Shown: piece after piece, positions 1 through 64,000 of the stretch | Numbering within the stretch: position 1 is the first letter of the stretch | How the letters are laid out: each line of letters begins with the position of its first letter | Source: Bacteroidota bacterium | Lineage (GTDB): Bacteria > Bacteroidota > Bacteroidia > 2-12-FULL-35-15 | NCBI GenBank assembly: GCA_947479085.1 | Contig: CANJYB010000003.1 | Span: 62,001-126,000 of the forward strand | DNA length: 64,000 bases | Direction of reading: 5' to 3' | The notes under the pieces: model-generated | Told to the model about the DNA's origin: nothing | What the model saw: the letters and a program-made list of their open reading frames with translations, nothing else | The model's database searches: none | Made by a program: the position numbers and the translations under genes

Positions 1-447
1 ACCATCGCAATCATAGTGTTTGCTTTTGGAACATCGGCTCAAAACATTACTGTAAAGGAAGGAATGTATTATGAACAAGGGAAATTATATACAGGAACCT
101 ATACTGAACTTAATGTTTCAGGTAGTAAAAAACTGACCGCAACAATTGTTGATGGAAAAATGAATGGGGCTGTAACTTACTATTTCGATAATGGAATGAT
201 AATGGAAACTGGCGAATTTGCTGCTAATGAAAAAAGCGGTCAATGGCTTAGGTATGACGAAACCGGAAGAAAAACCGGGGAGGCACATTACCTTGCTGGA
301 AAAAAAGACGGTAACTGGATGATATGGGATTTTAACGGAAATAAACGAAGCGAAATGCACTACGCAAAAGGTGAAAAAGTTGGGAAATGGATGCAGTGGG
401 ATGAGATAGGAAATGTAACCAGCGAAAAAGTATATACTACATTATAA
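1..447 (+). CDS. MORN-like (YwqK-type) repeat secreted protein, 5'-truncated
   Basis: The reading frame is open from the first base of the window, and the visible start is the end of a signal peptide (TIAIIVFAFGTSAQN, likely cleaved after SAQ). The true start codon lies upstream of the window. The mature part consists of repeated beta-hairpin units of the type G-x-W-x-x-(Y/W)-D-x-x-G, for example around SGQWLRYDETG, GNWMIWDFNGN and GKWMQWDEIGN. This is the MORN-like pattern found in Bacteroidota proteins often named 'YwqK-like antitoxin', although there is no sign of a toxin partner here. The protein is probably periplasmic or outer-membrane associated; its function is unknown. It converges with the SprB-repeat gene at 478. 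Confidence 0.75.
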   Translation, partial: TIAIIVFAFGTSAQNITVKEGMYYEQGKLYTGTYTELNVSGSKKLTATIVDGKMNGAVTYYFDNGMIMETGEFAANEKSGQWLRYDETGRKTGEAHYLAGKKDGNWMIWDFNGNKRSEMHYAKGEKVGKWMQWDEIGNVTSEKVYTTL

Positions 448-463
448 TAGATTCGAATTCCTA

Positions 464-499
464 TTCAGTAAGTATAGTTATTTTACTATACTTACTGAA
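464..499. terminator. Inverted repeat between convergent genes
   Basis: Perfect 15-bp arms at 464-478 and 485-499 (TTCAGTAAGTATAGT and its complement) flank a 6-nt loop. The hairpin lies between the end of the MORN-like gene and the SprB-repeat gene, and it includes the last codons and stop of the latter. There is no long T tract on either side, so a role in termination is inferred from position. Confidence 0.55.
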
Positions 500-3069
500 C
501 CCATAAAGTGGTGGGTATCTCCGTAAATATCGGAGAGTTGTACTTTCCAAACATAAACATCAATCTCCGATACCTCTATTCCATTATTTGCTTTGCCATC
601 CCAACCTGTTGAAGCATTGTGAGTATAATAAATCATATTTCCCCATCGGTCGAAAATCCACATTTCAAAAGAAGAATTATCCCAACCGGAACCTTTAGGC
701 ATAAAATAATCATTGGTGCTGTTATGGTTGGGCGAAAAAGCATTGGGTGCATAAAAAGTAAACCCGTTGCTGATAACCACATAATGAATAACAGTATCTG
801 TGCACCCCTGTGAAGTAGTAATAATTAATGTTACCGGGAAAGTGCCGAGTGAACTGTAGGTATGAACTGGGTTATTATCTATTGCACTTGAATTATCCCC
901 AAAATTCCATAACCAGGAGGCTGCACTTTGCGTTTGATTGTAAAAATAAATAACAGGATTGTCCAGGCTGGTTTCTGTTGGAGTACTTGTAAATTCAGCT
1001 TGTACACCCACAGGATTAGATAATCCGATGCAGGCAGTATCGGTGCAGCCATTCGCATCAGTTGCAGTTACGCAATAATTTCCCACCCCGATATTTATTA
1101 AGCTATCATTTGTTGAACCATTATCCCATTGATAATTATAGGGCAGTGTTCCTCCCGTAACAGTAGTTATAGCCATACCATTGCTTTGATTGTGACAAAT
1201 AATCGGCAAAGAAGAAACATTAGCAATGATGTTTCCGATACTTTGAATAGTTGCTAAGGCAGTGGTAGTACAGCCGTTATTATCAGAAACAGAAACAGTA
1301 TAATTTCCAGGAGCCAATGATGAGGCTATTGTTCCATTGCCGCCAGTAGGCAGCCAGGAGTAAGTGTATGGCAATGTTCCACCTGCAGCGGTTACGGTTG
1401 CTGTTCCATTGTTAAGTGTGCATTGCGAAGGGGTGTTCATTACATTAGCTGTTAGCGCACTTGCCGGCTGTGACACCGTGGTGGATGCATTTGCAGTGCA
1501 GGAATGTGCATCTGTTATGGTAACCGAATAAGTCCCTGCTATTAACCCGGAAGCGGTGGATGTATTTCCCGCGCTGGCAGACCATGTATAGGTATAGGGT
1601 GGAGTGCCACCTGTGGCAATAGCAGTAGCGGTTCCATTATTTCCTGCAAAACAACTAACCGGAGTGGAAGATGCAGTTGCGGAAAGTGCAGTAGTTGGTT
1701 GTGTAATGGTGGCAGTTGCAGTAACTGTGCAACCATTAAAATCTGTTGTGGTTACTGTATACGTACCAATTCCAAGTCCCGAAAGAGTGGCATTGGTTCC
1801 TCATCCTATCCATTGATAAGTATAAGGCAATGTGCCTCCTGTTGCAGTAACTGTAGCTGTTCCGTTAGTTCCACCAAAACAGCTTACCGGAGTATTACTT
1901 GTGGAAGCAGTTAATACAGAAGGTTGCGAAATAGTAGCAGTGGCGGTGGCAGAGCAAGCTCCCGCTGAAGTTACCGCAACTGTGTAAGTGGCTGGTGCAA
2001 GGCCTGAAATGCTTGCCGTTGTTTGCCCTCCGGGCGACCAGTTATAGGTAACCAGGCCAGCAGCTCCGGTAACATTCGCTATGGCTGTTCCGTTATTGGC
2101 ACCATTGCAGGTAATATTTGTGACGGTAGTGGTAGCACCTAATATGGAAACAGGAATGGTAACTGAGTCCGAAGCATTGCAGGGACCGCTGGAAGTAAGT
2201 GTTACATTATAGGTCCCTGCCGAAGCATACGTATGTGATGGACTTTGAGCGGTAGAGGTAGCACCATCTCCAAAATCCCAAAGATAACCTGTGGGGCACA
2301 TCAACGAAGTATTCGTGAAATTTATTGTATTTAGCCCGGCACAGGCATGCGTAAAGTTTGCAACATTTGCAGGGGCATTGTCTATAAGTATATCATCAAT
2401 AGCTATTCCGTCATAGCTATTGCAGGTGGTTCCAGCCCCAAACAGAAAGCGAAAACGAACATTGGGTTGATTGGCCAGCGAAGACATACAATGTTTGGCA
2501 GTAACCCATCCCAAACTTCCGTTTCCTCCCTGGCAGGCTCCGGAAGTAGCACCCGCTCTGCCGGTCCAGCCATGTTTCGGATTTGCAGAAGTTAGCCAGG
2601 TAACCGAGCCATAGTCGTACCAGTTAGCATTCAGGCAATTTACAGGGTCGCCAAATGCTCCTACATTGGTCCAGCTGGTAGCTCCGTTTAATGAATACTG
2701 AAGCACCATTCCATCGTATTTCCATTCGTCTTCCCAAAATATTTTAAACGAAATCCAGGGATAGTTCAATGTTGAAAAATCAAAACAAGGGCTCATTAGC
2801 CATGAAAGTTCGGAGTAATTATAAAATGAACCGGTGAGACCACCCGTCATCCAGCATTTGGTTCCGCCACCTGCACTGCTTATGGTAGCATGTGCGGGAG
2901 TTCCCCATGCCCAGTCCGAATTGGTTCCCCCTGAAGTCCAGGCCGGAGAGGTTTCGAAACCCTGGTTATACGGAAACGTGGAAATAACAGATCCGCACTG
3001 CGCAATGGACAAACTGCCGTGCAGAAAAAAAACTAAAATAATAACCGGTAACCTGAAAATTTTTAACAC
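478..3069 (-). pseudogene. SprB-repeat / PKD / CHU_C cell-surface protein with one in-frame TGA
   Basis: A single frame of 864 codons is interrupted only by a TGA at 1801-1803. The parts at 3069-1804 and 1800-478 are in the same frame with no other stop. The order is: signal peptide (FFLHGSLSIAQ), an N-terminal jelly-roll-like region (about residues 25-230), a PKD domain (YLWDFGDG), five SprB-type repeats of about 70 residues (each with C..x.NGTA....GGT.PY.Y.W and G.Y.V...D..GC), a second PKD domain (WLWNFGDN) and a C-terminal gliding-motility-associated CHU_C domain (APNAFSPN...NDYF, FDRWGN). This is the layout of an adhesin-like protein exported by type IX secretion. The TGA falls in repeat 2 after QWIG, where Gly GGA would fit the neighbouring codons, so one substitution explains it. 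It may be a recent nonsense mutation or a sequence error. Without readthrough the product would lose its C-terminal export domain. Confidence 0.8.
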
Positions 3070-3167
3070 CCTTTTTGCTGAACTGATACAGATTGCTGAA
3101 AGCGGTTAAGAAATCTTATTGGAGCAGATAACTTCTTTAGGGTGTTCACTAACAATTTTTAACGATG

Positions 3168-3175
3168 CAAAATTA
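3168..3175 (-). promoter_or_regulatory. -7 box (TAATTTTG) for the SprB-repeat gene
   Basis: On the minus strand the sequence TAATTTTG matches the Bacteroidota -7 consensus TAnnTTTG about 100 nt before the start codon at 3069. No clear TTG -33 element is visible. Confidence 0.4.
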
Positions 3176-3776
3176 CTCATAAAAATGATGGGGATATTTC
3201 TTTTTAATGAACGTTTTGTTAATAAATCAGTTGAGGAATCGAAATTAATTTAATAGATGACAAAGCCCATGACGTTTTGCAATTAACGAAAAATGAATTT
3301 GACGAAAAAGCCAGGGTTAAGTTTAAAGTTTTTAATGGTTTGCTCATTTATGGGAAATTTTACTCACTTGTGTAAAACCATTGTTTGTAGTAAATCCCTC
3401 CGTTTACCTCTGGTGTCGGAAAAATAATGAATTTGCCAAAAGAAAACAAGAAGGAGGAAAAAGTGCAAAAGGAAAAGGGAAAAGAAAAATGGAGAAAGGG
3501 AAAGGCCCACAGCTTTTTAGAAATTTTACATCAAAAAAGAGAAAAAATGAGCCAATTTTTCGAAATAATTATGCAGAGAAGGGAAAAGTGATAGTGGAGA
3601 AGGGAAAAGTGAGCGTTTTTTTCGAAAAAAACAGAAAAATTTCGAAATTCAAAACCGGGAAAGAAACCTAAAACGGACGATTTAAAAAATAATGAACAAA
3701 TAAAATCAATTATGCTGGGTGCAGCCCTCTTTCTTATAACGCTAATGTTATAATTCAGTAAATTTCTTTTATAACC
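3176..3776. other. Intergenic region with purine-rich low-complexity DNA
   Basis: No gene is supported here. About 3425-3660 is very purine-rich on the plus strand (runs of GGAAAAGGG and GAGAAGGG). It contains one clear tandem pair of 21-bp units at 3576-3596 and 3597-3617, both starting GAGAAGGGAAAAGTGA. Short ORFs cross it on both strands but are low-complexity translations of the repeat and resemble no protein. It may be a decayed relative of the better preserved arrays elsewhere in the window. Confidence 0.5.
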
Positions 3777-3812
3777 AAAACCTCCTGCTTTTGACAAAGA
3801 GCGGGAGGTTTT
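3777..3812 (-). terminator. Terminator of the cytochrome / DUF5777 operon
   Basis: A 13-bp stem (AAAACCTCCTGCT with AGCGGGAGGTTTT, one G-T type mismatch) with a 10-nt loop lies 28 bp after the DUF5777 stop codon. On the minus strand it ends in a T-rich stretch. Confidence 0.75.
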
Positions 3813-3839
3813 GTTTTTGGGATATTTAAATCGTTATAA

Positions 3840-4763
3840 TTATTTGTTTTTCTTTTTACCTACAATAGTAAACATTCTTGAAATATTGAACCCGATTTTT
3901 AAACCCATTTTTTGCCAATCAGAGGTCGTATGTCCATATACCTGTGGCTCTATCATCCCTGCAGAGTTGGTAACGAATACCTGGAACACGTGCCCGCCTG
4001 TTTCAATGTCAATGCCCAAACCTACAGCATCATAAAACTTTTCGGTAGCATATTTATTTATTCGGTATTCATATTCCAGTTCAAGAGAAATACGCTTTGT
4101 TATTTTCATACGTGTGGCCAAACCAACAGCAAACAAGTCATTTTTATCATCCAGTTTATCCACTATATTATAATGTACCATGGTAGGCGAGAGCTGCAAT
4201 GAAAAACGAGAATTGAATTTTCGGGCAATAATAACCTGGTAAGCATAAGATAGTCGGCTCGTTTGGTATTGATAACGGTCTATCTTGGTTGCCTCTGCAT
4301 TAGGGTCGTTCATGGAAATATAATACATCCCTGCAAACAGTTTAATGGTAAAGGGTTGTTGGGGTCCCTTGGTTTGTTTAATCAATTTGTATTTTAAAAA
4401 ACCATCGTAATTTTTTTCTAAAGAACTTCTTCCCACTCCCACTTCAAACCTTCCGTTTTTGCTGTATTCAAGTCCAAGACGAATGCTGGCACCACCATCC
4501 AGGCCCCAGAAATTATAACTTCCCGAATTCAAATCCCCGAAATGATGGGAGATGCGAAACTCCAAAGAGTTAGGTCCGGGCATTTCCACTGTATGAAAAT
4601 TAATAAGCCGCGTACCTTTAAAAGTTGCGTAAACATATTCCTTGGTTTTCTTTTTAGGAACGGAATCGTCCAGCATTTTCAGCATGTCATCGTCCTGTGC
4701 TTTCAGGTTAATGCTGAAAGTAACAAGAAAAGCAAAAGTAAGAATGGATAAATTTTTTATCAT
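3840..4763 (-). CDS. DUF5777 family outer-membrane beta-barrel protein
   Basis: The protein has about 307 residues and a signal peptide (MIKNLSILTFAFLVTFSINLKAQ). It then has a conserved stretch (GTRLINFHTVEMPGP...EFRISHHFGDL) and many alternating beta segments up to the end (GLKIGFNISRMF), as in DUF5777 proteins. The start at 4763 is preferred because a longer frame would add ten residues in front of a standard signal peptide; it leaves 2 bp after the stop of the cytochrome gene. It is the third gene of an operon with two haem-type lipoproteins. From that context I infer a barrel serving an extracytoplasmic redox or transport function; the substrate is unknown. Confidence 0.8.
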   Translation of the reverse strand: MIKNLSILTFAFLVTFSINLKAQDDDMLKMLDDSVPKKKTKEYVYATFKGTRLINFHTVEMPGPNSLEFRISHHFGDLNSGSYNFWGLDGGASIRLGLEYSKNGRFEVGVGRSSLEKNYDGFLKYKLIKQTKGPQQPFTIKLFAGMYYISMNDPNAEATKIDRYQYQTSRLSYAYQVIIARKFNSRFSLQLSPTMVHYNIVDKLDDKNDLFAVGLATRMKITKRISLELEYEYRINKYATEKFYDAVGLGIDIETGGHVFQVFVTNSAGMIEPQVYGHTTSDWQKMGLKIGFNISRMFTIVGKKKNK

Positions 4764-4765
4764 TT

Positions 4766-5143
4766 TTATTGAGGGTAACTGGTCGTTGTCCATTTTTTAA
4801 TTTTATTAATTGAGCATTCATCCAGTTTGGCGGCACTCTTTGGCATTGGTGAAGTGCCACTTGCCCACGAAACTGAATTATATAATTTACCTGACAGGCC
4901 CACGTTTTTAACCGCGGTATAAGTATCCAGACTGATACCTCCTGAAGGGGCGCCACCACTATGGCAGCTGGTACAGTTATTATCGATGATAGATTTTATT
5001 GCTCCTGCATAAGTTATTGTTCCGGAAGTGTCGCACGAAGAAGTTGGATTTAAACGTTCCAGGTTGTCGTAATAGCAGGAAGAAAAAGCAAGAAGATATA
5101 AAATCGTTCCTGTGAATAATAGGTAGGTTGTTTTCTTTTTCAT
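4766..5143 (-). CDS. Small c-type cytochrome-like lipoprotein
   Basis: The product has about 125 residues, beginning MKKKTTYLLF with a lipobox ending FSSC, so it is probably an outer-membrane or periplasmic lipoprotein. One haem-binding motif, CTSCH, sits in NNCTSCHSG, followed by the short pattern SGGISLDTYTAVKN seen in small Bacteroidota and planctomycete-type cytochromes. A Met that could act as distal haem ligand is in SPMPKSA. The start at 5143 is 1 nt past the stop of the upstream cytochrome gene, so the two are translationally linked. An electron carrier role is inferred from the haem motif and the paired neighbour. Confidence 0.8.
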   Translation of the reverse strand: MKKKTTYLLFTGTILYLLAFSSCYYDNLERLNPTSSCDTSGTITYAGAIKSIIDNNCTSCHSGGAPSGGISLDTYTAVKNVGLSGKLYNSVSWASGTSPMPKSAAKLDECSINKIKKWTTTSYPQ

Positions 5144-5144
5144 G

Positions 5145-5828
5145 TTAGTTGTTTGGGGCACCAGCGTTAACCCATTTATTAAATGCAATTATTCTGCACG
5201 ATGAAAGTTGCGGAGAGTTTTGTGGCATGGGTGGTACACCGCCCAAATGATTGATAGCATTGTATAGTCTTCCGGTATCCAATTGAAATTTGATAAGCGA
5301 ATAGTTGGTAAGAATAGGAGTAGAGCTGGTATGACATCCAAGGCAATTGGCCTGAAACATTGGAAAAATGACTCCCGAAAAAGTTACGTTGTTGGTGTCA
5401 ATATTACATTGACAATCTATTCCGTTAAGCATTCCCTGATTTACCCAGGCTTGCAAAAGATTAATCTGGCTGCTTGTCAGAGCAGGAGGAGCGTTGGCAG
5501 GAGGCATAATATCTATTCCACCTGTGCCGTGTACGCTGTTCATTAAGTCGCTTGCGGAAATTGTAGACATTACATTTCCATACGATGTTAGATTTATACC
5601 TTCCTGGTGTGTTGTTGCATCATGGCATCCAGCCTTGGCACAATTGGAAATAAGTAAAGGAAGTATTTCTTCAGCAAAACAAACGCTGTCTTTCACATTT
5701 CCACTGCCATTCCCGTTTCCGTTCCCATTTGAACTGGTAGGAGTGGGAATTTCGTTTGGTTGATGCCTGCAGGTAATTATGAACACCAAACCAAGAGCCG
5801 TTAAAATCAGAATTATTTTTCTTTTCAT
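5145..5828 (-). CDS. Two-site c-type cytochrome-like lipoprotein
   Basis: The 227-residue protein starts with a lipoprotein signal (LGLVFIITC) and a Gly-Asn-rich flexible linker (alternating GN pairs, about residues 35-44). It then has two haem-like modules. The first carries CAKAGCH, a C-x4-CH spacing rather than C-x2-CH. The second carries a standard CLGCH. Each is followed by a SLxxY-type segment and an MPP or MPQ stretch (IMPPANAP, PPMPQNSP), a likely source of the Met ligand. It appears to be a duplicated version of the next gene in the operon. The unusual spacing in module 1 may still bind haem, because CxxxxCH sites are known, or may be degenerate. Confidence 0.8.
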   Translation of the reverse strand: MKRKIILILTALGLVFIITCRHQPNEIPTPTSSNGNGNGNGSGNVKDSVCFAEEILPLLISNCAKAGCHDATTHQEGINLTSYGNVMSTISASDLMNSVHGTGGIDIMPPANAPPALTSSQINLLQAWVNQGMLNGIDCQCNIDTNNVTFSGVIFPMFQANCLGCHTSSTPILTNYSLIKFQLDTGRLYNAINHLGGVPPMPQNSPQLSSCRIIAFNKWVNAGAPNN

Positions 5829-5853
5829 GTTAATGGGTTTTGTTTTATATGTG

Positions 5854-5861
5854 CAAAGGTA
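5854..5861 (-). promoter_or_regulatory. -7 box (TACCTTTG) of the cytochrome operon
   Basis: The minus strand reads TACCTTTG, an exact TAnnTTTG match, 25 nt before the start codon at 5828. The three genes down to 3840 have almost no spacing, so this is the probable operon promoter. Confidence 0.55.
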
Positions 5862-6066
5862 AATGGCGGCTAATTAATAAACTATGATGTATATCATAAT
5901 GCAACATTATAGTTATTCTGTAAAGGAAAAATTCAAAATATTGTTTCATGCGAAAATAGACATTCTATTGATTTGTCAAATAAGAGGAGATATTGTTTAA
6001 GTTTGTCTCAATAATAAAGTTTAAATAGAGTTAAAGGAAAATAGATTCAGAGTGGGTGCTTTCAAA

Positions 6067-7335
6067 GTGAAGAAACAAATAAACAGGATAATACTAGCAT
6101 TGTTCCTTTGTTTTAGTTCTTTTATAATGATAGCTCAGGAAAAGGAAGACCCCAAAATAAAAAGGTTATCTGCAGGCATTACCGGAGGTGTAAATTATTC
6201 AAAGTATTTAAGCGATTCTGCTGAGTATAGTTATGGAACCCGATATGCCATAGGTGCATTTGCAAAGTACCGGATAATTGAAAGGCTGAACTTGAAAACT
6301 TCGGTGATGTATTCGGTAAAAGGTTCTAATTCCATGTCCCCTAATTTTAAATTGGTTAATTCTTACTTAGATGTAAATGTTCTGCCTGAATTTAAACTGG
6401 TAGATGGATTATTCATTCAGGCAGGAGCTTGTTATTCCTACGGATTATTTTCAAGAACCTTAACCAATGCGGGTAGTGTAAATGCAAGTAAACTTAATTC
6501 AAAACTAGGAAATGAAACAAGTGGAATCGTTGGTATTGAATTGAGACTGCGTAAAAATGTGAACCTGGCTTTTAATTATTATATTCCTTTATCAAGTCCT
6601 CAAACCAACAACTTCCAGGTAACAATTAACTATACACTTTTTCATAAAGAGAAGGTAAAGAAAGGTTTAAGTAGAGAAAGGAGAGAAAACGCCAAACAGA
6701 AGATAAAAGATTTAAAAGAAGGCACTTTGCTGGTCAGGTTAAAAACATCCGAACCCCAAATAAATGCGTTGATAAAAAAGGGGAAGACAGAAAAGGCAGC
6801 AAAAGTGAAGAAAGAACAAGAGGAAGAAAACAAAAAAATAATGAAAGCTTTTAAAGATGAATTTAATTTTACAAAAGCAGTTTTCTTTTACAGTAATCAT
6901 TCATTATATGTTCGTAAGAAAATGTTCAATCATATTTTCCTTGACAGTAATTTATCTATCAATGATTCCATAACTATTGATTCCAGCAAACCAATATTCA
7001 TTGCTGATTTTACACAGATAGAGCAAGACACTACAACCTTCTTTGATCTTTATACCTATCAAAAGGATGAAAACTGTAACTGGCAGAAATCGCGACTTAA
7101 CTATGGTGGTCCTGATTTCGGATTTGATGCAATGATTATTCGGGATAAAAACTTTGTGCAGTTGAGCGAACCTTTTCCTTATTACAGCCGCTTTATTTTT
7201 AAATCTTTTAAAGAGTGTCCAATAGAAGCTCCATTTCTTTATCCTCTATTGCCTTTTCAGAACTGGACTTATGCCCAAACAGTAAGATCAATGAACGATA
7301 AACTGGTAAAATTTTATAAAAGAAAAGGTAAATAG
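6067..7335 (+). CDS. Outer-membrane beta-barrel protein with unknown C-terminal domain
   Basis: The first 25 residues are a signal peptide (KKQINRIILALFLCFSSFIMIAQ). Up to about residue 195 the sequence looks like a PorT-type eight-strand barrel (GITGGVNYSKYL, GIELRLRKNVNLAFNYYIPL, TINYTLF). A highly charged Lys/Glu helix follows (about residues 200-265). Next is a roughly 160-residue C-terminal part ending in aromatic-rich PFPYYSRFIFKSFKECPIEAPFLYPLL that I do not recognise. Two GTG starts are possible, at 6052 and 6067; the later one gives the more usual Lys-rich signal start. A barrel joined to a large, probably soluble domain is unusual. No neighbour is co-transcribed in an obvious way. 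Confidence 0.65.
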   Translation: MKKQINRIILALFLCFSSFIMIAQEKEDPKIKRLSAGITGGVNYSKYLSDSAEYSYGTRYAIGAFAKYRIIERLNLKTSVMYSVKGSNSMSPNFKLVNSYLDVNVLPEFKLVDGLFIQAGACYSYGLFSRTLTNAGSVNASKLNSKLGNETSGIVGIELRLRKNVNLAFNYYIPLSSPQTNNFQVTINYTLFHKEKVKKGLSRERRENAKQKIKDLKEGTLLVRLKTSEPQINALIKKGKTEKAAKVKKEQEEENKKIMKAFKDEFNFTKAVFFYSNHSLYVRKKMFNHIFLDSNLSINDSITIDSSKPIFIADFTQIEQDTTTFFDLYTYQKDENCNWQKSRLNYGGPDFGFDAMIIRDKNFVQLSEPFPYYSRFIFKSFKECPIEAPFLYPLLPFQNWTYAQTVRSMNDKLVKFYKRKGK

Positions 7336-7408
7336 GCCAGAAGGTTGAATTTCATATTTTTATTTCAGTGATAAATTCTGCATCTTTACAATCGTAAAAA
7401 TAAATTCG

Positions 7409-8830
7409 ATGAAAAAAATATTTCTTGCTTTCTTTATAACGGTTTTTGTTTTTCATTCGTTTTTTATCAAAACAGTTTCAGCTCAAACCATTGCTGCAGG
7501 TTTAAATTTTTCACTCTCCGTTTGTCATGACAGTACTGTTAAATCCTGGGGATATAATTATTACGGACAACTTGGTTTAGGAGATACCATCGACAGGCTG
7601 GCACCAGTTATTGTTAACGGGCTTACCGGAATAGCTGCTGTGGATGCAGGTGAATGGCATTTTATTGCATTGAAAAATAATGGTACCGTATGGTCAGCAG
7701 GTAATAATAATAATGGTCAATTGGGAAATGGTATTATTGGAAATAGTTCAGTACCTGTGCAGGTTTTTGGTTTATCAACTATTCGCTCCATTGCCAGTGG
7801 ACAAAACCATTGTCTTGCTTTAAAAAATGATAGTACGGTTTGGGCATGGGGCTATAACCTTTACGGGCAAATAGGAGATGGCACGACTACCATAGTAGCC
7901 TGCCAATGCAAACCTTCCCCGGTGCCAATAGCGAATCTTAATAATGTAATTGCATTAGCAGCAGGCGGAAATCATTCATTAGCGCTCCGTAGCGACAGTA
8001 CAGTATGGGCATGGGGGAAAAATACGAACGGGCAGTTGGGCGACAGTACCAACAACGACAGCAGTATTCCAATTAAAGTAAATGGATTAAATGGAATAAT
8101 TGCCATTTCGGCAGGAGGTATTCATTCACTTGCTTTAAAGGCTGATGGAACAGTTTATAGCTGGGGAGGTAATGTTAATGGACAATTAGGAGACAGCACC
8201 ATTCTTGATATTAATTACCCCAAACAACTGAATGGATTAACCAATGTGATGGCTATTTCAGCTGGGTTCAATCATTCAATGGCATTAAAAAGCGATTCAA
8301 CAATTTGGTCTTGGGGACATAATAATTATAGTCAGTTAGGTGATGGTACATTGGCAGACAGGCATTTCCCAGTTCCTGCTTCCGGACTTACAGGAATAGC
8401 TTCCATTGAAGCAGGCGGAGTTCATTCGATGGCGGAAAAGAACAACGCTACTCTCCAGGCGTGGGGTAATGATTATTATGGATTAGGTGACGGCATGGTA
8501 GTTCATTTTGGATGTGAATGCCGAATGATTCCGATTACTGTAACCAACTGGTGTTCGGTGGTGTCAGTAGAAGAAACAAATGAGGAAGACCAGGGAATAA
8601 TTATTTTCCCAAATCCTTTTTCAGTGCAGGCTGTTATCAGTTTTAATAGAGAACAAACCAATACATTAGTAAAATTTCATGATGTGTTAGGAAAGGAAAT
8701 AAAAGCTATGGTTTTGAATAATGAGAAAAATTTAATAATTCAAAAAAATGAAATGCCTACTGGTATTTATTTTCTGCAAATTATTGACAGCAATAAAAAC
8801 ATCATTAATAAAAAGATAATCATCCAATAA
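7409..8830 (+). CDS. RCC1-repeat secreted protein with type IX sorting domain
   Basis: The product has 473 residues with a signal peptide (FFIKTVSAQ) and six to seven tandem RCC1-type beta-propeller units of about 50 residues. Each shows the core S(V/T)W(A/S)WG.N..GQLGDG and G(G/N).HS(L/M)ALK. A C-terminal type A type IX sorting domain covers about residues 390-473, with IIIFPNPFS, VKFHDVLGKEIK and PTGIYFLQI...NKKIIIQ. It is predicted to be exported by T9SS and then cleaved or anchored. Seven-bladed propellers of this type usually bind proteins or polysaccharides; the ligand is not evident. It is a single gene with a terminator directly after it. Confidence 0.9.
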   Translation: MKKIFLAFFITVFVFHSFFIKTVSAQTIAAGLNFSLSVCHDSTVKSWGYNYYGQLGLGDTIDRLAPVIVNGLTGIAAVDAGEWHFIALKNNGTVWSAGNNNNGQLGNGIIGNSSVPVQVFGLSTIRSIASGQNHCLALKNDSTVWAWGYNLYGQIGDGTTTIVACQCKPSPVPIANLNNVIALAAGGNHSLALRSDSTVWAWGKNTNGQLGDSTNNDSSIPIKVNGLNGIIAISAGGIHSLALKADGTVYSWGGNVNGQLGDSTILDINYPKQLNGLTNVMAISAGFNHSMALKSDSTIWSWGHNNYSQLGDGTLADRHFPVPASGLTGIASIEAGGVHSMAEKNNATLQAWGNDYYGLGDGMVVHFGCECRMIPITVTNWCSVVSVEETNEEDQGIIIFPNPFSVQAVISFNREQTNTLVKFHDVLGKEIKAMVLNNEKNLIIQKNEMPTGIYFLQIIDSNKNIINKKIIIQ

Positions 8831-8831
8831 A

Positions 8832-8863
8832 AAAATCCCCTTTCGTTTCCGAAAGAGGATTTT
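8832..8863. terminator. Bidirectional terminator
   Basis: A 14-bp stem (left arm AAAATCCCCTTTCG, right arm CGAAAGAGGATTTT, one mismatch) with a 4-nt loop, with A tract before and T tract after. It lies between the convergent RCC1 gene and gdh. Confidence 0.8.
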
Positions 8864-8885
8864 ATATTTAAGGTATTTATTACTA

Positions 8886-10166
8886 CTAATAATTTCCTTT
8901 TGCTTTGATACCTAATTCTACTTTTTTCAAAGCAGTAATGTATGCACCAATACGCATGGTAGTATTATATTGTTGTCCGTTATTCCATACATGCTCAAAT
9001 GCACTGTTCATAGAAGCATCGTGTTTCACATTTACTTCTTCTTCCGACCAGTAGTATCCGTATCTGTTTTGAACCCACTCGAAATAAGAAACAGTAACAC
9101 CACCGCCATTTGCTAAAATATCAGGAACTACAATAATATTCTTGTCTTTTAAAATTGCATCTGCTTCAGGAGTTGTAGGACCATTTGCACCTTCAACAAT
9201 TAATTTTGCTTTTATATTATGTGCAATATCTTCGGTAATTACATTTTGTAAAGCTGCAGGAACTAATATATCCACATCGGCAGTTAACAATTCTTCATTT
9301 TTTATTTCCACACCACCGGTAAAGCCTTTTAAGGTTCCACCGTTTTCCTTTACATAACGTAAAGCAGCATGAATTTCAATTCCTTTTTCATTCCATAACG
9401 TTGCTGTATGATCACCAATTGCACATACAATAATTCCATGGTCGCTTAATAAACGAGCGGCATGTGAACCCACATTACCAAAACCTTGTACAGCAGCAGT
9501 AACGGTATGAGGACTTAATCCCATTTTCTTTAATGCAGCAAGAGTTGAAATCATAACCCCACGACCGGTAGCAGCATCTCTTCCTAAAGAACCACCTAAA
9601 CCAACCGGTTTACCAGTTGTTACAGCAGGAAAATCTCCACGATGAACTTTGTTATAAGCATCCACTAACCAGGCCATTTCTCTTCCGCTTGTTCCCATGT
9701 CAGGAGCTGGAATATCTCTATCCGGACCAAACACATCAGCCATTGCCGTTGTATATGCTTTAGTCACTCTTTCTAATTCACCAACACTCATTTTGCGAGG
9801 GTCGCATTTAACACCACCTTTGGCACCTCCGTAAGGAAGATTAGCCACAGCACATTTAAAAGTCATCCAGGCAGAAAGTGCTTTTACTTCATCATCACAT
9901 ACATCCATTGCGTAACGGATTCCACCTTTAGAAGGTCCTAAAATAGTAGAGTGAATGGTACGAAATCCTTCAAAAATCTGAATTTTTCCACTGTCCATCA
10001 TTACCGGCAAACTAACTTTTACCTGTTTTTGAGGATTTCTTAATACATCTGCTACTTCGTCTGGTAAGCCATAAATTTTTGCAGCAACATCCAGTCTTGC
10101 TAAAACTGCGTCAAACATACTATCATGAGGTTGCTCTGCTGTTGGTGTTTTGGTTTCTGTTGTCAT
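8886..10166 (-). CDS. gdhA: Glu/Leu/Phe/Val dehydrogenase (glutamate dehydrogenase)
   Basis: The cytoplasmic enzyme has 426 residues, the usual length of the hexameric NAD(P)-dependent family, and interconverts glutamate with 2-oxoglutarate and ammonia. Visible are the substrate-binding GPSKGGIRY (78-86), MTFKCAV (102-108) with its conserved Lys, the active-site glycine-rich PYGGAKGGVK (111-120), and the Rossmann loop GFGNVGSHAA near residue 228. The C terminus carries NGGGVTVSYFEWVQN. The specificity could be checked only by experiment, but the sequence fits glutamate dehydrogenase better than leucine dehydrogenase, which is shorter. Monocistronic, with 113 bp to cdsA upstream. Confidence 0.92.
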   Translation of the reverse strand: MTTETKTPTAEQPHDSMFDAVLARLDVAAKIYGLPDEVADVLRNPQKQVKVSLPVMMDSGKIQIFEGFRTIHSTILGPSKGGIRYAMDVCDDEVKALSAWMTFKCAVANLPYGGAKGGVKCDPRKMSVGELERVTKAYTTAMADVFGPDRDIPAPDMGTSGREMAWLVDAYNKVHRGDFPAVTTGKPVGLGGSLGRDAATGRGVMISTLAALKKMGLSPHTVTAAVQGFGNVGSHAARLLSDHGIIVCAIGDHTATLWNEKGIEIHAALRYVKENGGTLKGFTGGVEIKNEELLTADVDILVPAALQNVITEDIAHNIKAKLIVEGANGPTTPEADAILKDKNIIVVPDILANGGGVTVSYFEWVQNRYGYYWSEEEVNVKHDASMNSAFEHVWNNGQQYNTTMRIGAYITALKKVELGIKAKGNY

Positions 10167-10279
10167 AATTTTAATATAAATTTCACTTAATTTTAACTAT
10201 TTCCGATTTTGGTGGTGCGAATTTATAAAAAATAATAATGTAAGGGGTAAGTAATTTGCAATAGTTGATTTTAAACCGA

Positions 10280-11125
10280 TTAATGCAAAGTGAACTTAAT
10301 TATATATAAATATGTAAATATAAATGGAATAGACATAATTAAACTATCAAAACGGTCTAAAATACCGCCATGTCCGGGAAGTAAAGTTCCGGAATCTTTA
10401 ACATTTACACTTCTTTTGAAGAGCGATTTTACTAAATCCCCTAATGAGCCAATTACTATTAATATAGTAGCAATAACCATCCAGTTTGAAAACGAAATAG
10501 AAGTGTACCATCCGGAAATAATAAACACAATACCATAACATATTAATGCCCCGCCCACACTTCCTTCCCAACTTTTTCCGGGAGAAATACGAGGAAATAA
10601 CTTATGTTTCCCGGTTAAGGAACCGACAATATAGGCTCCCGAATCGTTGCTCCAGATGAGGAAAAACACACCGAATAATATCTGATAGCTATAAGTGCCA
10701 TCAAATATGACAATGTAATTCAATAAAGAGAAAGGAATAGCTACATATATAATCCCGAGGACAGTAAAAGCAATGTTTCCAAACGGATTTTCTTTTTTTC
10801 GGAACAATTCAAAAATAAAAATGAGGAAAACAAAAAGTAGAGCAAAAAATAAGGTTCCGGGAAGCATTAAGGTTTTAAACCTTGTATCTAATGCATCATT
10901 ACTAACAAGGGCATTGAAAATAAAAAGGAGCGCACCTGCAATTATCCCTGTTATTTTTTGAGGAAGACTTCCGCTTTTTTCTGCCAATGTGTAAAATTCC
11001 TGTAAACCAAGAATAGTAACAAGAAGGAAAAGAATGGAGAATGAAATCTGGCTATAAAAAGTGCAACCTAATAGTACTGCAACAATTCCACCTGCGGTTA
11101 ACGCCCGTATAAAGAAGTTTTTCAA
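10280..11125 (-). CDS. cdsA: Phosphatidate cytidylyltransferase
   Basis: This integral membrane enzyme has 281 residues with about eight hydrophobic segments. It makes CDP-diacylglycerol from phosphatidate and CTP. The family signature is complete in the C-terminal third: SNDSGAYIVGSLTGKHK, then SPGKSWEGSVGG, GSLGDLVKSLFKR and VKDSGTLLPGHGGILDRFDS. The start codon is TTG at 11125. It is the last gene of the conserved rsfS-ftsH-LUD-cdsA string, 12 bp after the LUD gene. Confidence 0.95.
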   Translation of the reverse strand: MKNFFIRALTAGGIVAVLLGCTFYSQISFSILFLLVTILGLQEFYTLAEKSGSLPQKITGIIAGALLFIFNALVSNDALDTRFKTLMLPGTLFFALLFVFLIFIFELFRKKENPFGNIAFTVLGIIYVAIPFSLLNYIVIFDGTYSYQILFGVFFLIWSNDSGAYIVGSLTGKHKLFPRISPGKSWEGSVGGALICYGIVFIISGWYTSISFSNWMVIATILIVIGSLGDLVKSLFKRSVNVKDSGTLLPGHGGILDRFDSLIMSIPFIFTYLYIIKFTLH

Positions 11126-11137
11126 TCGAATAGGGTT

Positions 11138-11791
11138 TTATTCTGTCAATGGAACATCATCAATTAAAAAAACAAATAACTCTTTGGGGCCATGCGCACC
11201 TTGTACCAATGTTTTTTCAATATCGGCAGTTCTGCTTGGTCCGGATATGGTTGAAATCATGGAAGGAACTTGGCTTCCGTATTTATCACGGACAAGTTTC
11301 AAACCATCTTTAATATTATTTACAAGTTGAGAAGTATAAGCCACCACAAAATGGTAATTGGAATAAACAGGTAACCTTCTGCCCGATGCCTGCTTAGAGG
11401 TAATCATTATACTTCCTGTCCGGGCTATTAGGCATTCGCAAAGAGTAATGCCGGCATCGGTTTCCGGAAAATGTTCTTCTTTATCAGAGAATTTGATTTT
11501 ACCTTTTTTAAGGATGGTTTTCAGAGCTGGTTCAAGGCAATAAATATTTGTCCAGTTATTGTCTTTGGCAAAAAAGGTAAAGTTCTCTAAAAACTCGGCT
11601 TCGTTTTCACAGAAAATAAATTTCCCGTTTAAAGCAGCTAAGTTTTGAGCAAACTGAATTTCGAGCGGTTCATCGGAAGAAACATAAATATCGGATTCCA
11701 GGTCAACATCACCAATCTCCTGAGTGGACTTATTGGTTAATGCTTTACGGATTTTCTTTAATATTTTTTCTCTTGATGTAACGTCCGCCAT
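11138..11791 (-). CDS. LUD-domain (LutC/YkgG-like) protein
   Basis: The 217-residue protein has the LutC/YkgG fold: an N-terminal helix (SREKILKKIRKAL), the central CECLIARTGSIMITSKQASGRRLPVY segment and the C-terminal STISGPSRTADIEKTLVQGAHGPKELFVFLID, which is the family hallmark. LutC proteins take part in lactate utilisation with LutA and LutB, but those partners are absent. In Bacteroidota this copy lies between ftsH and cdsA without them, so its role here is unknown. It starts 3 bp after ftsH ends. Confidence 0.85.
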   Translation of the reverse strand: MADVTSREKILKKIRKALTNKSTQEIGDVDLESDIYVSSDEPLEIQFAQNLAALNGKFIFCENEAEFLENFTFFAKDNNWTNIYCLEPALKTILKKGKIKFSDKEEHFPETDAGITLCECLIARTGSIMITSKQASGRRLPVYSNYHFVVAYTSQLVNNIKDGLKLVRDKYGSQVPSMISTISGPSRTADIEKTLVQGAHGPKELFVFLIDDVPLTE

Positions 11792-11794
11792 AGG

Positions 11795-13936
11795 TTAAAA
11801 CAAAGTATCTTTGGTAGTATTAGTCCCTTCAGTATTTTCAGTTTTGGAAGCATCTTTTTTCTCTTCTGCTTTTTCTTCCGCCTTTACCTGACCAATAATG
11901 TCGCTCAATTCTTTTGCCTGTTCGCTTTTTACTTCTCCGTTTGATGGTTTATCTGCCTGTTTAATCAAGGGAATTTCTTCTTTGTCAAACGGGCGTCTTC
12001 CGAAAATACTTTCCAAATCTTCTTTGAAAATAACTTCTTTTTCAAGCAGTTTTTCAGCAAGTAATTTAAGTAAGTGTTTGTTCTGCGTTAGAATATCTTT
12101 TGCACGTTTATAAGCCAGTTCAATCATTTTGCTTACTTCTTCGTCTATAGTCTGAGCGGTTCTTTCACTATAAGGTTTAGTAAAACCATATTCATTAGCT
12201 CCCGTAGAATCGTAATAACTGATGTTTCCTATTTTGTCGTTCAAACCATAAATGGTAATCATTGCATAAGCCTGTTTGGTTATTTTTTCCAAATCACTCA
12301 ATGCTCCTGTAGATATTTTTCCGAATACAATTTCTTCGGCAGCACGTCCGCCAAGGGTGGCACACATTTCATCCATCAATTGTTCCGTGGTGGTAATCTG
12401 GCGCTCTTCGGGTAAGTACCATGCTGCACCTAACGAACGCCCACGAGGTACAATGGTAACTTTTACCAACGGGCTGGCGTGTTCCAGCAACCAGCTAACC
12501 GATGCATGTCCTGCTTCGTGATAAGCAATCACCTGCTTTTCGTGAACAGAAATAATTTTATTTTTCTTTTCCAATCCTCCAATGATACGATCTACCGCAT
12601 CAAGGAAATCCTGTTTGCCGATTTCTTTTTTATCCTGACGCGCAGCAATTAATGCTGCTTCATTACAAATATTGGCGATATCAGCTCCTGAAAAACCAGG
12701 AGTTTGTTTTGCCAAAAAGTCAACATCTACTGAAGAATCTAATTTCAGTGGTTTTAAGTGAACTTTAAAAATATCTTTACGTTCATTCAAATCTGGCATG
12801 TCAACATAAATCTGTCTGTCGAAACGACCGGCACGCATCAAGGCTCTGTCAAGAATGTCGGCACGGTTAGTAGCAGCAAGTATAATTACACCGCTGTTTG
12901 TTCCGAAACCATCCATTTCTGTTAATAATTGGTTCAGGGTATTTTCACGTTCGTCATTAGCCCCTTGTGCTGGCGATTTACCACGAGCACGACCTATGGC
13001 GTCTATCTCATCAATAAAAATAATACAAGGTGCTTTTTCCTTAGCCTGGCGGAACAAATCCCTAACACGGGATGCCCCAACACCGACAAACATCTCCACA
13101 AAATCAGAACCTGAAAGTGAAAAGAAAGGTACTTTTGCTTCTCCTGCCACTGCTTTTGCAAGCAATGTTTTGCCAGTTCCCGGAGGGCCTACCAGCAATG
13201 CTCCTTTTGGAATTTTAGCTCCCAGAACAGTGTATTTCTTAGGATTTTTCAGGAAGTCAACGATTTCTTTAATTTCAATTTTAGCACCTTCCAAACCTGC
13301 AACATCGTTAAATGTAATGTTTACATGAGTGTCCTTGTCAAACAATGTAGCTTTTGATTTGCCGATATTAAATATCTGCCCGGCACCACCGCCACCGCCC
13401 ATTCTGCGCATGATGATGACCCAGATGACAATCATTAATAAAATAGGAAGAATCCAACCTAACTGGTCGTACCAGCTGGTGCGGTTTTCGTTTTCAGCAT
13501 CAACCCGTTGGTCAGGAGTAAAATCCTTTTGCGCTTCTGTCAACCTTGTGTTAAAGGTAGCTACATCAGTAATTTTAACCTTATAATGAGGACCATTTGG
13601 ATGTTTGTCAAGTTCATCAGCCACATACTGAGGAAGTTTTAAATATTCCTTCGCGATAGTTATTTCGGCAATATTTTCAGATGGAACAATTACAATCTTA
13701 ACCACTTGATGCTGTTTCAGCATTGTTTCAATAAATTCGGTGGTGCTTTTTACCCTTAAACCTGTGGAGGTGCTGTTTATCACCTGCATGGCTATCAATG
13801 CTACTGCAATGATTCCGTAAATCCAATAAAAATTAAAAGGAGTTTTCGGTATTTTATTTTTTTTCGGAGAATTGTCTTTCGGAGCATTTGTTTCCGGCTG
13901 CTCTCTGTTCTCTTTATTTTCCTGATTTTCGCTCAT
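11795..13936 (-). CDS. ftsH: ATP-dependent zinc metalloprotease FtsH
   Basis: This 713-residue membrane-bound AAA+ protease degrades damaged or unassembled membrane proteins and some regulators. There are two membrane segments (about 37-53 and 160-177) with a periplasmic FtsH extracellular domain between them. The AAA module has Walker A GPPGTGKT (250-257), Walker B IIFIDEID (305-312) and the SRH ([20 protein letters not shown]). The zinc site is HEAGH (473-477). The last 60 residues are a charged Lys/Glu-rich tail ([12 protein letters not shown]), common in this phylum. It follows rsfS by 22 bp. Confidence 0.97.
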
Positions 13937-13958
13937 ATAAATTTTACTCTTCTGTTAA

Positions 13959-14492
13959 TTATTCAAATGCAATTTCTTTCACTTCGGCATCTGCCCAAAG
14001 CGATTCTAAATTATAAAAATTTCGGATTTGCGACTGGAAAATATGAACCACCACGGTTACATAATCCACCAGTACCCATTCCGAATTTTCAAAACCTTCC
14101 TTTCTGTAAGGGCGTTCACCGGTTGTTTTCTTCACCATTTCTTCCACCGAACCGGCTATGGCATTTACCTGTGTATTGGAGTCGGCCTGGCAAATAATAA
14201 AATAATCGCATACCCGGTTAGGGATACTTGTTAAATTAAGTACTGAAATGTTTCTTCCTTTTACTTCCAGAATTCCTTCCACAATAGCATCGGTAAGTAA
14301 CTGAGCAGGGTCTTTTTTTGCCTTTTTAGTAACCGTCTTTTTTGTTGATTTTGGTTTTGCAACCTTTACCGCTTTCGCTTTTTCAGGTGTTGCTTTTACC
14401 GTTGGTTTGCTCTTTTTTACCGGAGCAGTTTTTGTTGGAGTAGTTTTTTTTGCTGCTTTTTTTGGAGCTGCAATATCTTTCTTTTTAGCCAT
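13959..14492 (-). CDS. rsfS: Ribosomal silencing factor RsfS with basic N-terminal extension
   Basis: The RsfS/Iojap domain occupies about residues 62-177 (LLTDAIVEGILEVKGRNISVLNL, CDYFIICQADSNTQVNAIAGSVEEMV, YVTVVVHIFQ). RsfS binds ribosomal protein uL14 and blocks subunit joining in starved cells. The first 60 residues are an unusual Lys/Ala/Pro/Thr-rich stretch, histone-H1-like in composition, that plain RsfS proteins of about 110-120 residues lack. It may be an RNA-binding tail; it keeps the frame and has no good internal start. It is the first gene of the leftward string to cdsA and is divergent from birA. Confidence 0.9.
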   Translation of the reverse strand: MAKKKDIAAPKKAAKKTTPTKTAPVKKSKPTVKATPEKAKAVKVAKPKSTKKTVTKKAKKDPAQLLTDAIVEGILEVKGRNISVLNLTSIPNRVCDYFIICQADSNTQVNAIAGSVEEMVKKTTGERPYRKEGFENSEWVLVDYVTVVVHIFQSQIRNFYNLESLWADAEVKEIAFE

Positions 14493-14584
14493 TAACCGAT
14501 TATTACCGTTTTATTTCGTTCTTTTGCAGAACAATTTTTTATGAATACGCACAAAATTAATCAAAACTTTCGCATAAACGCCCT

Positions 14585-15346
14585 ATGACAACATTATTTA
14601 TAGGGCAAAATATCATTCATTTAAAATCGGTTGACTCTACCAACAGTTATGCCAGCGAATTGTTGCGCCAAAATAGTATTCCTGAGGGTTCACTTATTTA
14701 CACTTTTGAGCAAACAAATGGAAGAGGACAACGAGGGAGCACATGGGAGAGCGAACCCAATAAAAATATAGCTTTGAGCCTTATTTTGTATCCTTCTTTT
14801 TTAAGTTTAGAGAAGCAGTATTTACTTACCAAAATTACCTCATTGGCGGTTGCTGACTTAATGGCAGAAATGTTGGAGTCAACGGAAAAAAATGGCAGAA
14901 TAAAGATTAAATGGCCCAATGATATTTACGTAGGGGAAAAAAAGATAGGAGGGATATTAATTGAAAACTCACTGAGAGAAAGTCAACTGCAAAGTTCCAT
15001 AATCGGTATAGGGATTAATATTAATCAAACGCATTTTAAAACTACCAATCAGTCTACTTCCATTGCATTGCTTGCCAATAAAGAGTTTGATTTAAAACTA
15101 ATAATGGAACGGCTATGTGTTTATATCGAAGCGCGCTACTTGCAGCTTAAAGCCAATAAACTTGGAAATATTGATTTTGAATATCTTCAGCGCCTTTACC
15201 GATTAAATACATGGAATCATTTTTCTTCAAACAATGAACTCTTTGAAGGGAAAATCACTGGTGTTTCCGATTCCGGCAAATTGCAGGTTATTCTGAAATC
15301 AGAAGAGATAAGGGAATTTGATTTAAAAGAAATTATTTTTATTTAA
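14585..15346 (+). CDS. birA: Biotin--[acetyl-CoA-carboxylase] ligase
   Basis: The 253-residue protein transfers biotin through biotinyl-5'-AMP to a Lys of biotin carboxyl carrier protein. Key motifs are the biotinyl-AMP loop GRGQRGSTW (46-54), KWPNDIYVGEKKIGGILIE (109-127) and GIGININQ. There is no N-terminal DNA-binding domain, so this is a group I ligase without a repressor role. A short C-terminal BPL_C-like beta domain (GKITGVSDSGKLQV) is present. It diverges from rsfS, the usual arrangement in Bacteroidota, and meets the aminotransferase gene end to end. Confidence 0.95.
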   Translation: MTTLFIGQNIIHLKSVDSTNSYASELLRQNSIPEGSLIYTFEQTNGRGQRGSTWESEPNKNIALSLILYPSFLSLEKQYLLTKITSLAVADLMAEMLESTEKNGRIKIKWPNDIYVGEKKIGGILIENSLRESQLQSSIIGIGININQTHFKTTNQSTSIALLANKEFDLKLIMERLCVYIEARYLQLKANKLGNIDFEYLQRLYRLNTWNHFSSNNELFEGKITGVSDSGKLQVILKSEEIREFDLKEIIFI

Positions 15347-15349
15347 TAA

Positions 15350-16465
15350 TTACTTTTCCATTCTCATTTCGTCCAGACACAACGAAATGTTTTTTAACCC
15401 CTGTTGCAATTCTTCTGCAACCGGCCAGCCAAAACCAATACGCATATAATAATCCGGCATTTCGAACCAATGGCCGGGGCCAACAAAGGTTTTGTATTTG
15501 CTGTTCAGCAAATCATAAAACCGGGTGGTATCTAATTGTTCTCCTTTTTTAATTCTCGGAAAACAAACCACTCCGCCAACGGGGTCCACCATTTCCATGC
15601 GGGTTTCGGTTTTCATCCATTCCAGCAAGGTTGTTTTGTTTTTTTTAATATGCTTTTTTATCGGTTCAAAATATGTTTCCTTTTTACTTAAATACTGGTA
15701 AGCTATTTCTTCGTCTATTACCGAATTGCAAACAAATATCTGCTCCTTGGCGGCCAGAAATTTTTCGAACAGAAGATTGTTTTGTGTCATCAACCAGCCA
15801 ATTCGTATGCCTGGTAAACCATAAGCTTTGGAAACCGAAGCTACTGAAATAATGCTGGGATGCAGCGAAGCAGCTATGGGATATTTAAAATCGAGATTCA
15901 AATCGCGGTAGGTTTCATCCACCAGGAGGTAACAATTGTTTTCTTCGGCCATTTCGGCCAGCTGCATTATGGTTTCCTGCGGAATAACCGTTCCTGTCGG
16001 GTTGTGCGGATGGGTGAGGCTAATCAGCCGAGTGGCAGGTTGTATGCTCGCTCTTATTTCTTCAACAGAAACTGCAAAACTGTTTTCAAATTTCAAATCA
16101 ATATAACTTATCCGGCAACCTATAGCCCTCGGGGTTTCTATGTTGGTGGCATAGTTGGGCCGAATGACTATTAAATGATTTTCTTTTTCAAGTAAAGTGG
16201 TGGCAACAATGAACAAGGCCGAAGCCGCACCGGCTGTGATTAATACATTATCCTGCGAAATGCCTGTGGTTTCGGAAGCTATCATGGCTCTTAGTTCGGG
16301 CTTGCCGATATGGTCTCCATAGCAGAGTTTTAATTCATTTATCGTTAATTGGATACTGCTCACCACAGTATCGCTTACCGAGCTTTCGGTTAAATTATAC
16401 TTTACGTTTTCATATCCCAGTTGTTCGGGAGATTCTATTTCAATTGGCATTCGTTTATAATCCAT
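15350..16465 (-). CDS. PLP-dependent class I/II aminotransferase
   Basis: The protein is a fold-type I aminotransferase of about 371 residues. The PLP Lys is in SVSKAYGLPGIRIG (Lys 213), the ring-binding Asp in LLVDETYRD, the Asn in HPHNPTG (152-158), and a C-terminal substrate-carboxylate Arg is likely in YMRIGFGWP. The substrate is not certain; aspartate, aromatic or branched amino acids are all possible. The start at 16465 (MDYKRMPIEI) is preferred over 16498, because the longer form begins only a few bases from the hairpin that ends the upstream gene. Convergent with birA, 3 bp apart. Confidence 0.85.
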   Translation of the reverse strand: MDYKRMPIEIESPEQLGYENVKYNLTESSVSDTVVSSIQLTINELKLCYGDHIGKPELRAMIASETTGISQDNVLITAGAASALFIVATTLLEKENHLIVIRPNYATNIETPRAIGCRISYIDLKFENSFAVSVEEIRASIQPATRLISLTHPHNPTGTVIPQETIMQLAEMAEENNCYLLVDETYRDLNLDFKYPIAASLHPSIISVASVSKAYGLPGIRIGWLMTQNNLLFEKFLAAKEQIFVCNSVIDEEIAYQYLSKKETYFEPIKKHIKKNKTTLLEWMKTETRMEMVDPVGGVVCFPRIKKGEQLDTTRFYDLLNSKYKTFVGPGHWFEMPDYYMRIGFGWPVAEELQQGLKNISLCLDEMRMEK

Positions 16466-16504
16466 GTTACATATCAGGCTTTGGTAAGATGAATACAAAG
16501 CTAA

Positions 16505-16540
16505 CTAAAAAAGCTCCTCATTGCTGAGGAGCTTTTTTAG
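16505..16540 (-). terminator. Perfect rho-independent terminator of the 16563 gene
   Basis: A 16-bp perfect stem (CTAAAAAAGCTCCTCA with its complement) and a 4-nt loop, followed by T-rich sequence, lies 23 bp after the stop of the orphan gene. It separates that transcript from the aminotransferase gene. Confidence 0.9.
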
Positions 16541-16562
16541 AGTACCAATAAATTCCCTTTAT

Positions 16563-17234
16563 TTATATAATTACTACCGAACATGGCAAACTATCCGGAC
16601 CAGCCTCGCCACGAGGATTAAAATAATAACAAATAACATAAATTTTTTTGCCCACCTGGTCAGCGGTAAATAACATTTCAAATTCTGTTTGTTTTTCAGC
16701 ATCCTGCTTTGTGTAATCCTCAGGCGCAGGATCACCTCCATCAGCATTGGCAAATGCTATTTTAACTCCTATACTTGCCACATCCTTTGGTTTTGCCCGT
16801 TTAAAAGGATTTGTGGGATCAAATGCGATGAAACTCATCATCAGGTGAACACACTGAACACAAAGTACTGCCGGAGATATATCAGGAACTGGAATATGCC
16901 CCCTGCGGTTTTTTTCCTGCGGAATATCAAGGTTTAGCCGGTCTCTTCCTGTAAGCGTAACAGAGGTGTTGGCTTTAATTTGTTTTTTAAAACGTTCAGT
17001 TAAGATGTAACTTTCCTTGTAAACAATATTCATATCATTTACAGTCCCCGGATTATTGGTATCGGGAGCTACATACAATAAAATTTTATCATTAAAGTCA
17101 GTTAGTTTGTCATTCATTTCAGTTTTTTGTGTTGCTGAAATGCCAAGGCGCGTTGCTACTCCTGTCAGATTGATGTATTCTGCAAAAGCAATGAAATAAA
17201 AATTGAAGCGGAGAATTAAATTACTTAAATTCAT
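16563..17234 (-). CDS. Orphan protein downstream of a 21-bp repeat array
   Basis: I do not recognise this 223-residue protein. There is no clear signal peptide; the start is MNLSNLILRFNFYFIAFAEY. The first half is helical and polar (ISATQKTEMNDKLTDFNDKI). The middle has IPQEKNRRGHIPVPDISPAVLCVQ. The C-terminal third looks like a beta-sandwich (SIGVKIAFANADGG, QTEFEMLFTADQVGKKIYVICYYFNPRGEAGPDSLPCSVVII), resembling fibronectin-type or jelly-roll edges. The gene stands alone, ends in a perfect terminator, and is preceded at about 95 bp by the tandem array at 17330-17561. A second unknown gene, at 48209, has the same arrangement with a different array. Confidence 0.6.
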   Translation of the reverse strand: MNLSNLILRFNFYFIAFAEYINLTGVATRLGISATQKTEMNDKLTDFNDKILLYVAPDTNNPGTVNDMNIVYKESYILTERFKKQIKANTSVTLTGRDRLNLDIPQEKNRRGHIPVPDISPAVLCVQCVHLMMSFIAFDPTNPFKRAKPKDVASIGVKIAFANADGGDPAPEDYTKQDAEKQTEFEMLFTADQVGKKIYVICYYFNPRGEAGPDSLPCSVVII

Positions 17235-17329
17235 GTTTTTGATTTGTTTTTGGTTTATACTTTATTTAACTATTTATTTATTGGTACTTTTTCTAATGCT
17301 TTAAGTTTTGTTTCAGAAATGAACTATTT

Positions 17330-17561
17330 TATTCACGAACGTTCAGCAAGCCTTCCTTAACGTTTGTGAATCCTATCTGAATGTTAGTGAACGCTTCTTG
17401 AACTTTCGTGAAACGTTCGCGAACGTTTGTGAAATCTTCACTTTAGGTTCAAGAAACCTTCCTGAAAGTTTAAGAAGCCCTCCTGAATGTTTAAGAAACC
17501 TTCCTGAACGTTTGAGAACCCTTCATGAACCTTCGTGACTCATTCACAAACGTTCAAGGGG
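17330..17561. repeat. Tandem array A: about 10 degenerate 21-bp units
   Basis: Units begin at 17351, 17372, 17393, 17414, 17435 (22 bp), 17457, 17478, 17499 and 17520, with degenerate ends at 17330 and 17541-17561. A typical unit reads CCTTCCTGAACGTTTGTGAA plus one base; about one third of positions vary between units. There are no spacers and no flanking cas genes, so it is not a CRISPR. The array lies upstream of the gene at 16563-17234 and could be part of its 5' untranslated region. A TTACTTTG sequence on the minus strand at 17602-17609 resembles a -7 box. Confidence 0.85.
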
Positions 17562-17737
17562 GTTTTTGATTGTTTTTCTGAAATTAAGAACTTTGATGGT
17601 ACAAAGTAACGGCAGAAATTAAGTGTATTTTGAACTAAATGGGGTAATTTTTTTCGAGTCATTTATGCCTTAAAATGCAATGATAGAGGGCATAAGGATG
17701 TGAAAAGCGGGCTGAAAAAAATTACACTTTCTGCCTG
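17562..17737. other. Intergenic sequence upstream of array A
   Basis: This stretch holds the near-match -7 box at 17602-17609 on the minus strand, a few bases past the array. I see nothing else in it. Confidence 0.4.
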
Positions 17738-17926
17738 TCAGCCAATAATTTTCATGGCTGATTTGTATGTTTTTACATTCAATTTGCGGCATATTTCTTT
17801 ATTTCTTTTTATTACTCCTTCGATAGAAAGTTCAAGTTTTGCTGCAACTTGGCATGGACTTACCTCCCTTAGTAATGCGATCATTACATTAATTTCTTTA
17901 ATCGTTAAGCCAAATTGTATAGTTTT
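17738..17926 (-). pseudogene. LuxR/GerE-type helix-turn-helix remnant
   Basis: The minus strand from 17926 to a TGA at 17738-17740 encodes about 62 residues. The core (LTIKEINVMIALLREVSPCQ, then VAAKLELSIEGVIKRNKEIC, then RKLNVKTYKSAMKIIG) matches the LuxR-type HTH: LTxxE start, V-A-x-x-L turn, recognition helix and xKLxV end. An in-frame stop (17927-17929) lies just before it, in a poly-A/T tract, and there is no ATG before residue 15. Upstream frames show no receiver or TPR domain. It is probably the last fragment of a larger regulator; an intact mini-protein with an unusual start is less likely. Confidence 0.5.
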
Positions 17927-17940
17927 TTAAAAAAAAATCT

Positions 17941-18414
17941 TAATTAATATTTTATAAGATTCGGAAAATGGAGATGTTTGAAAGGAAAAATAAAATGAGC
18001 AATGAAGGAAATAGGGATTAATTGTGGAAGATTTCCTGAATCAGGAAAGAAATGGAAGGCGAATGGAAAAAACTCTTTTAAATAAAAAGATGTTCATCGT
18101 TATAAAACTTTTTGATGGTTTTATAAGGAAGGTTTCCTCTGTGAAGGACTTTGTGGATAAATAATCTTACCCGGAATAAAAATGATTTCATTGTATTGTT
18201 TTTAAAAATTTTAGATTTTAAAAGTGGAACTAAGTTTTAAAAGTTTACGATTCCCTTTTTATGCTTTACATAATCGGATTTTTAACTATCGTGTTCCTTT
18301 TTGGATAAACTTAATTACCACATTTACTAACCCGAGACAAAAGTAGTGCCCTTATATTATCACAATATTATTGTAATATGGTGTATATATGAATTCGTAA
18401 ATAAGTTTCGGGTG
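17941..18414. other. Intergenic region without recognised features
   Basis: I find no gene of reasonable length or RNA signature in this AT-rich stretch. Short palindromic AT sequences near 18356-18384 are too weak to call. Confidence 0.4.
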
Positions 18415-19206
18415 TTAAAATCCTTCGAACACCCCCAGACCAAAGAGAGCAAAGTCGTACTTTACGGGGTCGGAAGCGGAGTAGCGTTTGAGATTATCAG
18501 TAAGTTCGGTAACTGCTTTCCAATCGTTTTGCGTGCGCTTAAGCAGGCCTAGTTTTCTGGCTACATTACCTGAATGCACATCCAGCGGACACATTAAATG
18601 AGAGGCATTGAAATTTTTATTATTCCATAAACCAAAATCCACCCCGCGTTTGTCGTTTCTTACCATCCAACGCAGGTACATGCAAAGTCGTTTTGCTGAA
18701 GAGTTTTCGGAAGGATTAGAAACATGTTTCCCTGTGCGGGAAGGATGAGGAATAGAGAAAAAGATTTCACGGAATTGAGTAATTGCAATAATGCATTGGT
18801 TGTTTTTATCATCATTGGCTGGTAAAACAGGGGTGAAGACTTTTTGCAGGCCGCCATGATGTTGATATATATTCTGTAATGATTTTATGAAAAACATGGC
18901 ATCTACGTTATTAAAAGTGCGATGAACAAAATTATCGAAACGTTTTAATTCCTTAGCTTTTGCATGAAGAACAAACTCATGTGGACTGTTGTCCATCAGT
19001 TTCATTAGCTTCTTTGCATTGTTGATAATGGTAACACGTTGTCCCCAGGCAATGGTTGCGGTAATGAAACCTGCTATTTCAATGTCTTCTTTTTTATCAA
19101 ATTGGTGAGGAATGGATACTGGGTCCGAGTGAATAAAATCAATCCGGTTGTATTGCTCGTATTTTTCTTCCAGAAAATCTTTTAAGTCAGTTTTGGTTAA
19201 TTGCAT
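18415..19206 (-). CDS. TIGR02757 family protein (DUF2400)
   Basis: The 263-residue protein matches the TIGR02757 family over its full length: N-terminal LEEKYEQYNRIDFIHSDPVSIPHQF, DIEIAGFITATIAWGQRVTIINNAKKL, and C-terminal RKLGLLKRTQNDWKAVTELTDNLK and SDPVKYDFALFGLGV. The family is widespread in Bacteroidota and spirochaetes. The ending resembles the helix-hairpin-helix fold of DNA glycosylases (CPLDVHSGNVARKLGLL), so a nucleic-acid role is possible but unproven. It stands alone. Confidence 0.9.
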   Translation of the reverse strand: MQLTKTDLKDFLEEKYEQYNRIDFIHSDPVSIPHQFDKKEDIEIAGFITATIAWGQRVTIINNAKKLMKLMDNSPHEFVLHAKAKELKRFDNFVHRTFNNVDAMFFIKSLQNIYQHHGGLQKVFTPVLPANDDKNNQCIIAITQFREIFFSIPHPSRTGKHVSNPSENSSAKRLCMYLRWMVRNDKRGVDFGLWNNKNFNASHLMCPLDVHSGNVARKLGLLKRTQNDWKAVTELTDNLKRYSASDPVKYDFALFGLGVFEGF

Positions 19207-19364
19207 TTAAAGCAGGTAATCGTTTTATTAAAGAATAAAGGTAGTAATAAAAGTAATGTGTTGCTGACGATTTCAAATTCTGACAAAAATCATTGTCTGA
19301 TTCATTATTTTGTGATTAACTTTACATAAAATAAATTCATATTAATTTCTTAAAAACAATAACC

Positions 19365-19694
19365 ATGGAAAAGAACTTAAACGAAAAAATTAACGACAAA
19401 TTGGACGATTGGATGAGCAAGTTAAATCATTTTCAAATGCAGTTTTCATTAGGGAAAATGGAGGCAAAAGAAGAATTTGAAAAGCAGAAAAAAAACATTC
19501 ATAACCATTTGAATGAATTGGAGGAAACGGTAGATAAATTAAAAACTACTGCAAAGGAAAAAGCGGAGAAAATAAAAGATGCTGTTGGGAATTATAAAAA
19601 TGAGCTAAAAAAAACGGAAGCGGCAAATGAGGAAGTGATAAATAAACACAAGGATGCCGTTAGTAAATTAATTCAGGATTTGAAAAAACTATAA
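19365..19694 (+). CDS. Small coiled-coil protein
   Basis: This 109-residue protein is almost all charged helix, rich in Lys and Glu with heptad spacing from about residue 35 to the end (HLNELEETVDKLKTTAKEKAEKIKDAV). It has no signal peptide or membrane segment and is probably cytoplasmic. Its stop is 2 bp before the rhodanese lipoprotein start, so the two are co-transcribed. I cannot assign a function. Confidence 0.75.
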   Translation: MEKNLNEKINDKLDDWMSKLNHFQMQFSLGKMEAKEEFEKQKKNIHNHLNELEETVDKLKTTAKEKAEKIKDAVGNYKNELKKTEAANEEVINKHKDAVSKLIQDLKKL

Positions 19695-19696
19695 CA

Positions 19697-20092
19697 ATGA
19701 AAATTGTTTTATTGGGAATGTTTTCTTTTTTGTTGGTTTCGTGTAGTGGATGGAAACATACTTCTACATTTGCCTATGAAGAGTTTTCTGCAAAAGATTA
19801 CGAACAGAAGCTAAAAGAGAATAAAGATTATATTATTGTAGATGTCAGAACTCCGGGCGAATATCGCAAAGGGCACATGGCTAATGCGATTAATATCTCT
19901 TACTTTGGGTCAGGTTTTAGCAAAGAGGCGGGTAAATTGCCAAAAGATAAGTTGATATTTATGTATTGTCAGACACAGCACAGGAGTCCGCTTGCTTCCA
20001 GAGTAATGAAAAAGGAGGGATTTACTCACATCATCGACCTGAAAGGAGGCTTTATGAAATGGGAACATCAAAATATGCCAATGGTTAATTAG
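19697..20092 (+). CDS. Rhodanese-like lipoprotein
   Basis: The protein has 131 residues with a lipoprotein signal (LGMFSFLLVSC, Cys 16). The rest is a single rhodanese domain: IIVDVRTPGEYRKGHMANAINI and the active-site loop MYCQTQHRS with catalytic Cys 91, then GFTHIIDLKGGFMKWE. It is probably a periplasmic sulfurtransferase or persulfide carrier. It follows the coiled-coil gene by 2 bp. Confidence 0.9.
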   Translation: MKIVLLGMFSFLLVSCSGWKHTSTFAYEEFSAKDYEQKLKENKDYIIVDVRTPGEYRKGHMANAINISYFGSGFSKEAGKLPKDKLIFMYCQTQHRSPLASRVMKKEGFTHIIDLKGGFMKWEHQNMPMVN

Positions 20093-20223
20093 TTTCCTGA
20101 TTATATTTTTTAAGATTAAAAGGGATTGTTTTTTTAATTACTTCAATACCAATATAAATAGGCATTCCCGAGCAGTTCTGTTATTATTTTATATATTTTT
20201 CGAGGTAACTCAATAATAAAGTG

Positions 20224-20231
20224 TACCTTTG
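20224..20231 (+). promoter_or_regulatory. -7 box (TACCTTTG) of the cold-shock gene
   Basis: An exact TAnnTTTG match 33 bp before the start codon implies a 5' leader of about 25 nt. That is too short for the long thermosensing leader of E. coli cspA. Confidence 0.6.
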
Positions 20232-20263
20232 CCGTAATTATTAATTAAATATTATATTATAAA

Positions 20264-20455
20264 ATGAAAAATGGAACTGTAAAGTTTTTTAATGAAACAA
20301 AAGGATTTGGATTCATTAAAGCCAACGACTCTGGCGAAGAATTCTTCGTACACGTGTCAGGATTGAAAGAAGAAATTCGTCAAAATGACGAAGTACTTTT
20401 TGAAGTTCAGGAAGGCAAAAAAGGTTTAAATGCTGTAAATGTAAGATTAGCATAA
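20264..20455 (+). CDS. Cold-shock domain protein (CspA family)
   Basis: The 63-residue single cold-shock domain has RNP1 KGFGFI (13-18) and RNP2 FFVHV (27-31), ending in GKKGLNAVNVRLA. It binds single-stranded RNA and DNA and acts as an RNA chaperone. It has its own promoter and terminator and is monocistronic. Confidence 0.96.
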   Translation: MKNGTVKFFNETKGFGFIKANDSGEEFFVHVSGLKEEIRQNDEVLFEVQEGKKGLNAVNVRLA

Positions 20456-20479
20456 TTATATTCAAAATGTAATTTACCT

Positions 20480-20509
20480 AAAAAGCCCCGCACTTTGCGG
20501 GGCTTTTTT
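20480..20509 (+). terminator. Terminator of the cold-shock gene
   Basis: A perfect 13-bp stem (AAAAAGCCCCGCA with complement) and a 3-nt loop, followed by T residues. It can also serve the convergent lytic transglycosylase gene that ends at 20532. Confidence 0.9.
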
Positions 20510-20531
20510 CGTTTAAAGAGGTATCTATTTA

Positions 20532-21611
20532 TTATTTAGGAGTAGTTTCAGGAATTACCGTATCGTGAGACATGGTAAAGTTAAAAAGAAGATTAATGGA
20601 ATCCATAGGCGATAATTTGTTACTTCCATAATAATTACCGTCAATATCATAAATATTAACCGATCCCTGTGGCAATTCGATTGTATATTTCTTTTTGCCC
20701 GGGTTCGTCAGCATATTGGCCCGCAACCAAGGATTATATAGTTTCAAAATCTTGTAGTTTATTTTAAAGTTAAGTGCAAATTCAGCCAGATTGTTGATGG
20801 TGCTGTCAATCATTAATTTTTTGGTTAAGATTAAAGGGAAAAGATCTTTTTTACGAAGTAAAAAACCATATACTTTTGGCCTTGAAATAATTTCCTTAAT
20901 AGCAAGTATGCGAAAAATATAACGGGAGGTTTCATCAGTCAATAATAAGTCGTAAAAACTTTTCACCTTTTGTTTGTCCATTTGGGTCTGCACCCCTGTC
21001 ATACCTAAATTATAAGAAGCAGCCACGAGTGTCCAGTTATTAAACTGGGCATAGGCTTCTTTAAAATATTTGCATGCAGCCTCAGTTGATTTCGCAACAT
21101 CATATCGTTCATCCACTTCATCAGAAATTTCGAGGCCATAACCTTTAGCTGTAGGTGCTATTAATTGCCAGAAACCGGCAGCACCTTGTGGAGAAACCAC
21201 ATTGGTAAGTTGGCTTTCGACAAGGGCAATGTATTTAAAATCTTCGGGGATATTGTTTCTTTTCAGAATAGGTTCAATAATAGGGAACCATCTGTTAGCA
21301 CGTTTTTCTAAGAGAAGAGTTTGTGAAGGCCAGTAGGTATTAATTAACAATTCCTTTTCCATTGCTTCTCTTACAGAAAAATCTGTAGTAGGAACTTTTT
21401 CTGTGGCAAAATCCAGATTTTGAGGAATGGGAACATCGTATACCTTATAATTAGAACGAAAAGCATCTTTATATGCTTTATCACCATCAGAGTTAGAGTA
21501 GCTGAACAGTTTTACTATACTGAATAAAAGAATCAACACGCCAAAGGCAATAAAATACTTTTTAGAAGTAACTAAAAAAGATTTGAGTTTAAGAATGATT
21601 TGGTTCGGCAT
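20532..21611 (-). CDS. Lytic transglycosylase (SLT/MltD-like)
   Basis: The 359-residue protein has an N-terminal membrane anchor (about residues 17-34). The SLT goose-lysozyme-like fold covers about residues 110-220: IALVESQLTNVVSPQGAAGFWQLI with the catalytic Glu in VES, then TEAACKYFKEAYAQFNNWTLVAASYNLG. A C-terminal LysM-like region follows (NLAEFALNFKINYKILKLYNP). It cleaves peptidoglycan glycan strands. Its start codon overlaps the wecA-like stop by 1 nt (TAATG), tying it to the polysaccharide cluster, where it may open the wall for the export machine. Confidence 0.88.
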   Translation of the reverse strand: MPNQIILKLKSFLVTSKKYFIAFGVLILLFSIVKLFSYSNSDGDKAYKDAFRSNYKVYDVPIPQNLDFATEKVPTTDFSVREAMEKELLINTYWPSQTLLLEKRANRWFPIIEPILKRNNIPEDFKYIALVESQLTNVVSPQGAAGFWQLIAPTAKGYGLEISDEVDERYDVAKSTEAACKYFKEAYAQFNNWTLVAASYNLGMTGVQTQMDKQKVKSFYDLLLTDETSRYIFRILAIKEIISRPKVYGFLLRKKDLFPLILTKKLMIDSTINNLAEFALNFKINYKILKLYNPWLRANMLTNPGKKKYTIELPQGSVNIYDIDGNYYGSNKLSPMDSINLLFNFTMSHDTVIPETTPK

Positions 21612-22681
21612 TAATGTTCGTTTTTACGACTTGGCGCGTATAAAAACCAGAACAAAGTTAAGAAGTAAATTGAGAATAAGATGATATGAAAAATGTTCCA
21701 GTTTTCGATGTACTTAATGATTAAGAAATTAAAGAACATAGAAACAAAACAAATACCAGCATATAACAATGCGATTTTACGTTCGTTTAACCCCATAAAA
21801 AAGAGACTATGAGTGGTATGATCTTTTCCTCCAATAAATGGAGATTTGCCCTTCATTAATCGGTTAATAACAACAGTGGCAGTATCAATAATAGGAATGG
21901 CAAATGTAAGAATGGTAACAAAGAACTGTTTTGTAGGAATCAAATGAGCATTTACATCAGGGGTGTTCCAGAAATAAATGATACCAATGGCTGCTAAGAA
22001 CAGACCTAAAAACTGGCTTCCGGTATCGCCCATAAACATTTTTGCAGGATGCCAGTTGAAATACAAAAAGCCTATTAATGAAGCCATCACTCCAATTAAA
22101 ATAATTATGTAAATATTTCTTCCGTCACTGTTCAAATATAAAATAAGGAGCGCACTCATTATAGTTGCCACGGAAACTACAGTTGAAATTGCATCCATAT
22201 TATCCAGCATATTGATGGAGTTCATTAAAGCAACCACCCAGAATAAAGTGAAACCATAATTAACAATAGGATCCGTAAAAATCGAAATAAAGGTTCCGGT
22301 TGAAATTAAAATCAAAGCACAGGCAATTTGCACTATCAACTTTAATAAGGGTTTTGTATTGTAAGCATCGTCAGATAGCCCAAGCAGGAATGCAAGTGTG
22401 CCAGCGCCAAGAATTCCCAACAATTTTTTATCGAACAATTCCTGATGTTGTTCAAAAAATATTGGATAGCTGGCTATTGAAAGCAAGAAAATAAGAAAAA
22501 AAGATATTCCTCCTAAGGATGGTTTTACCTGGGAATTCCAACGGATAAAATTTTCACTTTGATTTCTTGTTCCAAGATTGGAAGCAAACTTCAAAAACAA
22601 TCCATTTATTAGGAAAGACAGAATACAGGTACTGATAAAAAACGCTCCGTAAACTAAAAAGAGGTATAGGGAATCGTTCAT
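21611..22681 (-). CDS. WecA/MraY-type undecaprenyl-phosphate sugar-1-phosphate transferase
   Basis: The 356-residue polytopic protein has about 11 membrane segments. Conserved are the Mg-binding NMLDNMDAIS, NWHPAKMFMGDTGSQFLGL and DTATVVINR...GGKDHTTHSLF. It adds the first sugar phosphate of a lipid-linked polymer to undecaprenyl phosphate. The HIS loop and gene context (rfbC, wzc, wza, GT4) point to surface polysaccharide rather than peptidoglycan, because no mur gene is nearby. The sugar donated is not predictable with confidence. Confidence 0.9.
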   Translation of the reverse strand: MNDSLYLFLVYGAFFISTCILSFLINGLFLKFASNLGTRNQSENFIRWNSQVKPSLGGISFFLIFLLSIASYPIFFEQHQELFDKKLLGILGAGTLAFLLGLSDDAYNTKPLLKLIVQIACALILISTGTFISIFTDPIVNYGFTLFWVVALMNSINMLDNMDAISTVVSVATIMSALLILYLNSDGRNIYIIILIGVMASLIGFLYFNWHPAKMFMGDTGSQFLGLFLAAIGIIYFWNTPDVNAHLIPTKQFFVTILTFAIPIIDTATVVINRLMKGKSPFIGGKDHTTHSLFFMGLNERKIALLYAGICFVSMFFNFLIIKYIENWNIFHIILFSIYFLTLFWFLYAPSRKNEH

Positions 22682-22730
22682 AAATTAATAATGTGATTTG
22701 TATTCATTTTTGTTTTTCGGAAACATGTGT

Positions 22731-23273
22731 TTAAAAACAAGTTTCAAATTCATTAAATAGTTTTCCTGTTTTATCTTTTTCAGATAATTGCGGTGATTCA
22801 ATTCCCCAATTGATTCCAAGGGAAGTATCATTCCATAAAATACAATCTTCAGATTCTTTGTTAAAAAAATTAGTGCATTTATAAGAGAATATGGTATTGT
22901 CTCTCAATGTTAGAAAACCATGAGCAAAACCAGAGGGCACCCAAAACATGGTTTTGTTTTCTTCAGTTAATTCAATTGAAAAATGTTTACCATAGGTTGG
23001 CGAATTTTTTCGAATATCAACGGCAACATCAAGCACAGCGCCTTTTACAATGCGAACCAATTTCCCCTGATCGTAAGGTGGTTTCTGAAAATGAAGTCCT
23101 CTTAGAACACCGGTATGAGACAATGATTGGTTATCCTGAACAAAATGTTGGTCAATTCCGTTCTGATGAAAAAGACTTTCATTATAAGATTCATAAAAGT
23201 AACCGCGATTATCTTCAAATACTTTTGGCTGAATAATTAATAGCCCGTTAATTTCTGTTGTAATGACTTTCAT
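22731..23273 (-). CDS. rfbC: dTDP-4-dehydrorhamnose 3,5-epimerase
   Basis: This 180-residue cupin enzyme has VLRGLHFQKPPYDQGKLVRIVKGAVLDVAVDIR with the catalytic His in LRGLHF, and WVPSGFAHGFLTL. It converts dTDP-4-keto-6-deoxyglucose to dTDP-4-keto-L-rhamnose. The other rhamnose genes rfbA, rfbB and rfbD are not in this window, so they must lie elsewhere if the pathway is complete. It lies between the wecA-like gene and wzc. Confidence 0.95.
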   Translation of the reverse strand: MKVITTEINGLLIIQPKVFEDNRGYFYESYNESLFHQNGIDQHFVQDNQSLSHTGVLRGLHFQKPPYDQGKLVRIVKGAVLDVAVDIRKNSPTYGKHFSIELTEENKTMFWVPSGFAHGFLTLRDNTIFSYKCTNFFNKESEDCILWNDTSLGINWGIESPQLSEKDKTGKLFNEFETCF

Positions 23274-23292
23274 TAAACTCTTATAAATATTA

Positions 23293-25734
23293 TTACTTAT
23301 TAAAAAAGCTTTTTTTCTTTTTTATTTTGTCTTTGTCTTCGTCATAATAACCATAACCACTTCCATATCCGTAGCCATATCCGTAACCATAATTATAACC
23401 GTAGTTTTTTCTATCCACATCCACTCCGTTCAATAAAACGGATAATCTTGAAATATTAGCTTCGTTAAATAATCTGTCAACATTCTGAATAAAGTTTCTT
23501 TTTGAATAATCAGCACGGAAAATATAAATAGGATAATCAGCTTTTTGAATCATTGCAATACCGTCACTTACTAATCCGACAGGAGGATTATCAATAATGA
23601 TAACATCGTAAATTGTTTTTAGATGCTCAAGGATATCATCCATTTTTTTACTGATAATTAATTCAGAAGGGTTAGGAGGAACTGGTCCGGCAGTAATAAT
23701 GTGAAGATTTTCTAATGTGCTATGTTGTATCGCTTCATCAATGGTGTCTTTGCCAATTAATAAAGTACTCATTCCTCTTGAGTTTTCAACAGCGAAACCA
23801 ATATGTATTTTAGGCTTACGCATATCTAGATCGAGAATAACAACCTTTTTACCTGAAAATGCGATAATACCTGCAAGATTAATGGCAACAAAAGTTTTAC
23901 CTTCTCCTGAAATGGTGGAAGTTAATGCGATTATTTTAGGGCCAGGTTCGTTTGAAATAAATTGCAGGTTTGTTCTGATTGAACGAAAAGCTTCTGCAAT
24001 AAGCGATTTAGGGCTTTTGTCAACAAGCAATTGAGATACGGGAATATCCTGTTTACATCTGGGAACAATTCCAAGAATAGATATTGAGGCATGCGTATAC
24101 TTTGTTATTTCGTTTAATGAATTTATTTCATTATGAGCAAGGTACCTGATAAATATTAGAATTAAACTGGAAAGGGTTGCACCTAAGCTGAAAATAATAA
24201 AAGTTATTTTTCTGTTTGGGGAGACAGGACTAGTGGGAACATCAGCTTTTTCTAATGTTTGCGTTTGAGATACAAAACCAGCCTCGGAAATGGAATATTC
24301 AGTTTTCTTTTCCAATAATAAATTATAATATTTTTCATTAATTGAAAACAATCTTTGCAAACGACCATATTCTACTTCATTATCTGGTAATTTATGATAT
24401 TTGTTTTCGAATTCTTTAGATTTGTTTTTTAAATCTTCCTTTCTTGTTTTAATATTACTTTTTACAGATTTAATACTTTCTTTCAATAGCTTTTTTTGAA
24501 TATCAATTTGGTAGTCAATTGCTTTAATTGCTTGACTATTCGGGGTAACATCATAAAGCATTTCTTCTTTTTGTATAAGTAGTCTGTGCAAAGCATCAAC
24601 AGTTGAAGAAATATTACTTTCGGTTTGTGTGCCTGCTAACATAGCTATTAAACTATAAGTGTCTATACTTTTTGAATTAGTAATGTCATTTTCTATTTTA
24701 ATTAAAACGCTTTCTTCAAGTTCAAGCGAAGTTATTTGATCATCAAGAGAATTGAGGCGATTCTCATTGGATGAAATAACAGATTCATTTTGATTTACAT
24801 TATTATTTTTTCTAAAATCTTGTATTGAATTTTCGGACAGCTTTAACCTTTCGAAAACTAAACCTAATTGATTATCTATAAACTCGATAATGTTTTTTGA
24901 ACTTTTTGCCTTGCTTTCTACATCAAAACTTTCGTACTCATTTGTTATTGTTGTAACAATATCAGAAGTTTTTTGGGGGTTGAAATCTTTAAAAGCAACA
25001 AGGATGGTTTTAGCCTGTTCATTTAAAAGTTTTACTTCTAAAAAGGGGAAATAGGAATCTACAATTGAGTTTGTATCATTAATGGCAAAATAGAATGCAT
25101 TTTTTTTGACTAGAGTTTGCTTTGCCTCAATTTCACTAAAATTATTAATGTTTATTTTTAGCTCAATTTCAGGAAATTGGACCCACTTGCCTGTTTCATA
25201 ATCTTTGGAATAATTAATTCCATCAAAGTTGTAATTAATATTTCCATGATGTGTGTCAGTAAAATCAACATATATTTTTGTTCCAACAATTTTGGGATTT
25301 GTTATTTTTGTTTCGGCCGAGAAGGGGGAATTATTATATAACTCATTTACTTTAAAAGTACCTTCGGTAAAGTAACTGATTTCTAAGGGTAATTTTGATA
25401 GGACTCTTTTAAAAAACACTTTGGAACGCAGTAATTCAACACCTTCTGCCAAACCATTATCCGATTCGGTAAGAGATTCAACATTTAAAATTTGTTTAGC
25501 ATGATCGTTTGTTTGCATTTGAATTACACTGCTGGATTCAAATACTGGAGGAGTATAACGTAAATAGACATAAGCACTTCCTAATGCTATTCCGAAAAAA
25601 ATTACAATCCAGATTATACTTTTTCGGGCAATAAATAGAAACAACCCAAGTTCAAATTCACCACTGAAATTAGATAAGCGCTCTTTGTAACGCTCAAAAC
25701 TATCATTCGTATTTGAGATATTTTCTTTAAGCAT
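23293..25734 (-). CDS. Polysaccharide tyrosine autokinase (Wzc-like)
   Basis: The 813-residue inner-membrane protein has a Wzz chain-length domain (membrane segments near 33-53 and 505-525), a long periplasmic coiled coil (about 270-450), and a cytoplasmic BY-kinase domain with Walker A STISGEGKT (about 606-614), Walker A' VVILDLDMRKP and Walker B VIIIDNPPVG. The C-terminal tail is Tyr-rich (about 12 Tyr in alternating YGYGYG pattern), the usual autophosphorylation cluster. It ends in a Lys-rich stretch. It controls polymer length and export with the Wza-like protein encoded 15 bp upstream. Confidence 0.95.
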   Translation of the reverse strand: MLKENISNTNDSFERYKERLSNFSGEFELGLFLFIARKSIIWIVIFFGIALGSAYVYLRYTPPVFESSSVIQMQTNDHAKQILNVESLTESDNGLAEGVELLRSKVFFKRVLSKLPLEISYFTEGTFKVNELYNNSPFSAETKITNPKIVGTKIYVDFTDTHHGNINYNFDGINYSKDYETGKWVQFPEIELKININNFSEIEAKQTLVKKNAFYFAINDTNSIVDSYFPFLEVKLLNEQAKTILVAFKDFNPQKTSDIVTTITNEYESFDVESKAKSSKNIIEFIDNQLGLVFERLKLSENSIQDFRKNNNVNQNESVISSNENRLNSLDDQITSLELEESVLIKIENDITNSKSIDTYSLIAMLAGTQTESNISSTVDALHRLLIQKEEMLYDVTPNSQAIKAIDYQIDIQKKLLKESIKSVKSNIKTRKEDLKNKSKEFENKYHKLPDNEVEYGRLQRLFSINEKYYNLLLEKKTEYSISEAGFVSQTQTLEKADVPTSPVSPNRKITFIIFSLGATLSSLILIFIRYLAHNEINSLNEITKYTHASISILGIVPRCKQDIPVSQLLVDKSPKSLIAEAFRSIRTNLQFISNEPGPKIIALTSTISGEGKTFVAINLAGIIAFSGKKVVILDLDMRKPKIHIGFAVENSRGMSTLLIGKDTIDEAIQHSTLENLHIITAGPVPPNPSELIISKKMDDILEHLKTIYDVIIIDNPPVGLVSDGIAMIQKADYPIYIFRADYSKRNFIQNVDRLFNEANISRLSVLLNGVDVDRKNYGYNYGYGYGYGYGSGYGYYDEDKDKIKKKKSFFNK

Positions 25735-25749
25735 TAAAAGTAAAAAGGT

Positions 25750-26514
25750 TTATTTAGTAATTGCCTGGCTATAGGTGTATAAAAGGAAAGTGCTGACAAG
25801 TAAACTAACTATAGGAGCAACCTCTTGTAGTAGTTTAGAACTGTATTTTCTTCTTGGTTCTATATAGATGATATCGTTAGCCTGGAGTACAGTACTTCCG
25901 TCTTTTAAGCCATTTATGGTTGATAGGTCCATTTTGTAAACATATTGTTTACCTTCAAGATTACGAATCAGTTTTACCATTTTTGCTTTCCCATCGTCTG
26001 CAACTCCTCCTGCCAGGGCAATTGCTTCAATAAGGGTGGTATTGTTATTAACTAAAGGAATAACTTTAGCATCTCCTGCACTTCCAGGGAAAATAATTAC
26101 CCTTTTGTTGGTAATACTTAATTCAATAAATGGTTTAACATAAAACGAAGAATAACTCTCTTCCAAGGTAAGTTCGGCCTCGCGAATAGTCATATCTGAT
26201 AATTTTTTTCTACCTAATATTGGGAGTTTTACATTACCATCCGATTCAACAAGATAAGGCAGCTCCACATTAATGTGATAAGCAGCATTAGCACTATTTA
26301 AAGACGTAATATCTATAAGTTTAAATCCATCGTTGGAGTACATATTAAATTGCAAAACATCATTAGGAGATATTTTATAATCTAAAACTCTTGCAGAATC
26401 AGGGTTCTTGCTATACTGATAATCCTTGCCGGTTTTAAGCATAATACTGGGATTAAGCCAAGAACAGCTTGAAAAAAACAATGATAATAGTGCTAAATAA
26501 AGTAGTTTACGCAT
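25750..26514 (-). CDS. Polysaccharide export lipoprotein (Wza-like)
   Basis: The 254-residue lipoprotein (LFFSSC, Cys at 17) has a Poly_export domain (YKISPNDVLQFNMYSNDGF...DGNVKLPILGRKKLSDMTI), an SLBB domain (IIFPGSAGDAKVIPLVNNNTTLIEAIALAGGVADDGKA) and a C-terminal hydrophobic helix (VAPIVSLLVSTFLLYTYSQ) that forms the outer-membrane pore in Wza. It is shorter than E. coli Wza, as is common in Bacteroidota. It makes the outer-membrane exit for the polymer made by this cluster. Confidence 0.93.
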   Translation of the reverse strand: MRKLLYLALLSLFFSSCSWLNPSIMLKTGKDYQYSKNPDSARVLDYKISPNDVLQFNMYSNDGFKLIDITSLNSANAAYHINVELPYLVESDGNVKLPILGRKKLSDMTIREAELTLEESYSSFYVKPFIELSITNKRVIIFPGSAGDAKVIPLVNNNTTLIEAIALAGGVADDGKAKMVKLIRNLEGKQYVYKMDLSTINGLKDGSTVLQANDIIYIEPRRKYSSKLLQEVAPIVSLLVSTFLLYTYSQAITK

Positions 26515-26584
26515 AACTTTTTTGAAATTAACGTGCGAAGTTAAAAAAATATTCCGAAACGGGTTTAAAATTGTGCACCCACTA

Positions 26585-27769
26585 TTAATTCAACAGTGTT
26601 TTGTAGAGATTTTCAACGTCTTTAACGAGCCGTGTAAAGTGGTATTTTTCTTTTACATGCTTCCATCCTTTTTCTGACATTGCTATTCTAAAGCTTTGAT
26701 TCTCTAAGAGTTTTAATAATTGATTTGAAAACTCATTTATATTGTTGTTTTCACATAAGAGGGCAGTTTCGTTTGGAATAACAACGTTTTCAATGCCTCC
26801 GACATTGGTAGTTACAATTGGTTTGTTTGCTGCCTGAGCTTCAATCAAGCTTACAGGGGTACCTTCATTAAAGGAAGTAAGCGCTACAATATCACTCCCG
26901 GCAAGTACTACATCAATTTCCTTTATCCATGAAGTAAAAGTTAAAAGGCGCTTTTCTGAGTTTTTTGTTCCATCGATAAATGGAATGCCTAATTCTTTTG
27001 CCTTACTTTCTATTATATTTCTATCTTCTCCATCACCAACTATAAATGCACGAATTTTTTGAGAAGTGTTTTTAGATACATTCTTTAATCCTTCCAGAAA
27101 TAAGGTATGGTTTTTAACTGGCACCAATCTTCCTATTATTGAAATTGCAATTTCATTCTCATCAAGATTATATTTTGTTCTGAATGCTTTCCTTTTCTCT
27201 TGCTGATTTTCCTGAAACTTTGATAAATCAAATCCCAAAGGGATAATATGAACTTTCTTTGCTTCGCATATTTGATGCTGTTTCACAAGTTCTTCTTTTT
27301 GTATTTCGCTAATAGCAATAATTGCTGTAGATCTTTTTGCAAGATAGCGTTCGATGTTTTTGTAAAAAGTGGTGGTAAGCTTTCCGAAATAAGAATGAAA
27401 AACGTGTCCATGAAAGGTATGAACTATTACTTTTACTCCGCAACTATGTGCAGCTAATCTCCCCAAAGTTCCTGCTTTTGAGGCATGCGTATGAACAATG
27501 TCTGGTTTGTATTCTTTAATTATCTTCTTTATTTTTTTATAAGCGGCATAATCGTTCTTTAAATTTATTTCCCGTTTCATTTCTTCAATAATGATAGGCT
27601 TTAACCCCAAATCATTAACTATAAAATCTGAACTTTCTTCTGAATCATCTTTCGCTCCACCCACCAGCATTGTTTCAAATTCATCAGACATGTACTTACT
27701 TAAATAAGCAACATTATAAGTGGGCCCTCCTAAATTAAAACGATTAATTATTCTTAATACTTTTATCAT
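26585..27769 (-). CDS. Glycosyltransferase family 4
   Basis: The protein is a retaining GT-B enzyme of about 394 residues. The N-terminal Rossmann half starts IKVLRIINRFNLGGPTYNVAYL. The C-terminal half has SIIGRLVPVKNHTLFLEGL and the EX7E motif in LTSFNEGTPVSLIEAQAANKPIVTTNVGG. It adds one sugar to the polymer; donor and acceptor are unknown. The start at 27769 (MIKVLR) is used, since the first five residues of a longer form look like random upstream sequence. Confidence 0.9.
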   Translation of the reverse strand: MIKVLRIINRFNLGGPTYNVAYLSKYMSDEFETMLVGGAKDDSEESSDFIVNDLGLKPIIIEEMKREINLKNDYAAYKKIKKIIKEYKPDIVHTHASKAGTLGRLAAHSCGVKVIVHTFHGHVFHSYFGKLTTTFYKNIERYLAKRSTAIIAISEIQKEELVKQHQICEAKKVHIIPLGFDLSKFQENQQEKRKAFRTKYNLDENEIAISIIGRLVPVKNHTLFLEGLKNVSKNTSQKIRAFIVGDGEDRNIIESKAKELGIPFIDGTKNSEKRLLTFTSWIKEIDVVLAGSDIVALTSFNEGTPVSLIEAQAANKPIVTTNVGGIENVVIPNETALLCENNNINEFSNQLLKLLENQSFRIAMSEKGWKHVKEKYHFTRLVKDVENLYKTLLN

Positions 27770-27796
27770 ATTTATTTTATTCAATCTAATAAGCCT

Positions 27797-27845
27797 AGCA
27801 CCTATCGCCCCCTCTCTTTTGGAGATGGGATTAAGGTGTGAGGTG
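27797..27845. repeat. Dispersed repeat overlapping the asnB stop codon
   Basis: On the minus strand this reads AACACCTCACACCTTAATCC followed by CATCTCCAAAAGAGAGGGGG. A near copy lies at 36273-36312 (AACACCTCACCCCTTAATCC, then the CCTCTCC/GGAGAGG hairpin). The element contains a 7-9-bp stem. Here it supplies the last asnB codons (His-Leu-Thr-Pro) and the TAA. Confidence 0.75.
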
Positions 27846-29720
27846 TTTCTTCCACCAGTATTGAAATACTATCAATGCCCAAGCCTGTGCTACTGAATCA
27901 TCAGGGTTGGAGGAAAATAGTTTTGTCTTTAATCTCTCAATGGCTTCAGGCTTAAAGATATTTTGTTCTTTAATAAATGAGGCGCTTAATAAGTCGTCTG
28001 TTATCATGGATTTCAAATCGGTTTGAAACCATTTTAAAAGAGGCACTTCAAATCCTTTTTTACCTCTGTTTAATAATTCTTCAGGCAAATAAGTTTTAAA
28101 GGCATCTTTCAATATTTTCTTTCGTTGACCTCCATCTATCTTGTAATTTACAGGCAATGCAAAAGCAAAATCAACTACCTTATTATCTAAAAAAGGAACT
28201 CTTACTTCCAGACTTTGGCTCATGCTCATTCTATCCACTTTTACCAGCATATCATTTTCAAGCACCAGTTCCATATCAGCAAGTAAAACAGAATTATAAT
28301 CTGAATTCACATGTTTCAGAATTTCCGTTTTTCTCTTTTCAAACTCCTTGTTTCTTTTTGCATCTTTTTGTATCAGCATTTCATCTCCTGTAAATCCTGC
28401 CCATTTTGCCCACTGCCAATACCTTTCTTTATTATCCAGTTTCATTCCTTCTGCAAATTTACTTAACTGCCTTATCTTATTGCCTGCTTTTGTATTTCTC
28501 GATTTGGGCAAAGCTTTTAAAAATGGATGAGATACTTTCACCAGGTTAGCCGTTAACCCTCCACTTCTCACCTTTAATTCTGCAGCATGCTTGTTGTATC
28601 CTGCAAAAAGCTCATCTGCACCATCGCCCGAAAGGGCAACGGTAACATGTTTACGGGTATGCATACTTAAAATGTTTACTGCAAGTGCTGAGGAATCTGC
28701 AAATGGTTCATCAATATAATCAAGCACCGTATGCAGATTAGCAAACAAATCATCATTGCTTAATGAAAACACGGTATGGTTAGTATTATATTTCTTAGCC
28801 ACAAGTTGCGCATACCTTGTTTCATCAAACAAAGGCTCATCTTTATATCCTATAGAAAAGGTATTCAGGTGTTTGGTATGTTGAGCTGCAATAGCAGTAA
28901 TAATCGATGAATCTATTCCTCCGCTTAAGAAAGTTCCCAAAGGCACATCTGCTATCATCCTTTGCCTGACAGAATGTTCAAGAAGTTCTTTTAATTGCTT
29001 TTGGGCCGTTTCATAATCCGGATAGTCACTTAATTTCTCTTTGTAAGGAATAGCATAATAGCTCTTGTAACTTATTTCACTTTTTGTATTCACCGTCAGA
29101 TAACCTCCAGCATCCACCTTCCTAACATTTTCAAAGATAGAGTAGGGGGAAGGTATATAATTAAGGTGAAGATAGGTTTGTAAGGAAGCTGTATCAATAA
29201 TCTTAGGAATATCAAAAGCAATCAATCCTTTTATTTCAGAAGCAAACGCAAACCTGTTTTCGTCTTTATAATAATAAATGGGTTTTATGCCATACCTGTC
29301 TCTGGCAATAAATAATTCTTCTTTCTCATTATCATAAATCGCAAACGCAAATTCCCCATCCAATCTTTCAAGGCAGTTTTCTTTTTCGTTTATGTAGAGA
29401 TAAAGTAATACTTCCGTATCCCCCTGAGATTTGAACTGAACTCCCTTGCTTTCCAGTTCTTTTCTGAGTTCCTTATAATTAAATATCTCCCCGTTAAATA
29501 CTATCGTGTATCTCCCTGAAGCATCAGTAAATGGTTGCGATGCCGCATTGCTGGTATCTATAATAGAAAGCCGCCTATGCCCCAAAGCCGCATTCGGCTG
29601 CATATAAACCCCATCTCCATCCGGACCTCGCTTATTTAATGCAGCGGTCGCAGCATCTATCTTCGATAAATACTGTTTCCCTTTTTCATTAAAAGCTATT
29701 ATTCCTGTTATTCCACACAT
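27831..29720 (-). CDS. asnB: Asparagine synthase (glutamine-hydrolysing)
   Basis: The 629-residue enzyme has an N-terminal Ntn glutaminase domain (MCGITGI with catalytic Cys 2, RGPDGDG, NGEIFNYKELR) and a C-terminal synthetase domain with PP-loop FLSGGIDSS, plus ALSGDGADELFAGY and VKVDRMSMSQSLEVRVPFLD. It makes asparagine from aspartate, or amidates a sugar carboxylate; its place at the end of the polysaccharide cluster allows either. The final four residues come from the dispersed repeat at 27797-27845, so the original C terminus may have been slightly longer or different. Confidence 0.94.
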   Translation of the reverse strand: MCGITGIIAFNEKGKQYLSKIDAATAALNKRGPDGDGVYMQPNAALGHRRLSIIDTSNAASQPFTDASGRYTIVFNGEIFNYKELRKELESKGVQFKSQGDTEVLLYLYINEKENCLERLDGEFAFAIYDNEKEELFIARDRYGIKPIYYYKDENRFAFASEIKGLIAFDIPKIIDTASLQTYLHLNYIPSPYSIFENVRKVDAGGYLTVNTKSEISYKSYYAIPYKEKLSDYPDYETAQKQLKELLEHSVRQRMIADVPLGTFLSGGIDSSIITAIAAQHTKHLNTFSIGYKDEPLFDETRYAQLVAKKYNTNHTVFSLSNDDLFANLHTVLDYIDEPFADSSALAVNILSMHTRKHVTVALSGDGADELFAGYNKHAAELKVRSGGLTANLVKVSHPFLKALPKSRNTKAGNKIRQLSKFAEGMKLDNKERYWQWAKWAGFTGDEMLIQKDAKRNKEFEKRKTEILKHVNSDYNSVLLADMELVLENDMLVKVDRMSMSQSLEVRVPFLDNKVVDFAFALPVNYKIDGGQRKKILKDAFKTYLPEELLNRGKKGFEVPLLKWFQTDLKSMITDDLLSASFIKEQNIFKPEAIERLKTKLFSSNPDDSVAQAWALIVFQYWWKKHLTP

Positions 29721-29736
29721 AATTTGGTTCCATTTA

Positions 29737-29998
29737 TACCCCTGTCAGGGTTCTAAACCAAGGGTGTACGAAACCTTGTAAACCCTTGTTATATATCGTC
29801 CCTACGGGACTTTTGAATTATTTTCATTTTCTTTTCTACAGATATTTTGCCTCTAACGGGGCATATATCCATACTTAAATAGTCCTGTAAGGACGAAATA
29901 TCGGTAGAGATAATAAACAAGTCACCTCTAAAAGTCCCGTAGGGACGACATATTAATTGTTTCGTACACCCTTGGTTCTAAACCCTGACAGGGGTAAT
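29737..29998. repeat. Composite nested inverted repeat (about 260 bp)
   Basis: Outer arms at 29737-29774 and 29959-29996 are 38 bp and match except for a 7-bp centre (they share GTTTCGTACACCCTTGG and CCCTGACAGGGGTA). Inner arms at 29795-29814 and 29930-29948 share AAAAGTCCCGTAGGGACGA. A further related palindrome, GTCCTGTAAGGAC, lies at about 29882-29894. The element contains three GTCC...GGAC palindromes. No transposase is present. The outer core AAACCCTGACAGGGGTAAT recurs inside the transglutaminase gene at 35008-35026. Confidence 0.9.
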
Positions 29999-30169
29999 AC
30001 GTAAATGGTTTTTAGCATTAACAACTTGTGTAAATCTTTGTTGATATACTTTAACCACTTCCATCAATAGTTGTCCTTTATTTTATTTCCTTTGTTCCTG
30101 AAATTAAAAAGCGTGTAAAAGTAAAACATAATTCATAATTCATAACTCATAATTCATAATTATATATAA
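29999..30169. other. Intergenic sequence with short AATTCAT repeats
   Basis: Five or so direct copies of a CATAATT-type 9-10-bp unit run from about 30126 to 30165, directly before the GTG start of the symporter. I see no promoter match and no gene. Confidence 0.5.
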
Positions 30170-31645
30170 GTGTCTTCTACCATCATCCTCATTTGTGTCA
30201 TCGCTTATTGCATTCTTTTGTTTGCCGTAACTAAAATTACTTCTCGTGGTGCCACCAACGAAACCTATTATGTAGGCAATCGTTCTTCCAAATGGTACCT
30301 CGTGGCGTACGGAATGATAGGCGCTTCCCTTTCAGGGGTTACTTTCATTTCTGTTCCCGGAGCAGTAGGCACGGCTAATTTCGGTTACTTCCAGGTAGTG
30401 TTGGGTTATTTAATAGGGTACATTGTTATTGCTTATGTATTACTTCCTGTTTATTACCGGCTCAATCTAACCTCCATTTACACCTATCTTCAGCAGCGGT
30501 TCGGGCATTATTCTTACCGCACAGGCGCTTTCTTTTTTATTATTTCCAGGGTGGTTGGTGCAGCATTCAGGCTATACATTGTAGTCAACGTGCTCCAAAC
30601 CTTTGTTTTCGATTCCCTCGGAGTACCCTTCTTTGTTACCGTTGCTGTTTTCCTCGCCTTAATTTTAGTGTACACATATCAGGGTGGGGTCAAAACCATT
30701 GTTTATACAGATACGCTGCAAACCACCTTCATGCTTCTTTCCGTTGTGCTATCTGTCATTTTTATTATGCGCGATTTGCACCTCGATATTTCGGGGGTAT
30801 ACGATAAAATTACCCATTCTCAATATGCACAGGTAATCTTCACCGACTGGAAATTAAAATCCTTTTTCCCCAAGCAATTCTTTGGCGGTATGTTCATCGC
30901 CATTGCCATGACCGGCCTCGACCAGGAAATGATGCAGAAAAACATCTCCTGCAAAAACATTGGCGAAGCCCAAAAGAATGTGCTCACCTTTACCTTCGTA
31001 CTCTTATTAGTCAACATCCTTTTCCTCATCCTTGGCGCACTCCTGTATATATATGCTGCCGACCAAAGCGTACCTTTATTATTAGATGCCAAAATGAAAG
31101 TCGTTTCCGACAATGTTTTCCCTACCATTGCCCTCGAACATCTTGGCACCATTTCCGGCATTTTTTTCATCATCGGTCTCATCTCTGCAGCTTTCCCCAG
31201 TGCCGATGGAGCACTCACTGCACTCACCTCTGTCTTCTGCATCGACTTTTTAGGATTAAAAGATAATCCCGATAAAACAGAAGAAGAAAAAAAGAAAATA
31301 CGTTACACCGTTCATTTCACCTTTGCCGGTATCCTGTTGCTTGTCATTGTTATGTTCAAACTCATCAATAACGATGCAGTCATCAATAACCTCTTTACCT
31401 GGGCGGGCTATACGTATGGCCCTTTATTGGGGCTTTACTCTTTCGGGCTTTTTACCAAAAAACAAATTCACGACAAGTTCGTACCACTTATCTGTATTCT
31501 TTCCCCCATCATTTGCATCATCCTCAACGATTATTCAAAAGAACTCTTTAATGGATATAAATTCGGTTTCGAGATGATTATTCTTAACGGGGCTTTTACA
31601 TTTTTAGGGCTTTGGCTGATTGCTAAGAAAGGTAAAAATAGTTAG
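30170..31645 (+). CDS. Sodium:solute symporter family protein
   Basis: The 491-residue membrane protein has about 13 segments of the SSS/SLC5 fold: SSKWYLVAYGMIGASLSGVTFISVPGAVGTANFGYFQVVLGY, AFFFIISRVVGAAFRLYIVVNVLQ, TGLDQEMMQKNISC and SAAFPSADGALTALTSVF. It moves an organic solute with Na+. The substrate is unknown; sugars, amino acids, sialate and iodide are all carried by relatives. The start codon is GTG at 30170 (SSTIILICVI). Third positions are richer in C than in most neighbours. Confidence 0.92.
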   Translation: MSSTIILICVIAYCILLFAVTKITSRGATNETYYVGNRSSKWYLVAYGMIGASLSGVTFISVPGAVGTANFGYFQVVLGYLIGYIVIAYVLLPVYYRLNLTSIYTYLQQRFGHYSYRTGAFFFIISRVVGAAFRLYIVVNVLQTFVFDSLGVPFFVTVAVFLALILVYTYQGGVKTIVYTDTLQTTFMLLSVVLSVIFIMRDLHLDISGVYDKITHSQYAQVIFTDWKLKSFFPKQFFGGMFIAIAMTGLDQEMMQKNISCKNIGEAQKNVLTFTFVLLLVNILFLILGALLYIYAADQSVPLLLDAKMKVVSDNVFPTIALEHLGTISGIFFIIGLISAAFPSADGALTALTSVFCIDFLGLKDNPDKTEEEKKKIRYTVHFTFAGILLLVIVMFKLINNDAVINNLFTWAGYTYGPLLGLYSFGLFTKKQIHDKFVPLICILSPIICIILNDYSKELFNGYKFGFEMIILNGAFTFLGLWLIAKKGKNS

Positions 31646-31894
31646 GGCAGACACCTCACCATTTCATAGTTGCCAGTCTTTGTGTTCTTGAATAACCGAA
31701 ACATGCTAACTTAATTTACCTATTTACCCACCTGAATAGTGTTAAAAAGGCAAATTAACCCTAAAAAAGAACCTTATCAGGACTACAAAGGCAGGCAAGA
31801 CCCAAAAATGCCAAAAATGCAGTAAAAATAGCGACAAATCGACATGAAATGAGCTAACCTTAGTGCAATAAGGGTTTCCAAAGGAAAAAAAAGG
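31646..31894. other. Intergenic sequence before array B
   Basis: An ACACCTCACC fragment at about 31651-31660 resembles the start of the dispersed repeat found at 36273. I see nothing else. Confidence 0.35.
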
Positions 31895-32125
31895 CAATCG
31901 TAAGATGTAAAACTCCAATTGACAGATGTAAAACCTCAATCGTAAGATGTAAAACCTCAATCGTAAGATGTCAAACCTCAATCGTACGATGTCAAACTTC
32001 AATTGACAGATGTCAAACTGCAATTGACAGATGTAAAACCTCAATCGTAAGATGTCAAACTTCAATTGAAAGACCTCAGTACGCAATTGAAAGGTGTCAG
32101 TAAGCAATCGAAGGGGGGCTTACTT
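31895..32125. repeat. Tandem array B: ten in-phase 21-bp units
   Basis: Units start at 31895, 31916, 31937, 31958, 31979, 32000, 32021, 32042, 32063 and 32084, all exactly 21 bp, with an eleventh degenerate copy from 32105. They fall into two types, starting CAATCGTAAGATG or CAATTGACAGATG, interleaved in no simple order. There are no spacers. On the minus strand one frame is open across the array (about seven residues per unit, LRFYILR or FDICQLK), but the product looks artificial. No orphan gene follows within 400 bp, unlike arrays A and C. Confidence 0.92.
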
Positions 32126-32135
32126 AAAGGTTCGA

Positions 32136-32207
32136 CACTTCGGCTTTGCTCAGTGACCGCACTTCGGCTTCGCTTAGTGACCGCACTTCGGCTTTGCTCA
32201 GTGACCG
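32136..32207. repeat. Three tandem 24-bp CTTCGGC repeats
   Basis: Three copies of a 24-bp unit (start CACTTCGGCTTTGCTCAGTG, end ACCG) lie at 32136-32159, 32160-32183 and 32184-32207. A separate copy is at 32290-32313. The unit has inner CTTCGGCTTCG symmetry. It is of unknown function and is not part of a gene. Confidence 0.85.
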
Positions 32208-32539
32208 ACAAGGCGAGACATTAGCCCACTGCACCCGACTCGCGCGAAGTATCCTTTTTTTATCTGGCTGTAAGGGTTTGAAGAAGTGACACTTCGGCTT
32301 CGCTCAGTGACCGGATTCGGAGGGAGGAGGTGGCAGATAAAAAAAGATACCGCGTGAAGGCGGGAAGACAGGTGATAAAAAGTGGTAAGGTTTCTGCCCC
32401 AAAAATTATAACTATATTTTGTATCATATCACCCACAATAACAACCAAAATCGCCCCATCCAACCAAATCCTCCCCCACCTCCCGAATGTTAAAAACATT
32501 TAATTCCGCATTTCTTATTCACCCCACCCACCGCCTATA
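32208..32539. other. Intergenic sequence, GC-rich then AT-rich
   Basis: It holds the lone 24-bp repeat copy at 32290-32313. Short ORFs in this stretch are not credible. The -7 box for the transglutaminase gene follows at 32544. Confidence 0.35.
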
Positions 32540-32543
32540 TTGT

Positions 32544-32551
32544 TATATTTG
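32544..32551 (+). promoter_or_regulatory. -7 box (TATATTTG) of the transglutaminase operon
   Basis: An exact TAnnTTTG match 18 bp before the ATG at 32570. It supports that start over an ATG-like codon upstream at 32540. Confidence 0.6.
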
Positions 32552-32569
32552 CAATCCATAAATTACAAA

Positions 32570-35254
32570 ATGAAAATAGGAAGAGTACATAGCTGGAAAA
32601 AAGTCCTCGCCCAACTGATACTGTTGGTCGCGCCCACTGTCCTTTTCTTTTTCTATTTACTCTGGGATTTAAACCATTTTTACACCATCCTCGAAAACGG
32701 TTGGGTAATGCAGGGTTGCTACTTTATGGCCGGAATAGTTATCACCACAGTGTTTTACGCCTGGCGCTTTAGGTTCATCACCACGCTTGCCTTGCTCCTC
32801 CTGTTTTATTACGGCATCTATAAATACGTGGCCGGCCTCTCCATTGGCGAGTTCGATGCCTTTTACCTCTCCGTTCAGTTCATCGTTTTCATTTTCCTGT
32901 TCTCCCTCGGTTGGCTCGCAGGCTTTGGTTTCAGCCGGAGCAAATACTTCACCGTGTTTTGGAGCGTGCTGTTGCTGGTTATACAAATAATAGTAGTAAG
33001 TAAAACCACCGATGTAAAGGTAAACGTCCTCATTTCAGCCTTTGCACCTGTGCTGGCTTATGCTTTTTACATCATCTATACAGCAGAGTTAATCCGCAAC
33101 ATGAATGAGGAAGAAACCCGTTTCTCCTGGTTCATCATCAAGCGCATTACCGGTTTCCTGCTGGTTATTTTGGTTATGTTTTTGGTGATATTCAATATAT
33201 TTAAAAATGATTTTAAAGCAATAGAAAAAGAATGGGGCAACGCGCAGGCCAATTACGACAAGGGTGATGGCAAAAGCGAGAACATGAACCAGAAAGACAA
33301 AGATGGAGGAATGGGTAATAAAGACCAGACCAAACTATCCGGTAACCTTAGTAAGGACAAGCAACTGGTGTTTGTGGCCAAGCTCGATAATTATTTTGAC
33401 GATGGCAAAACACCCAACCCTTTGTACTTCACTTCCTGCTATTACACCAAGTTCGACACGCTTACACAAACCTTCGAGCGCGATAGTTTAATGCCTTACA
33501 ATGATTTGTTCGAACCCGACCCATCCCGCATTCCGCTGTACTTCACCAAATGGGATTCCACCGTTATTAAGAACACTTTTGCCACCAAAAACCGCAAAGT
33601 AGTCACAGCCGATATTTACAAAGTGGCCCTTAGTGCCAGTCGCTACATTGCCCCATCCACCGCTTTCTTTTGCCAGCCCATGAGTGTGCCCAAGGAATAC
33701 AAGGAACAATACAAAAGTACCTATCGCGCCAAGATGTGGGTAAGCGAACTGAACAGTGCCTATTTTATTTATAACCCTGCGGGAAATAAAATGCTCGAAC
33801 AGTTCCAGGATGTACGTTTTGCAAAGCTGCGCGAAGTAAAAAAGATAACCGGCCCTGATAAAAAGTTCATGGACTATTACACCTACATGCCGCGAAACGA
33901 TGATTATAAAAAGATAACGCAACTTGCCAAACAGGTAACAGCCAATACTAACACCCCGGTGGATAAAATGATTGCCATCCGCGATTATTTTTTAAGCAAA
34001 GACGAGTTTAAGCAACCGCTCTTCAAGTATTCCGATAATCCGGGCATTCCCGGCATGCCGAGTGCCAATAAATTATGTTATTTTCTTTTCGAAAACAAAA
34101 AAGGATACTGTGCTTATTATGCAGGAGCCACCTTATTCATGCTGCGTTCGTTGGGTATCCCCAGCCGTGTGGCAGCCGGTTATTTAACAGTGGACCGCAG
34201 CAGCAAAAACCCGGGATGGTATTGGTTCTATGCCAACCAGGCACATGCATGGGTGCAGGTTTATTTCCAGGGTTATGGCTGGATCGACTTTGATACCACC
34301 GTTCCCGACATGAATACACACCAGGCCTCTCAACCGGACGGCACACCACCTACCAACATGCCGCAAACCTACCTCGTGGCCGATGGTGAAGTATTGGAAC
34401 TGGATACCTTGAAAAAACAAATCAAAATGACGGTAGAAAAATTGCTCTATCACGACAAAGATTATGTAACCACCAAAGCAAAAGAAATGACCATCGATGT
34501 TTCCATGGCCACCATCACAGCCGATACAGGTGCAGTAAAATTAAGTTCCATCAAAAAGGGAAATCACATCACCGCAGTATCTTATGCCGAGGTGCTAAAG
34601 AACATACTGGCGGATAAAAAGGATAGCCTCGCTTCCATTATAAACAAACTCCCCGTGCCTGTTCCCATCGATGAGTTGAAAGTAATGAGCAAGGAAGAGC
34701 TAAAGAAACTGAAAAAGAAAAATAAGGAACTCCCTACCGAACCTATTGATTGGATAAGGGTCGGCTGGATTTTATTATTAATCATTACGGCCTTGGTTAT
34801 CCTGCTCTTCCTTTCTCCATGGTTGATATGGCAATACTATAACACCAAAGCCAAACAAATGAACAATGCAAAGGCTTACAACAGTTATCGTGCTGCCTTG
34901 TATTACCTCAACCAGATGGGCTATCCGCGGGATGGCAAAGGTCCGCAGGAGTATGCGTATGAAATCGATTTGAAGTTTACTTCCGTTAGCAACCCTGTCA
35001 GGGTTTCAAACCCTGACAGGGGTAATGGTACCAACCTACATCTGATAAGTTTTTCTTCTTTCAGTAATTTGTACCAAAAAACCAAATACGGTTCCATACC
35101 TTTAACAGAAGCAGAACAGAAAATGGTAAACGAATTTTACAAACCATTTATTAAACAGGTAAAAAGCAAAACAAAATTCAAAACCAGGATAAGTAAATTT
35201 TTAAATATTTATAACACTATTCATTATTTCACTCAACCTAAAATCAATAATTAA
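32570..35254 (+). CDS. Membrane transglutaminase-like protein with in-frame palindromic insert
   Basis: The protein has about 894 residues. The N-terminal part has six membrane segments (about residues 10-235). A periplasmic region then leads to a transglutaminase core with Cys 514 (KGYCAYYAG), His 559 (NQAHAWVQVY) and Asp 573 (GWIDFD). After a further membrane segment (about 725-745) the tail resembles DUF4129. This matches the TgpA-type layout that usually pairs with MoxR and a DUF58 protein; MoxR follows directly, DUF58 is absent. Residues 808-820 (NPVRVSNPDRGNG) are encoded by a palindromic element in a loop of the C-terminal domain, in frame. The start at 32570 is chosen from the promoter position. 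Confidence 0.85.
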   Translation: MKIGRVHSWKKVLAQLILLVAPTVLFFFYLLWDLNHFYTILENGWVMQGCYFMAGIVITTVFYAWRFRFITTLALLLLFYYGIYKYVAGLSIGEFDAFYLSVQFIVFIFLFSLGWLAGFGFSRSKYFTVFWSVLLLVIQIIVVSKTTDVKVNVLISAFAPVLAYAFYIIYTAELIRNMNEEETRFSWFIIKRITGFLLVILVMFLVIFNIFKNDFKAIEKEWGNAQANYDKGDGKSENMNQKDKDGGMGNKDQTKLSGNLSKDKQLVFVAKLDNYFDDGKTPNPLYFTSCYYTKFDTLTQTFERDSLMPYNDLFEPDPSRIPLYFTKWDSTVIKNTFATKNRKVVTADIYKVALSASRYIAPSTAFFCQPMSVPKEYKEQYKSTYRAKMWVSELNSAYFIYNPAGNKMLEQFQDVRFAKLREVKKITGPDKKFMDYYTYMPRNDDYKKITQLAKQVTANTNTPVDKMIAIRDYFLSKDEFKQPLFKYSDNPGIPGMPSANKLCYFLFENKKGYCAYYAGATLFMLRSLGIPSRVAAGYLTVDRSSKNPGWYWFYANQAHAWVQVYFQGYGWIDFDTTVPDMNTHQASQPDGTPPTNMPQTYLVADGEVLELDTLKKQIKMTVEKLLYHDKDYVTTKAKEMTIDVSMATITADTGAVKLSSIKKGNHITAVSYAEVLKNILADKKDSLASIINKLPVPVPIDELKVMSKEELKKLKKKNKELPTEPIDWIRVGWILLLIITALVILLFLSPWLIWQYYNTKAKQMNNAKAYNSYRAALYYLNQMGYPRDGKGPQEYAYEIDLKFTSVSNPVRVSNPDRGNGTNLHLISFSSFSNLYQKTKYGSIPLTEAEQKMVNEFYKPFIKQVKSKTKFKTRISKFLNIYNTIHYFTQPKINN
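34991..35026. repeat. Palindromic element inside the transglutaminase gene
   Basis: Perfect 13-bp arms CCCTGTCAGGGTT (34993-35005) and AACCCTGACAGGG (35009-35021) flank the 3-nt loop TCA. The 3' part AAACCCTGACAGGGGTAAT (35008-35026) is identical to 29980-29998. It keeps the reading frame and adds about 12 residues. Confidence 0.9.
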
Positions 35255-35255
35255 A

Positions 35256-36269
35256 ATGGAAGAACAAAATGTGCAATTAGAACAGACATTAGGCAACATT
35301 CAAAAACTTGTTGATAATGTGGAGACCGTAATCAGGGGCAAGCGCATGCAGATACAATATGTATTAACTGCCCTGCTGGCAAAAGGACATATCCTTATGG
35401 AAGATAATCCCGGCACAGGAAAAACAGTAATGGCAAAAACATTGGCAAAGAGTATAGCCGGGGTGCAAGGCGGAGAAGCCAGTTTTAAACGTATCCAGTT
35501 CACTCCCGATTTGTTGCCAATGGACTTAATCGGTTCACATATTTTTGATGATGTGAAAAAGGAATTTGTTTTTAAAAAAGGACCCTTGTTTTGTAACCTG
35601 CTGTTGGCAGATGAAATAAACCGTGCTTCGCCAAAAGTGCAGTCAGCCTTGCTGGAGTGTATGGCCGAACACCAGATAACCATGGGAGAAACCACTTATC
35701 CGTTGGAGAAATTGTTCTTCACCATTGCCACACAAAACCCGGTAGAGATGGAAGGAACGTATCCATTACCTGCCGCACAGCTCGACCGGTTCTTTATAAA
35801 AATTTATTTCGGTTATGTAGATGAAGCAACAGAATTAAACATCTACAAAGATTACCTCGGAATACAAAACAACCTGGACAACATCAAACAGGTTTTGTCA
35901 ATGAAAGAAATTTTATTCCTGCAGGAACAAACCGAAAAAGTTTTTATTCACGAAGAAATAATTACAGGAGTTCGAAACATAGTAAGAGATACCCGCAAGC
36001 ATCCGGATATAGTTTTAGGCGCATCCACTCGAAGCGGTATCACCTTCCTGAAATGCTTAAAGGCATTCGCATTGGTTAACGGAAGAACATTTGTTACCGA
36101 AGACGACCTGAACCAGTTAACCGGTCCCGTGTTAGACCACCGTTTGATATTCAGAAACAAAGAAGCAAAACAAAAAGCATTGGCAACCATTCTTACAAAA
36201 GAATTAGACAGGTTAAGCCGGTTAAAGATTACCACCAATGCAAATACCTATAATCAGAGCCCGATATAA
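35256..36269 (+). CDS. MoxR family AAA+ ATPase
   Basis: The 337-residue cytoplasmic AAA+ protein has Walker A NPGTGKT (51-57), Walker B LLLADEINRA (115-124) with PKVQSALLECMAEHQIT, sensor 1 ATQNPVEMEGTYPLPAAQLDRF and the C-terminal lid GASTRSGITFLKCLKAFA. MoxR proteins act as chaperones for membrane or metalloenzyme complexes, usually with VWA or DUF58 partners. It starts 1 bp after the transglutaminase stop, so the pair is one operon. No VWA/DUF58 gene is adjacent. Confidence 0.95.
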   Translation: MEEQNVQLEQTLGNIQKLVDNVETVIRGKRMQIQYVLTALLAKGHILMEDNPGTGKTVMAKTLAKSIAGVQGGEASFKRIQFTPDLLPMDLIGSHIFDDVKKEFVFKKGPLFCNLLLADEINRASPKVQSALLECMAEHQITMGETTYPLEKLFFTIATQNPVEMEGTYPLPAAQLDRFFIKIYFGYVDEATELNIYKDYLGIQNNLDNIKQVLSMKEILFLQEQTEKVFIHEEIITGVRNIVRDTRKHPDIVLGASTRSGITFLKCLKAFALVNGRTFVTEDDLNQLTGPVLDHRLIFRNKEAKQKALATILTKELDRLSRLKITTNANTYNQSPI

Positions 36270-36272
36270 ATA

Positions 36273-36312
36273 AACACCTCACCCCTTAATCCCCTCTCCA
36301 AAGGAGAGGGGG
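36273..36312. repeat. Dispersed repeat with CCTCTCC/GGAGAGG hairpin
   Basis: Copy of the element at 27797-27845 (AACACCTCACCCCTTAATCC), followed by a 9-bp stem CCCCTCTCC/GGAGAGGGG (36291-36299 and 36303-36311). It lies between the MoxR stop and the TPR gene and could act as a processing site or weak terminator. Confidence 0.8.
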
Positions 36313-36333
36313 TAGCAAGTGAGAAACGTAATA

Positions 36334-38379
36334 ATGACTAGACAATTTTTTATATTAATCATTTTAATTTGGTTCGGATTCAATTTCAATTCCGCTTCAG
36401 CGCAAAAGAATTTTGCTCAGCGCTATGAAATAGATGCCAAACGAATTGGAGTATCTCCTTTTGATAAAGATGCGTTGCCGCGCAGCAGGGAGTTCCTGCG
36501 GCTCGACAGCACTTATTATGTCGGCTGGATGTATGAAGGGATTTATAAATACGAACGAAGTTCAGATTATTTAGGTTATAAAAATGCCATCCATCCGTTG
36601 CAAAAAGCATTCGACTTAATCAATAAAGATTACGGCAATGCATTTAAAAGATTGTTTTCCTCTCCGCAAATGTATATGGACAATCAAATCAGGTTAAATG
36701 ATTTGTACGAAATAGAAAACACCTTGCAGCTTTGTTACAACAATATCGAAATGCCCGATTCATCCATGTCGCTGCTCGATAAGGTAGATAGCTATCACTT
36801 GCAGAAAGATTTTTTTGGCACCTGTACAGAACGTGCATGGCTTTTTCATCGCAATCGTTTCTTTACTTCCGATAAATTTGATTTCCTTAAAAACACCATT
36901 GAGGAAAACGAAAAGATGGCAGCCCGCTGGTGTTACAATGGTTTTGAAAAGATTCAAAAAAATCAATCCATTAATGATTATTGGTTTGGCCCCCATCAAA
37001 GTGATGACGATAGATTAATGATTTATCACAACCTTGCCATCCTGCATGCATATAAACAGGATTACGACAGCGCTGAGTATTATTACAAAAAGCTGGAAGA
37101 GGGAAACAGAATATCATGGGGAAACTATGCCGAATTGCAAATGGAGATGGGGAATTTTGATAAGAGTTTGGAGTACTTCAACAAAAGGCAGTTGTACCGC
37201 GAACATGGTCTGGACGAGAAATATTATTATGTCCCGGTTTTATATGTTCTGGGTGGAAGACCAAAGGAAGCAATTACTATGGAGAACCAAAAGATTGCAC
37301 GGAGCGGTTCAACCCCTGGCTTTGGCTGGTATTCCATTGCCCTTGCCAGGAGTTATTTGTATGATGGCCAGCTCGACAGTTCCGAATTCTATTTGAATAA
37401 GGCTGCCAACTTTAAAGAGTTGCACATAGGTACCACACTCACTCAGTCACAATATGATTTTACAATTAACCTCTTAAAGGTTCAGTTGATTGATAAGAAA
37501 GCCGAGCAGATAAAATTTCTTAACAGGGGTTGGTGGTATTCATTTACTGACTTGTATAATTTCATTGCCTTAAAGATAGAAAAGTACCTGGACATATATG
37601 TAGTGGTAAATGAAATGGCAAACAATCCCGAAAGAAAGCGAATAGTGTACGATTTGTTTTGCAATGAGTCCACGGTTTCATTCGATGAGTCCATTTATCT
37701 TCTTAAAGACTTCAGTAATTCATTCTTTCAAAGCAAATACGAAGACTATCAGTTAAAGGATAAGAGGAAAAAGATTCAGCGTTACTTCAAGTTATTTTGC
37801 ACCAAGTTAAAATATGAAAACGGAGACAAAAAGGAAGCAGCAGCAGCAGGCGAAAACTTATTGAAAGAATCCTTTACTGTTAATCCCGCTTCTGATGAAT
37901 CTGTCTTGAATGAAAACCTGGTTGATACAGCTACCGAGAAATTATTTCTTGCAAGGTTATACGAAGTGCTCGCAAAGAGTTATGAAAAGGAGGAAGACCA
38001 AACTAAATTTAATCAGAACAGGAATAATTATTTCGATGTATATCCGCAATTACTTCCTTTCAGTGGCATTACCATGCAAATGAATCTTTCCGTTTCAGGC
38101 GAAACAGATGAGGTGATTACCCAAGTGGTTAATGATTTGAAAGATTGTAATATAGATTGGACAAAAGGAATGGATACGGGCGTGCCAAGTGTTTCCATTA
38201 AGTTTGCTAAAAAAGGAAAGCTGTACGAAGCAATAATTAATGTGAAAAGCCCGACAGGAAAAACAATTGTTAACGATGCACAATTGGTATTTAAAAATGC
38301 AATGGGCACAGGTAAGGAACTTGCGCTTCGGTTATTTGCAAAAGGGGGAGTAGTGGAATACGAACAGGTAAAGAACTAA
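36334..38379 (+). CDS. TPR-containing secreted protein
   Basis: The product has about 681 residues with a signal peptide (QFFILIILIWFGFNFNSASAQ). It has helical TPR-like repeats (YHNLAILHAYKQDYDSAEYYYKKLE, NFDKSLEYFNKRQLY, IALARSYLYDGQLDSSEFYLNKA) and a C-terminal part with NLSVSGETDEVITQVVNDL and SVSIKFAKKGKLYEAIINV that I do not recognise. A GTG at 36319 is possible, but ATG at 36334 gives the better signal peptide. It probably sits in the periplasm and is co-transcribed with the CocE-type hydrolase. Confidence 0.75.
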   Translation: MTRQFFILIILIWFGFNFNSASAQKNFAQRYEIDAKRIGVSPFDKDALPRSREFLRLDSTYYVGWMYEGIYKYERSSDYLGYKNAIHPLQKAFDLINKDYGNAFKRLFSSPQMYMDNQIRLNDLYEIENTLQLCYNNIEMPDSSMSLLDKVDSYHLQKDFFGTCTERAWLFHRNRFFTSDKFDFLKNTIEENEKMAARWCYNGFEKIQKNQSINDYWFGPHQSDDDRLMIYHNLAILHAYKQDYDSAEYYYKKLEEGNRISWGNYAELQMEMGNFDKSLEYFNKRQLYREHGLDEKYYYVPVLYVLGGRPKEAITMENQKIARSGSTPGFGWYSIALARSYLYDGQLDSSEFYLNKAANFKELHIGTTLTQSQYDFTINLLKVQLIDKKAEQIKFLNRGWWYSFTDLYNFIALKIEKYLDIYVVVNEMANNPERKRIVYDLFCNESTVSFDESIYLLKDFSNSFFQSKYEDYQLKDKRKKIQRYFKLFCTKLKYENGDKKEAAAAGENLLKESFTVNPASDESVLNENLVDTATEKLFLARLYEVLAKSYEKEEDQTKFNQNRNNYFDVYPQLLPFSGITMQMNLSVSGETDEVITQVVNDLKDCNIDWTKGMDTGVPSVSIKFAKKGKLYEAIINVKSPTGKTIVNDAQLVFKNAMGTGKELALRLFAKGGVVEYEQVKN

Positions 38380-38394
38380 TAAATTAGAAATAAT

Positions 38395-40299
38395 ATGATA
38401 AAAAGAATCGCAACCCTATTATTAATGACTGTTATTACCGGTCATGCATTTGCACAACAGTCAACAAAATTTCCTGCTCTTGCTGATGTTGCTATTTCCG
38501 ATTCAACCTTTATTGTAAATAATTATTATAAAATGGAGCGCATGATACCCATGCGTGATGGAGTGAAATTATTTACTTCTATCTATATCCCTAAAGATTC
38601 TTCGGATAAACATCCTATTATGCTTACCCGTACACCTTATTCCTGCGCACCTTATGGAGAAGATAAATTCAAGAATTTCTGGAGCAGGAATACCGATATT
38701 TATTTCAAGGAAAAATACATTGTTATAATACAGGATGTTCGTGGCAGATATATGAGCGAAGGAGAGTTTGAAGACATTCGCCCTTTTATTGAAAACAAAA
38801 AAACAAACAAGGATGTGGATGAGGCCAGTGATACGTATGATGCAATTGATTGGATGGTAAAACATGTTCCTTCCAACAATGGCAATGTAGGGGTAAGCGG
38901 TATTTCATATCCGGGTTTTTATTCCACCATGGCGGCTTTGTCAGGTCATCCTGCGTTAAAAGCGGTGAGCCCGCAGGCACCGGTTACAGATTGGTTCATT
39001 GGTGATGATGTGCATCATAACGGTGCGTTTTTTATGATGGATGATTTCGGTTTCGACTATGCGTTTGGCAAACCCCGCCCGAAACCAACCACTGAAAGTG
39101 AAAGAGGTTTTGATTTTAAATCGCAGGATAATTATGATTTTTATCTCCGTCAGGGAACTTTAAAAAACCTTACCAAGCGCTACATGGGCGACTCAATGAA
39201 ATTCTGGAACGAAGAAATGAATCATCCTAACTACGATGATTTCTGGAAAGCACATACCGTTACGTATCATCTTTTTAAAGTTCATCCTGCAATACTTATC
39301 ACTGGAGGTTTGTTTGATGCGGAGGATTGCTGGGGTGCATGGAACACTTATAAAACAATTGAAAAACAAAGTCCGGGTACAAGAAACAGTATTTGTATGG
39401 GCCCATGGTTTCATGGTGGCTGGGCAAAATCAGATGGGAGTCATTTAGGAAATGTGCAGTTTGGAAAAGGAGTGTCGGATTACTATTATAAAAATGTAGA
39501 GATGCCTTTCTTCAATTTTTATCTGAAGGGAGATAAAGATTTGGCCGGCAAAGTAGCTGAAGCGACCATATTTATTTCAGGAGAAAATAAGTGGCAACAG
39601 TTTACTCAATGGCCTCCGCAAAATGTGGAAACAAAACCAATTTATCTGAATGAACACGATGCATTAACTTTTGAAAAGCCAACTTCAGTAAATAGTTTTT
39701 CTGAATACATCAGCGATCCGGCCAAGCCAGTGCCTTACACTGAAGATGTGCACATGGAAAGAACTAGAGAATACATGACAGATGACCAACGATTTGCTTC
39801 CCGCAGACCGGATGTGATTTCATTCAAAACAGATACCTTAACAAGTGATGTTACTTTAACTGGACCTGTAATAGCTGACCTTATGGTTAGTATTTCATCT
39901 ACTGATGCGGACTTTATAGTTAAGGTTATCGATGTATTTCCTGACAACTTTAAATATGCTAAAGATGATAAATATCCAATGGGAGGTTACCAGATGATGG
40001 TGAGAGGTGAAGTGATGCGTGGTAAATTCAGAAATAGTTTTGAAAAGCCTGAAGCATTTGTATCGGGTAAGGTAACGGAAGTGAAATTTGAACTACCTGA
40101 TGTGGCGCATACCTTTCAGAAAGGACATCGTATTATGATTCAAATTCAAAGCAGTTGGTTTCCATTAGTTGACCGGAACCCTCAGCAATTCCTGGATATC
40201 TACCATTGTGATGAAAAAGATTTTATTAAGTCGGCAATACATATTTATCATGATGCAAAAAATGCTTCTTCGATTTTATTGCCTGTCTTGAAAAGATAA
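38395..40299 (+). CDS. CocE/NonD family hydrolase (Xaa-Pro peptidase-like)
   Basis: The 634-residue exported protein has a signal peptide (MTVITGHAFAQ). The alpha/beta-hydrolase core carries the nucleophile elbow GVSGISYPGFYS, an Asp in GGLFDAEDCWGAW and a His in GPWFHGGWAKSDGS. A C-terminal jelly-roll (PexD-type) domain includes DADFIVKVIDVFPDNF. Relatives are cocaine esterase, glutaryl acylase and X-Pro dipeptidyl peptidases. The natural substrate is probably a peptide or an amide ester. It starts 15 bp after the TPR gene. Confidence 0.92.
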   Translation: MIKRIATLLLMTVITGHAFAQQSTKFPALADVAISDSTFIVNNYYKMERMIPMRDGVKLFTSIYIPKDSSDKHPIMLTRTPYSCAPYGEDKFKNFWSRNTDIYFKEKYIVIIQDVRGRYMSEGEFEDIRPFIENKKTNKDVDEASDTYDAIDWMVKHVPSNNGNVGVSGISYPGFYSTMAALSGHPALKAVSPQAPVTDWFIGDDVHHNGAFFMMDDFGFDYAFGKPRPKPTTESERGFDFKSQDNYDFYLRQGTLKNLTKRYMGDSMKFWNEEMNHPNYDDFWKAHTVTYHLFKVHPAILITGGLFDAEDCWGAWNTYKTIEKQSPGTRNSICMGPWFHGGWAKSDGSHLGNVQFGKGVSDYYYKNVEMPFFNFYLKGDKDLAGKVAEATIFISGENKWQQFTQWPPQNVETKPIYLNEHDALTFEKPTSVNSFSEYISDPAKPVPYTEDVHMERTREYMTDDQRFASRRPDVISFKTDTLTSDVTLTGPVIADLMVSISSTDADFIVKVIDVFPDNFKYAKDDKYPMGGYQMMVRGEVMRGKFRNSFEKPEAFVSGKVTEVKFELPDVAHTFQKGHRIMIQIQSSWFPLVDRNPQQFLDIYHCDEKDFIKSAIHIYHDAKNASSILLPVLKR

Positions 40300-40412
40300 A
40301 TTAGTTTATCGCAAATAATTATAGTTCCATCTCAATTAACAAAACCGACCTTGTTTTTGCACTTTTTAATTTCGTCTTTTGTACCGTCAAACAAACAAAA
40401 AGAAATTAAATT

Positions 40413-40523
40413 ATGTATAGCTACCAGGAAAAAAACACAAAAGGAAGAAAATTCATGTACATCGTTACAATAATGTTTATGCTTAGTTCTGTATTATTTC
40501 TTTTGTATAACATTGTGAAATAA
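40413..40523 (+). CDS. Mini membrane protein, 36 residues
   Basis: The frame is ATG to TAA: MYSYQEKNTKGRKFMYIV, then TIMFMLSSVLFLLYNIVK. A polar, basic N terminus is followed by one membrane helix. The TCGTCTTTTG at 40371-40380, about 30 bp before the ATG, resembles a -7 box. The codon pattern and the clean Lys/Arg-then-hydrophobic layout suggest a real gene. Unknown function. Confidence 0.5.
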   Translation: MYSYQEKNTKGRKFMYIVTIMFMLSSVLFLLYNIVK

Positions 40524-40619
40524 ATCTTCGCCCAAGGTTTTTACATTTTGTAAAAAATTAATGTTACTTTTATCAATGAATTATTATTGATAGAAATTAA
40601 ACCTTAATCTCTTAACAAA

Positions 40620-41036
40620 ATGACAACTTCAACTTTCTCAAAAATAATCGGAATCATTTTACTCGTGATTTCTTTTTCTTTCCTAAACACTAACCAATTA
40701 TTTGCCCAGGCAAATAAAGAACGCCAATTTTCTTTTTGTTATCAAACCAGCGATACTATCCAGATTTCTGACCTTGAAAGCTGCGTGGAATTAGTTCCAA
40801 GCGATAAAAACCTGAAAGTGAAATCTTATGTGGTTATGATTCGATTGGGTGATGTATTTCAGGAATTCGATATCAATAATGGCGCACATTTGGTTCTCGG
40901 AATAACAGATGAGATAGTAAAACAAAAAAAGAAAGTGAAATACATCCAGATAAGAGACATTATTTGTACTGAAGGGAAAAGCAAGGAAGAGAAAAAATTC
41001 AGAGAGTTCAGGATTTACATAAAGCAACCCAACTAA
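40620..41036 (+). CDS. Secreted protein with GldM-C-like domain
   Basis: This 138-residue protein has a signal peptide (GIILLVISFSFLNTNQLFAQ). The mature part (CVELVPSDKNLKVKSYVVMI, then DEIVKQKKKVKYIQIRDIICTEGK, then RIYIK) resembles the last beta domain of GldM (F-x-V-x-S-F..., I-x-I-x-D-I-x-x-x-G). GldM spans the periplasm in type IX secretion, but this is only a single domain. It is more likely a relative than a subunit. Sequence similarity is judged by eye. Confidence 0.5.
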   Translation: MTTSTFSKIIGIILLVISFSFLNTNQLFAQANKERQFSFCYQTSDTIQISDLESCVELVPSDKNLKVKSYVVMIRLGDVFQEFDINNGAHLVLGITDEIVKQKKKVKYIQIRDIICTEGKSKEEKKFREFRIYIKQPN

Positions 41037-41056
41037 TTCCCCTGAGTAATTCTAGT

Positions 41057-41407
41057 ATGAGTAAAATACGACACTACGAAAACCTTCATATTCCGCTTTG
41101 GTTGTTGAAGGATACCTGCTGGATGCTGCAATGGAGGGTATTAGGTATTACAATGATTTTCCCCACAGTTACTGTTGCTCTTATTATTGCTGTAAAGTCA
41201 TGGCGGGAAAAAGATGAAGAGTTCCTGATTAATCTTGCTATCTGTTTTTGGATATCGGCAAACTCTTATTGGATGGTTTGTGAATTCTTTCATCACGAAG
41301 AGATAAAGAATTATGCAGGGTTTCCTTTTGTTGCAGGAATGTTATGTGTTGCAGTTTTTTACTACAAACGATTGTTTGGAAAGTCTAATAAGAACCTTAT
41401 TGACTAA
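41057..41407 (+). CDS. Small membrane protein of unknown function
   Basis: The 116-residue protein has three hydrophobic segments (ITMIFPTVTVALIIAVKSW, FLINLAICFWISANSYWMVCEFF and GFPFVAGMLCVAVFYYKR). It has no signal peptide. Composition and spacing (20 bp after the GldM-C-like gene) suggest a real gene in the same transcript. It overlaps ribH tail to tail by 11 bp. Family not recognised. Confidence 0.65.
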   Translation: MSKIRHYENLHIPLWLLKDTCWMLQWRVLGITMIFPTVTVALIIAVKSWREKDEEFLINLAICFWISANSYWMVCEFFHHEEIKNYAGFPFVAGMLCVAVFYYKRLFGKSNKNLID

Positions 41408-41891
41408 AGAGATTTTTTAAAGCAAGCATTTTAAGAGCGGTTACCGCTGCTTCCACACCTTTATTTCCATGTTTTCCTCCTGCTCTTTCCTTTGCCTGTT
41501 GTTGGTCATTGGTTGTCAGTACACCAAATATTACAGGCTTATTGTATTTCAGGCTTACATTGGTGATTCCATGAGCCACAGCATCACATATAAAATCGAA
41601 GTGACGGGTTTCTCCCTGAATAACGCATCCAAGACAAATAACGGCATCAATGGTTTTGTCTTCACATAAATACTGGGCACCTAATGATAACTCAAAACTA
41701 CCGGGAACATAACTTACTTTAATATCCTTTTCAGTTACTCCGTTTTCCAGTAATGTTTCAACTGCGCCTTCTTTTAATGCATTGGTAATTTCAGTATTCC
41801 ATTCAGAAACGACAATGCTTATTCTCATGCCGGAACCATTTGGAATTGCATTTCCTTCGAATGCTGATAAGTTTTTATTTACAGAAGACAT
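41397..41891 (-). CDS. ribH: 6,7-dimethyl-8-ribityllumazine synthase
   Basis: The 164-residue enzyme condenses 5-amino-6-ribitylaminouracil with dihydroxybutanone phosphate in riboflavin synthesis. It has the IRISIVVSEWNTEITNAL start, SYVPGSFELSLGAQYL, GCVIQGETRHFDFICDAVAHGI with the catalytic His, and PVIFGVLTTNDQQQAKERAGG. It is a single gene with no FMN riboswitch visible. It is next to the TPR gene, a usual neighbour in Bacteroidota. Confidence 0.95.
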   Translation of the reverse strand: MSSVNKNLSAFEGNAIPNGSGMRISIVVSEWNTEITNALKEGAVETLLENGVTEKDIKVSYVPGSFELSLGAQYLCEDKTIDAVICLGCVIQGETRHFDFICDAVAHGITNVSLKYNKPVIFGVLTTNDQQQAKERAGGKHGNKGVEAAVTALKMLALKNLFSQ

Positions 41892-41961
41892 TGGTAGAAA
41901 TTAAAAATGTTGAATTATAAATGATGAATGCAAATATTGTAAAATTAATAATTAAAAAAGA

Positions 41962-41989
41962 AAAGGTGATTTTTTTCAAAATCACCTTT
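41962..41989 (-). terminator. Terminator of the TPR gene
   Basis: A 12-bp perfect stem (AAAGGTGATTTT/AAAATCACCTTT), 4-nt loop; the minus strand continues with TTTTCTTTTTT. Confidence 0.85.
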
Positions 41990-42012
41990 AAGTTTAGTCT
42001 TAATAGTTTGTT

Positions 42013-42699
42013 TTATAAATTACCTAAGGTTTTAGCACGGGCAATGTATTTGTCCATGTCTTTTCCTTCAGTAGTTTCAGGATATTCATTTTTAATACGT
42101 TCGTATAATTTTACAGCATCAGCATAGTTTCCTTTTTCTTCGTTAGCCATTGCAGCTTTTTTAAGACAAACTGGAGTGTCGAAGTTGTTACTATGTTGCT
42201 CAGCAGCTTTTAAATAGAAAGTAATAGCATCATCTGTTTTACCTAATTCCATATTCGCATCTCCTATAGCAGCTGTAGCTAATGGTCCAACAATAAGGTC
42301 ATTGCTGTCAAATTTCTTTAAATGCTCAATAGCATCTTCAAATTTTCCGGTTTTTAAATAACATAAACCAAGATAGTACTCAGCTAAATTACCTGATGGG
42401 GTAAGGCTATAGTCATCTGCTATTTGTAAAAAGCCTGACGCTGTTCCATCTCCATTAATTGCTTTATTGATGGAATCTTTTTCAAAATACTGCTCTGCTT
42501 TAAACATATCTGTGCGGGCTTTGGTTTCTTCGCCAGCCACATACCAATATTTATATGCATAGTATCCACCTACTATTACAATGATTACACCTAATATAGT
42601 GAGCAGGTTCTTTTTGTTTTGCTCTATATAAAGTTCTGTTTTAGTAAATGCTTGTCCTACATCAACAATTGGTTCGTCTTCTATTACTTGTTTTGCCAT
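42013..42699 (-). CDS. Membrane-anchored TPR protein (YfgM-like)
   Basis: The protein has about 228 residues with a short cytoplasmic start (MAKQVIEDEPIVDVGQ), one membrane helix (LLTILGVIIVIVGGYYAYKYW) and four or so TPR repeats (GNLAEYYLGLCYLKTGKFEDAIEHLKKF, GKTDDAITFYLKAAEQHSNN, GNYADAVKLYERIKNEYPET). It resembles YfgM, which works at the Sec translocon. The start at 42699 lies 30 bp after a -7 box and is preferred over 42732. Confidence 0.85.
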   Translation of the reverse strand: MAKQVIEDEPIVDVGQAFTKTELYIEQNKKNLLTILGVIIVIVGGYYAYKYWYVAGEETKARTDMFKAEQYFEKDSINKAINGDGTASGFLQIADDYSLTPSGNLAEYYLGLCYLKTGKFEDAIEHLKKFDSNDLIVGPLATAAIGDANMELGKTDDAITFYLKAAEQHSNNFDTPVCLKKAAMANEEKGNYADAVKLYERIKNEYPETTEGKDMDKYIARAKTLGNL

Positions 42700-42729
42700 T
42701 TTTTTGTTTAATTCTGATTTAACGGAGTG

Positions 42730-42737
42730 CAAAAATA
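42730..42737 (-). promoter_or_regulatory. -7 box (TATTTTTG) of the TPR gene
   Basis: An exact TAnnTTTG match on the minus strand about 30 bp before the ATG at 42699. A start at 42732 would overlap it. Confidence 0.55.
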
Positions 42738-42891
42738 AGTTTTTTTTGCATATTCCATAATTTAATTAATAAATATGCAGTTCTATAACGTTTTTTAGGT
42801 AATTTTACCTTCCCTTAAAAAAAGTGGATATATTGCCGGAAGTCACTATTGATAGCTATTGCCAATCGAGTGGAAGAAAGAAAATACTGAA

Positions 42892-44025
42892 ATGTACCTG
42901 AAAAAAATATCTTTAATTAATTTTAAAAACTATCCGGAGGCCGAATTGGAGTTCAGTAGTCATGTAAACTGCCTTACGGGCAATAACGGTGAGGGAAAGA
43001 CCAATGTTTTGGATGCAATTCACTACTTATCCTTCTGCAAAAGCTTCTTTAACCCGATTGACAGTCAAAACATTTTGCATGAAGCTCCTTTTTTCTTAAT
43101 TCAAGGTGTTTTTGATAATAATAATGAAGAAGAAGAAGTGTATTGCGGATTAAAACGTAATCAGCGGAAAATATTTAAACGTAATAAAAAAGAGTATGCA
43201 CGCTTAGCAGAACATATCGGTTTATATCCTTTAGTTATGGTTTCACCGGCCGATTCGGAATTAATAACCGAAGGGAGTGAAAGCAGGAGAAAGTTTATAG
43301 ATAGTGTAATTGCTCAGTTCGACAGGGAATACCTCGAAAACCTGATATCATATAATAAGGTGCTTTCTCATAGAAATGCTTTGTTGAAACAAATAGCTGA
43401 TAGTGGCAGGTTTGATAAAGATGCACTGGAGATATGGGATATGCAATTAGTGGATTACGGTAAAAGAATACATACCAAGCGAAGTGATTTTATTAAAAGC
43501 TTTATTCCTATTTTTCAGAAGTACTACGAATTAATTTCTGGAGGAAGAGAGAAAGTAGGCATTGAATACAATTCACATTTAAATGAAAATGAATTTTCTA
43601 TTGTTTTGGCAAATACATTGAATCGCGACAGGGCAATGCAATATACCACCGTTGGAATACATAAAGATGATCTGGAATTTACCATAGATACTCATTCATT
43701 AAAAAAATATGCATCGCAAGGACAACAAAAATCTTTCTTAATTGCATTAAAACTTGCTCAATTTGACTTTATAAAAAGCATTAAAAAGGTTACTCCTATA
43801 TTATTACTGGATGATATATATGATAAACTGGACGATTTACGTGTAAAGCAATTGATGGAACTTGTAAGCAGTGATAACTTCGGGCAGTTATTTATTACAG
43901 ATACACACCCTACACGATTATCAGATTTATTTAAGTCAGCAGAGGTAGATTACAAAGTATTTAAAATAGTTAACGGAACAACAAGGTTAGAAAGCCCAAA
44001 GTTGGAAAGTACAAAGGTTAGCTAA
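42892..44025 (+). CDS. recF: DNA replication and repair protein RecF
   Basis: The protein has about 377 residues. RecF loads RecA at single-strand gaps. Visible are Walker A GNNGEGKTN (30-38), the ABC-type signature ASQGQQKSFLIALKLAQ and Walker B ILLLDDIYDKLDD. The start at 42892 (MYLKKISLINFKNY) is the family start. The last 12 residues (LESPKLESTKVS) are encoded by repetitive DNA that continues as AACTTTAAACTTTGAAC after the stop, so they may not be native. Upstream of the DUF721 gene, as in many Bacteroidota. Confidence 0.95.
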   Translation: MYLKKISLINFKNYPEAELEFSSHVNCLTGNNGEGKTNVLDAIHYLSFCKSFFNPIDSQNILHEAPFFLIQGVFDNNNEEEEVYCGLKRNQRKIFKRNKKEYARLAEHIGLYPLVMVSPADSELITEGSESRRKFIDSVIAQFDREYLENLISYNKVLSHRNALLKQIADSGRFDKDALEIWDMQLVDYGKRIHTKRSDFIKSFIPIFQKYYELISGGREKVGIEYNSHLNENEFSIVLANTLNRDRAMQYTTVGIHKDDLEFTIDTHSLKKYASQGQQKSFLIALKLAQFDFIKSIKKVTPILLLDDIYDKLDDLRVKQLMELVSSDNFGQLFITDTHPTRLSDLFKSAEVDYKVFKIVNGTTRLESPKLESTKVS

Positions 44026-44061
44026 CTTTAAACTTTGAACTTTTAAACTTTAAACTGAATT

Positions 44062-44352
44062 ATGAGTAAACACAACGAATATACTATAAAGCAAGCCATC
44101 GAAAATCTATTGAAAGCTTATAAGCTAAACGATAAGATGGATGAAAAGAAGCTGATAGGTTCCTGGGAAGAGTTAATGGGCAGAATGATTGCGAAGCATA
44201 CCAAGGACATTGTAATAAGGAATAAGCAGTTGATTGTTACCTTAGATTCTTCTGCTTTGCGAAATGAACTAGCCCTGGCTAAAACCAAAATAGTTAAGAT
44301 AATGAATGAAAAGGCAGGGAAGGAAGTGATAACGGAGGTGGTACTTCGGTAG
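44062..44352 (+). CDS. DUF721 (DciA-like) protein
   Basis: The 96-residue protein has the DUF721 pattern: IKQAIENLLKAYKLNDKMDEKKLIGSWEELMG, IAKHTKDIVIRNKQLIVTLDSSALRNELALAKTKIV. DUF721 contains DciA, the helicase loader partner of DnaB in bacteria without DnaC. The recF-DUF721 pair fits a replication role. This is a single domain of typical length for the phylum. Confidence 0.85.
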   Translation: MSKHNEYTIKQAIENLLKAYKLNDKMDEKKLIGSWEELMGRMIAKHTKDIVIRNKQLIVTLDSSALRNELALAKTKIVKIMNEKAGKEVITEVVLR

Positions 44353-44395
44353 AATTATAAATTATTAATTTTGAATTGTAAATTGACAAATGTAT

Positions 44396-45775
44396 ATGAA
44401 TAAAATTAAAACCTCCTTAATTGCTGCAGTTTACATGCTTTCAGCAACTACTATCATTGCACAAACAGATTCTGCAATGATTAAAAAAATATACAATGAA
44501 GCATTGAGTAATGGTAAAAGCTATTCCAATCTTGACTATTTGACTAATAAAATAGGAGGGAGGTTAAGTGGTTCTCCTCAGGCACAACAAGCGGTGGAAT
44601 GGGCATTTAAAGCAATGAAAGAAGCCGGTGCAGATACAGTGTATTTGCAGGAATGCATGGTGCCGCATTGGGTACGTGGTGCAAAGGAAGTTGGCAAAGC
44701 CATCTGTTCCAATCCGAAAGATAGCCGAGAGTTGCCGGTATGTGCATTGGGTGGCTCTATTGCGACTCCTTCTGATGGTATCACAGCAAACGTAATAGAA
44801 GTAATGGGTCTTAAAGGGTTGGAAGCATTGGGTAAAGAGAAGATAAAAGGAAAAATAGTTTTCTTTAATGAACCCATGGACCCGACATTTATCGGCACTT
44901 TTAATGCTTATGGCAAAGCTGTGGAGCAGCGTTGGGCTGGTCCTTCGGAAGCGGTAAAGTATGGTGCGGTGGCTGTGGTTACGCGTTCGTGCACCTTAAC
45001 ACAGGATGATTATCCGCATACCGGTTCGATGGGATATAAAGATAGTTTGAATAAAATCCCTGCCTGCTGTATCAGTACCAATGGCGCTAACTGGCTAAGT
45101 GCTGAATTGAAAAAAGATAAAGACCTTAAGTTCTTTTTGCAGATGAGTTGTAATACTTTGCCGGATGTGAAATCATACAATGTGGTAGGAGAAATAAGAG
45201 GAAGCGAGAAAAAGAACGAGTTCATTGTGGTTGGTGGTCACCTTGATTCATGGGATACCGGAACGGGTGCGCATGATGATGGAGCAGGAGTGGTGCAATC
45301 AATTGAAGTATTAAGAATATTTAAAGCATTAGGGTATAAACCAAAATGTACCATACGTGCTGTTGCCTTTATGAACGAGGAAAACGGAGGAAGAGGAGGA
45401 AAGAAGTATGCAGAACTGGCCAAAAAGAATAATGAAAAGCATCTTGCTGCCATCGAATCGGATGCTGGTGGATTTACTCCGCGCGGATTCAGCAGTGATG
45501 TTACTCCGGAAGTAAAAGCAAAATTAAAAAGCTGGAGACCCTTGTTTGAACCTTACGGAGTGTATGATTTTGGAAGAGATGGCAGTGGTTCGGATATTGG
45601 TCCGTTGAAAGATCAAAATGTTCCCTGCATGGAACTTAGCCCTGATTCGCAACGTTATTTTATTCATCATCATACTCCTGTTGATACTTTTGAATACATT
45701 AATCAGCGGGAACTGGAACTGGGAGGTGCAGCCATGGCAGCACTTGTATGGATGATAGCACAACATGGGTTGTAA
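44396..45775 (+). CDS. M28 family metallopeptidase
   Basis: The exported 459-residue aminopeptidase-like protein has a signal peptide (MLSATTIIAQ) and a PA-type inserted domain (about 120-215: ALGGSIATPSDGITANVIEV, GKIVFFNEPM). The zinc ligands are in GGHLDSW (His), AHDDGAG (Asp), FMNEENGG (Glu), AIESDAGG (Asp) and HHHTPVDT (His), as in M28 plasma glutamate carboxypeptidase-like enzymes. The likely role is peptide use in the periplasm. It has no operon partner. Confidence 0.9.
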   Translation: MNKIKTSLIAAVYMLSATTIIAQTDSAMIKKIYNEALSNGKSYSNLDYLTNKIGGRLSGSPQAQQAVEWAFKAMKEAGADTVYLQECMVPHWVRGAKEVGKAICSNPKDSRELPVCALGGSIATPSDGITANVIEVMGLKGLEALGKEKIKGKIVFFNEPMDPTFIGTFNAYGKAVEQRWAGPSEAVKYGAVAVVTRSCTLTQDDYPHTGSMGYKDSLNKIPACCISTNGANWLSAELKKDKDLKFFLQMSCNTLPDVKSYNVVGEIRGSEKKNEFIVVGGHLDSWDTGTGAHDDGAGVVQSIEVLRIFKALGYKPKCTIRAVAFMNEENGGRGGKKYAELAKKNNEKHLAAIESDAGGFTPRGFSSDVTPEVKAKLKSWRPLFEPYGVYDFGRDGSGSDIGPLKDQNVPCMELSPDSQRYFIHHHTPVDTFEYINQRELELGGAAMAALVWMIAQHGL

Positions 45776-45815
45776 ATTCATTACCCTTTTATTCGTTAAA
45801 AATATATAAGTATTC

Positions 45816-45845
45816 TTGCTGATTTAAAATAAACAGGTACATTTG
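45816..45845 (+). promoter_or_regulatory. Promoter TTG-N19-TACATTTG
   Basis: TTG at 45816-45818 and TACATTTG at 45838-45845 have the 19-nt spacing typical of Bacteroidota. The ATG at 45852 begins 7 nt after the -7 box, so the transcript may be leaderless, and a TTG start at 45843 is excluded. Confidence 0.65.
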
Positions 45846-45851
45846 TATTCA

Positions 45852-46232
45852 ATGTCAGGCAAAAAATTAATCATATCTTTCTTTTGTTTTCTCTTCATTT
45901 CCATTTCATTTAATGGATTTGGAAAAACAATTGCTGCTGCTTCCCATAAGGAAAAAGCAGTGGTATGCCAGACTGTTTGTGAAAACACCGACCCTTTGGG
46001 AGAGGAAACCATTACCACTGTTAAGGATATTTTACACTCCACCATCAGGGTATCCGAAATTCATAACCGCAAATTTCATTGTTTAAAAAATAACCAACGT
46101 TCTGCCATTGCCTTACTATCCGGCATAGCGAGCGATAAGCTTAGTTCCTGGTTTGCTTATTACCTTTTGAGCATTACCGGTAATAATAGTCACCCTCCGT
46201 TTTATATTGCCTATCACCGGCTAATAATATAG
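45852..46232 (+). CDS. Small secreted protein, unknown
   Basis: The protein has about 126 residues and a hydrophobic N terminus (LIISFFCFLFISISFNGFGKTIAA). The rest is VVCQTVCENTDPLGEETITTVKDILHSTIRVSEIHN and a C-terminal part with DKLSSWFAYYLLSITGNN. No family is recognised. Two Cys pairs might form a disulfide. The start follows from the promoter immediately upstream. Confidence 0.55.
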   Translation: MSGKKLIISFFCFLFISISFNGFGKTIAAASHKEKAVVCQTVCENTDPLGEETITTVKDILHSTIRVSEIHNRKFHCLKNNQRSAIALLSGIASDKLSSWFAYYLLSITGNNSHPPFYIAYHRLII

Positions 46233-46342
46233 AATCTGTTTTTTAGTTCATACCGTTCATCGTTCTTATAAAAGAATGAATGAGGTAGTTTGTTTTATTC
46301 CTTTCAGGAGGAATATAGTAGTAACACATTAACTAATTAACA

Positions 46343-46468
46343 ATGGAAAATTCAGAAAATAAATCATCAAAGAAAAATAATTTTATGCAGGGATGGGGGT
46401 TAATACTCGTTATCCTTGGAGGTGTCACCACATTGCTGGTGGCTGTAAAAGCCATGATGGAATGGTAA
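46343..46468 (+). CDS. Mini membrane protein, 41 residues
   Basis: ATG to TAA: a polar basic N terminus (MENSENKSSKKNNFM) is followed by one membrane helix (GWGLILVILGGVTTLLVAV) and KAMMEW. It is a separate gene about 110 bp after the secreted protein. Unknown function. The clean layout makes it likely real. Confidence 0.55.
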   Translation: MENSENKSSKKNNFMQGWGLILVILGGVTTLLVAVKAMMEW

Positions 46469-46582
46469 TATAAAGAATGTGTTTGTCCGTTCGGCTGCTT
46501 CTACTTTTTGTTTAAGTGAATTGTTGGTTAATTGAAGCAGCCGATGGATGAACCTTTTTTGATTTGATTAAAAATGATTTTG

Positions 46583-47149
46583 TTATTTCTTCTCCATAGA
46601 TGCATCGTCCAGCTTTACCCCAAACAAATATTTCAAACCTATTACCTCACCTGTTTCTATGGTTTTCTTTTCAATTAAAAATTCCACCACCGATATTTTA
46701 TTATTGAAGGTATAGTTAGTAGTATCAAATTCAATATGTTCATCAAACCGAACTTGCACTATATCCTCAGCGGTTATTCTTTCATGAATAGGTATTGACA
46801 TCATAGTTCCGGGATTGTTCTCATCCTCTACATAGTTTGTGGAATCCCAGAAATCTAACGTGTTTTTAAACTGTTCGATGGTTAGCGGACAATCAGGATA
46901 GTTGCAATAAGCTTTTAGTTTTCCTTTTAATACGGCATTGGTAAGGGATTCGAAAATGGTTTTCTTGTCGTACTTATTCCATTCCACCAGGTAAGGAATG
47001 TTTGTTAAACTGTCTTTTTCCAAAGGCAATACTGTTTTTACCTTCTCTGCCCATACCACATTATGACTTTTGTTTTCGGTGCTTGTGTTGTTGGTTTTAT
47101 TACATGCAATCAGGGTTGCACATAAAATAATTAGAGTTGCTTTTTTCAT
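46583..47149 (-). CDS. Lipoprotein, unknown
   Basis: The protein has about 188 residues and a lipobox (LCATLIAC). The mature part is soluble, mixed alpha/beta, with repeated Cys in CNYPDCPLTIEQFKNTLDFWDS. The start at 47149 (MKKATLIIL) is used rather than a longer form. It is alone and unrecognised, possibly a periplasmic binding or stress protein. Confidence 0.7.
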   Translation of the reverse strand: MKKATLIILCATLIACNKTNNTSTENKSHNVVWAEKVKTVLPLEKDSLTNIPYLVEWNKYDKKTIFESLTNAVLKGKLKAYCNYPDCPLTIEQFKNTLDFWDSTNYVEDENNPGTMMSIPIHERITAEDIVQVRFDEHIEFDTTNYTFNNKISVVEFLIEKKTIETGEVIGLKYLFGVKLDDASMEKK

Positions 47150-47371
47150 AGAATAGTTTTTGTTTGTTAACACAAATCTACAAATTTAATTATTATTAAA
47201 TTAGAAAACAGTGGTGACACCGGTGTCATGGGTGTAATATTTTGCCAAATAGACCTTATATTCTTTCCCGAAAAATCGCAATAAAATTTTTGTTTCTATT
47301 TCCTTCTTTTCTTCAAAAAATTGAATTGTTGAAGTCTTTATTTCCAATAATAAAAAAACTTTAATTTTTAT

Positions 47372-47749
47372 TTATTTCAACAAACTCAATTCTGCTAATA
47401 ATAAATTTCTGTTTTTATCTGCTTCAACCTTAAGTTGAGTAAATATTCCCCCTAATAGGAACCCAAAGGAAGTGAGCTCATAATCAAATATAGTAGGAAA
47501 CCCTACTTCATGCAATTCGCTTGAAATGGTTCGGTTTTTCAACATCATTTTCAGTTGTCGCGAAATCTGATTGTTGGATAATTTGGTGTCATTTACTATT
47601 TCCGTATACCGTACTTTTCCTAATTTAAATAAACTTATAAGTATTCGAATCTGGTGCTTATTATCTACACCATAATGTAATATTTCTAATGAGGATGCAT
47701 TTGCCATTAATGTAATATCAACCGGGTACATTGCTTTTTTCTTTTTCAT
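47372..47749 (-). CDS. Winged-helix transcription regulator
   Basis: The protein has about 125 residues. The DNA-binding part (about 35-100) reads IRILISLFKLGKVRYTEIVNDTKLSNNQISRQLKMMLKNRTISS, a winged-helix of the ArsR/MarR or HxlR type, then FPTIFDYELTSFG. No sensor motif is visible. Its targets are not evident, but it stands next to array C and the orphan gene at 48209. The start at 47749 avoids an unlikely hydrophobic extension. Confidence 0.7.
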   Translation of the reverse strand: MKKKKAMYPVDITLMANASSLEILHYGVDNKHQIRILISLFKLGKVRYTEIVNDTKLSNNQISRQLKMMLKNRTISSELHEVGFPTIFDYELTSFGFLLGGIFTQLKVEADKNRNLLLAELSLLK

Positions 47750-47915
47750 AATTAGTATAGTGAGGGCGCAATGTATATAGTAAAAGAGCGGAGGTATATT
47801 AAGGTGCATAATGCACCTATTTTAAAACGTAATTAAATATTTACGTACTTCAAGCCGTCATTTAAAACCAATACCAGTTCTTTGATTCTCTTTTAAATGA
47901 AAGATTGATTATCAA

Positions 47916-48180
47916 CACCTTGTAAATCTCTTTGCATACCTCCGAAGATTCGGAGGTACATAAATAAGACTCTTTACTCACCTCCGAAGGTTCGGAGGTA
48001 TAGAAGTAAGACTCTTTGCACACCTCCGAAAGTTCGGAGGTATATAAGTAAGACTCTTTACTTACCTCCGAAAGTTCGGAGGCATATAAGTAAGGCTCTT
48101 TACTCACCTCCGAAAGTTCAGAGGTGTATAAGTAAGACTCTTTAAACACCTCCGAACATTAGATGGTGTATCAGTAAAAT
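47916..48180. repeat. Tandem array C: five 42-bp units plus partial ends
   Basis: Units start at 47939, 47981, 48023, 48065 and 48107, all exactly 42 bp, with partial copies at 47916-47938 and 48149-48180. Each begins with a hairpin, CCTCCGAA-x2-TTCGGAGG (8-bp stem, 2-nt loop), and continues with a GTAAGACTCTTT core. The last unit has lost the right hairpin arm. The minus strand has an open frame with a 14-residue period (SKESYLYTSELSEV). There are no spacers. The array ends 28 bp before the orphan gene at 48209. Confidence 0.92.
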
Positions 48181-48208
48181 AATTTATTAACCAAAAAACA
48201 ATTAAAAC

Positions 48209-49159
48209 ATGGCAACAAGTATCTGGCAACCGGGCGAAAACTTTATCAGGAATGGAGTTCGTGAAAACTACACTACTGCTGTTAAAGTAAGCACATTTCA
48301 TTTTAATGCGCTAACCACGCAAAGCAGTAACGCTGCAATAGCAGCATTGCTCACTATTTTTACTCCAAAACACAATGCATTAATTAATGCTTCATCCACC
48401 AAAGAGAGCGATTTGGGCGACCGTATCGGAGATACTAAAACAAAGGATGATTTGTTATTGGATTTAACTCAAAACCAATTACCCGAATGGCAACGGCTGA
48501 TTGGGAATGTGTACCGAAAAAAATCTGCAGCTTTTAAAACTCTTTTCCCTTATGGCCTAAAACCGTTTAATAGCGGAACAATAGATAATAGAATACTGGC
48601 AGTAAAAACACTTCGCGATAAATGTGTGGCAGACGCATCATTATCAGTGGTGGCTGCTTTGATAGTTACCTTTTATACCACTATTAGTACTGCAAGAACT
48701 GCTCAGGAAGGTGAAAAAACGGATGTGACATTCGATATCGGAAACCAGCTGGATGCTATTGAGCAGATGTGCATCACCCAGTTTGCTGATTACGGAGCTA
48801 TTGTTAATCTTTTTCCTAATAATTCAAACAAGATTAAAAGTTTTTTTGATGTGGTTAATTTGCAAAAACATATGCATAGCAACTTATACGAAGGGGTAGT
48901 GAACAAGAATAAGATACGAAATGTTGCAACAAAAACAGTTAAAGCAAGAAGCACAATAAGGGTAACCTGTGATGTCGATTTGCAGGTATGGGTAATAGAT
49001 TCATCAAAAAATAAAGCACATCCGCATGGAAGCTTTGTTCCGGCTGGGGTTCCAACAATAATAGGTTTTCCTGATCTTGGCGACTTTAATAACCGGGTAT
49101 TTCAGATTCAGAATTTAAGCCTTACCACTCAAGGGCATTATTCAATAGAGTTTTTGTAA
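48209..49159 (+). CDS. Orphan protein behind the 42-bp array
   Basis: I do not recognise this 316-residue protein. It starts MATSIWQPGENFIRNGVREN. There is no signal peptide. The first 210 residues are mostly helical (LTIFTPKHNALINASSTKESDLGDR, LLLDLTQNQLPEWQRLIGNVY, DVTFDIGNQLDAIEQMCITQFAD). The last 60 look like a beta-sandwich (STIRVTCDVDLQVWVIDSSK, VPTIIGFPDLGDFNNRVFQIQNLSL, GHYSIEFL). The gene has its own terminator, and array C lies just upstream. The orphan gene at 16563 has a similar shape: helical N-terminal part, beta-rich C-terminal part, array upstream. Direct homology is not visible. Confidence 0.65.
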   Translation: MATSIWQPGENFIRNGVRENYTTAVKVSTFHFNALTTQSSNAAIAALLTIFTPKHNALINASSTKESDLGDRIGDTKTKDDLLLDLTQNQLPEWQRLIGNVYRKKSAAFKTLFPYGLKPFNSGTIDNRILAVKTLRDKCVADASLSVVAALIVTFYTTISTARTAQEGEKTDVTFDIGNQLDAIEQMCITQFADYGAIVNLFPNNSNKIKSFFDVVNLQKHMHSNLYEGVVNKNKIRNVATKTVKARSTIRVTCDVDLQVWVIDSSKNKAHPHGSFVPAGVPTIIGFPDLGDFNNRVFQIQNLSLTTQGHYSIEFL

Positions 49160-49192
49160 AAGAGTATTTAGCATTTAGTATTGAGTATTGCG

Positions 49193-49221
49193 AAAGCTTC
49201 CTGTATTTAACAGGAAGCTTT
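49193..49221 (+). terminator. Terminator of the 48209 gene
   Basis: A 12-bp perfect stem (AAAGCTTCCTGT with complement), 5-nt loop and T tract, 34 bp after the stop. Confidence 0.85.
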
Positions 49222-49453
49222 TTTGTTTAATAGTACTAATGAGTAACCAAACTTTCTTAAGTTTGTAATCAATTAAACTTCTGTAAAACAATTATCAATA
49301 GTTTTAAATGAAAAAATACATTCTGTTTTGTTTTCTATTTAAAAACAATACTCTCATTTTAATTTATTGTTTTATACTTTTTAAACAGAACAATTGATTT
49401 CAATTCATTCCAAAACTGTTAAAAACTTCTCGCCCCGTTGCTTCATTTATTAT

Positions 49454-49461
49454 TACTTTTG
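49454..49461 (+). promoter_or_regulatory. -7 box (TACTTTTG) of the flavin reductase gene
   Basis: An exact TAnnTTTG match 19 bp before the ATG at 49480. A TTG at 49438 has only 13-nt spacing. Confidence 0.45.
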
Positions 49462-49479
49462 CCGATATAAATACAAAGT

Positions 49480-50376
49480 ATGCTTACCATTAATCCCAAA
49501 GAAGTTAAAGTATCCGAATTTCACAGCTACCTGCTGGGGGCTGTTGCTCCGCGCCCTATAGCGTTTGCAAGTACTCTAGATAAAGAGGGTACTCCTAATC
49601 TTGCACCATTCAGTTTCTTTAATGTATTCAGTGCCAATCCGCCCATAGCAGTATTTTCACCCGCCAGAAGCGGACGAACAGGCCATACCAAGCACACTTA
49701 CGAAAACATTAAAGAAGTGCCCGAAGTGGTTATCAATGTGGTAAACTATAACATGGTGCAGCAAACTTCATTGGCCAGTACAGAATATCCGAAAGGAATA
49801 AACGAGTTTGAAAAGGCTGGTTTTACTGCTGTTAAATCTGAAATGGTAAAACCTTTTCGTGTTATGGAATCGCCTGCACAGCTGGAGTGCAAAGTAAAAC
49901 AGGTGATAGAGCTTGGTGACCAGGGAGGAGCAGGAAACCTGATAATTTGCGAAGTAGTGCTGATGCATATCAGTGAAGAGGTATTGGATTTGAATAATCA
50001 CATCGACCCGCATAAGATTGATCTGGTTGCCCGGATGGGTGGAAACTGTTACAGCAGGGCCAATGGAGATTCTTTGTTTGAGGTGGTGAAGCCATTGTTG
50101 AATTTAGGAATTGGAATTGATAAAATTCCTTCTTATATTCGCAACTCAAAAGTGCTGACAGGAAATAATTTAGGCCAGTTGGGCAATGTGGAAACGCTTC
50201 CTACTAAAGAAGAAATAATGAATTATAAAAACTCAGGTGCTATAAATGAAGCATTTGAAATATATGGAACTAATTTAGATAAGCTGGAAGAGCATCTTCA
50301 TCACATTGCTAAAGGACTGTTGGAAAATCATAATGTGACAGAAGCCTGGAAAGTGCTCTTGTCTTTTGAACGATAA
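49480..50376 (+). CDS. Flavin reductase family protein
   Basis: The 298-residue protein has an N-terminal FMN-binding split barrel (about 1-190: VAPRPIAFASTLDKEGTPNLAPFSFFNVFSANPPIAVFSPARSG, VVINVVNYNMVQQTSLASTEYPKGINEFEKAGF, HIDPHKIDLVARMGG). It has a roughly 100-residue helical C-terminal extension that most members lack. It may reduce FMN for an oxygenase or be a flavin-dependent oxidoreductase; the partner is not in the window. Confidence 0.9.
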   Translation: MLTINPKEVKVSEFHSYLLGAVAPRPIAFASTLDKEGTPNLAPFSFFNVFSANPPIAVFSPARSGRTGHTKHTYENIKEVPEVVINVVNYNMVQQTSLASTEYPKGINEFEKAGFTAVKSEMVKPFRVMESPAQLECKVKQVIELGDQGGAGNLIICEVVLMHISEEVLDLNNHIDPHKIDLVARMGGNCYSRANGDSLFEVVKPLLNLGIGIDKIPSYIRNSKVLTGNNLGQLGNVETLPTKEEIMNYKNSGAINEAFEIYGTNLDKLEEHLHHIAKGLLENHNVTEAWKVLLSFER

Positions 50377-50428
50377 ACAAATAAAATAAACAATAAATAA
50401 TAACTAAAACAATTAAAAATTAAACACA

Positions 50429-50824
50429 ATGGACGTTACAGGAACCTTAAAAGTGAAAGGAGAAACAACAAAAGTTTCAGAAAAATTTACAAAAAGAGAA
50501 TTTGTTATCACAGATAATTCTTCTCAATACCCACAGCACATTTCATTTCAGCTTGCTCAGGACAAATGCGCTTTGCTTGATTCGTATCAACTTGGTCAGG
50601 AAATAAAAGTACATTTTAACTTGCGTGGCCGCGAGTGGACCAGCCCACAGGGAGAATTGAAGCACTTTAATTCTTTGGAAGCTTGGCGTATCGAAGCAGG
50701 TGCAGGTGCTCAAAATTCTTCAGCAAGTTCGGCTCCGGCTGCTTCTTCATCAAGTAAGAATGCTCCTGCAGCAATATCCGAAACCTTTACAGCTAATACA
50801 CAGGAAGACGATTTGCCTTTTTAA
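50429..50824 (+). CDS. DUF3127 OB-fold protein with SSB-like acidic tail
   Basis: The 131-residue protein has the DUF3127 domain (MDVTGTLKVKGETTKVSEKFTKREFVI, LAQDKCALLDSYQLGQEIKVHFNLRGREW), predicted to be an OB-fold. A Ser/Ala/Pro-rich linker follows (about 92-115). The tail ends EDDLPF, the same type as the acidic D-D-x-P-F tip of SSB that binds replication and repair proteins. It is thus probably a single-strand nucleic-acid-binding protein that recruits SSB partners. The family function is not established. Confidence 0.85.
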   Translation: MDVTGTLKVKGETTKVSEKFTKREFVITDNSSQYPQHISFQLAQDKCALLDSYQLGQEIKVHFNLRGREWTSPQGELKHFNSLEAWRIEAGAGAQNSSASSAPAASSSSKNAPAAISETFTANTQEDDLPF

Positions 50825-50846
50825 GAATTAAATTAATAGTATAATT

Positions 50847-50886
50847 CACCCGGACATTTATTGTTTTTCAATACATGCTCCGGGTG
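50847..50886 (+). terminator. Terminator of the DUF3127 gene
   Basis: An 8-bp stem CACCCGGA/TCCGGGTG with a 24-nt loop, followed by TTTT. The convergent dacB ends at 50901, so it may serve both. Confidence 0.6.
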
Positions 50887-50900
50887 TTTTTATTGGCGGT

Positions 50901-52361
50901 TTATTCTGCCAAAGCAACCATCAGCTTTTCTAATTTTCTTTTCATTTCGGTGGGAGTACAATCATAGTTATTGGCCAGCAACGAAAAACAAAGCGTTTCC
51001 CCTTTTTTATTTTTCACATATCCTGCATATCCTCTCGCTCTGTTCATGTAGCCGCTTTTGGCATGCAGGTTATTTTCTGCCAGTGTACCAACGCATAATC
51101 CACCCAATGAGCCTGACTTTCCGGCAACGGGCAAGGAGTTATAAAAGGTAGTAAAGTTTTTGTCTTTTGCCATCACCCTGAGTATTTGCGCTTGTGTTTT
51201 TGTAGTCATCACATTGGAGCGCGCTAATCCGCAACCATCATTCATAAAAAAACCGGAAACATCTACTCCTTTGTTTCTCCAAAAGTCAGTAACTATGGCT
51301 GTTCCTTCCGCTTCTGTTCCATATCCTGATTTTTTATAACTCAGGTATTTTAAAATACTTTCTGCAAAAAGGTTAATGCTTTTCAGATTAGTAAAGCGAA
51401 TGATAGAATCGAGAGTAGGGGAGAAGTGAATGTAGAGTGTGTGTTTATCGCTTTTGCTATAGGTTTTACTTTCCTTCAATTCTCTGATGGTAGTAGCTTT
51501 TTTTGAAATGAGAATACCATTTTTTTTCAAAGCCTTTGTAAATTCATCTGCACAAAACAAAGCAGGGTCAGGCATTGCACCATCCACTTCATAATCGATT
51601 CTGTTTGCAGGAATGGTTCCCTGTGCTGTTCTGTAATAAGTATAAGGAGAGCCATAAATATATGCATTGTCTTCTGTGCCATTTGCTATCACATTGTTGT
51701 TTAATTCCAAACCTTTTATTTCAGGTTTAAAGGCTGTGATAGAAGTTGGGCTTCCTGCCGCTCCTGATTTGTAAAGAATGGTATATTTATCATCATGATA
51801 AGATAAGCCACTGGCACCGGCTCCGTAATAGTTACCCATGTCTCCCCATACCCATTCTCCGGGAGTCATGTTGTAATCAAAAATGCCTGCATCACCAATA
51901 ACATTGCCGGTTATTTTCTTCACCCCTTTTGACTGTAATACTTTTGCCCATCTTTCCAGGATGGTACCACTTGCTTCTTTATTTTTAAAGTACTCCGATT
52001 CCAAAGTAGGGTCGCCACCCCCGGTAATATAAAGATTGCCCTCTATGGTTCCTGTTGAAGTATCAAATGTACCATCGTATTGTAGTTTTGTTTCAAACAT
52101 AAAATCTTTTCCGAGCAATGATAATGCGGCCCCTGTAGTGGCTATCTTCATTGTGCTTGCAGGTGTTAAACTGATGTTGCTGTTGTATTCATAGAGTATA
52201 GTGTCTTTCTTAACAGGCATCACACAGATGCTCCAGGTGGCGTGTTTCATTGCTTCATCGGAATTTAGCTTTTGAATTTCATTCAACAGTTTGGTATTGT
52301 TTTGTGAAAACAATAAAGCGGGAATAAGAAGTAAAGTAAAAGAAAGGAATGATTTATTCAT
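50901..52361 (-). CDS. dacB: D-alanyl-D-alanine carboxypeptidase/endopeptidase (S13)
   Basis: The 486-residue protein has a signal peptide (LLLIPALLFSQ). It is a class C low-molecular-weight PBP: SxxK in PASTMKIA (Ser 69, Lys 72), SxN in KSINLF, and KSGS in VAGKSGSLGG. A large insert between the first and second motifs is typical of this family (GGGDPTLES). It cleaves peptidoglycan stem peptides in the periplasm and is convergent with the DUF3127 gene. Confidence 0.93.
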   Translation of the reverse strand: MNKSFLSFTLLLIPALLFSQNNTKLLNEIQKLNSDEAMKHATWSICVMPVKKDTILYEYNSNISLTPASTMKIATTGAALSLLGKDFMFETKLQYDGTFDTSTGTIEGNLYITGGGDPTLESEYFKNKEASGTILERWAKVLQSKGVKKITGNVIGDAGIFDYNMTPGEWVWGDMGNYYGAGASGLSYHDDKYTILYKSGAAGSPTSITAFKPEIKGLELNNNVIANGTEDNAYIYGSPYTYYRTAQGTIPANRIDYEVDGAMPDPALFCADEFTKALKKNGILISKKATTIRELKESKTYSKSDKHTLYIHFSPTLDSIIRFTNLKSINLFAESILKYLSYKKSGYGTEAEGTAIVTDFWRNKGVDVSGFFMNDGCGLARSNVMTTKTQAQILRVMAKDKNFTTFYNSLPVAGKSGSLGGLCVGTLAENNLHAKSGYMNRARGYAGYVKNKKGETLCFSLLANNYDCTPTEMKRKLEKLMVALAE

Positions 52362-52476
52362 ACAGAATTTTAAACAGATTTATAGAAACGAAATTAAATA
52401 TAAATGCAATACAATAAAAAGATATTCATTTTAATTACAACAACCTTTGTTTAATTTTTGCCTGATAACTATCATA

Positions 52477-52506
52477 TTTGTGACATATAATTATAAAGTA
52501 ATTTTG
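52477..52506 (+). promoter_or_regulatory. Promoter TTTG-N18-TAATTTTG
   Basis: TTTG at 52477-52480 and TAATTTTG at 52499-52506 have 18-nt spacing, a textbook Bacteroidota promoter. It drives the 128-residue coiled-coil protein (ATG at 52535, leader about 20 nt). Confidence 0.7.
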
Positions 52507-52534
52507 CTTCATAAATAATTAAAATAAAAAAGTT

Positions 52535-52921
52535 ATGACAACAAAAATGAAACACATTGATGATTTACATTTTGAACATCAATTATGGATGAGTGAGGCA
52601 AAATTTTTTGCTGATGAACTAAAGATTTATCAAAAAAGATTAGCTGAAGTGGCATCAAAGAACACCAAAGAAGATGTTCGCAAACAAGTTGAGCATTTTC
52701 AAAACCAATTTATCATTCAGAAAGAACAACTGGATATATTAAACCATAGGGTAAATGAACATGAACAATGGCTTGAAAAGTATGCTACCAATCATCCTGT
52801 AGCAATTGACCATAAATTGTTTCCTGACCATGATTCCATGCATGAAAAAATGGATACATTCAAAAAATTGTATTCAGAATTGAAAAAGGAATTTCTTCAG
52901 TTTCTGGTTACCTGGATGTAA
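52535..52921 (+). CDS. Small helical protein of unknown function
   Basis: The 128-residue protein is all-helical and charged, with heptads (FFADELKIYQKRLAEVASKNTKEDVRKQVEHFQNQFIIQKEQLDILNHRV). It has no signal and is cytoplasmic. It has its own promoter. It resembles no family I can name. His- and Glu-rich patches (HRVNEHEQWLEK, DHKLFPDHDSMHEKM) could bind metal, which is only a guess. Confidence 0.7.
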   Translation: MTTKMKHIDDLHFEHQLWMSEAKFFADELKIYQKRLAEVASKNTKEDVRKQVEHFQNQFIIQKEQLDILNHRVNEHEQWLEKYATNHPVAIDHKLFPDHDSMHEKMDTFKKLYSELKKEFLQFLVTWM

Positions 52922-54283
52922 CTAATTTTGTTTAGCTAACACTTCAGCGTACTCGTTTTTGGCTTTATCAAACGTGGCAATCAGTTGCTCGCGTTCGGTA
53001 ATTAATCCGGAAATGAGTGCGCTTTTTTTATAAAATAAAGTCATCAGCATCCATTTTGTTCTGTAATCTTTTACCATGTGAAAGTACCAATAGGTAAACA
53101 AACCGGAAAGCGGAAGGCTTATTCCGTAGGCAATCGTTATCCATTGCAGGTGAGTATATTTCCAAAAAAGGTAAATTTGCAAAGAATAAAAAATAAGAAA
53201 AGTAAACATTCCTCCCACCATTCCAATTGCCCCTCTGAATTCTTTTTCTTTGCTTATTTTCTTTGCAAGGAATGCAGGTATCTCGAACGGTAAAAAATTA
53301 TTAATTAATCCATAAATATAAAAGGGGGCTCCGATAACAATTACCGCTATTGCTAATAAAGCGTTAATAACAAACGACTGACCTTTTCTCTTCGGTGCAA
53401 TGTCACTGTCATGCAGCCCAAGATCTTCGAGGTTCTTAAAATATTTTTTTATTCGGGCCCTCATTGTTTCAACAAATAAAGTATCGTGCTCAATAAAATA
53501 ATTTACAGTTTCAATGATGTTTTTGGTGATGATAAACTCCCCATCCTTTTCATTTTTATTTAGGTTGCGTTCCTCTGTTAGTTTTGATTTATAAAGTATT
53601 TCAATTTCATTTACCAATTCATCCGTCTTTTTATCTTCTATTGCAATAATAAGTTTTTCAAGTTGTTTGCTTATTTCGGCTGTTAAACTTTTTGCTCCTT
53701 CAAAACTATCTTTTTCAAATTCTTCTTTATAATCAGCCACCTTTATAGGCTTATGAATATTGATATATAAATCCCTGTTGAACCGATGAGGGTCAGCATA
53801 ATTTAAGCCGATGTTTACAATATGAACACCTAATTTAAAATCATTTCTTGCTTCTGCCCCTAATACTATACGTGCTGCACCGGTTTTAATTGGTCTCAGT
53901 TTACGCTCGGTAATGCTTATGCCTTCCGGAAACATAAGTATTGCTCCATTATTTTCAAGATGTTCGTAGCATTTGATAAATGTTTCTTCGTTTTTACTCA
54001 TTTGCGAAGGGTCGTCCTGTTTTCGGTAAACCGGGATTACATTGAATTTCGGCAGGAGCCATTTGGCTATTCGTGATTTGAACAACTCTCCTTTGCCAAG
54101 AAAAAACACTTTGCGGTTAAGGATGGTAGCTATGACAATAGGGTCCATAAATGTGCTTGGGTGATTTGCCAATACCAGTAAAGGGCCTTTGTCAGGTATA
54201 AGTTCCTTATTCCGAATAGCAATGGAACGAAAAAACATTCTCACTGTTATTTGCATTAATAATTTCAGGAAGGAATAAAGCAT
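52922..54283 (-). CDS. Lysophospholipid acyltransferase family protein
   Basis: The 453-residue protein has a PlsC-type domain: NHPSTFMD (H-x5-D variant, His 41), FPEGIS (about 107-112) and ARIVLGAEARNDF. After a helical linker the C-terminal half has membrane segments (VINALLAIAVIVIGAPFYIYGLI, GMVGGMFTFLIFYSLQIYLFW, WITIAYGISLPLSGLFTYWYF). It probably acylates lysophospholipids or glycerol-3-phosphate. The extra membrane half is common in Bacteroidota members but its role is unclear. Tail to tail with the small helical protein. Confidence 0.87.
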   Translation of the reverse strand: MLYSFLKLLMQITVRMFFRSIAIRNKELIPDKGPLLVLANHPSTFMDPIVIATILNRKVFFLGKGELFKSRIAKWLLPKFNVIPVYRKQDDPSQMSKNEETFIKCYEHLENNGAILMFPEGISITERKLRPIKTGAARIVLGAEARNDFKLGVHIVNIGLNYADPHRFNRDLYINIHKPIKVADYKEEFEKDSFEGAKSLTAEISKQLEKLIIAIEDKKTDELVNEIEILYKSKLTEERNLNKNEKDGEFIITKNIIETVNYFIEHDTLFVETMRARIKKYFKNLEDLGLHDSDIAPKRKGQSFVINALLAIAVIVIGAPFYIYGLINNFLPFEIPAFLAKKISKEKEFRGAIGMVGGMFTFLIFYSLQIYLFWKYTHLQWITIAYGISLPLSGLFTYWYFHMVKDYRTKWMLMTLFYKKSALISGLITEREQLIATFDKAKNEYAEVLAKQN

Positions 54284-54369
54284 TTGTTTTATTTTAAGCG
54301 AAAGTTAAACAAAAAGAATTATGTAATCGTATTGTTGTAAATGGATTTTTTTTAGAAAATAAAATGGTA

Positions 54370-54978
54370 TCAAGATATTTCACTAATAACATCAATTATG
54401 GAAGGGTAGGTGTTTTTTAATACCGTTTTCAGATTCTCCTTTTTAAACCATTTTACTTTTGTAATTCCTTCTTCAGTTTGCGGGGTTAATTTGGAAATTT
54501 CCGGGCATTGCATTTCAAACCAATAAGTGGGTTTCAGAACTTCTTTTTCTTCTAAAAAATAGGTATGATAAGTAGTGTTTAGTTCTTTAATTATTTTCAA
54601 ACCTTTAATGCCGCATTCTTCCTTTACTTCCCTTAATGCACATTGTTTAATTGTTTCCCCTTTTTCTCTTTTTCCTTTTGGCAAATCCCATTTCCCATTC
54701 CTTAAAATGAACAGATATTCTCCCTTAGTGTTTCTAACCAGACCTCCGGCAGCCTCAATAACACGAAATCTGGTTTTAAAAGTAGTGAGTAGTTTTTTTA
54801 AATTTTCACTTTGTATATAAATCTTTTTTACTCCTTTGTTTTTGATGTTCTCTATAAATTGTCGGAGATACTCCTTTGATGTTCTGTCGGAAAAGAGTGC
54901 ACTATACAAGCCTTTTTCTTCAAAATCAAGGTTGTTTGTCAAATAGATTATCTTTTTGCCTGAATATACTTTTATCAT
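54370..54978 (-). CDS. Nudix hydrolase
   Basis: The 202-residue protein has the Nudix box (102-124: GKREKGETIKQCALREVKEECGI, matching G-x5-E-x7-R-E-U-x-E-E-x-G-U). An N-terminal part of about 70 residues, unrelated to the Nudix fold, precedes it (VYSGKKIIYLTNNLDFEEKG). The substrate is a nucleoside diphosphate derivative that I cannot specify. Divergent from pyrE. Confidence 0.9.
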   Translation of the reverse strand: MIKVYSGKKIIYLTNNLDFEEKGLYSALFSDRTSKEYLRQFIENIKNKGVKKIYIQSENLKKLLTTFKTRFRVIEAAGGLVRNTKGEYLFILRNGKWDLPKGKREKGETIKQCALREVKEECGIKGLKIIKELNTTYHTYFLEEKEVLKPTYWFEMQCPEISKLTPQTEEGITKVKWFKKENLKTVLKNTYPSIIDVISEIS

Positions 54979-55020
54979 TTTTTGTTAATTAATTTATAGT
55001 TTTTGGTTTACTTAGTTTAA

Positions 55021-55028
55021 TATCTTTG
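55021..55028 (+). promoter_or_regulatory. -7 box (TATCTTTG) of pyrE
   Basis: An exact TAnnTTTG match 5 bp before the ATG at 55033, so the pyrE transcript is probably leaderless or nearly so. A TTTG at 55002-55005 is the only possible -33 element (15-nt gap). Confidence 0.5.
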
Positions 55029-55032
55029 CGAC

Positions 55033-55674
55033 ATGAAGACGAATGACGAATCTGCGTTAAAAATAGCTGAATTTTTATTACAAATTAAAGCAATTAAATT
55101 ACAACCCAACAAACCTTTTACCTGGGCTTCAGGCTGGAAATCTCCAATTTATTGCGATAACCGTGTTACCCTGTCGTTTCCAAAGGTACGAACTTATATC
55201 CGGCAGGAATTTGTAAAAGGTATTACTGATAACTTTGGCAAACCTGATGTTATAGCAGGAGTTGCTACAGGAGGAATTGCACAAGGTGCACTAGTGGCTC
55301 AGGAGATGGGTTTACCTTTTGTTTACATCCGTTCGGAAGCTAAAAAACACGGACTTACCAATATGATAGAAGGAGTAGTAGAAAAAGGCCAGTCTGTTGT
55401 GGTTATTGAAGATTTAATATCAACCGGTGGAAGTAGTCTGAAAGCGGTGGAGGCTCTTAGAGAAGCAGGATGCGAGGTGAAAGGAATGGCAGCCATATTT
55501 ACTTATGGTTTTAAAACATCCACAGATAATTTCAAAAAAGCAAAATGCAAGTTAATAACCTTAAGTAATTATGAAACATTGATTAAAAAGGCATTGCAAT
55601 CAGAATATATCAATGAAAAGGATATGAAATCTCTGCAGGAATGGAGGGAAAATCCTTCGGAGTGGATGAAATAG
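55033..55674 (+). CDS. pyrE: Orotate phosphoribosyltransferase
   Basis: This 213-residue enzyme transfers ribose-5-phosphate from PRPP to orotate in pyrimidine synthesis. It has FTWASGWKSPIYCDNR, GVATGGIAQGALVAQ and the PRPP motif VVVIEDLISTGGSS (122-135). The family length is normal. It has a promoter immediately upstream and is followed after 64 bp by the SRPBCC protein. Confidence 0.97.
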   Translation: MKTNDESALKIAEFLLQIKAIKLQPNKPFTWASGWKSPIYCDNRVTLSFPKVRTYIRQEFVKGITDNFGKPDVIAGVATGGIAQGALVAQEMGLPFVYIRSEAKKHGLTNMIEGVVEKGQSVVVIEDLISTGGSSLKAVEALREAGCEVKGMAAIFTYGFKTSTDNFKKAKCKLITLSNYETLIKKALQSEYINEKDMKSLQEWRENPSEWMK

Positions 55675-55738
55675 AAAAATTAATAGACTGACTTTTTATG
55701 AATAACATTGAAAGTCTGGATCAATAACTAAATACATT

Positions 55739-56137
55739 ATGACAAATATAGAAAGTGAAAAAGTAGACATTAATAATTCAGCAGAAAATATTTTTAATTT
55801 TTTATCAGATTTTAATAATTTTCAAAAATTGATGCCACCACAGGTCACCAATTGGACTTCTACTCAGGAAGATTGTTCATTTACAATTAATGGAATGGCA
55901 ACAATAGGTATGAAAATTATTGAAAAAAGTCCATTCACTAAAATTACTATTTCTTCAAATGGGAAGGTCCCTTTTGATTTTAAACTATTTGTATTGCTAA
56001 CCGAAATGGATGCTGCAAATTGTATTGGTCAGCTTACCTTTGAGTCGGATATGAACATGATGATGAAAATGATGGTGGAAAAACCGCTTACCAATTTTTT
56101 TAATATGCTTGCTCAAAAAATGAAGGATATAAAATAA
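55739..56137 (+). CDS. SRPBCC (START-like) family protein
   Basis: The 132-residue protein has the helix-grip layout: IESEKVDINNSAENIFNFLSDFNNFQKLMPPQV, FTINGMATIGMKIIEKSPFTKITI, and a long C-terminal helix (MMMKMMVEKPLTNFFNMLAQKMKDI). It probably binds a hydrophobic ligand. It follows pyrE and may share its transcript. Confidence 0.85.
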   Translation: MTNIESEKVDINNSAENIFNFLSDFNNFQKLMPPQVTNWTSTQEDCSFTINGMATIGMKIIEKSPFTKITISSNGKVPFDFKLFVLLTEMDAANCIGQLTFESDMNMMMKMMVEKPLTNFFNMLAQKMKDIK

Positions 56138-56173
56138 AGTGTTTTTAAATTTATTAATGACACTTTTTACTTA

Positions 56174-56923
56174 TTAAATATCTTCTCTCTCCACTTTTCC
56201 TATCCCTTCATTTTTAACATTTGTTTTTTCAGGGTTACCTCTGTATTTTACGCCTCCTACACCTTTTGCATTTACGTTTAATTCTTTTGTTGCATAAACT
56301 TCCGCTGCTCCTATCCCGTCAGCATCCAGGCTTAGTTTCTCCGTTTTTAATTCAAATGCCTGTATTAAACCCAATCCGGAATGATTTATTTTTACCTCTC
56401 TTACATTTCCTTCCAAAACCAACGCTCCAACTATTTCTGACTTTACATTAAGTTGGTTGCCATCCAGTTTAAGTTCAGTCAGGCCCACTCCACTAAAATC
56501 AAGGTCCAGCTTATCAACCATCAGTTTATTCTGACAAGCTAATTTCCCAACTCCTGTTATACTCAATTTAGAAAGATGATTTACACTAATATATATATTT
56601 ATCTTTTTCACCTTACCAATGGAAGCACTGTCGCGCATTTTTACTGAAAGAGTATTATTTTCTACAGAAGTAATTATCAAAGGTTGAATATTTTCATCCG
56701 TTTCCACCTTAACACTTTCCTGTTCATTTTCAGAAAGAATAACATTAAACACCCCTTCTATAGCTATCTGGTTAAACGAGGGCACCGGTCGAGTTTGCGA
56801 CTGAACTGTACCATTTCCGTTTATTTTTGTTGCACTATCGTCATTCGAAATGGTCATATTGTCACAACTGGTCAGCATTATACCTGTGGCGAGAAGCATA
56901 GAAACAAAAAAAGTATTTTTCAT
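56174..56923 (-). CDS. Head GIN domain-containing lipoprotein (DUF2807)
   Basis: The 249-residue lipoprotein (lipobox ATGIMLTSC) has a GIN domain built of repeated short beta units (FNQIAIEGVFNVILSE, VKINHSGLGLIQAFELKTEKLSLDADGIGAAEVYATKELNVNAKGVGGVKYRG). It is predicted to be a right-handed beta-helix at the outer membrane. The function of the family is unknown. Confidence 0.9.
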   Translation of the reverse strand: MKNTFFVSMLLATGIMLTSCDNMTISNDDSATKINGNGTVQSQTRPVPSFNQIAIEGVFNVILSENEQESVKVETDENIQPLIITSVENNTLSVKMRDSASIGKVKKINIYISVNHLSKLSITGVGKLACQNKLMVDKLDLDFSGVGLTELKLDGNQLNVKSEIVGALVLEGNVREVKINHSGLGLIQAFELKTEKLSLDADGIGAAEVYATKELNVNAKGVGGVKYRGNPEKTNVKNEGIGKVEREDI

Positions 56924-57023
56924 AATTAAAGTTTTGGTTATGGTGGTATGACGATTAGTTTCCCTAAAAGTTACAGGGAATTAAAAATATTTATAGGCCC
57001 TTTCAAACAAAAGGTTTTGAGAT

Positions 57024-57031
57024 TAAATTTG
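57024..57031 (+). promoter_or_regulatory. -7 box (TAAATTTG) of pbpC
   Basis: An exact TAnnTTTG match 28 bp before the TTG start at 57060. Confidence 0.45.
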
Positions 57032-57059
57032 CATTAAGCTTCGTCTTTTTTATTTAGTT

Positions 57060-59456
57060 TTGAAATCGAATAAATCAACCCGACACTTGAAACGCTTTTC
57101 CCTGAAATTTAAGAACAAAAAAACTATCGGGTATTCTGTTTTATTCTTGCTTCTGGTTTGGTTTTGGTTTTGTTTGCCCTCTCCCTTGTTCCGTTCGCAT
57201 ACATCAACAGTGCTCGAAGACAATACCGGCAGGCTGCTTGCAGCGAGGATAGCCGATGACGGGCAATGGCGTTTCCCGAAATGTAAAAATGTTCCTTACA
57301 AGTTTGTGGCAAGTATTATCCAGTTCGAGGATAGATCTTTTTTTACACACAAGGGATTTAACCCTTTGGCATTTGGAAGGGCATTGTTCCAGAATATTAA
57401 GGAACGAAGAATAGTGAGCGGTGGAAGTACATTAACCATGCAGGTTATCCGGCTTTCCCGAAAAGGGAAAAACCGTAGCATTTTCGAAAAAATGGTTGAA
57501 ATTATTTATGCAACACGGCTGGAACTTACCTGCTCAAAATTTGAGATACTTTCGCTTTATGCTTCCAATGCACCTTACGGTAGCAATGTGGTAGGCATTG
57601 ATGCTGCTTCCTGGCGCTACTTTGGGAGAGAGGCAAGCAAATTATCATGGGCGGAAGCGGCAACCCTGGCAATTTTGCCAAATGCTCCCAGTTTGATTTA
57701 TCCCGGTAAAAATCAGGAACGGTTGCTTGCAAAAAGAAACCGTCTTCTGGATCAGCTATTTAAGGCAAAGATAATCGATAAAGAAACCTGCGAATTAAGC
57801 AAACAGGAAGGATTACCAGGCAAACCCTTTCCGCTACCGCAAATTGCTCCGCATTTATTACAGCGGGCAGCCAAGGAAGGTTTCGAAGGCCTTCGGATTC
57901 CTTCCACCATTGATGGACATTTGCAGGAACGTGTGAATGAAATTATTGAAAATCATCATAAGCTTTTGAAAGCAAACGAAATTCATAATGCCTGCGCAAT
58001 TGTTCTGGACGTAAATACTGGTAATGTGTTGGCTTACGTTGGTAATACAGATAACACAGGTAAGCCTGAATACGAATCGGATGTGGATGTAATAGTAGCA
58101 CCAAGAAGCACAGGTAGTATATTAAAACCTTTTTTATTTGCATCCATGCTCAATGATGGGGAATTACTTGCCACTACATTGATTCCCGATATCCCAACAC
58201 AGATTGCAGGGTATTCCCCGCAAAATTATAACACCACCTTTGACGGGGCAGTGCCTGCAAAACGAGCATTGGCAAGAAGTTTAAATATACCTGCAGTTCG
58301 TATGCTTCAAAACTACGGTACCGAAAAATTTCATCACAACTTAAAAAAATTAGGAATGACCACCCTTACTTTCACTCCCGACCATTATGGACTTTCAATA
58401 ATACTTGGAGGGGCAGAAGGAAAACTTTGGGACATTGCCGGAATGTATGCCAGCATGGCCAGGACTTTAAATCATTATACCACATATAACGGGCAGTATT
58501 CTGCAGATGATATCCATACTCCCCATTACACTTTCCCAAAGAAAAAGAAAGAATCTGATCTTTCTAAAGAATCTTTTATTGATGCGGCATCTATCTATCA
58601 AACATTTGAGGCAATGGTCGAAGTTTCCCGTCCTGACGAAGATGCCAGTTGGAAACAATATACTTCGGCAAGTAAAGTAGCCTGGAAAACAGGAACCAGT
58701 TTTGGATACCGTGACGGATGGGCTGTTGGTGTCACTCCGAAATACGTTGTTGGTGCATGGGTAGGTAATGCTGATGGGGAGGGTCGACCTGGATTAGTAG
58801 GTATTCAGACAGCTGCTCCCATATTGTTTGATATTTTCAGTTTGTTAAAACCTGGAAAATGGTTTTCACCTCCTTATGATGAGATGGAAAAAATTGCCAT
58901 CTGCCACCAAAGCGGTTCCCGGGCCACCGATATATGTGAACCTAGCGACACCGTTTGGATGCAGAAATCGGGTTTAAGCTCCGAGCCCTGCCGCTACCAC
59001 CGCCTGATTCACCTTGATGAAAGCGGGCAATTCAGGGTGAACAGCAACTGCGAAGATGTAGATAAAATGAAACACGTCAGTTGGTTTGTTTTGCCACCGG
59101 CAATGGAATGGTATTACAAATCTAAAAATTCTACATATAAAGAATTACCACCCCTACGCAAAGACTGTGAAACCAGCAGTTTGAGATCAATGGAATTCGT
59201 TTACCCCAAACAGTTCAGTAAGATTTACGTTCCTTTAGAGTTAAATGGCACCCTGGGGAAAACAGTTTTCCAAGTAGCACACCGCAAGGCCAACGCAATT
59301 GTTTACTGGGACTTAGACGGAACATATATTGGTCTTACAAAGAATATTCATCAAATGGCATTGGCACCGGATGAAGGGATGCATAAAATAACATTAACTG
59401 ATGAAGAAGGCGAAACTGTGGTACAACAGTTCGAAATTGTAAGTAAGAAAAAGTGA
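57060..59456 (+). CDS. pbpC: Penicillin-binding protein 1C
   Basis: This class A PBP has 798 residues. One N-terminal anchor helix is followed by a glycosyltransferase domain (EDRSFFTHKGFNP, GGSTLTMQVIRLSR), a transpeptidase domain with SxxK (Ser 353, Lys 356 in GSILKP), SLN in RSLNIP and KTGTS (Lys 543), and a C-terminal BiPBP_C domain. The start is TTG. PbpC is usually next to an alpha-2-macroglobulin gene (yfhM); none is present here. Polymerises and may cross-link peptidoglycan. Confidence 0.96.
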   Translation: MKSNKSTRHLKRFSLKFKNKKTIGYSVLFLLLVWFWFCLPSPLFRSHTSTVLEDNTGRLLAARIADDGQWRFPKCKNVPYKFVASIIQFEDRSFFTHKGFNPLAFGRALFQNIKERRIVSGGSTLTMQVIRLSRKGKNRSIFEKMVEIIYATRLELTCSKFEILSLYASNAPYGSNVVGIDAASWRYFGREASKLSWAEAATLAILPNAPSLIYPGKNQERLLAKRNRLLDQLFKAKIIDKETCELSKQEGLPGKPFPLPQIAPHLLQRAAKEGFEGLRIPSTIDGHLQERVNEIIENHHKLLKANEIHNACAIVLDVNTGNVLAYVGNTDNTGKPEYESDVDVIVAPRSTGSILKPFLFASMLNDGELLATTLIPDIPTQIAGYSPQNYNTTFDGAVPAKRALARSLNIPAVRMLQNYGTEKFHHNLKKLGMTTLTFTPDHYGLSIILGGAEGKLWDIAGMYASMARTLNHYTTYNGQYSADDIHTPHYTFPKKKKESDLSKESFIDAASIYQTFEAMVEVSRPDEDASWKQYTSASKVAWKTGTSFGYRDGWAVGVTPKYVVGAWVGNADGEGRPGLVGIQTAAPILFDIFSLLKPGKWFSPPYDEMEKIAICHQSGSRATDICEPSDTVWMQKSGLSSEPCRYHRLIHLDESGQFRVNSNCEDVDKMKHVSWFVLPPAMEWYYKSKNSTYKELPPLRKDCETSSLRSMEFVYPKQFSKIYVPLELNGTLGKTVFQVAHRKANAIVYWDLDGTYIGLTKNIHQMALAPDEGMHKITLTDEEGETVVQQFEIVSKKK

Positions 59457-59503
59457 TGGTTGTTTTTTTCTTACCTTGCATGAATCGAAATTGAGATTTT
59501 TTT

Positions 59504-60097
59504 ATGTGGTTGAAATATTTATTGGTTTTTGCTTCTGCAATGGTTGTCGACATTGTACCCCTGCCCCTTCCTCCTGCTTTTGTTATCATGATTTTTTTGC
59601 AGATTGAATTTAAACTTAATGTATGGATAGTAATAATCGTTGGAGTAGCAGGTTCTATTTTGGGTCGCTATATACTTACCTTATACATTCCGAAAATAGC
59701 TGGTAGAATTTTCAATCCTGCAAAAAACGAAGATGTTCAGTTCCTGGGAAAAAAATTAAAAGAAAAAGGGTGGAAGAGCCAAGTTGCTATAATAACTTAT
59801 TCCTTGCTTCCCCTTCCAACCACTCCATTATTTATTGCCGGAGGAATGGCAAAAATGAAACCTTATTTAATTATACCCGCCTTTTTTGTCGGAAAATTTA
59901 TTAGTGATACCATTGCTGTCCTTGTTGGAAAATATGCCGCTGAAAACTCCACTGCTATATTTGAGGGCGCCATTTCATGGAAATCGATTTCAGGATTAAT
60001 ACTTGGTCTTTTACTGGTTGCTGCACTTCTATTTATCGACTGGAGAGCTTGGCTGCAAAACAAAAAGTTCAAATTGAATTTCAGAATATGGAGATAA
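59504..60097 (+). CDS. VTT/DedA-like membrane protein
   Basis: The 197-residue protein has about five membrane segments. It has the VTT (SNARE-associated) core (AGSILGRYILTLYIPKIAG, ITYSLLPLPTTPLFIAGGMAKMKPYLIIPAFFVGKFISD). It lacks the DedA-type long form. Relatives scramble or flip lipids. Ends 5 bp before the convergent acyltransferase gene. Confidence 0.85.
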   Translation: MWLKYLLVFASAMVVDIVPLPLPPAFVIMIFLQIEFKLNVWIVIIVGVAGSILGRYILTLYIPKIAGRIFNPAKNEDVQFLGKKLKEKGWKSQVAIITYSLLPLPTTPLFIAGGMAKMKPYLIIPAFFVGKFISDTIAVLVGKYAAENSTAIFEGAISWKSISGLILGLLLVAALLFIDWRAWLQNKKFKLNFRIWR

Positions 60098-60102
60098 ACC
60101 CT

Positions 60103-61134
60103 TTATCGTTTCTGAAGTTTTAACAAAGATCTTAAATAATTATTCAACCGTTTCCCTGCCGGAATTTCAATCCAATAAGTTATACCTGTAGCCAGTAATA
60201 TAACTATTGTCAAATCAATCAATGCAGCAAACCAGTAATTAAGATGGTGCTGGTTAATTAAGAAAGGAAGTATTACCTCAGTGCTTATTTCCTGGTGAAT
60301 AAGGTAAAGTGCAAATGAGATTTTGCCAAGGAACAATGTAGGTTTCGAAATAATAAATCCAAGTTTATGATTAACAAATAAAATGAATAAAGAAAAGTAG
60401 ATAACCAACATCAAAACATATTGAGGATGACTTATGAATCCACCATTATCTAGAGGAAGAATTTTTACCACGAAACATAAGATTAAAACTATATAGTACC
60501 AAAAACACTTTTCCTGGCAATTAATAATTTTGTAAAACACAATACCCGCTAAAAAAAGTGGTATACACTGAATAAAAGGAATTACCCAAATTACCTTGTT
60601 CAAAACAGTGGAATAATTTGATGCCGGAAAAATATAACCAATAGAAAGTAAGCCAAGAATAATTACACCAGCAGGAATAATATTCTTCACTCCCTTAAAG
60701 GCAAAAAGCAATCCAATTAAAATATAAAATATCATTTCTATTATCAACGTCCAATAGGAACCATCCATACTTGGTGAGTTAAGATAAAACTGAAACATAG
60801 TTAGATTAATTAAATACTGGTGGAATGTGACATTAAATGTTTTGACTCCATAAAAAGTTACAAGAATTTTAACAAGGAAAGTAATAGTGACACAAGTCCA
60901 ATAAGTAGGGTACAACCTTGTAAACCGGTTTACAGCAAATTCAGAAACTTTAGAAACATTACTAATGCTCATAAAGATAACAAAGCCACTGATAAGAAAA
61001 AATAAATCTACTCCTGTAATTCCAACAAAGAAGCCAAGATTTAATTGCTCTCTTCCCATTGAGAAATGAAAGAGAACCACTAATAAGGCAGCCATTCCAC
61101 GAAGCGCATCTAATTCTTTATACCTCACTGCCAT
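60103..61134 (-). CDS. Acyltransferase family 3
   Basis: The 343-residue membrane protein has ten segments. The N-terminal signature LDALRGMAALLVVLFHFSMG carries the catalytic His, followed by FLISGFVIFMSI and LYPTYWTCV. It acetylates or acylates a sugar or lipid at the membrane. It is not in the main polysaccharide cluster, but could modify the polymer. Sixteen bp separate it from the MFS gene upstream. Confidence 0.93.
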   Translation of the reverse strand: MAVRYKELDALRGMAALLVVLFHFSMGREQLNLGFFVGITGVDLFFLISGFVIFMSISNVSKVSEFAVNRFTRLYPTYWTCVTITFLVKILVTFYGVKTFNVTFHQYLINLTMFQFYLNSPSMDGSYWTLIIEMIFYILIGLLFAFKGVKNIIPAGVIILGLLSIGYIFPASNYSTVLNKVIWVIPFIQCIPLFLAGIVFYKIINCQEKCFWYYIVLILCFVVKILPLDNGGFISHPQYVLMLVIYFSLFILFVNHKLGFIISKPTLFLGKISFALYLIHQEISTEVILPFLINQHHLNYWFAALIDLTIVILLATGITYWIEIPAGKRLNNYLRSLLKLQKR

Positions 61135-61149
61135 TTATTTTATGATTGA

Positions 61150-62352
61150 TTATTGTTTTAATCCTCTTACGCACATTACACCTCCTACTAAAATAAGCAA
61201 GGCTGCTGCTGCAAAAGAAGCACCAGGGAAATAAAAAGGGGTTGATTCCTTAGTAAAGAAATAAAAAAGATTAGTCATTATTAATGGAGAAAGAATAGTG
61301 GATACACTCATCAATGCAGTCATCATCCCTTGTAATTCCCCCTGCTCATTTGGTGGCACCCGTCCTGAAATAATACCTTGTATGGCTGGCGGAGCAATAC
61401 CACCAAGGGCATATACAAAAGTAAAAAGGTACATCATCCATGATTGATTTGCAAAAGCAAATAAAGACAGACCTATAAAATAAAATACCAATCCAATGTA
61501 AACCGCATTAGTTGTCCCAAACTTATTCTGAGTCCATTTAATTAAACCTCCCTGCACAATAGAAACCATTATTCCAACAAAAGCCAGTGAGTAACCAATC
61601 TCTCTATCGTTCCAGTGATAAAGAAATTTTGTATAGAAAGGCCAGATAGCCGGCATAACCTGTCCGGCAAGATATAGCATAAACATACCGCCTACCAACA
61701 TTCGTATATGTTTGCTTTTCCTGATTTGTACAAATGCACCAAAAGGATTTGCTCTTCTAATGTCAAATTTTCTTCGGTTTTCTGGTTTCAAAGATTCAGG
61801 CAGAATAAAAAATCCGTACAACCAGTTTAACAAGGAAAAGCAGGCAGCAGCCACAAAAGGTGCGCGGGGACCAAGGCCACTAAACAATCCTCCTAGGATG
61901 GGACCAATGATAAACCCTAAACCAAACGCAGCACCCATCATTCCGAAATTCTGTGCACGTTTTTCAGGAGCACTCACATCAGCAATATATGCAAAGCTGG
62001 TAGTAAAGCTCGCACCACAAATGCCTGCAATAATTCTTCCCACAAAAAGCAAAGGCAATGTAGTAGCAAGAGAAAGGAAAATATAATCGCAACCCAGGCC
62101 AAAAAGAGAAAGCAACAATACTGGTCTTCTGCCATATCTGTCGCTGATACCCCCAAGTACCGGAGCAAATATAAATTGCATAACAGCATATGATGCCATC
62201 ATGTATCCACTATAAGTGGTCGCTTCATTTATTCCAACATGGCTTACCTGGGTAATGATACTGGCAGCAACAGGAAATATAATACCTATACCGATGCAAT
62301 CAATCAGCACGGTAATAAAAATAAAAATTATGGGATTTTTGGAGTTTGCCAT
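61150..62352 (-). CDS. TetA-like MFS drug:H+ antiporter
   Basis: The protein has about 400 residues and 12 segments. MFS motif A is FAPVLGGISDRYGRRPVLLLSL, with the related GRIIAGICGASFTTSFAYIADVSAPEKRAQNFGMMGAAFGLGFIIGPILGG, as in TetA(G)-type pumps. The start at 62352 (MANSKNPIIFIF) is preferred over a longer form. The substrate is unknown; resistance cannot be inferred from sequence alone. Upstream of acyltransferase 3. Confidence 0.9.
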   Translation of the reverse strand: MANSKNPIIFIFITVLIDCIGIGIIFPVAASIITQVSHVGINEATTYSGYMMASYAVMQFIFAPVLGGISDRYGRRPVLLLSLFGLGCDYIFLSLATTLPLLFVGRIIAGICGASFTTSFAYIADVSAPEKRAQNFGMMGAAFGLGFIIGPILGGLFSGLGPRAPFVAAACFSLLNWLYGFFILPESLKPENRRKFDIRRANPFGAFVQIRKSKHIRMLVGGMFMLYLAGQVMPAIWPFYTKFLYHWNDREIGYSLAFVGIMVSIVQGGLIKWTQNKFGTTNAVYIGLVFYFIGLSLFAFANQSWMMYLFTFVYALGGIAPPAIQGIISGRVPPNEQGELQGMMTALMSVSTILSPLIMTNLFYFFTKESTPFYFPGASFAAAALLILVGGVMCVRGLKQ

Positions 62353-62476
62353 AGGGTGACAAATATAAATTATTTTTGTTTTCAATCACCTGTATTAATA
62401 ACTTAACCCAAACCTGTATTTAATTTTATTATTTTAGCAGAAATATAAAAAGGATTATTCAACAGAAGATTATCAA

Positions 62477-63754
62477 ATGGAAAACCAAACAAGAATAAAA
62501 TGCCCAAACTGCGGAACGGATATAGATGTACAGGATATACTGTCTCACCAGTTGGAAGAAGGCATAAAGAAAAAATTCCAGGCAGCATTAGCAATAGAAA
62601 AAAAGAAATATGATTCCCAGGCGGAAGCATTAAATAAATCGAAGGAAGAATTTGAAGCAAGGAAACAAAAGGAGAATGAACTCTTTCAGGAAAAACTGCA
62701 AGCCAAATTAAAAGAGAGTAACCAGTTAATTGAACAAAAATTAAGGACTGAATTAAAAAAAGAGCAGGAAGAACAGTTTGAGGTAATGAACAAAGAACTA
62801 AATGAAAAATCGGAACAAATAAAAGAACTCAATAAAACAAAGGCTGAAATAGAAAAACTGAAGCGGGAAAAACTGGAGTTGAAGGAATCGATAGAAGCTG
62901 AATCGCAAAAGAAACTGAACCAGCAAATAGGAGAAGAAAAGGAAAAAATAAGGAAAATAGAAGAAGATAAAAATGAATTGCGGTTTAAGGAACTCACCAA
63001 ACAATTGGAAGATCAAAAGAAGTTGACCGAGGAAATGAAACGCAAACAGGAACAGGGTTCCATGCAATTGCAGGGAGAAGTACAGGAACTTGCTATAGAA
63101 GAATGGCTGGCTTCTCAGTTCCCCTTAGATACCATCGAAGAAATAAAAAAGGGAGCGCGTGGTGGTGATTGTATACAGGTTATTAACACCCATTCAAGGC
63201 AAAATTGCGGCAGTATTTACTATGAAAGTAAACGCACCAAAGATTTCCAGGCAAACTGGATCGAAAAATTTAAAGCTGACATCCGCACAAAGGGAGCCAA
63301 CATTGGTGTGCTGGTAACTGACGCAAGGCCTGCAGGTATGGACCGTATGGGAATGAAAGATGGAATATGGATTTGCAGTTTCGATGAATTTAAAGGGCTG
63401 TGTTCCGTCTTGCGCGAATCTGTTATACAAGTTAGCATTGCCATCAGTTCTCAGGAAAACAAAGGAGATAAAATGCACATGCTGTATGATTACCTTACCG
63501 GCAATACTTTCCGTTTGCAGGTAGAAGCTATTGTAGAAGGTTTTTCACAAATGAAATCTGACCTCGAAAGTGAGAAACGAGCCATGCAACGCATATGGAA
63601 ACAACGTGAAAAACAAATTGAGAAAGTAACAATTAACACTATAGACATGCATGCTTCTATCAAGGGCATCGCAGGAAATGCTATCCAATCAGTGAAAACG
63701 CTGGAACTTCCCAACCCGACCATTGATTTTGATGAACCGGAAAACAAAGAATAA
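62477..63754 (+). CDS. DUF2130 domain-containing protein
   Basis: The 425-residue protein starts with a CPNCGTDI zinc-ribbon-like motif (10-17), then a coiled coil of about 150 residues. The DUF2130 domain follows (ELAIEEWLASQFPLDTIEEIKKGARGGDCIQVI, GSIYYESKRTKDFQANWIEKFKADI, GVLVTDARPAGMDRMG). It is homologous to restriction-type nuclease cores: D-C-I-x-V then Y-Y-E-S-K resembles PD-(D/E)xK. The function is unknown. A housekeeping gene in many Bacteroidota. Confidence 0.9.
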   Translation: MENQTRIKCPNCGTDIDVQDILSHQLEEGIKKKFQAALAIEKKKYDSQAEALNKSKEEFEARKQKENELFQEKLQAKLKESNQLIEQKLRTELKKEQEEQFEVMNKELNEKSEQIKELNKTKAEIEKLKREKLELKESIEAESQKKLNQQIGEEKEKIRKIEEDKNELRFKELTKQLEDQKKLTEEMKRKQEQGSMQLQGEVQELAIEEWLASQFPLDTIEEIKKGARGGDCIQVINTHSRQNCGSIYYESKRTKDFQANWIEKFKADIRTKGANIGVLVTDARPAGMDRMGMKDGIWICSFDEFKGLCSVLRESVIQVSIAISSQENKGDKMHMLYDYLTGNTFRLQVEAIVEGFSQMKSDLESEKRAMQRIWKQREKQIEKVTINTIDMHASIKGIAGNAIQSVKTLELPNPTIDFDEPENKE

Positions 63755-63789
63755 AATATTATTTATTACTAACTTTGAAAAACAAAACG

Positions 63790-64000
63790 ATGAAACAAAT
63801 TTCTACTCTTCTTATTTTACTTTTATTTACCTTAAAAATAACAGCGCAACCATTTCCCGCCAGCCAAACGGATGGAAAATATTACACCGTAAACAATGCT
63901 AAATTATGGGTAGTTAGTTTTGGCAAAGGCGATCCTTTGTTTTTCATAGCAGGTGGTCCCGGAGGCAGTCATTATGGATTAAGAAGTTTCGACTCGCTTT
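63790..64000 (+). CDS. Alpha/beta hydrolase (S33-like), 3'-truncated
   Basis: The gene runs out of the window. The visible 70 residues have a signal peptide (MKQISTLLILLLFTLKITAQ) and the start of an alpha/beta hydrolase (LWVVSFGKGDPLFFIAGGPGGSHYGLRSFDSL), with the oxyanion HGGPG-like AGGPGGS of proline iminopeptidases. The catalytic residues lie outside the window. Confidence 0.7.
   Translation, partial: MKQISTLLILLLFTLKITAQPFPASQTDGKYYTVNNAKLWVVSFGKGDPLFFIAGGPGGSHYGLRSFDSL

Follow-up and report, generated by a model that had tools for sequence, protein, structure and literature searches.

How does a perfect palindrome come to lie in frame inside a protein-coding gene, and what kind of element is it? 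The question is raised by a gene in the genome of a Bacteroidota bacterium (G000, the source genome), located on a contiguous stretch of 64,000 nucleotides that was analysed as a whole and is referred to as the window. The features concerned are the following.

32540..35254, + strand: host gene, a membrane protein with a transglutaminase-like core; first ATG at 32570
34985..35047, + strand: 63-bp insertion of 21 residues, VSNPVRVSNPDRGNGTNLHLI, relative to eight orthologues, delimited by the orthologue alignment
34991..35023, no strand: family A palindrome, very probably a REP; 33 nt in frame, two 15-nt arms around a TCA core

The 904-residue host ORF contains the Transglut_core domain (PF01841, E 4e-21) and remains open across the palindrome (...TSVSNPVRVSNPDRGNGTNL...), as the initial annotation had described. 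The palindrome, AACCCTGTCAGGGTTTCAAACCCTGACAGGGGT, can pair as a stem of 13 bp with a 3-nt loop or of 14 bp with a 1-nt loop, and its DNA fold reaches -15.5 kcal/mol (z -5.8). Its extent was first given as 34991-35026; the palindrome is indeed there, but the unit of the repeat family ends at 35023 and the whole insertion is nearly twice as long. The structure prediction (pTM only 0.53) places the insert in the C-terminal domain, in a loop modelled with low confidence that connects two predicted helices.

Nine orthologues of the transglutaminase gene were found, all within the genus. Eight of them have no counterpart of the 21 residues, while the ninth (G005, L057), the closest by score with 85% identity, carries a decayed insertion of 54 bp at the same place, in which a decayed palindrome is still recognisable. 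Thus, the alignment establishes a real, inherited insertion that added residues to the protein, as had been proposed. The counter-evidence named beforehand, i.e., distant orthologues that have these residues but no palindrome in the DNA, did not appear, since the sole other carrier has a decayed palindrome. Approximately 20-30 bases adjoining the palindrome, outside the repeat unit, were gained along with it. Assuming a single event, the insertion would be older than the split from G005, in whose lineage the palindrome appears to have decayed with the reading frame kept, whereas the copy of the source genome is nearly intact. The position in a loop and the decay in G005 suggest that the 21 residues are tolerated rather than used.

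The palindrome belongs to a repeat family, here called family A, of the form ACCCCTGTCAGGGTT-NNN-AACCCTGACAGGGGT. Its consensus is TTAC-CCCTGTCAGGG-TTYNRAA-CCCTGACAGGG-GTAA; the core triplet varies, and a flanking C and G extend the first CCC and the last GGG to CCCC and GGGG; the transglutaminase copy deviates at a single outer base (ACCCC to AACCC). With at most one mismatch, the half-site AACCCTGWCAGGG has eight occurrences in the window where 0.01 would be expected, and the exact half-site is present 111 times in the genome against 0 for a reversed control, and the source genome holds about 50-60 copies of the family. For a survey of their placement, 59 copies with at most three mismatches were counted in 0.85 Mb of sequence, made up of the window and 40 further regions chosen for the copies they contain, on the basis of simple mechanical, uncurated ORF calls. 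They divide into 42 between unidirectional, 11 between convergent and three between divergent genes, and three inside ORFs. Although ORFs occupy about 85% of the sampled DNA, 56 of the 59 copies lie outside them, and for most copies a stop codon is no more than 35 nt away. The claim that the palindrome is able to add residues to proteins therefore holds for this gene, but describes a rare outcome (3/59).

The three copies in ORFs are those of the transglutaminase, of an IcmF-like mutase (L090), and of the C-terminus of a glycosyltransferase, the latter two labels being our own reading of the sequences rather than the result of a family search. The glycosyltransferase copy is not a clear internal insertion: G005 has a decayed palindrome just after the stop codon, and thus the frame of the source genome was probably extended into the repeat. 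As a separate observation, four family A palindromes stand in a row at a spacing of about 220 bp at G000:C9:30711-31405 (L089 9712-10406).

No transposition and no clean empty site was seen for the family A copies, and direct repeats in their flanks, as expected of a target duplication, showed a marginal excess in AT-rich flanks only, with no consistent length. An inverted duplication of the flanks, suggested by the G005 transglutaminase, is not general in the source genome, where 293 of 300 permutations scored at least as high. The excess found at loci of named genomes is due mainly to copies in Flavobacterium whose flanking inverted repeats are extended. In Flavobacterium, family A palindromes are found within longer repeats, whose flanking arms vary from copy to copy and remain complementary, e.g., ATTTTA/TAAAAT and GACTA/TAGTC (L112, L121, L125, L129, L138, L146, L147, L160, L172, L186). 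An identical 29-nt core was found at least in Flavobacterium, other Bacteroidota and anammox planctomycetes, the distribution being a lower bound. The planctomycete loci belong to Candidatus Brocadia and Kuenenia (L113, L117, L119, L130, L131, L154, L157, L163, and others); the identity of the core suggests a transfer between phyla.

In three named genomes, paired family A copies approximately 700 bp apart enclose a gene whose product has the motifs NHFH and YIHxNP and is related to the REP-associated tyrosine transposases (RAYTs), HuH/Tyr single-strand DNA nucleases of the IS200/IS605 superfamily. A profile built from such palindrome-bracketed genes identified the following locus in the source genome.

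G000:C20:69763-69791: palindrome
G000:C20 about 69885-70556: RAYT gene
G000:C20:70605-70617: half palindrome copy
G000:C20:70656-70684: palindrome

A genome search with Pfam Y1_Tnp had missed the cognate RAYTs; it gave five matches, none with a family A palindrome nearby. The protein combines an HuH motif, a single catalytic Tyr with NP, and homology to TnpAREP: its only PDB profile match is 4er8, E. coli TnpArep (E 5.8e-8), which is also the best PDB match of its predicted fold (pLDDT 90; E 1.4e-6). Matches to NCBIfam REP_Tyr_transpos reach E 1e-14 to 1e-16, below the curated cut-off of that model, and those to Pfam Y1_Tnp likewise stay below its cut-off. A RAYT bracketed by family A also occurs in G016, in UBA4417 and in a Flavobacterium MAG, and palindromes stand beside the RAYT gene in G004 and G040. 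The linkage extends to other repeat families: a second RAYT of the source genome, at C2, has flanking and internal palindromes of family C (31 copies), and G027 contains family B (45 copies) together with a RAYT flanked by family B.

Family A thus shares with REPs the short palindrome (20-50 nt), the many, mainly intergenic copies, and the linkage to a RAYT gene that has copies of the repeat on its flanks. It differs from canonical REPs in that the 5' GT[AG]G guide at the foot of the hairpin occurs at just one of 118 ends, with TTAC...GTAA standing there instead. The guide is also absent in RAYT subclass 2.6, according to PMC6006769, and hence is not universal in REPs; family A is therefore a REP-like variant rather than a canonical GTAG REP.

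The palindrome is very probably a REP in this sense, i.e., a non-autonomous hairpin repeat copied round the genome by its cognate RAYT. E. coli TnpAREP, which recognises its hairpin on single-stranded DNA, cleaves beside it and transfers the strand (PMC8266576), serves as the model for the mechanism. By analogy, the RAYT would recognise the hairpin on single-stranded DNA, cut beside it and join it elsewhere. Copies landing just past stop codons would be tolerated. The common ancestor of the source species and G005 would have received one copy in a surface loop of its transglutaminase, with the frame preserved, and retained it as 21 extra, presumably neutral, residues, with the DNA palindrome decaying in G005. 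The initial suggestion of a mobile palindrome in Bacteroidota is upheld as far as a repeated family with a RAYT in the same genome is concerned; mobility itself we infer. Several observations weigh against the REP reading: neither transposition nor a clean empty site was seen, the canonical guide is missing, additional bases were gained beside the transglutaminase copy, and palindrome families and RAYTs of the clade do not coincide in every genome.

A second palindrome in the window bears on a different reading of the repeat. Bases 35008-35026 are identical to 29980-29998, as had been noticed, but the latter segment, first taken as a plain repeat end, belongs to one half of a further palindrome, into which another element has inserted.

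29738..29759, no strand: left half of a second family A palindrome, intergenic, ending in GGTTCTAAACC
29760..29973, no strand: MITE-like element of 214 bp, inverted ends AAGGGTGTACGAAAC, lying in the middle of the palindrome
29974..29995, no strand: right half of the same family A palindrome; starts with another copy of GGTTCTAAACC

This 258-bp arrangement with palindrome halves at its ends, of which two more are alike, could be taken for a MITE belonging to a DDE-type insertion sequence whose terminal inverted repeats are ACCCCTGTCAGGGTT. However, the interior 214-bp element, which also contains an inner repeat (GTCCCTACGGGAC), was inserted three times (window 29760-29973; L074 from 18713; L082 851-1064), in all cases into the centre of a family A palindrome with the core directly repeated on both sides. 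The repeated triplets, CTA/CTA, TAG/TAG and CCA/CCA, are each insertion's own; the palindrome centre is thus the target and not the end of the element. Moreover, the transposase gene that the repeat encloses encodes a Y1 RAYT, and we consider a DDE-type MITE very improbable. The 214-bp element is, judged by its insertion sites, a site-specific parasite of a REP.

Beyond the source genome, a search of the phylum detected this RAYT clade in 69 of 395 genomes, and 63 of 89 Bacteroidota RAYT loci show such palindromes, which are very different in sequence and share one 15-3-15 architecture (33 nt, two 15-nt arms about a 3-nt core). Strong palindromes are located upstream at 39, downstream at 44, on both sides at 30, and inside the gene at 29 of the 89 loci, as opposed to one upstream, none downstream and none on both sides at 57 control loci. 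Flanking palindromes are accordingly found at 53/89 RAYT loci vs. 1/57 controls, and the two sides are similar at 26 of the 30 two-sided loci. Each 15-nt arm itself approaches a 6-3-6 palindrome (over 11 distinct arms, 4.45 of 6 pairs vs. 1.60 in shuffles). The distance between RAYTs is correlated with that between palindrome arms (Mantel r 0.46, 0/5000 permutations), which establishes their covariation at the sequence level. RAYTs of the clade are present in 16 of 22 genomes with any of the families A, B and C vs. 4 of 37 without (Fisher 1.8e-6, not an exact probability since the 59 genomes are related); for each family singly, p is about 4e-4 to 5e-4 among the same related genomes. No RAYT of the clade was detected in G010, with about 13 copies, and in G019 (64% complete), with two. 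Some RAYT genomes are devoid of all three families tested and presumably have others.

These data also bear on a reading of the palindromes as immobile, functional cis elements, such as 3' RNA hairpins, terminators or protein-binding sites, with an in-gene copy that arose by chance or was selected. The prevalence of copies soon after stop codons, their scarcity between divergent genes (three cases) and the very strong symmetric conservation would fit such a role. Yet no T-run follows the palindromes, orthologues occur without the inserted copy, RAYT genes are flanked by copies and covary with them, and related genomes use different palindromes. We regard this explanation as unlikely, while a secondary role of family A at 3' ends may exist alongside copying by a RAYT.

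In-frame palindromes are not limited to the transglutaminase. Among 86 distinct RAYTs, 26 carry one between the HuH and Tyr motifs, in the same frame in 24 cases (LxGFxxLxG). The copy inside the RAYT gene keeps a fixed place and frame, and its sequence is often like the local REP family. A linker of the IcmF-like protein contains family A in G000 and G015, a decayed family A copy in G019, family C in G005 and G014, and B-like forms in G018 and G027. The fixed site within RAYTs and the differing families in the IcmF linker might reflect protein loops that tolerate REPs and were hit repeatedly, by new insertions or by gene conversion. Two further observations concern the IcmF gene. In G010 and G016 (L258, L268) the linker contains an unrelated palindromic repeat in frame, GTCATTCTGAACGAAGTGAAGAATCT.../VILNEVKNL...EILRSAQDDK. 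Between G000 and G015, IcmF is 99% identical (L242, L243), compared to 86% for the transglutaminase and 80% for the glycosyltransferase, which suggests a recent exchange of the IcmF locus.

REP and RAYT biology is known mainly from gamma-proteobacteria with GTAG guides. REPs inside genes were already published (PMC3733652), and for RAYT subclass 2.4 (group 4) PMC6006769 describes in-frame REPs within the RAYT gene itself. As described there, that subclass resembles the present clade in genes flanked by their own palindromes, many intergenic copies, in-frame REPs between the HuH and Tyr motifs, occurrence in Bacteroidetes, and the NH[IFV]H motif. Alignment against the motifs given in that source shows where the present RAYTs depart from it: W-Q is not conserved (F at that place), the residues contacting GTAG in E. 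coli are not kept, and YIHxNP replaces YIxNNP. Their palindromes have neither the GT[AG]G guide nor a double foot, and are of the 15-3-15 type with nearly palindromic arms. The motifs NHFH, F(Q) and YIHLNP and the protein length are closest to subclass 2.1 (group 1, TIRYT), which, however, is reported without REP-like sequences and with a C-terminal HTH, whereas REPs are abundant here and no HTH domain was matched. Subclass 2.6 (group 5) likewise occurs in Bacteroidetes, lacks the GTAG guide and has atypical structures; these are described as weak, in contrast to the strong, near-perfect palindromes found here. By sequence features, then, in-gene REPs point to subclass 2.4 and the motifs to 2.1, and the missing guide resembles 2.6.

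The initial annotation had compared the palindrome to the Rickettsia palindromic elements (RPEs). Rather than an analogue of these with no known source, it is attributed to a RAYT whose gene has flanking copies in the same genome. Like the intragenic GTAG/CGTC REPs and RPEs (PMC3733652), it is an in-frame palindrome decorating unrelated proteins, but it belongs to a different sequence class and a different phylum. Membership in the RPEs, with which it shares palindromy, the kept frame and the added residues, is very improbable: the size (33 nt) and the RAYT association differ, CGTC-tagged repeats including RPE-4 and RPE-6 being reported without transposase association (PMC3733652). The likeness to RPEs is functional only. 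A literature search with the exact sequence of the palindrome returned nothing relevant. As far as the literature searched, an incomplete selection, shows, the pairing of RAYTs without W-Q and strong 33-mers that are double-palindromic and guide-less makes this a new clade.

With its strong 33-mer REPs, which lack a guide, come in many sequences and are each paired with a RAYT, the clade offers a natural set for decoding how RAYTs recognise hairpins. The in-frame insertions in the transglutaminase and IcmF genes illustrate how small, presumably mobile hairpins become protein segments and then decay. Tentatively, the palindrome in this RAYT clade may even have become a coevolving protein-coding module, a possibility we would not favour at present. 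If it were true, REPs would overwrite one another inside genes, and the internal copy could make the gene or messenger of a RAYT a target of that RAYT itself.
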